From: a virus
DNA: 37,493 nucleotides
Direction: 5' to 3' (one strand)
Virus record (IMG/VR): IMGVR_UViG_3300046011_008343
Location: 1-37,493 of that record
Under the pieces are notes generated by a model. The model made no database searches and was not told the DNA's origin. It saw only the letters and a list, made by a program, of their open reading frames with translations. A program made the translations under genes and the position numbers. Below are positions 1 to 37,493 of the stretch, piece after piece. Position 1 is the stretch's first letter, and each line of letters starts with the position of its first letter.

Positions 1-1510
1 CTTTAGTTACAGTTCCAACTAAAATACCAATAGTATCAGTTACTTTATTAAATGCTAATTGACCTAGCAATATTGATGCTATAGTCTTCTTCATTTCTGG
101 ACTAATTCCAGATAATGTTTTAGTGAACGTTTCTAATGCTTTAACTCCAGTGTCAAAGAATGGAGCTAACTGTTCACCAAATTGTATGAATTGTTCAGTT
201 ATTCTATTTACAATTGCATCGAATGTTTCAGCTTGGTTATTTAATTTAATTCCAAATACACTATCTAATGCTTTACGTGCAACTTCACCTGTTTTACTAA
301 CATCAAACATCTTCTGAGTAAATTCATCTAATTTCTCAGAGTTATTAGACATTAATGCTAGAGCAGTATTATATGCAGTAGCTTCAGGAATTATTTCACG
401 TAATACTTCAGCATTACCTTTAGCTGCTATATTTAATCGCTGTAATGATTTAGTTAATCCATCTGCTTTAATTTCACTGATGTCAAATCTAATTGGTTTA
501 CCACCTTCATCACGTAATTCTCGCAATGCAGCAGCAGCTTGAGGAGTTTTGCTGATAATTACGCGCGATAATGATTCAATACCTGTTAATGCACTGTTTG
601 TGTCAAAACCTTTTAATGTTAATGTTGCTACAGCAGCACCTAACTCTTGCAATTTAATCTTAGCTGCGTTAGCTGTTACTGCTGCTTGAGCAAAACCATT
701 ACTTAATTCTGGTATTGTAGTTACACCTAATTGTACAGTTTGATTTAGAACTGCACTAACTTTAGTTGCATCACCAGCACTCAGATTATAAGCACTAATA
801 GTTTGAGCAAGTACCTTCATAGTTGCTCCAGTATCAGCACCACCAGCTTTAGCTAATTTAAGTCCTGCTGTCATTACAGCTTGGTTATCAGCAGCTTCAG
901 TAAAACCAGACGACGCAGCTTCATAACTAGCTTTTAATGCGTCAATACTAGTTACTGCATTTTTAAGATCCTCATTAACTAGTTTCTGAATACTAGTAGA
1001 TAGATTCTTAATAAATGGATCATTCTCAGGAAACAATGTAGCTACTTCTGATTTAACTTTATTGAATCTATTAAATGTAGTTAATGCAGTTAAACTAAAT
1101 GAATCTAGAGCATTACGACTTCCTAATACTGCATCTTGTAATTGCGTGAATTGCGTAATAATGCCAATATCAAGTCCACTAGCTTGCATTGCTTTCAATC
1201 CATCATTAAATCCATCTAAGTTAGCTTTCGCATCATTAATACCAGTTCCTAGTATTGAGAATACTTTAACTACTCCAGTTACTGCAAATGTCTTATTTAA
1301 TAGAACATCAGTTGTACCAAGAACCTTAGTAAACTTAGCTAAGTTATCAGAGTTAGTAAATAACTGTTTACCAAATGCACCTAACCCGAAATTAGCCGCC
1401 ATTACGGAGTTCTGTAATAGACCAACTTTAGCATTAACTTTATCAATAACTCCACTTATATTATCTTCACCTTGGAAGTTAATGTTAACGTCTTGATTAT
1501 ATTGATCCAT
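1..1510 (-). CDS. Phage tail tape measure protein (5' part; runs off the left edge)
   Basis: The frame opens at the ATG complementary to 1508-1510 and stays open to base 1, so about 503 residues are visible and the C-terminus is missing. Residues about 190-330 match the TP901-1-type tape measure core, with segments such as GLKLAKAGGADTGATMKVLA, then AYNLSAGDATKVSAVLNQT and TTIPELSNGF. This protein sets tail length, is packed inside the tail tube and helps DNA cross the envelope. The start codon overlaps the stop of the frameshifted tail chaperone (TAATG), which is the usual neighbour order chaperone then tape measure. Its presence argues for a long non-contractile tail, since no sheath gene was seen. 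Confidence 0.93.
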   Translation of the reverse strand, partial: MDQYNQDVNINFQGEDNISGVIDKVNAKVGLLQNSVMAANFGLGAFGKQLFTNSDNLAKFTKVLGTTDVLLNKTFAVTGVVKVFSILGTGINDAKANLDGFNDGLKAMQASGLDIGIITQFTQLQDAVLGSRNALDSFSLTALTTFNRFNKVKSEVATLFPENDPFIKNLSTSIQKLVNEDLKNAVTSIDALKASYEAASSGFTEAADNQAVMTAGLKLAKAGGADTGATMKVLAQTISAYNLSAGDATKVSAVLNQTVQLGVTTIPELSNGFAQAAVTANAAKIKLQELGAAVATLTLKGFDTNSALTGIESLSRVIISKTPQAAAALRELRDEGGKPIRFDISEIKADGLTKSLQRLNIAAKGNAEVLREIIPEATAYNTALALMSNNSEKLDEFTQKMFDVSKTGEVARKALDSVFGIKLNNQAETFDAIVNRITEQFIQFGEQLAPFFDTGVKALETFTKTLSGISPEMKKTIASILLGQLAFNKVTDTIGILVGTVTK

Positions 1511-2225
1511 TAGAACCCCATTAATTGATTTATACTTGTTTTCTTACCGTCTACGATTATCTCCTGATCTAGATCATTATTAATAACATAATCATTCCAA
1601 TCTCTTTCTACTTCCTCAGCATCTCGAACTGATGGATCTTTACGTAACTCAGTTGTCTGATTAATCAGATCATGTATCTCCAGATCATCTAGTGAGTTAA
1701 CTAGTAGTAGTGCATTCTCAACACCACCATATATCTCAATTAATGCCGCTAAATCTATAGCGTAGGAACTTCTGGTTGTTCCTGTGTCATTTTTTTTATT
1801 GCTTCACCACTATCTCCTCGATAATTAAGTTGATGTAACTGACTGATGAGAGATGGCTTGTACCATGTTTCAGCTTCAATCATCTTACCGATATTAGTGT
1901 ATTGAGCTATTTCTTCAGGTGTAGATGTAGTGAAGAATATATTACTTAACTGTTCTAAATTATCCTCAAGTAACTCTAACTTGACTGCTCCATCTCCAAC
2001 TACTGCTAGTAATTTAGATGTAGTTTCAATTACACTCCAACACGCATCATCAGCAACACAAGCCCCGACATTAGCATTATGAGTAAGAAAAAAGTAGAGG
2101 AGTTTCTGTTGTAGTACAATTAAGTCCTTTAACTTAGTGCGAGTTACACGCTTAACTGTATCTATAGTTCCGTCACTGTATGTTATATCAAAGTTATTCA
2201 TAGATTTAAATAGTAGATTATTCAT
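1510..2225 (-). CDS. Tail assembly chaperone, long -1 frameshift product (gpGT-like)
   Basis: Ribosomes that slip back one base on the A-run at 1797-1790 leave the 156-residue frame after Lys145 and enter an open frame that runs to the TAA at 1510-1512. This adds 93 acidic residues, starting N-D-T-G-T-T-R-S and ending N-Q-L-M-G-F, for a total of about 238. Lambda gpG/gpGT and many siphoviruses make this pair: the long form recruits tail tube subunits to the tape measure protein during tail assembly. Position between tail tube and tape measure genes, a homopolymeric slippery site near the end of the short frame, and a well-filled -1 frame all support it. The frameshift itself is inferred. Confidence 0.85.
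1755..2225 (-). CDS. Tail assembly chaperone, short form (gpG-like)
   Basis: This is the unshifted 156-residue product. It lies between the putative tail tube (2244-3035) and the tape measure gene, the conserved location of gpG. It is mostly helical with no enzyme motif. A second possible start is Met9, because the first eight residues are MNNLLFKS and the next MNNFDITYSDG begins a typical beta strand. The gene contains one copy of the dispersed GTAAGAAAAAAG repeat (2083-2094, opposite strand), read here as Y-F-F-L-T. The assignment rests on context and the frameshift rather than on sequence similarity that I could recognise directly. Confidence 0.82.
   Translation of the reverse strand: MNNLLFKSMNNFDITYSDGTIDTVKRVTRTKLKDLIVLQQKLLYFFLTHNANVGACVADDACWSVIETTSKLLAVVGDGAVKLELLEDNLEQLSNIFFTTSTPEEIAQYTNIGKMIEAETWYKPSLISQLHQLNYRGDSGEAIKKMTQEQPEVPTL
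1791..1797 (-). promoter_or_regulatory. -1 ribosomal frameshift slippery site
   Basis: On the minus strand the codons read GCA ATA AAA AAA ATG. Heptamer A AAA AAA (1797-1791) lets both tRNA-Lys re-pair one base back; the next codon is then AAT (1791-1789). The zero frame stops 11 codons later at 1755, and the -1 frame stays open to 1510. It is the classic design of siphovirus tail chaperone genes. Confidence 0.85.
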
Positions 2226-2243
2226 CTACTATTATTACATTAA

Positions 2244-3035
2244 TTAGTTACAACCAACTTGAATAGGTACATAATTCCATTCATAAGGGAAACAGACACC
2301 TGGAACATCATTAATGAAGAATGGTATTTCAATTGCATCTGCCTTCGGATCAAGTGTAGATCCCGTGTAACTAGGTGTTACGTTATCACATTTAAAGTGA
2401 ATTACTTTATTAGCCTTCGTAATTAGTAATGCACTAACTTTATGTGCGCCAACTACGTTATCACTAATACCAGTTCCAGTAAATGTTTCAGTTGTAGTTA
2501 AACTAACTGTTTCATTTGCGGTAACGAGATTATTAGAGAACTTAACATTGAGAGATGCTCCAACTGCAAATGTATCATCTGTAGTTGCACTAAAACTCGC
2601 AATACTAACTTGAGTTAATTGAACTGAGAGATTATTACGTTGAACAGATGCTTTACTAGGAGCGTTAAGTGCAACACCATAACCTAGAAAACCAGTTGTA
2701 ACTGCCGCATAGTTATTCTGAGTTACTTGATAACTCTTAACTACATCTAATGTGCCAGTCTTAGCATCAAATTGATTGCCAATTTTAAATTGCAGGATCT
2801 CTGGTTGCATATAGGAATAGACAACTCGCAGAACTGGCATACGTCCAGTAATGTAACTACCAGAACGAGTCATTTCACCCTGGTTATTTTGAGTTGTTTG
2901 AATCTTTTCTTCAATACCGTTATCAATTACAAATCCAGTTGGAGTAGGTAGATGTAATAATGCACCATCAGATAGACGAGTTAACTTTAAATTAGCAACG
3001 CCTTTAATAGTGTCGTATAATTTACCGATTGTCAT
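2244..3035 (-). CDS. Putative major tail tube protein
   Basis: A 263-residue beta-rich protein with many Thr, Val and Asn, placed just before the tail chaperone pair, where siphovirus tail tube genes sit. The N-terminal part contains G-V-A-N-L-K-L-T-R-L and V-I-D-N-G-I-E-E-K, then a region that describes a tube-type beta sandwich (MPVLRVVYSYMQPEILQFKI), and the C-terminus ends V-C-F-P-Y-E-W-N-Y-V-P-I-Q-V-G-C-N. I do not recognise a named family by motif, so the call depends on size, composition and position. It could alternatively be another tail or neck beta protein. Confidence 0.68.
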   Translation of the reverse strand: MTIGKLYDTIKGVANLKLTRLSDGALLHLPTPTGFVIDNGIEEKIQTTQNNQGEMTRSGSYITGRMPVLRVVYSYMQPEILQFKIGNQFDAKTGTLDVVKSYQVTQNNYAAVTTGFLGYGVALNAPSKASVQRNNLSVQLTQVSIASFSATTDDTFAVGASLNVKFSNNLVTANETVSLTTTETFTGTGISDNVVGAHKVSALLITKANKVIHFKCDNVTPSYTGSTLDPKADAIEIPFFINDVPGVCFPYEWNYVPIQVGCN

Positions 3036-3045
3036 AATTGTAGCC

Positions 3046-3495
3046 TTAACAAATAGTAGGTTGACCTTCTGTTACGTTGAAGGAGAAACGGAGGAAACTA
3101 TAAATAGGAGTTCCTAACTCATTCATTAATGTTCTGTATTCGCAACGTTTAGAAGTTGGTTCTATAAATACAGTTATATCATGTAATGCAAAACTAAGTA
3201 CCTCATTAATATTATAATCAACCCAATTTAAATAAGGTAATAATACCTCTAGATTAGGTAACACTAATGAATAGTGAACTTGAATAGAGCTAAGTCGTTT
3301 ATTACTAACAGTGTATTGTGAACTAGTTCTAAATACTTTAATTAGTGGGAAGTCTTGCACAGGTACATTAAACGCATCATATAAACGATAGCTATTAATA
3401 ATAGGTACAGTTAATCCTTCGTCATTAGCACGTCTATTAAGTTCACGTTTAAGATAGTTAGCTATATGTCCAGTTAAGTAATCTTCATTAATCAT
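3046..3495 (-). CDS. Putative tail terminator / neck protein
   Basis: 149 residues, mixed alpha/beta, starting MINEDYLTGHIANYL and containing V-P-V-Q-D-F-P-L-I-K-V-F-R. Proteins of about 140-150 residues that start with a helix and carry a P-x-I-x-V-F-type strand just before the tail tube gene are usually tail terminators (lambda gpU / HK97 gp10 class), which cap the tail and join it to the head. It overlaps the upstream 75-residue gene by 4 bases, so the pair is probably translationally coupled. Function is inferred from context. Confidence 0.5.
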   Translation of the reverse strand: MINEDYLTGHIANYLKRELNRRANDEGLTVPIINSYRLYDAFNVPVQDFPLIKVFRTSSQYTVSNKRLSSIQVHYSLVLPNLEVLLPYLNWVDYNINEVLSFALHDITVFIEPTSKRCEYRTLMNELGTPIYSFLRFSFNVTEGQPTIC

Positions 3496-3719
3496 GGTTT
3501 CAGCAACACCTTAACTATAGACTTAATTAACTCTTCGTATTTAGTAGTAGGTCTAGATAACTTCGCTACGTTAGGAATACCTTGATTAACTCTAAGTTTA
3601 ATTGGATAACTAACTTCATCTAATATAAGTGGCGCAATATCACGATCTCCAACTGTGTAATCTCTCATCGTTTTAAATTGATTACTTAACTCAGTTAACT
3701 TATCACTGTTTATCTTCAC
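3492..3719 (-). CDS. Small neck-region protein, unknown
   Basis: 75 residues with no recognisable family. It begins MKINSDKLTELSNQFKTMRD and ends in a Lys-rich helix (LIKSIVKVLLKP). It overlaps both neighbours by 4 bases (3492-3495 and 3716-3719), so it is translated as part of a tight connector operon between the putative head-tail adaptor and tail terminator. It may be a tail completion protein truncated relative to the usual 100-150 residues. Confidence 0.55.
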   Translation of the reverse strand: MKINSDKLTELSNQFKTMRDYTVGDRDIAPLILDEVSYPIKLRVNQGIPNVAKLSRPTTKYEELIKSIVKVLLKP

Positions 3720-4306
3720 CAGTATATATCTCCTTTACCTGTTTCATTAATAAACTCAACATCACGAAGTGCTGCTAACTTAGGTCTAGTTGTAACGTAC
3801 ACTTCAAGTCGAGTTATAGTATCGTCATAACTACTTCTATTAACTTCACCTGTTAATCTAATTGGTTGAGGTTGTGCAACTCCAACATTAGTTGCTACTA
3901 GAGGCATACCGGGAATGTATATGTTATGACCAGTAGTTAACATCGCCAGTAGACTGTATGCGTGTAACTTAGTATCTGTACTAGTTCCCGCCACATCACC
4001 ACCTAGTTGCGCCATTCCAGTTCCTATGAAGTGGATACGCAGTAACTCCGCTATTACTAGATCATCAACAATAGTAGTTAGTATTGAGTGATTATTGATT
4101 AGCGGTAACTCATATATCTGATTGAGTATTAAGTTAAGGAACTCCTCTTGTTGTTCGATAACTTCATCAACCAGAACATCATCAACTTCATTACTAGGTA
4201 GACTACTATATGGTGCAGATTGATATTGACTTGGTTTGATATTAAGTCGCGCCTTCAATTTGCGCCCGATTGATTCCTTATTGCAGTAGATAGGTGTATA
4301 GGTCAT
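3716..4306 (-). CDS. Putative head-tail adaptor (gp6/DUF1320-like)
   Basis: 196 residues. The N-terminal half is helical, with E-S-I-G-R-K-L-K-A-R-L-N-I, an acidic stretch and IVDDLVIAELLRIHFIG, the style of the four-helix head-tail adaptors that bind under the portal ring. A Gly/Pro-rich strand region follows and the protein ends K-G-D-I-Y-W. The position, after capsid and small head proteins and before the tail terminator, fits. I see no catalytic motif. Confidence 0.55.
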   Translation of the reverse strand: MTYTPIYCNKESIGRKLKARLNIKPSQYQSAPYSSLPSNEVDDVLVDEVIEQQEEFLNLILNQIYELPLINNHSILTTIVDDLVIAELLRIHFIGTGMAQLGGDVAGTSTDTKLHAYSLLAMLTTGHNIYIPGMPLVATNVGVAQPQPIRLTGEVNRSSYDDTITRLEVYVTTRPKLAALRDVEFINETGKGDIYW

Positions 4307-4576
4307 TTATTCACCTTTAGCTATTTTTCTAGCTGCTCTGAGGAAATTAAGTCGTCGAAGGTCATCTTTCGTGCGATTTACTAATTTGAGCCAACCACGA
4401 AGTTCACGACTTATATTAGTCCCAGTTGATGCTAACTTTTGACCTACTTTAACTGTATCTTTAGTTTCTTTGTAGTTGATTCCCTTTTTTTTCTTACGCT
4501 TAACTTTATCTCGACCGCGTTTGAAGTTAGCTGTTCTAATGACAGCACTCCTATTGATATCTGTCATTAGGAACAT
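4307..4576 (-). CDS. Small basic tag-A protein, possible neck or cargo protein
   Basis: 89 residues. The N-terminus M-F-L-M-T-D...T-A-N-F-K-R-G-R-D-K-V-K-R-K-K-K-K is the tag-A module also found on the putative cargo proteins (compare 25398-26366 and 9583-9936). Unlike those, it has no Gly-rich hydrophobic segment; the rest is a basic helical region with R-G-W-L-K-L-V-N-R-T and ends R-K-I-A-K-G-E. It starts directly after the stop of the 94-residue gene (TAATATG). It could be a structural protein that shares the tag for packaging, or a DNA-binding cargo protein. Confidence 0.6.
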   Translation of the reverse strand: MFLMTDINRSAVIRTANFKRGRDKVKRKKKKGINYKETKDTVKVGQKLASTGTNISRELRGWLKLVNRTKDDLRRLNFLRAARKIAKGE

Positions 4577-4577
4577 A

Positions 4578-4862
4578 TTACACCTTAGTTATTTCAGTTG
4601 TCTCAATTAAGTCACGTTGTTTAACTACTTGCTTCTTAACTCTCTCTGGACGATTAGCAGTACCAGCATCTATTTCATCTACGTTAATCATTTGATATGG
4701 TTCTAATGTAATCTCAACTGTTTCAAGTGATTTAACATAAGCACCATTATCTCTAATGTCTTCTGGTAACTGACCATAGAGATAAGGTAAGTTAGCTGGA
4801 TAGATGTTACCATTACGATCCATGTATTGTTGAATTAAAGTTACTTTAGTTGTTAAGTTCAT
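4578..4862 (-). CDS. Small structural-operon protein, unknown
   Basis: 94 residues, starting MNLTTKVTLIQQYMDRNGN. It is predicted to be beta-rich with a Y-Q-M-I-N-V-D-E strand and a basic end (V-K-K-Q-V-V-K-Q-R-D). It overlaps the upstream 117-residue gene by 4 bases and ends 2 bases before the next start. Location among connector genes suggests a minor head or neck component. I recognise no family. Confidence 0.5.
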   Translation of the reverse strand: MNLTTKVTLIQQYMDRNGNIYPANLPYLYGQLPEDIRDNGAYVKSLETVEITLEPYQMINVDEIDAGTANRPERVKKQVVKQRDLIETTEITKV

Positions 4863-5212
4863 GAGTTTTCTGGTGTATCACCAGCTTGAGTTAAGAATGT
4901 ATTTAAATCAATTATATTACCAATAGTGCCAGCACTTAATAATGGAGTTGTACCACCACTAGAATAAGTAGTGGCACTACCTGGAAATACATATTGTTTA
5001 GGAATAACAGTTAATGTGTTATTGAGAATATTAAGTGGAATAACAATACGTTGAACAGTTTTAACTACTGTAGTTGTATCATCCTTAGTAATAGTTAAGT
5101 TAATATCAACAATAAATTCATTTGTACCTTGAGCAATAGCACCAGTAAATGATAATGCTTTAGATAATGTAGGATTTAGTTTCTCACGGTTGAATGAAGA
5201 TGAGATAGACAT
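4859..5212 (-). CDS. Beta-rich structural protein, unknown
   Basis: 117 residues dominated by Thr, Val, Ile and Asn in alternating patterns (VQRIVIPLNILNNTLTVIP), typical of a small beta-sandwich virion protein. It lacks Cys and enzymatic motifs. The start is MSISSSFNREKLNPTLSKAL. It overlaps the 94-residue gene downstream by 4 bases. It could be a decoration or baseplate-associated protein. Confidence 0.5.
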   Translation of the reverse strand: MSISSSFNREKLNPTLSKALSFTGAIAQGTNEFIVDINLTITKDDTTTVVKTVQRIVIPLNILNNTLTVIPKQYVFPGSATTYSSGGTTPLLSAGTIGNIIDLNTFLTQAGDTPENS

Positions 5213-5247
5213 AGTTGTTACGGTAATTGGTTAAGTTAATAATAACA

Positions 5248-5679
5248 TTAAATTAATTCCTCAACATCACCAACTAAAATAGCCCCATATCCTGCCAACT
5301 CGGCAGGGCTTATCAATATTTGCTCTTGATAGCTAGGGTCTGGTTGAGTCCTTTGAAGTAACGCTATGATGGCATCAAAGTGAGCTTGGGTTAGTTTACC
5401 CCCACGTTTTAAAGTAGTTAAATTTCCAATAATCCAATCAGGTCTTTTTTGGACAATAGCATCTAATATCCTTAAATAGACTGGACTCTCAGCTATAGCT
5501 AATACTTCATTGTCAGCAACCACCGCAGATACTTCCTCTAAGGTAGTTGTCACAGATACTTGTCCTATTGGCACTGGATTATCTACTAATACTTTATCGT
5601 TGAGGTATGAAGTTAATTCCCTGGGAGATAGTTCAGGGAATTGTTCAATTTGAGAAAGCAGCCATTGTTGTTTTGTCAT
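5248..5679 (-). CDS. Unknown structural-region protein
   Basis: 143 residues starting MTKQQWLLSQIEQFPELS. It is helical with an aliphatic core (LRILDAIVQKRPDWIIGNL) and a C-terminal segment L-I-S-P-A-E-L-A-G-Y-G-A-I-L-V-G-D-V. The gene sits directly downstream of the lectin-like protein. Codon use is more mixed and slightly richer in G+C than in the connector genes, so it may have arrived together with the lectin gene. I do not recognise the family; it may be an assembly or attachment partner of that protein. Confidence 0.5.
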   Translation of the reverse strand: MTKQQWLLSQIEQFPELSPRELTSYLNDKVLVDNPVPIGQVSVTTTLEEVSAVVADNEVLAIAESPVYLRILDAIVQKRPDWIIGNLTTLKRGGKLTQAHFDAIIALLQRTQPDPSYQEQILISPAELAGYGAILVGDVEELI

Positions 5680-5710
5680 GGTTTTTAATTATCCACTAAT
5701 ATGATTTTCC

Positions 5711-6595
5711 TCAAGCTACTGTGATGCTGTAGTACTTACCCTGATTGCGCTCAAGCGTTTGGCGGTCGGTGGTGGAGAGTGCCGATGGGAACGAAATCAA
5801 TTCTGATACAGTGCCGTCGAATGGGAGCAATGATCCAGTTCCATTCAACGAGCCTATCGCGCTATTGACCCCCGTATAGACGCTCGTAATTGTTGCGCTA
5901 TCCCATTCCGTGCCGTTCTTAAACAGTTTCCACTGCTCGCTTCCGGTGCTTGATATAGATGTGATTAAAGTGGGTGTATTTGAAATAGCAACTTCTGCGG
6001 CGAAACCACTGCCTCCTCCGCCTCCCGTCGCTGTAGTGTTGGCTAAGTTCAAAAACCCAGCCGACGCAGCTCCACTTGAAATTTGGTTTGCAATTAAGTA
6101 AAAACGGCCAATTTGTCCAGAAGACCACTGCCCAAAAACAGTCCCAAATTCATTTTCAATCTTTGGTGTGAATAAAACAAACAGACTGTGCGTTGTGTCA
6201 ATAAGCGGAGAAGGGGCAGCTAAATAATCATCCACGCCATCGAACAAGATGGCAGGCTTTCCGCCTTCCGTTTGTAAAACGCCATTGCTAACAATGCGCG
6301 GCCGCGATCCCGTAATTGAAACTGCATGACGACCATTGCCAGATTGGTCATACCAGATAACAATCTCACCGTTGTCCGAACCGACAAATGCTAATAATGT
6401 AACTACATCTAAATCCTCTCCAATAAAACCTATATCTAATTCTGAGTTATCACTAGTTCTCATTACTCTTATAGCTGCACCAGTCCAAAACCTGGAAAGC
6501 TGTCTTAATCCATAAGCGACAGAGGCTATAGCAAAAATTAAATCAAGAACACATTTAAAACCACCCAACACCACCATTCTAGTAGAAGTTCTCAT
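5711..6595 (-). CDS. LamG / lectin-like virion surface protein (receptor binding candidate)
   Basis: 294 residues. A hydrophobic N-terminus (about residues 7-30) is followed by a pattern typical of concanavalin/LamG-like and arabinofuranosidase-B-like beta-jelly-roll domains: GAAIRVMRTSDN, then DIGFIGEDLD, WYDQSGNGRHAV and ILFDGVDDYL. A Gly-rich loop at about residues 187-195 and a C-terminal sandwich half follow. Such domains bind carbohydrate and in phages are often tail fibre or head fibre adhesins. Bases about 5740-6390 are visibly richer in G+C and use different codons from the flanks, while the 5' end (6400-6595) is A+T-rich like its neighbours. This suggests that the lectin domain was acquired onto a resident N-terminus. 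Confidence 0.75.
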   Translation of the reverse strand: MRTSTRMVVLGGFKCVLDLIFAIASVAYGLRQLSRFWTGAAIRVMRTSDNSELDIGFIGEDLDVVTLLAFVGSDNGEIVIWYDQSGNGRHAVSITGSRPRIVSNGVLQTEGGKPAILFDGVDDYLAAPSPLIDTTHSLFVLFTPKIENEFGTVFGQWSSGQIGRFYLIANQISSGAASAGFLNLANTTATGGGGGSGFAAEVAISNTPTLITSISSTGSEQWKLFKNGTEWDSATITSVYTGVNSAIGSLNGTGSLLPFDGTVSELISFPSALSTTDRQTLERNQGKYYSITVA

Positions 6596-7374
6596 GGTGC
6601 AAAACTCCTAGCACGTATAGTCCCTGTTTCTGAGTTAGCAGCCGGGACAATTGCACCGTTAGTAACCAGATATCCCCACAAACTTGAACTGGTTAAAATA
6701 AACAATTGATTTAAGTCTCTAATAACGCCAACAACCTTACCCCCTCCTTTAGCTAAACTCATAGGTACATTGAAACCTACAGGGTCTAGAACAGGGTCAG
6801 AACCAATTGTCCAGATACTATTATCTGCAATATTTGTAGGTGCTGTAGGGTATAAGTGTACCGCAAAAGAAGTCATACCTGCTGGTACAGAAGATAGATT
6901 GAGAGATATTTCAAAATAAGAAAGGAATATACCTTTACCAGCTTCGCCTATATTTTGAAGTTGGAATAGACCGCCATAAACATCAAAGTTTGGTGCAGAA
7001 GCAGTATAAGTTGTGGTGTTAGCAGCGCGAGTAATTGTGGTTGAGGATGCGTAAGCTAATCCCGCAGGTGCAGCAGTCATGCTGACAGGTTGAATATTTT
7101 GGAAAAATGTACCTGTAACTGGAATAGATTTACCCCCTGTTACACCTTGTACTGCTACTGCTTTTGTTGCATCACTTCCTGGATTAGCTTGAACGGCTGT
7201 TTGATTAGTGGCACTAGCGTCACCACCAGATCCACCACTAATAGCAGTTACGAATTGTAGTAATGCTTCTACCTTCTCATCTTTAGTTAATTCAACGAAG
7301 GTCTTATTAACACCATTATCTGCTGCATAAACTTCATTGTATTTATCTATAAGTTGTTGCTTAGTTATTGTCAT
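6592..7374 (-). CDS. Virion surface / decoration-type protein
   Basis: I place the start at the ATG complementary to 7372-7374 (MTITKQQLIDKYNEVY), 260 residues. A longer frame begins at 7440, but that extension lies inside the upstream 101-residue gene. The stop of that gene is two bases before this ATG. After a helical N-terminus comes a linker A-S-A-T-N-Q-T-A-V-Q and a beta domain with DVYGGLFQLQNIG, G-I-F-L-S-Y-F-E-I-S-L-N and F-A-V-H-L-Y-P-T-A-P. This resembles phage structural proteins that follow the D-A-S-A-x-N-Q-T linker. It overlaps the lectin-like gene by 4 bases, so the two are probably partners on the virion surface. Confidence 0.65.
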   Translation of the reverse strand: MTITKQQLIDKYNEVYAADNGVNKTFVELTKDEKVEALLQFVTAISGGSGGDASATNQTAVQANPGSDATKAVAVQGVTGGKSIPVTGTFFQNIQPVSMTAAPAGLAYASSTTITRAANTTTYTASAPNFDVYGGLFQLQNIGEAGKGIFLSYFEISLNLSSVPAGMTSFAVHLYPTAPTNIADNSIWTIGSDPVLDPVGFNVPMSLAKGGGKVVGVIRDLNQLFILTSSSLWGYLVTNGAIVPAANSETGTIRARSFAP

Positions 7375-7375
7375 A

Positions 7376-7681
7376 TTACTTAACTCGTTTGTTGTAACTA
7401 CCAAATGATTCACGAATTTTAGGTGTTCTACTTGCTCCAAATGCTCGATTACTAAGTCCTTTAGGTTGAGATGGTTGAAGTGGTTTAACAGGTTGACGTG
7501 GTTTAAGTCTACTTAATAGTCCAAGTTGATTAGCTTTACGTGCAGCACCTCTAGTTGCATAGGTTTTAGTAACTCCAGTTCTATTATTACCAAGTGATCC
7601 AACTTTAGATCCTGCAACACCAGGAACACGTTTAGAAGCAGCTTTTCTAAGTAGATTAAATGATGGTAATTTAAATGCCAT
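7376..7681 (-). CDS. Small basic protein, unknown
   Basis: 101 residues, rich in Arg, Lys, Gly and Pro, with few hydrophobics after the start MAFKLPSFNLLRKAASKRVPG. A short P-x-Q-P stretch (RQPVKPLQPSQP) is near residue 63. It lacks the clear tag A and tag B modules but shares the high basic charge and ends S-Y-N-K-R-V-K. A nucleic-acid-binding or packaged small protein is plausible. It is the first gene of the minus-strand run ending at the tape measure gene, downstream of the convergent plus-strand regulator. Confidence 0.5.
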   Translation of the reverse strand: MAFKLPSFNLLRKAASKRVPGVAGSKVGSLGNNRTGVTKTYATRGAARKANQLGLLSRLKPRQPVKPLQPSQPKGLSNRAFGASRTPKIRESFGSYNKRVK

Positions 7682-7771
7682 ATTAATTAATGTAGTTTAC
7701 TTAATTATAATTGGAAATGTTTAACTTGTAAGAAAAAAGGAGAATGTTATGTATTTTAACTATTTATCAGT

Positions 7772-7816
7772 TATAATGAGGTGACTTAGATAGTTAGTTA
7801 GTTTGTATCTAAGTCA
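7772..7816 (+). promoter_or_regulatory. Promoter -10 plus 11-bp inverted repeat (candidate operator)
   Basis: TATAAT lies at 7772-7777. Immediately downstream, TGACTTAGATA (7782-7792) and TATCTAAGTCA (7806-7816) form a perfect 11-bp inverted repeat with a 13-base spacer. No good -35 box is visible. The gene at 7845 encodes a putative regulator, so this is a likely autoregulatory operator or a 5' UTR hairpin. A GTAAGAAAAAAG copy lies just upstream (7728-7739). Confidence 0.6.
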
Positions 7817-7844
7817 AGTGTAGTTAATTAAGGATGAATTAGTC

Positions 7845-8648
7845 ATGTCAGATAAAATTATTGTACAACCCTCTGTTATTAATGATGTTGAGTTTTACAT
7901 TACTCCAGATGGACGGGATGCTGGTGTTAGTATTAGTGGATTGGCTCGATTATGTGGTGTTGATAGAAGTACCATTCGTGAGGTTATTAACAACTTATCT
8001 GATGCTGGGGGTAAAACAGTTCCAGAATCATTAGAACCTTTACGGGATAAGACTTTTAACCTGGGGGTTGAAGGAATTAATGGTGCAAAAATAGTAAGTT
8101 CAATTGCAGTAACTATGTTTGTTGAGTATTACTCGTATGAATCTAAAGCTGCTAATGTTACTGCACGTAATACTTATCGTAAGTTAGCTCAATATGGTTT
8201 CGTTAATTGGGTTAAGGATTTAACTGGTGCTGTTGTTAATGATGATAATAAAGCCATACTTAATTCACTTAAGTTACTTAGCGATAAAGTAGATGAATTA
8301 TCTAATATAACTACAGAATATAAACAACTTAGAAATGCCACAGTAACTAACTTTCCTAATCTTGATGTAATGTTAAATGAGTTAACTGTAACTACGGAAC
8401 TAACAACTCATAATGGATATGTCATTTTAAGTGACTATATTAAGAGTAAGGGTTTTGTTGCAGATAAATCTACAATGCACAGATTCGCTAACTTAGTTGC
8501 TGATACTTATAAGACAACTACAGGTAATAATCCAACTAAAATTAACGTTAAGTTAGGTAAAGGTAGATATAGACCTAATACATCAGCTTATGAAGTTGAA
8601 ATGATTCCTATGTTAGATATGTGTTTTCGTAAGTTAGTTAATAGTTAA
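7845..8648 (+). CDS. Putative DNA-binding regulator / antirepressor-like protein
   Basis: 267 residues on the plus strand, opposite the structural genes. Residues about 28-51 (VSISGLARLCGVDRSTIREV) look like a helix-turn-helix that reads DNA. The middle contains V-E-Y-Y-S-Y-E-S and a Y-R-K-L-A-Q-Y-G-F-V-N-W-V helix, an arrangement I associate with regulators of unknown function in cyanobacterial phages and plasmids. The C-terminal quarter (GKGRYRPNTSAYEVEMIPML) may be a separate domain. The gene has its own promoter with an inverted repeat and faces a minus-strand effector gene, so it may control lysis-lysogeny or accessory expression. The function is inferred. Confidence 0.6.
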   Translation: MSDKIIVQPSVINDVEFYITPDGRDAGVSISGLARLCGVDRSTIREVINNLSDAGGKTVPESLEPLRDKTFNLGVEGINGAKIVSSIAVTMFVEYYSYESKAANVTARNTYRKLAQYGFVNWVKDLTGAVVNDDNKAILNSLKLLSDKVDELSNITTEYKQLRNATVTNFPNLDVMLNELTVTTELTTHNGYVILSDYIKSKGFVADKSTMHRFANLVADTYKTTTGNNPTKINVKLGKGRYRPNTSAYEVEMIPMLDMCFRKLVNS

Positions 8649-8657
8649 TAAATACCA

Positions 8658-8720
8658 CTACTTCTCATAACTCGATTTAATGCGTTCTCTTAGAGTTGGT
8701 TTAGTGTAGTTGTTGTTCAT
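8658..8720 (-). CDS. Possible 20-residue micro-ORF coupled to the ART gene
   Basis: The stop of the ADP-ribosyltransferase gene overlaps this ATG (ATGA at 8720-8717). It encodes MNNNYTKPTLRERIKSSYEK and a TAG stop. It is basic and too short for a family call. Coupling by overlap suggests that it is translated, but coding evidence is otherwise weak. Confidence 0.3.
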   Translation of the reverse strand: MNNNYTKPTLRERIKSSYEK

Positions 8721-9577
8721 AGTTCATCCATGTAGATAACGTTAATAACTCTAGGTTTACCACCAATATTAACTATCTCTTTTTTCTTACTACTAACTTT
8801 AAATTTAGTACCAGGTAAATAAACATATTCATTTTTCTCTATTAAATGAACATCACCTAGATTTTTAGCGGTACTATTAACTTTAGGTTTATATACCATT
8901 TTTACATTAGCATCACTAGCGACTAAAGCAGCTTCATTTATATCTTGTTTATTAATCGGTAATCCAGTAGTGCTTGTTATTTGTGGAGTTACATAATCTT
9001 TACCAACTTGATAATTATCAATTGTTTCAGGATTAAGTTTAATATATCTATCTAACTTAGGTATCTTATTAACATCTATTGATTGTAATTTATTTATACC
9101 ACTTATAGCGTTATTAGATAACTGTTCTAATTCATCATTATATAAGTTAGGATTTTTAACTTTATCTCTTAAATAATTATTTATCTCTTTATAACCACCT
9201 CCCATATAAGTATGAACCCCAATAGCTTCATCAATATTAATATTATATTGTTTAGCTTTTTTACCTAATTCACCTCCAACTAAATACCAGGGATTATTCT
9301 GCATATTCTTAACTAATTCGGGTGATGCAGTTGGATAATTTTTCTGTATTAAATTATTTACTAAACTACTTTTATTAGTTGATTCAACAACAGGTTCAGT
9401 TACCTTTTTAACAACCTGATTACGATTATATTGTCTAACTAATTTACCATTACGAAGATAAGATTTAACTCCTACAACTCCTAATAAACCAGTACCGAGA
9501 ATTGCGCCACCAAGTAATAAGTTATTACGTTTACCTTTTTTCTTACTAAATGTAGTTACATCTGATATTAGAAACAT
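8717..9577 (-). CDS. Tagged ADP-ribosyltransferase effector
   Basis: 286 residues from MFLISDVTTF; a four-codon longer frame overlaps less favourably with the upstream stop at 9583. The order is tag A (1-18), a Gly-rich hydrophobic segment (20-36), tag B (V-K-S-Y-L-R-N-G-K-L-V-R-Q-Y, 37-50), a linker and then an ADP-ribosyltransferase exoenzyme fold. Fold marks are GGGYKEINNYLR (126-137), Arg177 as possible NAD-binding Arg, S-T-T at 202-204 for the STS motif, E247-x-x-E250, and Y-L-P-G-T-K-F-K-V (253-261) just after the catalytic acid. The acidic motif has one extra residue compared with E-x-E. Such enzymes modify host proteins; T4 Alt is an ejected ART. The tags suggest that this one is packaged too. 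Confidence 0.75.
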   Translation of the reverse strand: MFLISDVTTFSKKKGKRNNLLLGGAILGTGLLGVVGVKSYLRNGKLVRQYNRNQVVKKVTEPVVESTNKSSLVNNLIQKNYPTASPELVKNMQNNPWYLVGGELGKKAKQYNINIDEAIGVHTYMGGGYKEINNYLRDKVKNPNLYNDELEQLSNNAISGINKLQSIDVNKIPKLDRYIKLNPETIDNYQVGKDYVTPQITSTTGLPINKQDINEAALVASDANVKMVYKPKVNSTAKNLGDVHLIEKNEYVYLPGTKFKVSSKKKEIVNIGGKPRVINVIYMDEL

Positions 9578-9582
9578 ATTAG

Positions 9583-9936
9583 TTACCAATTAATTTTCCT
9601 ACTCCAGTAATTAGCTGAGAACTTATCGTTTTTAGTTAATTCACCACTCTTATTTCTAATACCACCACTACGAGATAAGTAATTTGAACGTCTCTTCTTA
9701 TCCTTGTGTTTAGTCCAATCACTCATTGTACTGTCACCAAAGTTAAGTAGTTTATATTTAACAACTCCATTTATTTTCTTACTTGCTAATACAGCATTCT
9801 TTTTACCAGGTCTAGTTGCAGCAGTTACTTGATTAGGAGTCCACCATCTACCAGCACGTTTAACTTGTCTCTTACGTTTATCCTTATCACCTTTACCTCG
9901 TGCGAAGTTAGCCAGATCATTGATTAGAGTTATCAT
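9583..9936 (-). CDS. Tag-A protein with small viral DUF5754-like C-terminus
   Basis: 117 residues. Tag A occupies the N-terminus (M-I-T-L-I-N-D-L-A-N-F-A-R-G-K-G-D-K-D-K-R-K-R). No Gly-rich membrane-like segment follows. The C-terminal half carries S-D-W-T-K-H-K-D-K-K-R-R-S-N-Y-L and ends in S-x-x-Y-W-S-R-K-I-N-W. This resembles a small family, found in phages and large DNA viruses, with a D-Y-T-x-H-x-D-x-x-R-R-x-x-Y signature and a terminal L-W or N-W. The biochemical role of that family is unknown. The gene lies directly upstream of the tagged ART. Confidence 0.6.
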   Translation of the reverse strand: MITLINDLANFARGKGDKDKRKRQVKRAGRWWTPNQVTAATRPGKKNAVLASKKINGVVKYKLLNFGDSTMSDWTKHKDKKRRSNYLSRSGGIRNKSGELTKNDKFSANYWSRKINW

Positions 9937-9962
9937 AGTTAAAGTTGTTTAAGTTATCTATC

Positions 9963-10094
9963 ATGTATATTCCTAAGTCTAAATGGTATAGGTTAAGTAA
10001 GTCATTACAAAAGAGAATTAGAACTAGAGAATCTAAAGTTAAAAATGTTAGTAGAGATAAAGTATTGCAGAAGTTATATAAACAAGTTAAATAG
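9963..10094 (+). CDS. Small basic plus-strand ORF, unknown
   Basis: 43 residues starting MYIPKSKWYRLSKSLQKR and ending L-Y-K-Q-V-K. It is very basic and predicted helical. It stands alone on the plus strand in the gap between two minus-strand tagged genes and ends three bases before the stop of the 188-residue gene. No promoter is obvious. It could be a small nucleic-acid-binding protein. Because the gap would otherwise be empty and the codon use matches neighbours, I consider it probably real. Confidence 0.45.
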   Translation: MYIPKSKWYRLSKSLQKRIRTRESKVKNVSRDKVLQKLYKQVK

Positions 10095-10096
10095 AG

Positions 10097-10663
10097 TTAT
10101 TTATTCTTACGTTTAGTTAACTTCTTATAAACTGCATAACTTCCACCTGCTGCTAATGCTCCAATTGCAGCACCTCCTAATAGACGTGATTTAATGATTT
10201 TATTACTTGCGTTATAAGCATCATTTTTAAGTTGTTTAGTTATAGTACGTCTAACATTAGATTGCGATTTACCTCTATCTTTAGCTTGTTTAGTAAACTG
10301 CTCAATTAACTTATTCGGACGTTCCATAACTTCACGTAACTCATCATCGTTTATCTTAGCTCCCGTATCTCGTTTAGCTTGATATGTAAGTACCGCTACT
10401 TTCTTAGCTTCATCTACAATACGTTTACCTGATTTAACATCATTACGATAATCATTAGCAATAAGTTCAGTTAGTTTACGTCGTTTATCCCTTATGTCTA
10501 AATTACTTACACCTAACTCACGTTTTCGTTGTTCAGTTAATGATTTAAGTCCAATCATATTAACTCCACTTCCTACAATTGCACCAAGTCCACCTACTGT
10601 ACCTATGTTAACTAATCTAAGTTTACGCTTCTTCTTGTCTTTAGAACCTAGTTTACGTGCCAT
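10097..10663 (-). CDS. Tagged putative cargo protein, unknown function
   Basis: 188 residues. It opens with a short tag-A form, MARKLGSKDKKKRK, without the S-D...F part, nearly identical to the start of the plus-strand gene at 34237. A Gly/Val hydrophobic segment follows (about residues 19-36). The central region is charged and helical (coiled-coil-like), and a second Gly/Ala-rich segment (LLGGAAIGALAAGGSYAVY) lies at about 161-179 before a basic tail. Two hydrophobic hairpins around a charged helix would suit a membrane-inserting internal virion protein. No enzyme motif is visible. Confidence 0.65.
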   Translation of the reverse strand: MARKLGSKDKKKRKLRLVNIGTVGGLGAIVGSGVNMIGLKSLTEQRKRELGVSNLDIRDKRRKLTELIANDYRNDVKSGKRIVDEAKKVAVLTYQAKRDTGAKINDDELREVMERPNKLIEQFTKQAKDRGKSQSNVRRTITKQLKNDAYNASNKIIKSRLLGGAAIGALAAGGSYAVYKKLTKRKNK

Positions 10664-10664
10664 G

Positions 10665-11098
10665 TTATTTGAGCCTATTACGTTGTTTCTTTGCTCGTTG
10701 ATTAGCTAAGTAACCCATTGTAATTCCAGTTCCTATAGCTGCTCCTGCTAATGGTGTTGCAACTTTAAGTAATCTAGTTGCATTTCTAGTTTTATTAATA
10801 GCATTCTTATATTGATTTATTACATCATCATTCATTGCACTGAGTCTAACGTCATTCATTAAAGTAGGTTTACGTGCAATTGCATCATCTAAATTATTTT
10901 GAGCTAACTTAATATTTGCATCAAATCTTTTAGTTAATTTTCTACTTACACCATATCCAATTGTCCCACCTACCGCAGATCCCGCTATTGCGTAGTTCCT
11001 TGTTTCTTACGTTCATTAATTAGATCACTTCTAGTTAAACCAAATTGATTGCGTTTCTCTCTCTTAACTTTATCCTTACTACCAATACGTCTACCCAT
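10665..11098 (-). pseudogene. Frameshifted tag-A protein gene
   Basis: The N-terminal frame starts at 11098 (MGRRIGSKDKVKREKRNQFG) and hits TAG at 10985-10987 after 37 residues. The -1 frame carries on with A-I-A-G-S-A-V-G-G-T-I-G-Y-G-V-S-R-K, the Gly-rich segment expected after tag A, and continues through a charged helix to a second segment (LAGAAIGTGITMGYLA) and a basic end at 10665. A part of this second frame (10665-10859) can be read as an independent ORF from MNDVRLSAMNDD. The overlap lacks a good slippery heptamer, so an indel, natural or from sequencing, is more likely than programmed frameshifting. Architecture matches the neighbour at 10097-10663. Confidence 0.65.
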
Positions 11099-11157
11099 AA
11101 TAAAAATGATGATAATTACTACCATCATTATAAGTGTTATTTGCTTCGCTGTTAATG

Positions 11158-12459
11158 TCAGTTTTCTATCTTAATGCACGTCCAGTTTTTGTGATGTTTA
11201 ATTTTACCCTTAATTACTTTAATTAAACAACTACCATCTAGACCATGTGATTCTTTAAGGTGAACTAATCCATAACAACATAACTGTTCATTAGTTATTA
11301 AGTTAGTTAATAGGTAACGTTTATTAACTACTTGTTGCCAACTCTTTTTAGCATCATTGATTAACTTATCTTCAGCTAACTTAGCAGCTTTATCAGCTAA
11401 TAACTTATCTCTTGTTTCCTCTGATTCATTAGCTCTAACACAACTCCAACCGTTAATTTTGCGACCATAACGAGGACTATTTGGATTCATTAATGGGTAC
11501 ACCGCTTTAGCATTTAATCCAGTTTCTTCAGTTAAATCTTCCATACCGTAACGACAGAAACTAACACCTTCAGGTGTTGTCAATATGAAGCGTTCAGCAT
11601 CTGGTAGATATTGTTTAATAATTGGTTCTGCATTAATATCTCTAACTTGATAACCGTTAATTAAATTAGCGTTATTAATGTGATGTGATATTGTCTTCTG
11701 ACATATATCTAATTTAAGTTGTTCTTTAATAGCATCAATACCATAAGAACAAAAACTGTAGTTATCTTTATTTAAACTAATACATTCGTATTTGTTAACG
11801 TAATCTAAATATGTTTTATCTACAGTTACATAATCATCATTAAGTGATTTAACTTTATAACCTTTATGATTAGTCATCTTATTACGAGCAACTTTAATTA
11901 AACTACTTACATCTAAATCTAGTTGTTGTAAGTGAGTTACACCGTAAGTACAATACTCAATTCCATCTGGTGTAGTTATTAAGTAACGACGATTTCTAAC
12001 TAAACTATTACCTCGTTTTAATTTAGCTTCAGAGGTATTGTTTTTTAATCTAGCAGAAATTAAAGTGCTACCTAACATAGAAGCTCGATAACTTTTATTC
12101 TGCCAACGACTCGTCATCGTTCTTTTTAAATACTCTTTACCTTCAGGTGTTAGAAAACAACCTTTACCACCATTTAATACGTTATAACCGTTAGGTGTTA
12201 AAGCATTATATTCTTTAATAAAATAAACTTCAGTTTTATCAATTTCTGACTGATCTGTTGTTTCTAAAGTTTTAATAATTTCAATTTTAAATTTATCTAC
12301 ACCATATTTCTTAATTGCTTTTGATAATAAACTTTTAGTTCCAACATAATTACCGGCTCTAATATGTTCTGACCAACGCTTTTCAATTGTCCTATTTGTT
12401 TGTCCAACATATTTTTTATCATTAATTGAGTTTGTCACCAAATAAATAAATTGTGGCAT
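11158..12459 (-). CDS. GIY-YIG homing endonuclease with four C-terminal repeats
   Basis: 433 residues. Residues about 4-100 are a GIY-YIG nuclease: I-Y-L-V-T-N and K-Y-V-G-Q-T replace the GIY and YIG strands, with Arg28 in K-R-W-S-E-H, and Glu in T-E-V-Y-F-I-K-E-Y as the metal ligand, then N-G-Y-N-V-L-N-G-G. The C-terminal two thirds hold four diverged repeats, each built like Y-L-I-T-T-P-D-G-x-x-Y-C-x-Y-G, a helix, and H-K-G-W/Y-x-C/V, likely DNA-binding modules related in style to NUMOD domains. It lies just downstream of a group I intron core in the capsid gene, so it either belongs to that intron or is a free-standing enzyme that mobilises it. Confidence 0.9.
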   Translation of the reverse strand: MPQFIYLVTNSINDKKYVGQTNRTIEKRWSEHIRAGNYVGTKSLLSKAIKKYGVDKFKIEIIKTLETTDQSEIDKTEVYFIKEYNALTPNGYNVLNGGKGCFLTPEGKEYLKRTMTSRWQNKSYRASMLGSTLISARLKNNTSEAKLKRGNSLVRNRRYLITTPDGIEYCTYGVTHLQQLDLDVSSLIKVARNKMTNHKGYKVKSLNDDYVTVDKTYLDYVNKYECISLNKDNYSFCSYGIDAIKEQLKLDICQKTISHHINNANLINGYQVRDINAEPIIKQYLPDAERFILTTPEGVSFCRYGMEDLTEETGLNAKAVYPLMNPNSPRYGRKINGWSCVRANESEETRDKLLADKAAKLAEDKLINDAKKSWQQVVNKRYLLTNLITNEQLCCYGLVHLKESHGLDGSCLIKVIKGKIKHHKNWTCIKIEN

Positions 12460-12622
12460 AATAATCTCATTTACGTCATAAGATCATTATACCACAACTT
12501 AAACTCGGTCTAGTTAGAAATAGGGAATTATTATCTAACTACTTGAGCATACAGATTCTTGGGAGAATAAATTACTGGTAAAACCATTGATCATTTTGTT
12601 ACCACGTAAGCTCTTTATCCTA

Positions 12623-12843
12623 CGTATCAGTAGTTTCATGTGTTATATCTACTGTTCAGACTATATCATCATCCACTTGGGATGTTCGGCACTCGTGGGT
12701 TTGTTACTGTCCGGTCTGGACTCGAAACCTAGTCGTTGAACCTTCAAAACCATTCCTGGTTAAGCTTGGCTGCTGATTGTCCACTTCTGGAGTTTCCAGC
12801 AATTCACCGAATTTTTACTACTTAATTACTTAAATAGGCGACT
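12623..12843 (-). ncRNA. Group I intron core at the 3' end of the capsid gene
   Basis: Minus-strand elements appear in the right order. AATTGCTGGAAACTCC (near 12805-12789) is P/P4. AATCAGCAGCCAAGC (12778-12764) is Q. GGTTCAACGACTAGG (12742-12728) is R. GATGATATAGTCTGAACAG (12670-12652) is S. P7 pairs perfectly (TTCA-AC-GACTA with TAGTC-TGAA). P9 is CAGTAG/CTACTG (12654-12628). For P1, exon TTTTTGT (12850-12844) pairs with GTAAAAA in the leader with a U-G pair at the cut, so the 5' splice site is most likely after 12844. The 3' site is uncertain: a G at 12623 would place TAG first in exon 2. The intron could also extend past the endonuclease gene. Confidence 0.88.
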
Positions 12844-13980
12844 ACAAAAAGTTTCAATCGCTTGCAAAACATCGTTGATAGGCACAGTTGTCTTCTCATA
12901 AACACGTACCATTACAGGAGATTCAGTACCTGTTAATACACCATCTTTAACAACTTTCTGTTCTTCAGGAGTACCAATAGCTTGCTCACCCATTCCATCC
13001 TTGAGGAATACGAAGCAATTCTCATTAAGGAATCGAGCATTACTGATGTAGCTATCAATAGTATTAGTATTACCAGAGTAGGTATTATCTACTTGATAGA
13101 ACTCATCATAATCCTTAATAGGAGGTAGGTTATTAGAAGCCATTACCTCTTGTAACATTGGGAAGCTAACAGAACCTACTTGTGCAAATCCAACTGATTG
13201 TCTAGCACGAGCAATAGTAGATGCTTGTTTCTGAAGATCACGCAATGCAGTATTACTCATTACGATGAGATCAGGCTTGTAACCATTAGTATTGACATAA
13301 GTAGTTACAGCATCTTCTAAGTTAGCGATACCATCAGCATTAGCGTAGTCAGTCCACTTGTTCAACTTAGGAGATGCAGTGTTACCAGTAGCAACAAGAG
13401 CATCAGGGAAGTGGTTATAACTAGCACCAGGACGACGGAAATCAATTGTCCATGCAACCTTAGTAATTGCATCAGATACACTCAATTGACCAGTCTGAAC
13501 AACTTGCCAAGCCATGCTAGTAAGTCTATCAGCATGAGATTGGACGATCCCCTCAATGTGACCATAGAGATACTTAACGAGCATATCGTTAGTACCCTTA
13601 ATGACGGAGTTATCAGTTAACTTCATGGTCATAACACTAGCGCGTTTATAGGCAGCTTCTTCCATTGCCTTACGCATCTGTTTCTGAGTTACTTCATCGA
13701 ATGAATAGCTATTACCTAACTTAGCTAGTTCACCGATTACTCGACGGAAACCACCATGAGAGATAACTGGAGGTTCAGCACCAGGAGCAATAAAGTTCGC
13801 AACTGGTGTGAGACGTTCACTTACGTATGCTAGGAACTCATCGTCCTCATACGTCTTAATAGGCATGAATTGATCAATAAGTTTAGTTCTCTGACGCAGA
13901 CGAGCAATAGTATCGTCTACTAGAGTTTCGGCAACTTTAGCTTGCAACTTATCGGTAAGAAAATTAGAAACTGAACCCAT
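12826..13980 (-). CDS. Major capsid protein (lambda gpE-like)
   Basis: 384 residues from MGSVSNFLTDKL; a 12-codon longer frame starts at 14016 but its codons cover the upstream repeat and T-run. The middle and end resemble the gpE capsid family: T-G-Q-L-S-V-S-D, I-D-F-R-R-P-G, N-K-W-T-D-Y-A-N-A-D-G, then ARFLNENCFVFLKDGMGEQA and M-V-R-V-Y-E-K-T-T-V-P. It follows decoration and scaffold genes in lambda order. If the group I intron splices as predicted, the last five encoded residues (S-R-L-F-K) are intron sequence and the mature product continues from E-T-F-C into exon 2. Confidence 0.85.
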   Translation of the reverse strand: MGSVSNFLTDKLQAKVAETLVDDTIARLRQRTKLIDQFMPIKTYEDDEFLAYVSERLTPVANFIAPGAEPPVISHGGFRRVIGELAKLGNSYSFDEVTQKQMRKAMEEAAYKRASVMTMKLTDNSVIKGTNDMLVKYLYGHIEGIVQSHADRLTSMAWQVVQTGQLSVSDAITKVAWTIDFRRPGASYNHFPDALVATGNTASPKLNKWTDYANADGIANLEDAVTTYVNTNGYKPDLIVMSNTALRDLQKQASTIARARQSVGFAQVGSVSFPMLQEVMASNNLPPIKDYDEFYQVDNTYSGNTNTIDSYISNARFLNENCFVFLKDGMGEQAIGTPEEQKVVKDGVLTGTESPVMVRVYEKTTVPINDVLQAIETFCSRLFK

Positions 13981-13981
13981 A

Positions 13982-13993
13982 GTAAGAAAAAAG
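13982..13993 (+). repeat. Dispersed 12-mer GTAAGAAAAAAG (copy at the capsid start)
   Basis: Exact copies on the plus strand start at 2083, 7728, 13982, 25441 and 29366. Exact minus-strand copies occupy 8779-8790 and 9535-9546. Near-copies with 11 matching bases are at 19148, 33433, 34701 (plus) and about 16117 and 31609 (minus), and shorter forms are at 17173 and 27726. Several are followed within 4-16 bases by TGGCG or GGCGCG. This copy sits directly upstream of the capsid ATG. Function unknown. Confidence 0.6.
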
Positions 13994-14012
13994 TAGGATA
14001 GTGGGCGCGATA

Positions 14013-14038
14013 ACATACATCATTAACATACGTCATTA
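14013..14038. repeat. 13-bp tandem repeat in the capsid leader
   Basis: AACATAC(A/G)TCATT occurs twice head to tail (14013-14025 and 14026-14038). On the minus strand it lies in the capsid leader and is framed by GGGCG and CGCCC, which could close a hairpin. Possible regulatory protein site or mRNA structure. Confidence 0.6.
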
Positions 14039-14050
14039 ACGCCCGGTTAG

Positions 14051-14905
14051 TTAGAATTTGTAAGCGAAATTGATGCTAGGGAATCGTCTAGCAATATCAC
14101 CATCGAAGTATGGTAGATACTGGATACGAACACCATTAGCAATAGTATAGAGAGCTAGATCCTTAGCTGTTGCAACAGTATAATCAACTGCATGAACATG
14201 AAGTCCTACAATTGCATTAACTCTAACACCGATATTAGTACCAATAGGTAGAGCTACACTTGCGTTACCAGTTAATGTAATAACACCAGTTGTGTAATCA
14301 ATAAATGCAATAGTACCAACAGCAGTTGCATTAGGAACTAGAGTTGCACTAGATAATGCAGCACTAGTTACAGTACCAGCAGTTGTAATGGCGCGGTTAG
14401 TAAGTCCATCAACTGCAAAGATAAATACCTTGTTAGTAATAGATGCTGCACGAACTAAATCAGATAATCCAGCAGTAGCATTAATAGCAGTAGCAACTTC
14501 ACTAGCAGTAGTTGTAGTATTGTTAGTTGTTGCAGTTGCAGTTGCAGTTAAACCTTCTACAGTAACAGTTACAGTTTGAGCAGCAGTTACAGTAGTGATA
14601 GTTAGCGTAGAATATGGTTCAACTACAGTTAATACATCACCAGCAACAAAGATATTAGTTGGAGATGCAGTTACAGTTGCAGCACCAGTAGCAGTTACAG
14701 CAGTTAACTTAGTACGAGGTAGGAAGCGCAGTACGTTACCTACTTGAGCAACAAATAGTCCAGCAGGAACTTGTTTGCGAGCTTCAGTATTAAGACTAAT
14801 GTAAGTATTCTGCACAGTTGCCGACACATTAGGATGATTACCATCACTGAATGCGAGAATGGCAGGATCAACTAGAAACGTTTGAGATTGATTGAAATAA
14901 GGCAT
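14051..14905 (-). CDS. Head decoration protein (gpD-like role)
   Basis: 284 residues: MPYFNQSQTFLVDPAILAF at the N-terminus, then a low-complexity beta region very rich in Thr, Ala and Val (about residues 60-220), and a C-terminal part V-H-A-V-D-Y-T-V-A-T-A-K-D-L. Segments such as F-V-A-G-D-V-L-T-V-V-E-P and D-Y-T-T-G-V-I-T-L-T-G resemble trimeric decoration proteins that clamp expanded capsids. It lies directly upstream of the capsid gene, the lambda D-E order. The long T/A/V insert probably makes it much larger than lambda gpD (about 110 residues). Confidence 0.7.
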   Translation of the reverse strand: MPYFNQSQTFLVDPAILAFSDGNHPNVSATVQNTYISLNTEARKQVPAGLFVAQVGNVLRFLPRTKLTAVTATGAATVTASPTNIFVAGDVLTVVEPYSTLTITTVTAAQTVTVTVEGLTATATATTNNTTTTASEVATAINATAGLSDLVRAASITNKVFIFAVDGLTNRAITTAGTVTSAALSSATLVPNATAVGTIAFIDYTTGVITLTGNASVALPIGTNIGVRVNAIVGLHVHAVDYTVATAKDLALYTIANGVRIQYLPYFDGDIARRFPSINFAYKF

Positions 14906-14908
14906 AGT

Positions 14909-15820
14909 TTATGAACGATATTTTTTAATGTAGTTAGCAGCAATAGAACTCAAATCAGCTTCTTCATCTAATTCTTCTTCATCAAGAACTTCCTCAGCGA
15001 AGAATCCCATTTCCATAGCTGGCATACGGTCGAAGATTTCAAGTACAGTATTCATTGCATAGAGTTGAGTTGCAGGATCAACTTCGTTCTCAGCACACAC
15101 GGTACTAAATGCCGCGATACGTTCATTAGCACTGAAGTTACCCAGTAGAGATTGAACTGCAAATGGAGTCATCTTACCAGCTTCTACAAGAGCGTAAGCA
15201 CGTTCAGCTACATCAGCTAGAGCTTCTTTAATCTCAGTGTTGCGTTTAAATTCGGCGAACTCACTGTTCTGGTATGTAGCATAGTCAGCTTCCTGGTCTT
15301 CTTCATCTAATTCTTCATTCGTATCTAAGTAATCATTGATGTCTTCACCACGACTTTCAATACCCATAACTAATAGTTGATTTTCAGTAGCTTCATCAAG
15401 TCCGAGAACTTCAGATAGTGCTAATGAGAGATTATCAGTAGGAGCAATTTCACCTTCAATGATACCAAGTAATACATCAGGATTACATTCTAGAGCATCA
15501 CTGAGATCAATTAGATATTCCTCAATGTCATCATAACCAGCAGCTTCGCCAAGTTCAAGTAACGCTGCACCATATTCACTACCTACACTAAATTCGGCAA
15601 CTTCATCACCAGTAGAGTAAGCAGCTTCACCAACTACATCATAGATATCTTCTTCATCAATTTCTAATTCAGCAGCAATGCGTTCTTGTAGGTCGAGATA
15701 TGCTTGAGTCATGTGTTGCTTATATTCGTCCTTCAACATCACACCAGCGGCAACTGCATTTTGTAGATTCTCAACTAAATCCGCAAATAGTTGATTGTGA
15801 TATTCAATAGCTTCGTTCAT
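14909..15820 (-). CDS. Putative scaffolding protein
   Basis: 303 residues, strongly acidic (many Glu and Asp, with an E-E-L-D-E-E cluster near 278) and almost entirely helical, ending in a short basic tail (A-A-N-Y-I-K-K-Y-R-S). Acidic helical body plus basic capsid-binding tail is the standard scaffold design, and it lies between protease and decoration/capsid genes. It contains F-A-E-F-K-R-N-T at about 194-201 and V-A-E-F-S-V, both similar to the A-E/D-F-A/K-R core of tag A, which could be protease sites. The role is inferred from composition and position. Confidence 0.68.
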   Translation of the reverse strand: MNEAIEYHNQLFADLVENLQNAVAAGVMLKDEYKQHMTQAYLDLQERIAAELEIDEEDIYDVVGEAAYSTGDEVAEFSVGSEYGAALLELGEAAGYDDIEEYLIDLSDALECNPDVLLGIIEGEIAPTDNLSLALSEVLGLDEATENQLLVMGIESRGEDINDYLDTNEELDEEDQEADYATYQNSEFAEFKRNTEIKEALADVAERAYALVEAGKMTPFAVQSLLGNFSANERIAAFSTVCAENEVDPATQLYAMNTVLEIFDRMPAMEMGFFAEEVLDEEELDEEADLSSIAANYIKKYRS

Positions 15821-15832
15821 AATACGTCTTAG

Positions 15833-16114
15833 TTATTTGTTTTGTTGTTTATATGCGTGTCTTATACCGAGTCCTGTACCAATGGCTAATCCAGCAGCAC
15901 TACCTCTTAATGTTCTACGAAATGTATTTTTAGGGTTACTAGATATTAAACCTAAGACTCCACCGATTTGCGCTCCATTAGCTGCACCACTAGCAGCTTC
16001 ACTAGTTAATGTAGCTCTACCTAATTTACGTAAGCTAAACTTGCGAGGTTTCTTATCCTTACTACCAGGAGTCCTAGCGAAATCAGCTATTCGGTAGTCA
16101 GATAATAACTGCAT
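15833..16114 (-). CDS. Small tag-A protein with glycine-rich segment
   Basis: 93 residues. Tag A is complete: MQLLSDYRIADFARTPGSKD followed by K-K-P-R-K. A Gly/Ala stretch with small residues (A-A-S-G-A-A-N-G-A-Q-I-G-G-V-L-G) begins near residue 40 and a second (AAGLAIGTGLGI) near 72. Repeated small-residue spacing suggests glycine-zipper helices that could insert into membranes. It is encoded inside the core head operon, next to the scaffold and protease, and overlaps the 177-residue gene by one base, which supports co-expression with the prohead. Confidence 0.68.
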   Translation of the reverse strand: MQLLSDYRIADFARTPGSKDKKPRKFSLRKLGRATLTSEAASGAANGAQIGGVLGLISSNPKNTFRRTLRGSAAGLAIGTGLGIRHAYKQQNK

Positions 16115-16647
16115 TATTTTTTCTTACCTTTCTTCATAGCTTTGTAAATACCATAACCAGCACCAGCAGTCAATCCAGCACCTAATACTGCTAATCCAGG
16201 AGCAGATGTAGCTAACGCAGCAGCTTGTTGTCCACGTAGACTAGCAAACTTACCAGCTTTACCAGCAGCACCTTTAATACCATCAAATGCTCGTCCAGGT
16301 GCGCCTTTATAATCGTAGTTCTTAACTCTATCACCCATATCTTTAAGTGATTGAACATCTCTATCAAATTGACCTTTAGCTCCACCACGAGCAGCTAAAT
16401 AACCTTTAGCATCAAAATTCTTTTGTGCTTTACGCATATCATATTCTGGTTTACCATATCTCATACCAGCAGCTCCAAGTCCGCCTAATCCAACTGCACC
16501 AGCACCAATACCAGCATATAAACCAGCACGAGATTTACGTTTCTTCTTATCCTTACCTCTACCTCTAGCAAAATCAGCGTTGTCGCTAGTTAATGATTCA
16601 AATTCTGCCATCGTATAGGCAGCAATAGGACGATTTGTATAATTCAT
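16114..16647 (-). CDS. Tag-A protein next to the prohead protease
   Basis: 177 residues. The start MNYTNRPIAAYTMAEFESLT is related to a stretch near residue 284 of the protease (L-P-I-A-A-F-S-M-A-E-M-E-A-V). Then comes D-N-A-D-F-A-R-G-R-G-K-D-K-K-K-R-K, a tag A, a Gly-rich segment (about 45-64), a charged middle and a second Gly/Ala helix (about 144-170) before G-K-K-K. It follows the protease gene by five bases. The shared sequence suggests that this protein and the protease C-terminus derive from one duplicated module. Confidence 0.68.
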   Translation of the reverse strand: MNYTNRPIAAYTMAEFESLTSDNADFARGRGKDKKKRKSRAGLYAGIGAGAVGLGGLGAAGMRYGKPEYDMRKAQKNFDAKGYLAARGGAKGQFDRDVQSLKDMGDRVKNYDYKGAPGRAFDGIKGAAGKAGKFASLRGQQAAALATSAPGLAVLGAGLTAGAGYGIYKAMKKGKKK

Positions 16648-16652
16648 AGACG

Positions 16653-17876
16653 TTAGTTATAGTTATTTATTACAGTTTGTTTCTTACCACTTAATCCGCG
16701 GTATGCTCCAACAGCTAATCCAGTTCCAACTAATGCACCAGTACCGATAGCTAAACCTTTACCAGTTTTAGTCTTCAATGCAGTTTTACCAGCTTGATAA
16801 GTTGCAGATCCGTATTTACGTAATCTTCCAGCTTTAACTTGTTTCTGCTGTGCAACTTTATTAACAAATGATTGTTTAACATCATCTGCATCTTTACTAA
16901 CGCGATTAATAACACGTTTACCTAAATTCTTAACACCATCAATGCTTTCGCGGAGCAACCCGAACTCAGCACGATTAACTGCTTCCATCTCAGCCATACT
17001 AAATGCTGCAATAGGTAATCCACTAGCATAACGAGCGTTAGGATCATTAGGAGGCATACCCCAATTCTGTTGTTGACCTTGAGCTTGATAACCTTGCACT
17101 TGGTTCGGATAAGATCCACCATTAGCTTCCTGCATCATAGGATCTTGTTCTTCCTCACCAGATCCAATCAACGTAAGAAAACGAGTGGCGAAATCATTAA
17201 TAGCTTGATACTGTACTTCTTCACGACTCTGACCGTTAAGTGCTTGTTCATCAATAGTCTGAATAGTTTCAGTTAGTTCCCATAACTTATTAGTTAAATC
17301 TTCGTATTGATTACGAATCTTATCTAACATATCATCACTGTTCTCTAAGTCGTCAAATGTAAGTGCATCTGATTCAAATTCAGCACGTTTAAATAGACTT
17401 AGATTAGCAATGGCGGGATTAGGTGTTGCACTAATTTCACGTATTGCATTACTTACTACATCAATGCCAGGACTAAGTGTGTTTAATAATCCTTCATTTA
17501 ACTGACGTATTGCTTCACCACTTTTAATTGCGATTTGATTAACAAAGATACCTAACTTACCAGTTAATCCCTTATCATCAGCACCAGGAAAATTATCTTC
17601 ATTAATAGTAGTGCATTGAAATTGAGATTCTACATCTCCAATAACACTAGATTGCTCCTTCTTATGATCCATCAATACTGGAATGCGAGTCTTAGCAAAT
17701 AACGCATTAGAGTTACTAACTATCTCACGTATTCTAGCTGGACTAAATGTATGTGTTCTCTTCTTAGAGTCAACATGAGTACCTTCAATTAGGACTAATC
17801 CTTTCTTAATTACCTTATTAGGTGACTCACTTATTGTTTCTAAATTAGAAGCTGAAAAATAAGCTAATTTATTCAT
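16653..17876 (-). CDS. Prohead protease with scaffold-like C-terminal extension
   Basis: 407 residues. Residues 20-160 fit Mu I-like/XkdF-like head maturation proteases: K-K-G-L-V-L-I-E-G-T-H-V, P-V-L-M-D-H-K (candidate catalytic His71), a G-D-V-E strand, L-T-G-K-L-G-I-F-V, L-S-P-G-I-D (candidate Ser135) and EISATPNPAIANLSLF. After R-A-E-F-E-S-D comes an acidic coiled-coil (about 175-225), Gln-rich linker, tag-like G-L-P-I-A-A-F-S-M-A-E-M-E...R-A-E-F-G (about 283-305), a basic helix and a Gly-rich segment (GKGLAIGTGALVGTGLAVGA). The enzyme presumably trims head proteins during maturation and may cut at the x-F-x-R sites of the tagged proteins. Confidence 0.75.
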   Translation of the reverse strand: MNKLAYFSASNLETISESPNKVIKKGLVLIEGTHVDSKKRTHTFSPARIREIVSNSNALFAKTRIPVLMDHKKEQSSVIGDVESQFQCTTINEDNFPGADDKGLTGKLGIFVNQIAIKSGEAIRQLNEGLLNTLSPGIDVVSNAIREISATPNPAIANLSLFKRAEFESDALTFDDLENSDDMLDKIRNQYEDLTNKLWELTETIQTIDEQALNGQSREEVQYQAINDFATRFLTLIGSGEEEQDPMMQEANGGSYPNQVQGYQAQGQQQNWGMPPNDPNARYASGLPIAAFSMAEMEAVNRAEFGLLRESIDGVKNLGKRVINRVSKDADDVKQSFVNKVAQQKQVKAGRLRKYGSATYQAGKTALKTKTGKGLAIGTGALVGTGLAVGAYRGLSGKKQTVINNYN

Positions 17877-17930
17877 ACTTGTTTATTGTGATTTAACTCC
17901 TACTAGCTCTATATGTTTCATAATAGTGAA

Positions 17931-17936
17931 TATAAT
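17931..17936 (+). promoter_or_regulatory. Candidate -10 box for the XRE-hydrolase operon
   Basis: TATAAT lies 32 bases before the XRE start, with no convincing -35 hexamer at the right distance. ATAGTG occurs on both sides (near 17923 and 17940) and could mark a repressor site for autoregulation. Confidence 0.45.
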
Positions 17937-17968
17937 AGACATAGTGGGTTATTGTTCTTAATAAGCAC

Positions 17969-18181
17969 ATGATAGATAAACGTAAGTTAATCGGTAACAA
18001 AATTAAACGAGCTAGACAAGAAGCTAATTTAACTCAGGAACAGTTAGCTAAGGAACTATTTATGCAGAGAAGTGTATTAAGTAAGATAGAGACAGGTAAG
18101 TATTCTGTAGCAGCAGATAGACTAGGCAACTTTAGTCGAGCATTAAATAAAAAAATAATCTATTTTCTAAGTGACATCTAA
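17969..18181 (+). CDS. XRE-family helix-turn-helix repressor
   Basis: 70 residues, a minimal HTH_3 domain: I-G-N-K-I-K-R-A-R-Q-E-A, L-T-Q-E-Q-L-A-K-E-L as the first HTH helix, Q-R-S-V-L-S-K-I-E-T-G-K-Y as the recognition helix, and a closing helix. It binds operator DNA as a dimer. The stop overlaps the start of the tagged hydrolase (TAATG at 18179-18183), so the two are co-translated. A regulator directly coupled to one effector suggests a separately controlled accessory operon or an antidote-type arrangement; the sequence cannot tell which. Confidence 0.88.
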   Translation: MIDKRKLIGNKIKRARQEANLTQEQLAKELFMQRSVLSKIETGKYSVAADRLGNFSRALNKKIIYFLSDI

Positions 18182-19245
18182 TGGTTAAACAAGACGTTAA
18201 AGTTAAATCGTATGTAAGGAAAGGTAAACTAGTTAAACAGTACCAACGTAAACAAGACAGTGCATTAGTTAAAGCAACTATAGTTACTGCAAGTACACTT
18301 GGACTAACTGCTGCTAGTTACCTATTACTAAAACGACGTTATATTAATGGATATAAAACATCAGCTAAAGAAGCATTTAAATTAGCTAATAATATAACAC
18401 CTGTTAAACTATCAGATAAAGTAAAACGAGTTCACTTTACAACAGGTGGATTTAATGCAAGTAATCTAGAAGCACGTCAATCAATTAGCTTTGCACATAA
18501 AGTACGAAACTTATTTGATAAAACGCAAGAACACATAATACCAGTTAACACATCTAATAGTAGTGTGAAGTATCTAGGTAGAAACTATAAGAATAAATTA
18601 GAGTTATTAAAGAATGGATCTATTGCATGGGCTAAACCATTTATTAAAGATGGTTATAATCCAACAGCTAGAGAGTTAGCGGCTGATATGTATTCTTACG
18701 CTAAAACATATCCCGATAAAGATTTAGTTTTACATGGATTTAGTTCTGGTAGTTTTATTAATTCTGAAGCTATTAATATCTTTAAAGAAATGGGAGGTAA
18801 CGTTAGTAAAGTTAAACAAATTAACTATGCTGGTACTTACTTAGGCATAAATAAAGTTAACCCCGGTAATACACTTAGTTTTGGAAGTAAAGATGATTGG
18901 GATTTAACATCAAAGTATTTTCCTTACCCTGACATTAAATGGATTAAAGGAAAAAATCAACACACTATATCGGAGTATGTTGATGATAAGAATATTGTTA
19001 ACCAAGTAAAACAGTTTATTGGTTATGAACCATTACAAATAAGGAAGGTTAATAAAGCTCCAATTAATGTAGCTGATGAAATTGCTCACATTAAAGATAG
19101 ACAACGTAAATTAAAACAACTTCGATTTAATACGAAAATTCCAGAAAGTAAGAAAAAACAAGCGATGGATTCTGCTGTACAAGAACTTAATAAGGCTAAA
19201 AATAGACTCAAAATGGCTATTGATGAATCGCGGCGATCTAAATAG
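18181..19245 (+). CDS. Tagged alpha/beta hydrolase effector
   Basis: 354 residues. Tag B opens the protein (V-K-V-K-S-Y-V-R-K-G-K-L-V-K-Q-Y-Q-R, 6-23), followed by a hydrophobic helix (about 31-50). A serine alpha/beta hydrolase domain follows: strand L-V-L-H-G then nucleophile elbow G-F-S-S-G (186-190, Ser188), strand Q-I-N-Y-A-G-T-Y, acid candidate Asp238/239 in G-S-K-D-D-W-D, and His261 in N-Q-H-T-I. The C-terminal 60 residues are basic and helical. The fold suggests an esterase or lipase acting on an unknown host target. It is on the plus strand under XRE control, and its 3' end overlaps the kinase gene tail to tail by 8 bases. Confidence 0.75.
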   Translation: MVKQDVKVKSYVRKGKLVKQYQRKQDSALVKATIVTASTLGLTAASYLLLKRRYINGYKTSAKEAFKLANNITPVKLSDKVKRVHFTTGGFNASNLEARQSISFAHKVRNLFDKTQEHIIPVNTSNSSVKYLGRNYKNKLELLKNGSIAWAKPFIKDGYNPTARELAADMYSYAKTYPDKDLVLHGFSSGSFINSEAINIFKEMGGNVSKVKQINYAGTYLGINKVNPGNTLSFGSKDDWDLTSKYFPYPDIKWIKGKNQHTISEYVDDKNIVNQVKQFIGYEPLQIRKVNKAPINVADEIAHIKDRQRKLKQLRFNTKIPESKKKQAMDSAVQELNKAKNRLKMAIDESRRSK

Positions 19246-20323
19246 TATTTAAATAATCTAGAAACTCTTTAGACTTGGCGTGATTATAATAGATATTCTT
19301 AATTCTAGAATCGCGCGATTTTAATGCTTGTTTAAATACATCATCATCTACACCATCTAGAGCTTTAAGGAAATTTCTATCGTATTCATTAACAAGTTGT
19401 TCTGGCGTGTAATTGTTATGTAACTCAGTTAATGTATCTCTTAATTGATTTAGATTACGTCGTTTAGTTTCATTTAGTTTGCGCGATTTACTTTTAATTA
19501 TCTTAGTTAATGAATCATAATCAAACGGTAATGTATATGCACTACCGTTATCTATTGCTGTGAATGCTCCATTACTAATGTTATAAAATAAGTTACCAGC
19601 ATTTCTATCAGCATTACCAACAAATATATCAAGTGCGCCGATTTTAGCAGTATCTTTATTTAGTAATATATTATCAATTACCTTAGAGTATTTAGATTTA
19701 GATACTGGATTAGCTACAACAAAATTCATGTCTTTAAATAATTCAGATGCTGGTACACCGTCAACTATCTTATGTAGACTTCCAGGTAAACCAGCTTTTT
19801 TACCATAAAATATCTGATTCGCTGCTATAATTTCAGTTTCTTGTACAGGTATTTTAAGTTTGTTTCCAATAGATGATATTAGTGCTTCTGTAGCTTGTTC
19901 ATTACCATGAGGATAACTTCCTATACTTAAATTACTTAATATATTAGAATCTAAGTTATCTCTACCTTCTTTATAGATGTAATTAACTCCATCTTTAGTT
20001 ACTAGTTTAATAGTGTTAGTTGATTCACCTTTAAATATTTTAAAGGTGTTTAGTATATTTAACTTCTCTATTGGTGATTTAACATTAGCTACATTTAACG
20101 GCTTAATATTTATCTTGTTTACTTTAGATTGTATTTTAGCTAACCTAAATAACTTATATAACTTATCTGCATTTTTAATTGCAGCAAAACTACCACCAAT
20201 TAAACTAACACCTTTAATTATATTCTTATATTGTTGTAACTTCTTATCATCTTGCAATCTATCATAAGCTTTAACTATTCTACCTTTACGTGTAAATGAT
20301 TTAACTTTAACTCGTTTCTTCAT
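19238..20323 (-). CDS. Tagged HipA/PI-kinase-like protein kinase effector
   Basis: 361 residues. Tag B (V-K-V-K-S-F-T-R-K-G-R-I-V-K-A-Y-D-R, 5-22) and a hydrophobic stretch (35-50) precede a kinase-like domain. Candidate ATP lysine is K118 in Y-I-Y-K-E-G, partner Glu is in N-E-Q-A-T-E (141-146), catalytic loop is L-D-I-F-V-G-N-A-D-R-N-A-G-N (231-244, Asp239 and Asn244) and metal Asp258 is in A-I-D-N-G. D-x-x-x-G-N-x-D-R-N-x-G-N plus I-D-N-G is the signature of HipA-like and phosphatidylinositol-kinase-like enzymes. HipA kinases phosphorylate translation factors; the target here is unknown. The gene starts 4 bases inside the upstream AT-hook gene. Confidence 0.75.
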   Translation of the reverse strand: MKKRVKVKSFTRKGRIVKAYDRLQDDKKLQQYKNIIKGVSLIGGSFAAIKNADKLYKLFRLAKIQSKVNKINIKPLNVANVKSPIEKLNILNTFKIFKGESTNTIKLVTKDGVNYIYKEGRDNLDSNILSNLSIGSYPHGNEQATEALISSIGNKLKIPVQETEIIAANQIFYGKKAGLPGSLHKIVDGVPASELFKDMNFVVANPVSKSKYSKVIDNILLNKDTAKIGALDIFVGNADRNAGNLFYNISNGAFTAIDNGSAYTLPFDYDSLTKIIKSKSRKLNETKRRNLNQLRDTLTELHNNYTPEQLVNEYDRNFLKALDGVDDDVFKQALKSRDSRIKNIYYNHAKSKEFLDYLNTI

Positions 20324-21051
20324 TGATTACTCCTATCTTTTCTAGGTCTACCACGTTTACGTTTAACTGGAGTTGCTGGATTTGGAGTTCCTGGATTAAC
20401 TCCTAACTGTTGTTTAAGTTTCTTAGCTAATGCTTTACGAGTTGCACGTCTATCTTCAATATTACTAGCTCCCTTATAACTAAAGTCTTTATTAGTCTTG
20501 ATAGCTAAATATAGATCATTATCTGAATTATAGTTAACTGAAGTTAGTTTACCACGTGCATTATTAACTCGTTTATTAAGTGTTGCATCATTACGTTTAA
20601 TACGTCTAGTAATTAAACTATCTTCACGTTTAGTAAACGGTTGTATATTAACTGCTTCACTTGGTAAGTTATCTAATTCGCGTATGTATTTACGTCTAGC
20701 GTCTCTAGTCATAGCTCCACCAGTTACACTAGCTGCCATAATATCACCAGTTGTATTAGTGATAGGTTGACTTATAGTTTTAGCAGTTTTATTAAATACG
20801 CGCTTAACAGTTGGACTAACCTTATTTACAATCTTCTCACTTAACTGAGCTATGTTGCGACGATATTTAAATGCAGTTAATAAACCTGCTATAGAAGTCG
20901 CGCCTATTAATCCTTTACTAAGATTGGTTAACTTCTTCTTACCATCCTTATCTCTCTTAAATAACTTATCCGTTACTTTAGTTAGTACACGATTATAACC
21001 ACGTACTAACTTACCTTTACGAACTGATTGTTTTACTTTAACTTGTTTCAT
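20320..21051 (-). CDS. Tagged AT-hook cargo protein
   Basis: 243 residues. Tag B at the N-terminus (V-K-V-K-Q-S-V-R-K-G-K-L-V-R-G-Y-N-R, 4-21), a hydrophobic segment (about 47-60), a long basic middle with no known domain, and at the end K-R-K-R-G-R-P-R-K-D-R, an AT-hook. AT-hooks bind the minor groove of A+T-rich DNA, and this genome is A+T-rich. It might bind the packaged phage DNA or host chromatin after ejection. It overlaps neighbours on both sides by 4 bases, so it is co-translated with the tagged kinase. Confidence 0.68.
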   Translation of the reverse strand: MKQVKVKQSVRKGKLVRGYNRVLTKVTDKLFKRDKDGKKKLTNLSKGLIGATSIAGLLTAFKYRRNIAQLSEKIVNKVSPTVKRVFNKTAKTISQPITNTTGDIMAASVTGGAMTRDARRKYIRELDNLPSEAVNIQPFTKREDSLITRRIKRNDATLNKRVNNARGKLTSVNYNSDNDLYLAIKTNKDFSYKGASNIEDRRATRKALAKKLKQQLGVNPGTPNPATPVKRKRGRPRKDRSNQ

Positions 21052-21839
21052 TTAGTTTTATTTTTATTATTGTAATATCTAGCTGCTAACGTAGCTCCTA
21101 ATAAACCGCCACTTAAAGTTAAACCTATCTTTCCACTTAACTTACTTCCTTTTACACCTTTAATTAAATCTTTAGTGTCATCTATATTCTTAGCTATACT
21201 ATCTCTAAGTTTATAATTAGAACCACCACCTTCAAGTTCTACACGATCTAGGTTCTTTAATACGTTACGTTGTTCATCTACAAAATCATTTAACGTTTTA
21301 ATACGTTTATTTATTTTAGGTTTGTATCCATATTTATAAGCACCATAACCTAAACCACTTCCAACTAAAGTAGATCCACCAACTGTTAGTAACTCACGTC
21401 TTTTATTACGAGGTTTCTTATCCTTACCTCTACCAAATGTAACTAGTTTGTATTGCATAAAATATCTAGCGTTATCCCTATCGTATTGGTATTTTCTAAT
21501 CGCATTAACTCCACCTCCAATAAGTCCACCTTGAATACCTCCAGTTAGTGCGTTTGCTCCAGCAATTAATCCTGCACCTCCAGCTAACATACCTGCATTT
21601 TTTCTAAGACTAGGATTACGACCTTGTGCTTTTAATGCTGCTCTCATAGCTTGTCTACCATCTTTACGAGCTAATGCAGAAGCAATACTTAAACCAGTTA
21701 ACCCAACTCCAAGACCAGCACCCCATTTAGCACCAGTTAACATACCACGTCTAATACTAGGACGTTCTCTCTTCTTCTTATCTTTAGAACCTAATCGTCT
21801 TGCAAATGTTGATAATGAATAGTCAGATAAAATGTACAT
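21048..21839 (-). CDS. Double-module tag-A protein (apparent gene fusion)
   Basis: 263 residues. The first half has tag A (MYILSDYSLSTFARRLGSKD, then K-K-K-R) and Gly/Ala-rich helices (about 36-56 and 83-112). At residue 128 a complete second start begins: M-Q-Y-K-L-V-T-F-G-R-G-K-D-K-K-P-R, near-identical to the N-terminus of the separate gene at 22011-22640, followed by its own Gly-rich segment (about 154-170). An internal start at 21458 could also be used alone. The join looks like two genes of the cluster fused by loss of a stop codon. No enzyme domain is seen. Confidence 0.68.
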   Translation of the reverse strand: MYILSDYSLSTFARRLGSKDKKKRERPSIRRGMLTGAKWGAGLGVGLTGLSIASALARKDGRQAMRAALKAQGRNPSLRKNAGMLAGGAGLIAGANALTGGIQGGLIGGGVNAIRKYQYDRDNARYFMQYKLVTFGRGKDKKPRNKRRELLTVGGSTLVGSGLGYGAYKYGYKPKINKRIKTLNDFVDEQRNVLKNLDRVELEGGGSNYKLRDSIAKNIDDTKDLIKGVKGSKLSGKIGLTLSGGLLGATLAARYYNNKNKTK

Positions 21840-21842
21840 AAT

Positions 21843-22004
21843 TTATTTAGAGTTAAGTGCTTGTTTTTGTCTACGTTTAGCTAAGTAATAATTTAATCCA
21901 CCACCAAGTCCAGCACCAATAGCACTAATTCCATCTATTAATGATTTACTTTTTCTTTTCTTTTTATCTTTATCACCAACACGTCTTGCAAAGTTACTTA
22001 TCAT
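21843..22004 (-). CDS. Minimal tag-A protein (53 residues)
   Basis: This short gene reads MISNFARRVGDKDKKKRKSK, then a Gly-rich segment (S-A-I-G-A-G-L-G-G-G-L-N-Y-Y) and a basic tail ending N-S-K. It is tag A plus one putative membrane segment with no effector. It fills the gap between the fusion gene and the 209-residue gene with short intergenic spacing, so it is probably translated. Comparable reduced forms in the cluster argue that tag and glycine segment are the functional unit shared by all members. Confidence 0.7.
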   Translation of the reverse strand: MISNFARRVGDKDKKKRKSKSLIDGISAIGAGLGGGLNYYLAKRRQKQALNSK

Positions 22005-22010
22005 AATAGT

Positions 22011-22640
22011 TTAACTGAATGAATAATCTGCCATAGTCATAGGTCTATTACTTCTAACCTTAGTTACTAAGTTATTAATAACCTTAGATACTTTACGTTT
22101 ACTAGACTTAGATAACTTAGAATCTTTAATAGGTTTAATAATTAAGTTCTTTAATCTGTTTCTGTATATTTGTTTAACTCCAGTTTGACTACTAGGATCT
22201 ACCCTTAAATCAAAATCATAACCAGAATTATCTTTATAGAACTGTTGTCTTAATTCACTTTGTCTACGTTTAATTATATCTGACTTAGCTTGTTTACCTT
22301 TAACTCCACGAGCAGATAAGTTACCACGAGCAGATAATTCTTGATTTCTCTGAAGTTCTTTAAGTGGATCTTTAATTGTAGGCATATCAGGTACAATTTG
22401 ATCAGCTAAAGAATTACCTAACTTTGAACCTTTAGTTTTTAAATCTTTATTAAATCTATCAATACTTGATGTATCAACTTTCATATCTTTAAATTCATTA
22501 GCTAAACTTAACTTCTTAGCTCCAAATATTAGTCCAGTTCCTAATAGTGCCGTTCCAGCAGTAAGTAGATATGGATTAATGCGGGATTTACGTTTCTGTT
22601 TATCTCGACCTCTTCCAAACGTAGCTAATTTATATTGCAT
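22011..22640 (-). CDS. Tag-A cargo protein, unknown C-terminus
   Basis: 209 residues. Tag A (MQYKLATFGRGRDKQKRKS) precedes a hydrophobic helix (P-Y-L-L-T-A-G-T-A-L-L-G-T-G-L-I-F-G, 23-40). The remainder is charged and basic, with A-R-G-N-L-S-A-R-G-V-K-G and a helix-rich end. A short stretch S-A-R-G-N-L-S-A-R-G-V is a local duplication. No catalytic residues are evident. It is three bases from the gene at 22643 and belongs to the same operon. Confidence 0.65.
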   Translation of the reverse strand: MQYKLATFGRGRDKQKRKSRINPYLLTAGTALLGTGLIFGAKKLSLANEFKDMKVDTSSIDRFNKDLKTKGSKLGNSLADQIVPDMPTIKDPLKELQRNQELSARGNLSARGVKGKQAKSDIIKRRQSELRQQFYKDNSGYDFDLRVDPSSQTGVKQIYRNRLKNLIIKPIKDSKLSKSSKRKVSKVINNLVTKVRSNRPMTMADYSFS

Positions 22641-22642
22641 AA

Positions 22643-23593
22643 TTACAATTTAATGTTATTGTGTTTGTCTATCATCTGTTTAATATCTAATTCAGTAAAA
22701 CCACGTTCTTTAAGTGACTTAATTATCTTATTTAAGTCTACACTACCATTAACTCTAGTTGTGTCAATATTATTAGCTTTAGCATAAGCATCTAATGATT
22801 TTTTAAGTACCTTACGTTCAGCTTCTCTAACTGCCGGATCATTCATTTTAGCAACACCAGCAAAATATTTACGTTCTGCTTTACTTAAAGTAACTGCTTT
22901 ATAAATAGTATCTCTTAATCCATCTTTACCTTCAACTGCTGCTACACGCTCACTATCAATAACTATTCGTTTAGCTATAGGAGTTAATGTTTCATCATAC
23001 ATCTTCAATACATCACTAGCAGTTGGTGATTTATTCATTTTAGATTTAATACCATATAAATTAATACTTAACTCTGCTGATTGTAAATCACTATTACTAT
23101 ACAACGATTGATATTTCCTTCTAAGTTCATTTAAATCTTTAGGTGCAGTTCTAGCTTGTTCTCTAGCTTTAATATTAAATGCAGCTACAGTATTACGATA
23201 TGATTCATTTGGATTAAATAACACTAATGATTTAGTATTACGGGCTTTAATAAACTTATATCCTTTAATTCCACCTAATGTAGCTAATCCTAATCCACCT
23301 ATTCCACCAACAGTTAATCCTATATTCTTTAATTGTTGTTTAGCTTTCTTGTTATTCTTATTAATTAAGTTAGAAGGTAATGATCCTAAGTAAGCACCTG
23401 CTATACCACCCAGAGTAAATTTATTACCCCAACTTAGAGGTATACGTTTACCATACTTAATTGCAGCAAGTCCTCCAATTCCAAGCCCTGCAACACGTCC
23501 TACATCAAATACGATATCTTTAATTGATCTATTGTATGATCTAACAGTTTTACCTTTGCGAACATAAGACTTAACTTTAGATTGTTTTACCAT
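22643..23593 (-). CDS. Tag-B cargo protein with multiple glycine-rich segments
   Basis: 316 residues. Tag B (K-V-K-S-Y-V-R-K-G-K-T-V-R-S-Y-N-R, 6-22) is followed by Gly-rich hydrophobic helices at about 32-45, 61-75 and 90-110. The C-terminal 190 residues are helical, with S-T/S-L-S-K-A-E-R-K-Y-F and a conserved-looking end (L-K-E-R-G-F-T-E-L-D-I-K-Q-M-I). I do not recognise the C-terminal domain. With several membrane-like helices it could be a channel or scaffold component for the ejection of the other cargo. Confidence 0.65.
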   Translation of the reverse strand: MVKQSKVKSYVRKGKTVRSYNRSIKDIVFDVGRVAGLGIGGLAAIKYGKRIPLSWGNKFTLGGIAGAYLGSLPSNLINKNNKKAKQQLKNIGLTVGGIGGLGLATLGGIKGYKFIKARNTKSLVLFNPNESYRNTVAAFNIKAREQARTAPKDLNELRRKYQSLYSNSDLQSAELSINLYGIKSKMNKSPTASDVLKMYDETLTPIAKRIVIDSERVAAVEGKDGLRDTIYKAVTLSKAERKYFAGVAKMNDPAVREAERKVLKKSLDAYAKANNIDTTRVNGSVDLNKIIKSLKERGFTELDIKQMIDKHNNIKL

Positions 23594-23599
23594 AATAGT

Positions 23600-25390
23600 T
23601 TACTTACGTTTATCTTTATTATAGAAGGGATTAAGTCTCTCAAATGTTTGCACTAGTTTACCTTTACGAGCATAGGCTTTAACTTTAATCTTACGACTTG
23701 GTAACTTATAGTTTTCTAATGTTTCTTTACGATCTTTATATTTATTTAAACCAGCTTGTATTCCAGATGCTCCACCAGCTAATGCTCCTAATGCTACACC
23801 TTTAACTAATCCATTCTTAATACCTAATGCAGTTCCTACACCTAAACCAAGATAACCTCCCATTGCTGCGTTAGTTAATACAGAACTAGGTAATGCTTTA
23901 AGTATCTCATTTTTCTTACTTATCTCTTGTTTAGGTTTCTTAACTACTGCTATAACTTTAGGTTGTACTACTACTTTCTTCTTATCATCTTTACCTTTTA
24001 ATAGTTGAATACCTTTAGCTCCAAGTAATCCAGCAGCAGTTCCACCAACTCCAAGTATTCCAAGTCCTGCTAATACTCTTCCTTTATTAGCACCCATTAA
24101 TTTAGATGCACCTTTAATTAAGTTACCATTACCTTCTTTTTCTAATAGATATTTACTTGCACTAAATCTATTACCAAATGCTCTAACTTTCTCTTTAGTT
24201 TTAAGTGCATTACCACCAAATCCACCTTTCTCTGATGTGAATGAATCTTTATATTTAAGTGGATTACCAAATGGATCATCTATATCGTATTTAAATCTAT
24301 TTGTATCATTGAAGTATTCATCTGTTCCTGGTAGATAAACAGTTTTACCAACTCCAGCAGCACCTAATAATGGAGATTGTAATAACTTCTGAGTCCAACC
24401 AGCACTAAGACCTAGATTCTTACTAACTTCTTGAGCTTTTAATTGATTTTGTAATCCATCTTTCAACTTCAATAATCTAGCAGCTTTCTTATCACCACTA
24501 TCAACTTTTTGTTCTAAAAAATTATTAAGTAAACTATTATAATTTGTTTTACCTTTTCGTTTACCAAAACCTCTACCATAAGTATTAAAATCTTTTTTAC
24601 CTTTTTGATATTCTTTAAATTCATCCTTATAATCATTAAATAACTTATTAAACTTAACTTGAGTTTTTCTAATTGATTTAATTCTACTAGGATCTTTATA
24701 TCCACGTTTAGCTACATCTTGAGTATTCTTAACTAACTTCTCAATTTCACGTCTCATTGATTTTAAGTCACGTTTAAGTTTCTCTGGATCTGCTACATAA
24801 CTATCATATAATGCCTTAACATCAGCACTTATTACTGATTGTTTCTTCATCTCAGCTAACATTTGTTCAGGAGTCATTCCATCTAATTGCTTCTTAAATG
24901 GTTTCAATATACTATTTACTCTTGCACCAATAAATTTAGAACCACGTTCAACATCTTTTTCAGTTAACTTACCTGCTTTAGAACCACGATAACCAAGTAC
25001 CTGTATTTTCCTAGTTATTACATCACCTATAGAACTTAATCCATTTCGTTTATCCCAAAATACATGATCTGGATTCTTACCACTTAGAAATGTATAACCT
25101 TTACTACGTTCTAGGAACTCTTTAGGTAACTTCATTGAAGAAGTAACACCTTCCATAGTTCCACCATAACCAGGATCTAAATAACCCTCTTTAATAATAT
25201 TTGCAGCAGCTTTACGACTAGTACCATGTTGTTCTAAACGTACACCTAATGCTCTAGGTAAACCACTTCTAATAGATTGAGTTCCTATAGCTGCTGATCC
25301 ACCTAATAGTGCAACTCCACCTATTTTCTTACCTACTTGAGATTTCTTCTTATCGGAGTTATCTGAGTCTTTGAATTGTGCAATAATCAT
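23600..25390 (-). CDS. Large tagged protein with ART-like HGT motif
   Basis: 596 residues. A diverged tag A opens it (MIIAQFKDSDNSDKKKSQ), then a Gly/Ala segment (23-37). Residues 51-76 contain L-E-Q-H-G-T-S-R-K-A-A-A-N-I-I-K-E-G-Y and D-P-G-Y-G-G, as in the first strand of PARP-like and many toxin ADP-ribosyltransferases; further ART-like marks could be T-F-L-S-G (near 97) and V-Y-L-P-G-T (near 352). Two more Gly-rich regions lie near 441-462 and 508-545. Tag B is at the C-terminus (K-I-K-V-K-A-Y-A-R-K-G-K-L-V-Q-T), inverted relative to other members. The ART call is tentative because no catalytic Glu can be fixed. Confidence 0.5.
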   Translation of the reverse strand: MIIAQFKDSDNSDKKKSQVGKKIGGVALLGGSAAIGTQSIRSGLPRALGVRLEQHGTSRKAAANIIKEGYLDPGYGGTMEGVTSSMKLPKEFLERSKGYTFLSGKNPDHVFWDKRNGLSSIGDVITRKIQVLGYRGSKAGKLTEKDVERGSKFIGARVNSILKPFKKQLDGMTPEQMLAEMKKQSVISADVKALYDSYVADPEKLKRDLKSMRREIEKLVKNTQDVAKRGYKDPSRIKSIRKTQVKFNKLFNDYKDEFKEYQKGKKDFNTYGRGFGKRKGKTNYNSLLNNFLEQKVDSGDKKAARLLKLKDGLQNQLKAQEVSKNLGLSAGWTQKLLQSPLLGAAGVGKTVYLPGTDEYFNDTNRFKYDIDDPFGNPLKYKDSFTSEKGGFGGNALKTKEKVRAFGNRFSASKYLLEKEGNGNLIKGASKLMGANKGRVLAGLGILGVGGTAAGLLGAKGIQLLKGKDDKKKVVVQPKVIAVVKKPKQEISKKNEILKALPSSVLTNAAMGGYLGLGVGTALGIKNGLVKGVALGALAGGASGIQAGLNKYKDRKETLENYKLPSRKIKVKAYARKGKLVQTFERLNPFYNKDKRK

Positions 25391-25397
25391 AGTTGTA

Positions 25398-26366
25398 TTA
25401 TCTATTTAATAGTTTACTTAATTTAGGAACATCTGTATCTGTAAGAAAAAAGGAATGGCGCGATTTAGTGTCATTAAATAATGTTAGTTTGCGTGAACTA
25501 CTAAAATCTTGTAATAATCTTTCAGTTCTTTCAATGTCATATTCTCTTTCAATAACTTCTGGAGATTTGCGACGTTTAGTTAATTCATTTTGATAAATCT
25601 GTTTAATCATAGTATCTCTATTATTAATTTTCTTTAATCGAGTTACATACTCTTTATCTACGATAGATTCAATAACTAATTTATCTGGTTCTATTTTAGT
25701 TAGACCTAAACTATCTCGATATAGAATTATCTCTTTACGTAAATAAGAATCTGTATAGTTATGTTTACCTGTTTTTAATTGATTTAAACTAGTTTGTAAA
25801 CGTTCTAAATATACCAATTGTTTATTACTTTCTGCATACTTTTTAAGTCGTTTATTAACTAAACCAATACTTTGTTCTAATTTAGCATCAGTCATTTTAG
25901 CAGCATCTCTAGTAGTTTTATTAATAGCAAACTCAGTTAAGTTATCTACTCTTTTAGGTAATGGTATTCTAGTTATGTCTACTTTAATAACGTTATCTTT
26001 AACTGCATTATCTACAACCTCTTTAACTTTACTTGACTTAGTAGATACTTCTTTAACTGTGTTATTGATAACTTCTCTAACTACACTTGGAGTATTAGTT
26101 ACATTAACGATTGGAGTTGGTACATTAACTGGAACTTCAGGTTTAATGTTCTTAATTAATGACTTAACTTCATCTAATGATCTTGCACCATTACGTTTAC
26201 CTAATAGATATGCACCACCTAATAATGCAGTTCCAGTTGCACCAATAGTAATATCACGTAATCTATCTCCTATTGATCTATCGTAACTTCTGACTACTTT
26301 ACCTTTCCTAATAAATGATTTAACTTTGGTACGTTTGAAGTTAACTGTATCTGACATTAAAAACAT
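25398..26366 (-). CDS. Tag-A plus tag-B cargo protein
   Basis: 322 residues from MFLMSDTVNFKRTKV; an in-frame extension to 26435 lies over the preceding mini-gene and is unlikely. Tags A and B are fused: S-D-T-V-N-F-K-R is followed at once by K-V-K-S-F-I-R-K-G-K-V-V-R-S-Y-D-R. A Gly/Ala helix (about 39-54) and a long helical, Lys/Asn/Ser-rich region follow, with a Val/Pro/Thr-rich linker near 73-105. The C-terminus contains the GTAAGAAAAAAG repeat read as H-S-F-F-L-T-D. No enzyme domain seen. Confidence 0.65.
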   Translation of the reverse strand: MFLMSDTVNFKRTKVKSFIRKGKVVRSYDRSIGDRLRDITIGATGTALLGGAYLLGKRNGARSLDEVKSLIKNIKPEVPVNVPTPIVNVTNTPSVVREVINNTVKEVSTKSSKVKEVVDNAVKDNVIKVDITRIPLPKRVDNLTEFAINKTTRDAAKMTDAKLEQSIGLVNKRLKKYAESNKQLVYLERLQTSLNQLKTGKHNYTDSYLRKEIILYRDSLGLTKIEPDKLVIESIVDKEYVTRLKKINNRDTMIKQIYQNELTKRRKSPEVIEREYDIERTERLLQDFSSSRKLTLFNDTKSRHSFFLTDTDVPKLSKLLNR

Positions 26367-26367
26367 A

Positions 26368-26454
26368 TTATTTCTTACCTTTATTAAGTTTACGTCTACG
26401 TTGTTTCTTATCTTTAGCATTCTTAGTTCGCGCAAAATCTACCATTAAGTACAT
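26368..26454 (-). CDS. 28-residue protein that is only a tag-A module
   Basis: ATG at 26454-26452 opens a frame that encodes M-Y-L-M-V-D-F-A-R-T-K-N-A-K-D-K-K-Q-R-R and a basic end (R-K-L-N-K-G-K-K), then TAA directly before the next start (TAATATG). It has no hydrophobic segment. Its agreement with the N-termini of larger cargo proteins and the usual gene spacing support a real gene. It could be a free tag left after loss of its effector, or a packaged basic peptide comparable to small phage internal proteins. Confidence 0.65.
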   Translation of the reverse strand: MYLMVDFARTKNAKDKKQRRRKLNKGKK

Positions 26455-26479
26455 AAGTTTATTGATTAAGGTATCATAT

Positions 26480-29400
26480 CTATTTTACATCTATTAATAG
26501 ATTTCTTAATCCCATAGCTCTAAGTTTACTTCGCATTAAACCATTCTTATAATCACTAATAAACTCGCTAGTTAATACTGCCATATCATTACCTGTGTAA
26601 TTACGTGCATCTAAACTAGTCAAACCTAACTTATTCTTAATTAACTCAAGTTGTCCATCTATTGCTAACTCAATATTATCTAATTGTCTAACATATGATT
26701 CAAATTGTTCATTACTTACATTCATGTAATTAGAAAGTATAGTATTCTGTAACTCTTCTAAATCACGTTCTAATACTCTAGGATTAACTTGTCCACCAAC
26801 AAAAACTTTTTTAACTTTATCAAATTTACCAATTAATTTATCTTGTAATCTTAATAGAACACCACGTTTACGTTTAATGTACTCCAACTTAAATAACTCA
26901 TTATCTAATAAATCATTTCTGATTCTTTTTAGTGTTGAATAATGACTAGTTTCACCTAACTTTAATGAAATTGCATTCCTTAATGTATTCTCAGATTGTA
27001 TTATCTGATTATCTAATCGTTGGATAATAGGATTACTAATAATAACTTGTTCTGGAGTAAATCCAGGTGGAATTAATTCATCATTTAGCTTATTCAACCC
27101 TTCATCTATAATTGCTTTTCTAGCTAACTTCATTGATTGAATAGATGAATAAATCTTAGTATTAGCATCTTCTATTTCATTAATGTAATGTTGAATTTTA
27201 TCTACATCTTCTTTAAATTGATTAAGATCATCTTTAGTTAAAGTAGCTTTAGTTATAGAGTTATATTGTTTAACTCTAGTTGTAATGTCATCTACTGAAG
27301 ATTCAGTAGTTGCTGTCATAAATGGATTAACTAATTTATATCTATTATCTATTTCAATAGCTTTAGTAATAGACTCATCAATAGTATTAGTGCGCCAATT
27401 AACTACATTTTCTAATACTTTATTTGCTCTATCAATGTTAATTGTAGTTGGTACACGTTCAGGTATTTGTAATGGAACTAATGGAACATCAATAATATCA
27501 TCTAGTAATGCTTGACTTAATGCTTTAGTTGTAACTACTGCTGGTTTACTTCTAATAATATCAGGTATGTTAAGTGGAGTTACATTACTCTTCTTAAATG
27601 CCGCATACATAGCAGCAGTTCCTAATATGCCAGCAGCAGCCCATTTAACAACATTGTTATTAAGTAATGATGATACATAGATTGGTACATTAAATGGTTC
27701 TTTAGTTTCAGATTCCTCTACACTGGTAAGAAAACACGAGCAATTTGCGTGAAGTAGTGGTTGACTTTGACTATTACTTAACAAGTCATCTATCTTAATT
27801 ATTCCTTTACCATAACCATAATCATAGATAGCGCGTTCCTGACATATTGGACATACAATACCATCCATCTTAAATGACTCAAGTTGTGGTGATCTATTAA
27901 TTAACTCAGATAATTTATTGTATATTTTACGATATCTAGTATTATAATCGCCGGGAATCATAGCACGTTTATGTTCAATACTATTGTTCCACTTAACAAA
28001 CTTAATACCTTGTTTCACGTAGTAATCAAGCCGTCCAAGATTATAAGCGTGTCCCATTTCAGTTATTGCAATACGTTTAGTACGAGCCTGATTATTCTTT
28101 AGTTTTCTTACTTTCTCAAGTAACTTGTCACGATAAGCTCTTAAATCCTGCATCTTATAAACTGCTTTATCTGGTAACTCATTAAGTAGTTTCTTATCAG
28201 GGATAGTTAACTTAACATCAGGATCATACTTCTGTTTAAGGAATGCTACACTCTCATAAACATTCATATCTTTAGTTGCAGTTAATTTAGTTGGGATATC
28301 ATCTAATCGAGTTTTAATTAACTCAAGTTGTTTATTGTATTGCTCCATTTGTTTAGCATCTTCTCTAGTTAACATTGCACTAATACGTTTATAATAAGTA
28401 ACGTCTTTATCAGGGCTATTATCTGCTAAATAACCAGTAGTTTTAGTTTCTTTTTCACCAACAAGTATCTGTTGTAATGTCGCTTTATATCGTTTGTTCA
28501 GATCATTACCTATAGTATTAATACGTCTATTTAAATACGATTTACCAAACTCAGTTTGTTCAAGTAATGGTACATCGCCTCTAGTAGATTCAATTTGACG
28601 ACGTTGTTCAATTGCTTGAACTGAATCTCTAATATTAGCAGGTATCTTACTAGCATCTAACTTAGTTGTTTGTAACTTCTGTTGCTTCTTTAAGGTACGT
28701 TCAATTAAACGTTGTTCTCTAGTTGATATACCTTTAGTTGATTTAGGTCTATCATTAATATCATTAAGTGTTTGATTATGTCGTTTAACTTCATTAATTA
28801 AATCAAGTTCTTCTCTCTTCATTTGTTTTAATACATCAGCATCACTATCAGAAGTGTCATAACCTTTAACTCTTCTATACTTAGCTAAGTTTAAATTACC
28901 ATTCTCATCTACAAATGATTTACGCCAAGCATCTCTATCTCTAACTGCTTTACTTAATTGTTGATTAACTTCAGCTTTATTAACACGAGGTAATACTTCA
29001 GGTGTAACATCTTTAGTATCTTTAGATAACTCATTTAACTTAGCTATGTTAGCAGGATCAGTTAATTCAAAAAACTTATCTTGTTTATCTTTAATTAAGT
29101 TATCCTTAGCTGCGATAAGTGCATTTAACTCATCTTCACGATTACGTATAACTTGAATAGCTCTAACTTTATCTACATCATTATAAGTACCTTCTTTATC
29201 AATTGATCTTAATATCTTAGTACCACTATAATTACCTTCTTTATCTTGATAATCACGACGTATTCTATCTAACTCAGATTGATAACCTTCCTTTTCCTTA
29301 GTAATTTCATCAATCTCATTTCTTAATTTCTCAAGTGGTGATGCAAATTCCGCAATGCTATCAGAGTAAGAAAAAAGGGATGGCGGCGTTTCATCTATTG

Positions 29401-29575
29401 CATGAGTACGTCCGAGATTCCAACTATCATTCCATAACTTATTTAATTGATTACTGATAATGAGACTTAAGTTATCTTGTTTACGCGATAATGAGTTACC
29501 TATACTATTAGTTAATCCATCTGTAAATGCAGTAACTAACTCATCTTGTTCTTTAATGTACTTGTTGATGTTCAT
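26480..29575 (-). CDS. Mu F-like minor head protein with long extensions
   Basis: 1031 residues. The N-terminal 500 are charged and helical (coiled-coil-like). Near residues 505-615 is a Mu F domain: R-I-A-I-T-E-M-G-H-A-Y-N-L-G-R, K-F-V-K-W-N-N, then C-P-I-C-Q-E-R-A, and H-A-N-C-S-C-F-L-T-S-V. Usual Mu F domains link portal to capsid and may leave the head with DNA. A Gly/Ala-rich helix follows (about 642-662), then a second long helical region to the end. In many phages Mu F proteins carry toxin tails; here the tail is helical with no recognised toxin. It contains A-E-F-A-S-P near residue 76, a tag-A-like site. Confidence 0.82.
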   Translation of the reverse strand: MNINKYIKEQDELVTAFTDGLTNSIGNSLSRKQDNLSLIISNQLNKLWNDSWNLGRTHAIDETPPSLFSYSDSIAEFASPLEKLRNEIDEITKEKEGYQSELDRIRRDYQDKEGNYSGTKILRSIDKEGTYNDVDKVRAIQVIRNREDELNALIAAKDNLIKDKQDKFFELTDPANIAKLNELSKDTKDVTPEVLPRVNKAEVNQQLSKAVRDRDAWRKSFVDENGNLNLAKYRRVKGYDTSDSDADVLKQMKREELDLINEVKRHNQTLNDINDRPKSTKGISTREQRLIERTLKKQQKLQTTKLDASKIPANIRDSVQAIEQRRQIESTRGDVPLLEQTEFGKSYLNRRINTIGNDLNKRYKATLQQILVGEKETKTTGYLADNSPDKDVTYYKRISAMLTREDAKQMEQYNKQLELIKTRLDDIPTKLTATKDMNVYESVAFLKQKYDPDVKLTIPDKKLLNELPDKAVYKMQDLRAYRDKLLEKVRKLKNNQARTKRIAITEMGHAYNLGRLDYYVKQGIKFVKWNNSIEHKRAMIPGDYNTRYRKIYNKLSELINRSPQLESFKMDGIVCPICQERAIYDYGYGKGIIKIDDLLSNSQSQPLLHANCSCFLTSVEESETKEPFNVPIYVSSLLNNNVVKWAAAGILGTAAMYAAFKKSNVTPLNIPDIIRSKPAVVTTKALSQALLDDIIDVPLVPLQIPERVPTTINIDRANKVLENVVNWRTNTIDESITKAIEIDNRYKLVNPFMTATTESSVDDITTRVKQYNSITKATLTKDDLNQFKEDVDKIQHYINEIEDANTKIYSSIQSMKLARKAIIDEGLNKLNDELIPPGFTPEQVIISNPIIQRLDNQIIQSENTLRNAISLKLGETSHYSTLKRIRNDLLDNELFKLEYIKRKRGVLLRLQDKLIGKFDKVKKVFVGGQVNPRVLERDLEELQNTILSNYMNVSNEQFESYVRQLDNIELAIDGQLELIKNKLGLTSLDARNYTGNDMAVLTSEFISDYKNGLMRSKLRAMGLRNLLIDVK

Positions 29576-29582
29576 AATAAAT

Positions 29583-29604
29583 AAGCCGCGATTAGTGGCG
29601 GCTT
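29583..29604 (-). terminator. GC-rich hairpin between the 75-residue gene and the Mu F gene
   Basis: AAGCCGC (29583-29589) pairs with GCGGCTT (29598-29604), an isolated GC-rich stem in an A+T-rich region. On the minus strand only ATTTATT follows, so it is a weak terminator, attenuator or RNase-protecting stem just ahead of the Mu F start. Confidence 0.5.
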
Positions 29605-29641
29605 CTAGTGTTATATGTAGTTTAACTTAATTTAGTTATCC

Positions 29642-29869
29642 TTAGTTAGTTGTAATTAAGTTACTGAAGTAATTATTAACAGAGTTTAATATCTCATCTT
29701 TAGCTTGCTCAGATATAACTTGATCTGGATATACTGGGATGTTAGTAAACACGTTATGTTCAATACTTTTAAACATTATATGAGGATAAGGAACATACTG
29801 TTGTAGATGAGCTTTATATGTGTCTACAAAGTTAGTGTTAACGTAGTTAATAAATTCAATGTTATTCAT
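29642..29869 (-). CDS. Small protein, unknown
   Basis: 75 residues starting MNNIEFINYVNTNFVDTYKA, aromatic-rich in its first half and ending Y-F-S-N-L-I-T-T-N. It overlaps the 89-residue gene by 4 bases, so they are likely coupled. It is in the position where a portal or connector gene would be expected but is far too small. I recognise no family. Confidence 0.5.
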   Translation of the reverse strand: MNNIEFINYVNTNFVDTYKAHLQQYVPYPHIMFKSIEHNVFTNIPVYPDQVISEQAKDEILNSVNNYFSNLITTN

Positions 29870-30135
29870 GTTGGCGTAGCGAATGACTTATTATATGCGG
29901 CGATAACTTCAGTTGTATACTTCTCAATAATTAAGTTCTGATATATCGTATCTAAATCAAAGTCAGTTATAGCTAATCTATAACCCATTAACTTATTACC
30001 TACATACCAAGTTAATTTAATTGTCCATAACTTAGATTCGTTATCGTAGTTATAAGTAATGTAGTTAGATGTATCTGGTTTAAGTTGTTCATAAATAACA
30101 CCACTTAAACAACTTATTAATACTGTGTGTTTCAT
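29866..30135 (-). CDS. Small protein, unknown
   Basis: 89 residues with a beta-rich core (S-K-L-W-T-I-K-L-T-W-Y-V-G-N-K). It starts four bases after the KilA-N gene ends and overlaps the 75-residue gene, placing all in one operon from about 31767 to 29642. No motif suggests an enzyme; an accessory or regulatory partner is possible. Confidence 0.5.
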   Translation of the reverse strand: MKHTVLISCLSGVIYEQLKPDTSNYITYNYDNESKLWTIKLTWYVGNKLMGYRLAITDFDLDTIYQNLIIEKYTTEVIAAYNKSFATPT

Positions 30136-30139
30136 AACT

Positions 30140-31048
30140 CTACTTTACCTTAGTTAACTTAACTGTAACATCATTAATAAACTCATCTGTGAATAGATGT
30201 GAGAACTTATCATCTTTAACTTGCACATCTAAATACCATTCAGAACTGCGCCACTTATTTTTCTTACCTTTAACATAATACTCCTGACATAGTTGTTGTG
30301 TAGTTAGGAAACTCACATCATTCATCCTATCTAGTAGTAACTGTGCTTCATTAGTTATTCCTAATGGTGATAGAAATATAAACTTAATAGGACGGTTGAA
30401 CTTATCAGCACATAACTGATAATAACCTTTATCTCCTATAGTCTTAGCTATGTCACTTGTAGTTATCTTATTTAACTTTAACTCATATACTATAACATTA
30501 CGTCCATTAGATTTAACGAAGTCAACTCTTCTAGTTTTAGTTGTTGCATTAATAGTATTGATTAGTGGATGTTCAATGTAGAATCTACCACCATCAGTAC
30601 ATAAATCAATCCAGTTCTTAATGCGGAATGCTAAATCAACTTCATTACGTGGCGCAATTGGAATCCCGCGTACATTGGCGGACTCTTGTTCTAGTAGTAA
30701 TTGATGTGACTGTTGATACTGCTGTTTTAGTTGATATAGAGTTAAGTCAACTTTAGCAGCAAATTCAGGTGATAACCATTGGGCTATTCGTATTGCAACT
30801 ATTTCATGTACCCAAGTTCCTTGTTCATAAGGATTACCACCTTTAATTGTTTGAACAAGTTCGTTACCCTTAATTCCGGTGATCGTGGAAACCTGTTCTA
30901 TATAAGACTTTGACCATTTGTTCTCGAAAAAGTGATCTATTCTTTTACCACCTGCTTTGCACATTGCAGTTGCATTCCAATAGTTATCTGAAGTGCGGCG
31001 ATAAATTGATTCGTTATTAAAATCAAAGGCTTTAACTATATTACTCAT
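30140..31048 (-). CDS. KilA-N protein with PD-(D/E)XK-like nuclease domain
   Basis: 302 residues. Residues about 8-108 are a KilA-N DNA-binding domain: Y-W-N-A-T-A-M-C-K-A-G-G-K, then G-N-P-Y-E-Q-G-T-W-V-H-E-I-V-A and W-L-S-P-E-F-A. Residues about 140-235 contain R-R-V-D-F-V (Asp176) and V-I-V-Y-E-L-K (Glu189, Lys191), the D...E-x-K spacing of PD-(D/E)XK nucleases, plus I-G-D-K-G-Y-Y-Q-L. Domain fusion suggests site-specific or regulated DNA cutting. It overlaps the second KilA-N gene by 8 bases. Confidence 0.75.
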   Translation of the reverse strand: MSNIVKAFDFNNESIYRRTSDNYWNATAMCKAGGKRIDHFFENKWSKSYIEQVSTITGIKGNELVQTIKGGNPYEQGTWVHEIVAIRIAQWLSPEFAAKVDLTLYQLKQQYQQSHQLLLEQESANVRGIPIAPRNEVDLAFRIKNWIDLCTDGGRFYIEHPLINTINATTKTRRVDFVKSNGRNVIVYELKLNKITTSDIAKTIGDKGYYQLCADKFNRPIKFIFLSPLGITNEAQLLLDRMNDVSFLTTQQLCQEYYVKGKKNKWRSSEWYLDVQVKDDKFSHLFTDEFINDVTVKLTKVK

Positions 31049-31595
31049 TAATTTTGTTCTCCATCATAAATTTAATAATTTGATTAATACCTTGAAATTC
31101 TTCACCTTGTTTAACTCTAATAATAGTACAGTTCAATTTAGCAATTAAATACTGTTCACGTTTAATATCGTTATCTTTAATATCTACGTTGTTATGATGT
31201 GTTTCGTCGTATTCAATAACTAGATTATATTTTTCATTATAAAAATCTAAATAATAATTATCTACTTTCTTTTGATATTCAAACACTAATAGGTCTTTAA
31301 ATGTAGATTCTAATAATAATTTAAATTCAGTTTCGTCTCTTTTAAACTCATATCTAATACTATGTACATTTAACCATTGTTGAAAGTACGGTAATAATTT
31401 GTTATGAATCCATGTTCCTTGTTTAGTAAAGTTACCACCTTGACGTTTAATTACACATTGTTTTAAAATTTCAGACTCGACTGCTTTAATAGCTTTTTTA
31501 GTTCCTGCGTTTTCTAACCAATGTTTAACCTCTTTACCATGCTCTTTAGCAAGTGCTGTAGCGTAAATATATTCATCTAAATAGACATCGCTCAT
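31041..31595 (-). CDS. KilA-N protein with DUF559/Vsr-like nuclease domain
   Basis: 184 residues. The N-terminal part is a shortened KilA-N domain (Y-A-T-A-L-A-K-E-H-G-K, then G-G-N-F-T-K-Q-G-T-W-I-H-N). The C-terminal part (from about 88) has Y-Y-L-D-F-Y-N (Asp117), L-V-I-E-Y-D-E-T-H-H (Glu128, Asp130), K-R-E-Q-Y-L-I-A-K-L-N-C and I-I-R-V-K-Q-G-E, the arrangement of Vsr/DUF559-type restriction-like nucleases. It is a distant partner of the next gene: same two-domain plan, different nuclease branch. Possible homing, recombination or host-DNA attack role. Confidence 0.72.
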   Translation of the reverse strand: MSDVYLDEYIYATALAKEHGKEVKHWLENAGTKKAIKAVESEILKQCVIKRQGGNFTKQGTWIHNKLLPYFQQWLNVHSIRYEFKRDETEFKLLLESTFKDLLVFEYQKKVDNYYLDFYNEKYNLVIEYDETHHNNVDIKDNDIKREQYLIAKLNCTIIRVKQGEEFQGINQIIKFMMENKINE

Positions 31596-31632
31596 ATTAC
31601 TTATCCTTATTTTTTCTTACCTCTACATCATA

Positions 31633-31767
31633 CTACAATAATTCAAGTTTTAGTTTAATGTAGTTACTAATTGATCTCTTCTCTAGTTCAGCCAACTTAA
31701 CTAACTGTTGATATTGTTCCTCAGTTACTTTAAAGTTAACCATCTTAGTTGCTAATGTTTTAGTCAT
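31633..31767 (-). CDS. Ribbon-helix-helix DNA-binding protein
   Basis: 44 residues. V-N-F-K-V-T-E-E-Q-Y-Q-Q-L forms the beta strand and first helix, and R-S-I-S-N-Y-I-K-L-K-L-E the second helix of a CopG/Arc-type domain. These dimers bind operator DNA with the strand. It is the first gene after a strong sigma-70-like promoter, leading the KilA-N operon, so it probably autoregulates it. The short sequence may alternatively be an antitoxin-like regulator. Confidence 0.75.
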   Translation of the reverse strand: MTKTLATKMVNFKVTEEQYQQLVKLAELEKRSISNYIKLKLELL

Positions 31768-31801
31768 AATACACTACTTAATTAACTTACTCATCCACTA
31801 T

Positions 31802-31830
31802 ATCATACTAACTTAACTTAATTAATGCAA
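31802..31830 (-). promoter_or_regulatory. Sigma-70-like promoter for the RHH/KilA-N operon
   Basis: On the minus strand TTGCAT (31830-31825) and TATGAT (31807-31802) are 17 bases apart, with the RHH start 35 bases downstream. It lies back to back with the HU promoter, so a protein bound between them could control both. Confidence 0.6.
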
Positions 31831-31834
31831 GTAG

Positions 31835-31864
31835 TTGTCATTTCTCATAGATCTATGTTATCTT
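31835..31864 (+). promoter_or_regulatory. Promoter for the HU-like gene
   Basis: TTGTCA (31835-31840) and TATCTT (31859-31864) are 18 bases apart, 33 bases upstream of the HU-like start. It diverges from the RHH promoter with only four bases between the two -35 boxes. Confidence 0.6.
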
Positions 31865-31896
31865 AGTTATTAGTTAATTACATACACATAACTACA

Positions 31897-32199
31897 ATGA
31901 ACGTTGAACATTTAGTAGAAGTTGGTTCTAGAGCAGTTTACGATAAGTTCACTGACACTATTCCTAAGTACAAGTTACAAGTAGCTTTCATGGCTATGAT
32001 TGAAGCAATTAAAGCAGCATCATTAACTGAGTCAGTTAGCATTAAGGGATTTGGTACATTTAGCACAACTGAAGTTAAGGAACGTACAGTTAGCACTATC
32101 TTTACTAAAGAACCTAAGTTAGTTGAAGCTCATAAGAAGGTTAGCTTCAGACCAGCTAAAGAATACAAGAGTAAAGCACGTTACGATAAACAGGGTTAA
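31897..32199 (+). CDS. HU-like nucleoid protein
   Basis: 100 residues with the HU/IHF fold: N-terminal helices (L-V-E-V-G-S-R-A-V-Y-D-K-F), G-F-G-T-F (51-55), V-S-F-R-P-A-K-E-Y-K (82-91). The beta-arm tip, which normally carries R-N-P, reads T-K-E-P, so DNA bending may differ. The protein could compact phage DNA, assist replication or act with KilA-N nucleases. It is a single-gene transcription unit, with its own promoter and a strong terminator. Confidence 0.88.
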   Translation: MNVEHLVEVGSRAVYDKFTDTIPKYKLQVAFMAMIEAIKAASLTESVSIKGFGTFSTTEVKERTVSTIFTKEPKLVEAHKKVSFRPAKEYKSKARYDKQG

Positions 32200-32235
32200 T
32201 AGACGAAGTTATTTAACTACTGCAACATAAAGAAA

Positions 32236-32269
32236 AAGCACCTTCAATTAAGAGGGTGCTTATTTTTTT
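32236..32269. terminator. Bidirectional intrinsic terminator
   Basis: AAGCACCTTC (32236-32245) pairs with GAGGGTGCTT (32252-32261), a 10-bp stem with one G-U pair. It is followed by A and TTTTTTT (32263-32269). On the minus strand the same stem is followed by TTTTTCTTT. It therefore ends HU transcription and the converging 92-residue gene. Confidence 0.88.
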
Positions 32270-32283
32270 GGTCACTAACGTTA

Positions 32284-32562
32284 TTATAACATGAACGCAT
32301 CTGGTGGTAACTTACTATCTACATTTAATCTAGCTACGATACGACCAACTCCAATAACTAATGTTCTATCAAATGTATATTCAATTAGACAAGTTCCATC
32401 AGGATGATACGCCGGACTCATGAATGTTATCTCAGTTCTAGTTAATCTAGTTACTATTGCATTATCAAACTGATATTCGATGTTGTCTATAAACAGAGTT
32501 ATATGAGATTGATCTGTATATGCTTTCTTTAATATCTGATTAATAGTCATAGTGTTATTCAA
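32284..32562 (-). CDS. Small protein after TerL, unknown
   Basis: 92 residues, beta-rich (S-H-I-T-L-F-I-D-N-I-E-Y-Q-F, then V-I-G-V-G-R-I-V-A-R-L-N) and ending P-P-D-A-F-M-L. It overlaps the end of TerL by 8 bases. In many phages a head-tail joining protein (gpW type, about 70 residues) is found here, but this protein is longer and shows no W-type helix pair. Unknown. Confidence 0.5.
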   Translation of the reverse strand: MNNTMTINQILKKAYTDQSHITLFIDNIEYQFDNAIVTRLTRTEITFMSPAYHPDGTCLIEYTFDRTLVIGVGRIVARLNVDSKLPPDAFML

Positions 32563-34204
32563 ATAAACCTTTAATATAGTTACGAGTCACATTAACTGTA
32601 ACACCATAACTACTATCCATTATATGTTCTCTTATTTCAGCACGAGTTGTATTACCTGGACTATCTGTAATAACTTGAAGTGGCATATAAGTAACGATGT
32701 TTGACGTAACTAGATGATTAAGTGCCATCTGCATACTATCAATAGCATCATCATTCTTACCACGTGGAAACATAGTAGCTTCTAGTAATAGTGGTTTAAT
32801 CCAACTATGTACATTCTCATCTGGAACTAATACGTTACCTGCATTAATTTCTGGCACACAACTAAGGATACGTTGTTCTTTATCACCTTTAGTTATGAGT
32901 GGTATAAGTCCAGTTATGGTGCGTTTAAGTAGTGCAATTACAGCATCTCCATTTGCACGTTGTTCAATTAACCTAGTTCTTATCATCGGATACTTATTAC
33001 ACAACTCAATTATGGATTCTACTTGTTTAAGTATATCCATTTTGCCATACACTAAGTCAATAATGTAGAACTTGTTATCCTTACGTCCCATAACTATAAG
33101 TGACGTATTATCGCTAGTTTCCTTATCGTTCATAGATAAATCGAATGCCATGCAAGTTGCATCAAACTGAGTTGGAAGTATGTACCAATTCTGCCACCAT
33201 TCACGCCTAATAAGTCCACCACCGAGCGGAACTGGTTGTTGTTGATATTGACTAGCATAGCTCCATTCCTCGTCCTTCTTGAGCCTCTCAACCACATCTC
33301 GCGGAAATCGAATTGGTTCAAGTAATTCATTCTGATTAGTGCGCCAATCAGTCCAACCAATGCGAGTCCAGTATCTCTGAGTGTCTTCATATTCCATTGG
33401 GAGACATAGATGTTCCCAAACTCCTTCTTGTTGTAAGAAAAAACCAGTCATATCCATTTCACTAACCCTTTGTTGAACCAAGATGATAACACCTTCTGAT
33501 TGGTTGTTTAAACGCGACATCAGAGTATTGCTGACCCATTGATTAACTTTATCAAGTGTATTCTTACTATATGCAGCGTTAGCTTTAACAGGGTCGTCAA
33601 TTATAATTGTGTCTGCACCAATACCAGTGAAGATACCTTCAGGACATGATGTGGCGAATCTACGACCATTAGCATTATTCTCATAGTCATTCTTCATATT
33701 CTTATCGCGTCTGAACTCCCATGGTGTAGCACCCATATCGCGCCATACTGTAGCCATACCTCGCTTATACCAATCAGATTGCATTATCTGACGACTATGT
33801 ACACTACCTTCTTCTGCTAATCCATAACCATAACTAACGTTGGCGAATTTAAGATGAGGCTGCCTTATCCAACAATAGGCTGGAAATGCTTTAGTTACTA
33901 ATGCTGACTTAGCAGTTCTAGGTGGTACGTTAATTATAAGTCGTTTTATTTCACCAGTTAATGTTGCATCTAGATGTTCGGCTATTGCGTGTAGATGTTT
34001 AGCTGGTAGGAATACTTCACCATTAAATGTCTGCCAACTATGAGCTAGGAAACTGTAACTAGATTGATATGCTTGAACGTAACTTTGTTCTTCTAGTAGT
34101 GATTCTAATTCATACTGTTCATCCTTATTATCTAGTATCGCTAGTTCATATAACTTGTTCTCTATGTTAGCTAGTTCTTTTTCTAATTGTTCGCGGGAAG
34201 TCAT
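32555..34204 (-). CDS. terL: Terminase large subunit
   Basis: 549 residues; powers DNA packaging into the prohead and cuts the concatemer. The ATPase half has a variant Walker A, V-P-P-R-T-A-K-S (93-100), motif Q-Q-R near 244, and Walker B T-I-I-I-D-D-P (199-205). The nuclease half shows RNase-H-like acids: Asp355 in A-F-D-L-S, Glu414 in L-I-E-Q-R-A-N-G, and Asp485/486 in K-N-D-D-A-I-D-S. Length is normal. One near-copy of the GTAAGAAAAAA repeat (33433) lies within the gene, read as F-F-L. The gene is separated from the small subunit by plus-strand genes and a tagged protein, unlike the usual direct adjacency. Confidence 0.95.
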   Translation of the reverse strand: MTSREQLEKELANIENKLYELAILDNKDEQYELESLLEEQSYVQAYQSSYSFLAHSWQTFNGEVFLPAKHLHAIAEHLDATLTGEIKRLIINVPPRTAKSALVTKAFPAYCWIRQPHLKFANVSYGYGLAEEGSVHSRQIMQSDWYKRGMATVWRDMGATPWEFRRDKNMKNDYENNANGRRFATSCPEGIFTGIGADTIIIDDPVKANAAYSKNTLDKVNQWVSNTLMSRLNNQSEGVIILVQQRVSEMDMTGFFLQQEGVWEHLCLPMEYEDTQRYWTRIGWTDWRTNQNELLEPIRFPRDVVERLKKDEEWSYASQYQQQPVPLGGGLIRREWWQNWYILPTQFDATCMAFDLSMNDKETSDNTSLIVMGRKDNKFYIIDLVYGKMDILKQVESIIELCNKYPMIRTRLIEQRANGDAVIALLKRTITGLIPLITKGDKEQRILSCVPEINAGNVLVPDENVHSWIKPLLLEATMFPRGKNDDAIDSMQMALNHLVTSNIVTYMPLQVITDSPGNTTRAEIREHIMDSSYGVTVNVTRNYIKGLFE

Positions 34205-34236
34205 ATAATGTATGTGTAAGTTAATATGTTTTAATT

Positions 34237-34713
34237 ATGGCGCGTAAATTAGGATCTAAGGATAAAACTAAAAGAAAATCTAGAGGTTTGTTAGTTAATA
34301 GTGCATTACTTGGTGGAACAACTGCATTAGGTGGATACGTTGGAGGTAAAGATAGTAAAGTTAATGCACGTCAAGGTAATGCTTATAAAAATGTAATTGC
34401 AAGAATAAATACTGAAATGCCAGGAATTAAGGATAAGTATCCTGAAAAATATGAAAAAGCAATTAAAATGCTTAAAAGTAAAGAATTTAGACAAGCGGTT
34501 AGACAAGATGTGAAAGATATTGAAACAACAGCTAATAAATATAAGTTTTTAGATAATAAACTTAAAAGAAAGTTTAAAGAAGTTAGATATAATAACAAAC
34601 TTAATAAGATTAGAAATGTATCTATTGGTAAAGGTGCATTAATAGGATTCGGAGTAGGTAGTGCATTACTTGGAGCTAATGAATTAAGAAAACGTATGAG
34701 TAAGAAAAAATAG
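34237..34713 (+). CDS. Plus-strand tag-A protein
   Basis: 158 residues. The short tag-A form MARKLGSKDKTKRKS opens it, a Gly/Leu segment follows (L-L-V-N-S-A-L-L-G-G-T-T-A-L-G-G-Y-V-G-G, 19-38), then a charged helical middle and a second Gly-rich helix (G-K-G-A-L-I-G-F-G-V-G-S-A-L-L-G, about 131-146) before a basic end M-S-K-K-K. This matches the minus-strand protein at 10097-10663. Being on the other strand and divergent from TerL, it is expressed from a different promoter and may be an early or separately acquired member. Confidence 0.65.
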   Translation: MARKLGSKDKTKRKSRGLLVNSALLGGTTALGGYVGGKDSKVNARQGNAYKNVIARINTEMPGIKDKYPEKYEKAIKMLKSKEFRQAVRQDVKDIETTANKYKFLDNKLKRKFKEVRYNNKLNKIRNVSIGKGALIGFGVGSALLGANELRKRMSKKK

Positions 34714-34752
34714 TGTGTTACTATTAATTAAGTTAATACTACAAGGATAACA

Positions 34753-35280
34753 ATGATTAGTAACAAAGTTACAATGCAACAATTACTTAAAGCTTTATCT
34801 CACATTAAGTTTAATGAGATAACTATTAAGGGTGATAAGTTTACAGCAGTTTATACATCACTTAACTTAAAGGTTGTAGTAGAATACCTTCAGTTAATTG
34901 CATTTACACCATATATTAAAGCAACCACTTATTTGAATAACGCAATTGTAGATACTTATACTACAGTTAATTTAAATGAATTTGTTAATTATATGAATGA
35001 TGTAGTTGATTCAACTACAGTTGTTGATGTTAAAGATAAAGAGATAGAACGACTTAAACAACGTATAGTTGAGTTAGAACAGTTACTTAAGTTAAGTAAC
35101 GTTAGATATATGGTAGGAACAGCACCAGTTAATGAACGTATTACATTAGATGAGTTAATTAGTAAAGTTAATACAGTTAATAAACCTATTGTATTTGGTT
35201 CATCTATTGATGATGATTTAATTAAACAACTTAAAATAGGGAAACCTAAATATGGTTATTATAGATCCGCCAACTTATGA
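34753..35280 (+). CDS. Coiled-coil protein, unknown
   Basis: 175 residues. The N-terminal 90 residues alternate strands and helices with aromatic spacing (I-A-F-T-P-Y-I-K-A-T-T-Y). Residues about 92-118 form a leucine-zipper-like coiled coil (K-E-I-E-R-L-K-Q-R-I-V-E-L-E-Q-L-L). A Gly-rich end (I-G-K-P-K-Y-G-Y-Y) follows. It overlaps the 39-residue gene by 29 bases in another frame. The domain is unknown to me; a dimeric regulator or an adaptor is possible. Confidence 0.55.
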   Translation: MISNKVTMQQLLKALSHIKFNEITIKGDKFTAVYTSLNLKVVVEYLQLIAFTPYIKATTYLNNAIVDTYTTVNLNEFVNYMNDVVDSTTVVDVKDKEIERLKQRIVELEQLLKLSNVRYMVGTAPVNERITLDELISKVNTVNKPIVFGSSIDDDLIKQLKIGKPKYGYYRSANL

Positions 35281-35371
35281 TGAAGTTATTGAAGATGTAC
35301 AAGAGATAGTTGATGAATACTTATCAACGTTAGATGAGATAATCGAGTCATTAACTGAAGAAGACTGTTAA
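35252..35371 (+). CDS. Small acidic protein overlapping the coiled-coil gene
   Basis: 39 residues starting M-V-I-I-D-P-P-T-Y-D-E-V-I-E-D-V and ending E-E-D-C. It is strongly acidic and helical, begins inside the upstream gene in another frame and ends before a terminator hairpin. Such small acidic proteins are often inhibitors that mimic DNA, but that is speculation; the overlapping position and short length lower certainty. Confidence 0.4.
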   Translation: MVIIDPPTYDEVIEDVQEIVDEYLSTLDEIIESLTEEDC

Positions 35372-35373
35372 AC

Positions 35374-35406
35374 AAAAAGCTACCTAGTTAATATGTTAGG
35401 TAGCTT
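35374..35406 (-). terminator. Perfect 10-bp terminator hairpin
   Basis: AAGCTACCTA (35377-35386) pairs with TAGGTAGCTT (35397-35406) around a 10-base loop. The T-run is on the minus strand (35378-35374), so it best ends transcription coming from 36111-35521, and may also slow plus-strand transcription after the 39-residue gene. Confidence 0.75.
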
Positions 35407-35520
35407 ATATTGTGCCGCTCTTGTACTTAGTATAATTTTATACTTAGGTTAGGTCGCGCCTTGATTAGATTGCTTCGTTGTCCTACCCTTTTTTTCTTAC
35501 GAGATAGCATTACTTTTGTT

Positions 35521-36111
35521 TCAAACTCTGTTGAAATTTATTAATCCACTTAAATCTTTCATATTTTTGTTAACTAGTATTACACCTTTATCTTTATCTG
35601 TCATATTATTTCTAAGAGAATAACGTGTTTTACCATTATGTGGTTTTCCAGTATATGCTATTTCAATATAACGTTCAGATAAACTATCAGGATTTAATCT
35701 AGTTTCATTATTTAGATTTAAATCATTTGGTGTTGGTGTATTTTTAACATCTAACTTCCAATATGACGTGTCATCAATTAAATTATTTAAATCTTCATAA
35801 TTTAAAATTTGACCATCTTTAAAATTTATAGCTGTTCTGTGTGGAAGAACTAATCTAACTACTGATTGATGATTATCTATTATTTCTTTAGGTGTAGTTA
35901 ACTTCATTGGATCAATGACATTATTTACTTTGTTAACTTTACGTGTACTTTGTCTAACTAATTTACCATTCCTTAAATAACTACGAACACCTATAGTTGT
36001 TAATGCAACACCTCCAAGTAATCCTGCTCCTATCATTAAGTTACGTTTGAGATTGTTGTTCTTAGCTTTACTTTGTTTGAACTCCGCTATATCTGACATT
36101 AAATAGATCAT
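35521..36111 (-). CDS. Tag-A plus tag-B putative effector, unknown domain
   Basis: 196 residues from MIYLMSDIAEFKQSKAKN; a longer frame to 36159 lies within the small terminase gene and is unlikely. It has tag A (1-20), a Gly-rich segment (M-I-G-A-G-L-L-G-G-V, 26-35) and tag B (V-R-S-Y-L-R-N-G-K-L-V-R-Q, 42-54), an order identical to the ADP-ribosyltransferase at 8717. The C-terminal 140 residues (L-V-L-P-H-R-T-A-I-N-F, S-E-R-Y-I-E-I-A-Y-T-G-K-P-H) match no family I know. It sits between small and large terminase genes. Confidence 0.65.
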   Translation of the reverse strand: MIYLMSDIAEFKQSKAKNNNLKRNLMIGAGLLGGVALTTIGVRSYLRNGKLVRQSTRKVNKVNNVIDPMKLTTPKEIIDNHQSVVRLVLPHRTAINFKDGQILNYEDLNNLIDDTSYWKLDVKNTPTPNDLNLNNETRLNPDSLSERYIEIAYTGKPHNGKTRYSLRNNMTDKDKGVILVNKNMKDLSGLINFNRV

Positions 36112-36115
36112 GTTG

Positions 36116-36745
36116 TTATTTAGTATTGTTGTTATCAAGTTGCTTACGTATCTCAGCACGTCGTAACTCTAATTCTTCTTTAACTTTATCACTATCAGTT
36201 AGTAGTTTGTTTAAGTGAGCAAGTCTAGTTTTACTTACTTCCTTATTCTTACGCTCAGTTAATGTTGCTTCTTTAATCTCATCTAATAGTGATGCCGTGT
36301 TAGGCTCACCTAGAATACTTCTCACTGTAGTTACGCTATCTTTAATTGCTCCTATTATATCTTTGAGATCTCTTGGTTTAAGTGGTGGTAAATCATCATA
36401 ACCTCCTGTTACGTATGGTTCTAGAAACTCTTCCATTAGTTGATTAGTCTTCTCTAGTATTCTTAGATGTTGTGCATCGAACTTACCGCTTTCTCCCATC
36501 AAGTCATCTAGATTAATTTCGGTATTCTTGATGCGTAGTTTACGTTTGAATTGAGTACGTTGTAATAACCATTTGCCACTTTGACTTCTATTTCTTATTG
36601 TTTCTAGTTTGCAACCATATTGTTGACATAGTTGTTCATGAGTTGGAAATGTCTTACGTTTAAGTCCAGTACCTGCATCTCTCTCATCTCTACCTTGTAC
36701 GAACTCTCTTTCAATGATGTCCCAGGGGAATAGTTCATTTGCCAT
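36116..36745 (-). CDS. Terminase small subunit (putative)
   Basis: 209 residues. An N-terminal helix-turn-helix-like stretch (P-T-H-E-Q-L-C-Q-Q-Y-G-C-K-L-E-T-I-R-N-R) near 34-53 could read the packaging site, followed by a helical oligomerisation region and a charged C-terminus. It is the most upstream gene of the structural run, in front of a gene-free region, where small terminase genes usually lie. The call is positional as well as structural; a regulator of similar design is an alternative. Confidence 0.65.
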   Translation of the reverse strand: MANELFPWDIIEREFVQGRDERDAGTGLKRKTFPTHEQLCQQYGCKLETIRNRSQSGKWLLQRTQFKRKLRIKNTEINLDDLMGESGKFDAQHLRILEKTNQLMEEFLEPYVTGGYDDLPPLKPRDLKDIIGAIKDSVTTVRSILGEPNTASLLDEIKEATLTERKNKEVSKTRLAHLNKLLTDSDKVKEELELRRAEIRKQLDNNNTK

Positions 36746-37493
36746 GACGTAATTATGAGTTTTATTATTACCTTAATTCTACATTGTATTAGTGGGGGTA
36801 ATGGTATATATAGTTGGTATGTAGTTTTGAGTTAGTTGTGTAATGTATGATTTATGTATTTGTTTCACCCAAAATCCCACATTCCTCAACCTCTGAAACC
36901 CTTACTGTGTAAGGGTTCTAGCCTTCAAAACTATGTAGTAGAGTATGTAGTAGTCAGTGTATATTGAAGAAGTGGAGGAAACGACCTCACACACTGAACC
37001 ATGAAAATTAAATAATTCTCATTCTACGGAAAAGCAGGATTATTGTAATACTTGACAACTGTTTAAAGTGCAGTAGTGTGAGTTGATAATAAAAGTATGG
37101 TTAATTAATCATCATTATTATTAACAGTGATCACGTTAGGATAACAACCTACTCATAAGAGTAAATTAGTTTTATAACGTTAGTTCTCTATATTAGAACT
37201 GATAGTAGGTAACTAGAATTGCTTGGGATAACCAAGATTACAATAACTATTGCCGGGAAACATAGTAATTTAATTACTATGCTGTACTGAATAGTCAAGA
37301 GTCTAGTGAGGTAGCTATTGATAATATAGATGGTTTAAATACCCGAACTAATAAGCCCGATGTTAAGTTACTTCTAGCAAGAGTAAATTAGTGGATAACT
37401 ACTAAGACTTAATATCGGTTGTGTAAGACATAAATAAAAAGTAATGTTTGCAATTATCATAAAGTTGCTAGGTTTGTAAGGGTGACTAGTTTT
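36746..37493. other. Gene-free, hairpin-rich right end (candidate structured RNA or packaging/replication site)
   Basis: I found no credible ORF in 748 bases; the longest short frames lack codon bias. It contains AACCCTTAC/GTAAGGGTT (36897-36917), AGTTCT/AGAACT (37182-37200), CTTGG/CCAAG (37222-37236), a 9-bp palindrome CATAGTAAT/ATTACTATG (37261-37281) and CCGATGTTAAGT/ACTTAATATCGG (37357-37418). TTGACA at 37052 has no -10 box at a normal distance. Serial stems suggest a large noncoding RNA or a DNA site. It continues past the window edge. Confidence 0.55.
37157..37392 (+). repeat. Two direct copies of AAGAGTAAATTAGT
   Basis: An exact 14-base repeat is at 37157-37170 and 37379-37392, 222 bases apart, inside the gene-free hairpin-rich end. 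It may be paired sites for a protein or duplicated single-stranded elements of an RNA. Confidence 0.6.

Follow-up and report, generated by a model that had tools for sequence, protein, structure and literature searches.

To our knowledge, only a handful of large structured RNAs are known from phages, and their functions are open. The GOLLD RNA has a conserved 3' region and a less conserved 5' region, and both ROOL and GOLLD are often described in a tRNA-island setting (PMC12286853). Here, we analyze a gene-free region at positions 36746–37493 of a viral DNA of 37,493 bp, which constitutes a whole IMG/VR record and is referred to below as the window. An earlier note had proposed this region as a candidate large structured RNA that it could not match to a known class, and the latter point is borne out: the Rfam covariance search it called for yielded nothing credible at the locus at either gathering or permissive thresholds.

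Searches for known RNA families and homologs

Six records searched with the GOLLD model (RF02032) gave no match at E<=10, and the control genomes themselves gave only sub-threshold matches. The ROOL model (RF03087) likewise had no match at E<=10; its control was silent, so that this search is weak alone, and the permissive Rfam scans agree with it. Matches were also absent for HEARO (RF02033) and group-II-D1D4-1 (RF01998), with no group II intron in the Rfam scans either. The group I intron model (RF00028) found nothing at the locus, though Rfam does detect such an intron elsewhere in the window (12639–12859, minus strand). Within 11158–14016, that intron and the 3' end of the major capsid ORF overlap, and an ORF for a GIY-YIG homing endonuclease lies just downstream; a mobile intron probably interrupts the capsid gene. 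A RAGATH-1 hammerhead candidate in locus L002 was dismissed as sub-threshold (18.8 bits vs. a cut-off of 56.3).

DNA searches of phage records returned short chance matches only. A 20-mer match in L042 sits in unrelated coding sequence, and those weak matches in other contigs that were inspected are coding sequence as well. Two structural models, R1 and R2, recovered the known copies and no further homolog in the searched loci, Pam2, or PA-SR01, and a TerL search of genome contigs found no relative. The earlier note had also suggested looking for tRNAs past position 37493; none turned up, and tRNA genes are absent from the window and from ten related loci.

Genomic context of the gene-free region

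Tailed-phage genes recognized in the window include those for TerL, the major capsid protein, the head-maturation protease, and the tape-measure protein. Two adjacent genes at 30140–31595 are similar to KilA-N/BstA-related families. The capsid protein is closest to those of the Pseudanabaena cyanophages Pam2 and PA-SR01 (25.7% identity), hence our guess that the host is a freshwater cyanobacterium. The 111.6-kb contig of one relative begins shortly within the gene next to terS, and the genes at its opposite end read leftward. Since this contig begins just inside the locus, the genome is probably longer than 110 kb, and the right end of the window is probably an assembly break within the feature. 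The putative small-terminase gene terS (36116–36745, minus strand, 209 aa) owes its assignment to its position upstream of terL; its product has no PHROG or Pfam match above the cut-off and is weakly similar to a Methanobacterium virus Drs3 protein annotated as hypothetical (26.7%, E 1e-4).

The region is gene-free as claimed: no ORF of at least 50 aa overlaps 36746–37493, and no gap between main genes of the window is longer, the next one being half its length (366 nt, containing a group I intron). It is not, however, a right end, as only the contig stops at position 37493 and the gene-free region continues in relatives, where the complete intergenic region measures about 1,009–1,037 bp and is followed by a divergent operon. 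Judging from these relatives, we regard 36746–37493 as a cut-off part of an intergenic region of ~1.0 kb between two divergent operons.

The earlier note listed at least five stems and a direct repeat. The two perfect 9-bp hairpins, at 36897–36917 and 37261–37281, are indeed unusual (two stems of at least 8 bp vs. a shuffle mean of 0.35; two of at least 9 bp vs. 0.10), whereas the remaining local stems are short, and none is rare taken singly. The 14-base repeat AAGAGTAAATTAGT has exact copies at 37157 and 37379 but is absent from the other sequence version described below, and is therefore probably incidental. Over the region as a whole, folding exceeds that of shuffles only moderately (z −2.2 on the plus strand and −3.9 on the minus strand); hence, folding of the single sequence is not decisive, and comparison with relatives is.

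Two modules in the intergenic region

Sixteen loci coding for the terS-like protein form the set of relatives, and TerL is ~99.8% identical over most of them. The gene-free region consists of two modules, A and B. Module A is a near-invariant block of 245 nt beside terS (36746–36990, end approximate), with 96–100% identity in relatives and 87% in L015. It is present in all relatives that reach that far, is retained with or without module B after it, and is likely a divergent control region. Within it lies the first perfect hairpin, AACCCTTAC-TGT-GTAAGGGTT (36897–36917), whose loop in relatives reads either TGT or its reverse complement ACA.

Module B extends from about 37005 to the end of the contig and, in relatives, for another ~120 nt. 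Besides the window, ten loci have it, and it comes in two homologous versions that are ~80% identical across the alignable part. Given the ~99.8% TerL identity across most relatives, these versions look like recombining alleles. Three loci (L003, L004, and L015) keep module A and have other sequence in place of module B, which thus appears to be accessory: most close relatives have it and a few do without. In L015, this slot (4336–4756 of that locus) is occupied by a sequence that is unrelated to module B, folds strongly (z −4.5), and has a long-range stem closing it; it may be a further structured RNA.

Predicted fold and its conservation

On the plus strand, module B is predicted to comprise a variable 5' part (37005–37173), a multi-branched core (37174–37468), and an invariant 3' domain. 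The core arm (37174–37356), which shows compensatory changes and matches model R2, is built of nested helices at 37179–37186/37345–37352, 37189–37195/37322–37328, 37201–37206/37314–37319, 37212–37217/37302–37307, 37219–37221/37296–37298, and 37246–37250/37291–37295, together with a hairpin with a GATAA loop (37222–37236) and the second perfect 9-bp hairpin (37261–37281). The second domain (37357–37418), with compensatory changes and a match to model R1, is a 13-bp helix (37357–37369/37406–37418) enclosing two hairpins, one of which (37388–37405) has a GGATAAC-type loop. A small hairpin at 37450–37468 has double changes inside the window-type group, as seen in the alignment and core-pair comparison. 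Positions 37469–37493 form the start of the 3' domain, of which the L009 and L002 sequences show ~120 nt more, beyond the contig end. In alignment A1, the 3' columns 475–571 are invariant in 10/10 rows and the 5' columns 60–175 are poorly aligned.

Covariation was assessed on ten sequences, essentially representing two versions. RNAalifold predicted 131 pairs, 19 of them with a double change. The core contributes 73 pairs, with 100% of cells paired and 14 pairs changed on both sides; slid pairing, used as a control, gives 0–1 such pairs and 28–48% of paired cells. As the core structure came from the alignment itself, each version was also folded alone and the other version scored. In these single-version folds, the other version keeps 17/25 and 16/30 changed pairs, compared with null means of 9.2 and 9.5 (15/20,000 and 75/20,000, respectively), and L002 folded by itself reproduces the core arm. 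This test gives no signal of conserved pairing over the initial ~170 nt of module B, where kept pairs are no better than the null, and the 3' domain, being invariant, is uninformative. Some compensated helices pair arms that are 40–130 nt apart, and loops such as GATAA and several joints are invariant while stems vary.

The comparison of the two versions thus supports a multi-branched core at 37174–37468. Accordingly, the earlier proposal of a large structured RNA survives for this part, which shows compensatory changes between two natural versions and has no Rfam match. A single structure over all 748 bases does not: module A is a separate block, and 37005–37173 lacks conserved pairing. Most of the core is known in only two versions, and the double changes therefore represent few independent events.

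Compensatory changes may also have a mutational origin. Template switching can produce multi-base compensatory changes in hairpins, creating stems and matching their arms (PMC8794818). Loop inversion is a signature of this process, and four hairpins of the region have loops inverted among relatives (TGT/ACA, TGAC/GTCA, TTA/TAA, and T/A), consistent with its action here. The inversions are seen among near-identical genomes (hairpin 36897–36917 and loci L003, L004, L006, L007, and L009). For this reason, local hairpins weigh less as evidence, the reduction being smaller for helices that span 40–130 nt.

Wobble pairs and folding energy favor the plus strand as the likely RNA strand. On this strand, G-U cells in the core number 63 and A-C cells are absent, the G-U count being biased by the structure having been predicted on plus. 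A 121-nt domain of the window version, tested as evidence for the second domain, folds better than shuffles on the plus strand (z −3.3) but not on the minus strand (z −0.6). On the minus strand, the single-version test is significant starting from L009 and not from L002.

Possible functions

Taken as one, the explanations that involve a selected RNA structure, free-standing or leader, are in our opinion quite probable. Our main reading, with a probability of about 0.48, is that module B encodes an accessory, multi-domain, free-standing structured RNA acting through its fold. Such an RNA would be read rightward, on the plus strand, out of the divergent control region of module A, and would be about 600 nt long in all, consisting of the variable 5' part, the multi-branched core kept by compensatory changes, and the invariant 3' domain. 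We infer the transcription, the strand, and the free-standing state of the molecule. In this reading, the RNA would most likely be a scaffold or an assembly, comparable to the large phage RNAs GOLLD and ROOL, and would benefit the phage in some settings only.

Somewhat less likely, yet a possible reading, is that the same structure serves as a 5' leader to the operon read rightward, which it would control in cis through antitermination, RNA processing, or an effect on translation. A search for intrinsic terminators near the RNA, including the stretch between it and the genes, gave none, so a leader is possible; the operon begins just after the invariant 3' domain, and in L016 the purine-rich AATAGGAG precedes an ORF ~30 nt after that domain. 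The unrelated folding sequence in the same slot of L015 (z −4.5) also lies directly before a small ORF. On the other hand, the leader would have to measure about 600–900 nt, the small downstream ORFs differ among relatives, and L003 and L004 manage with a short and different leader.

The earlier note offered a pac region or a replication origin as alternatives. Action of the region as DNA, i.e., as a pac/cos packaging site or an origin with hairpins forming in DNA, seems improbable, even though it adjoins the putative terS where the operons diverge, module A is near-invariant throughout the relatives, and the loop inversions at four places suggest that palindromes take part in replication errors. 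A pac or cos site is needed by every genome of a lineage, whereas L003, L004, and L015 either lack module B or carry a replacement, so that it is not an essential site; its pairing, moreover, has multiple branches, and G-U wobbles occur on one strand. These alternatives are therefore disfavored for module B, while module A could be a packaging site or an origin.

It is just as improbable that the region is an AT-rich, palindrome-prone spacer with no selected structure, where template switching creates and matches stems (PMC8794818) and covariation is mutational: loop inversions are observed and the slots of L003, L004, and L015 hold hairpins too, but helices with arms 40–130 nt apart and other helices in between also contain changed pairs, 73/73 core pairs stay paired, and loops such as GATAA and several joints do not vary with the stems.

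Comparison with known systems

We tentatively suggest, leaning slightly against its being so, that module B encodes a large ornate phage RNA of a new class, with no sequence relationship to GOLLD or ROOL and placed in an exchangeable slot beside the terminase operon, the slots of relatives carrying different structured RNAs (the two module B versions and the L015 sequence). A further large structured RNA that some genomes of a phage population carry and others, with near-identical terminase genes, do not would offer a natural presence/absence comparison and would test whether multimeric cages are common among large phage RNAs.

PA-SR01 and Pam2 have gene-free regions between divergent operons (136922–137012 plus 1–1695 and 135637–137027, respectively) with blocks that are identical or replaced. 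Seen in the direction of the late operon, these regions of 1.4–1.8 kb precede terL by a few kb, like the locus studied here, and are mosaics of identical and unrelated blocks; there is, however, no similarity in sequence, structural models, or neighboring genes, and the analogy is only positional.

Unlike ROOL, an RNA with conserved pseudoknots and kissing loops, module B has neither a match to the ROOL covariance model nor a tRNA island. From GOLLD, which assembles into an RNA nanocage, it differs in the absence of a covariance-model match and of a nearby tRNA gene, and in size, as known GOLLD members are often longer than 800 nt, compared with about 600 nt for the predicted module B RNA. GOLLD too is phage-encoded, large, ornate, and of unknown function (PMC12286853), and the conserved 3' and variable 5' regions of module B in alignment A1 follow the same plan.
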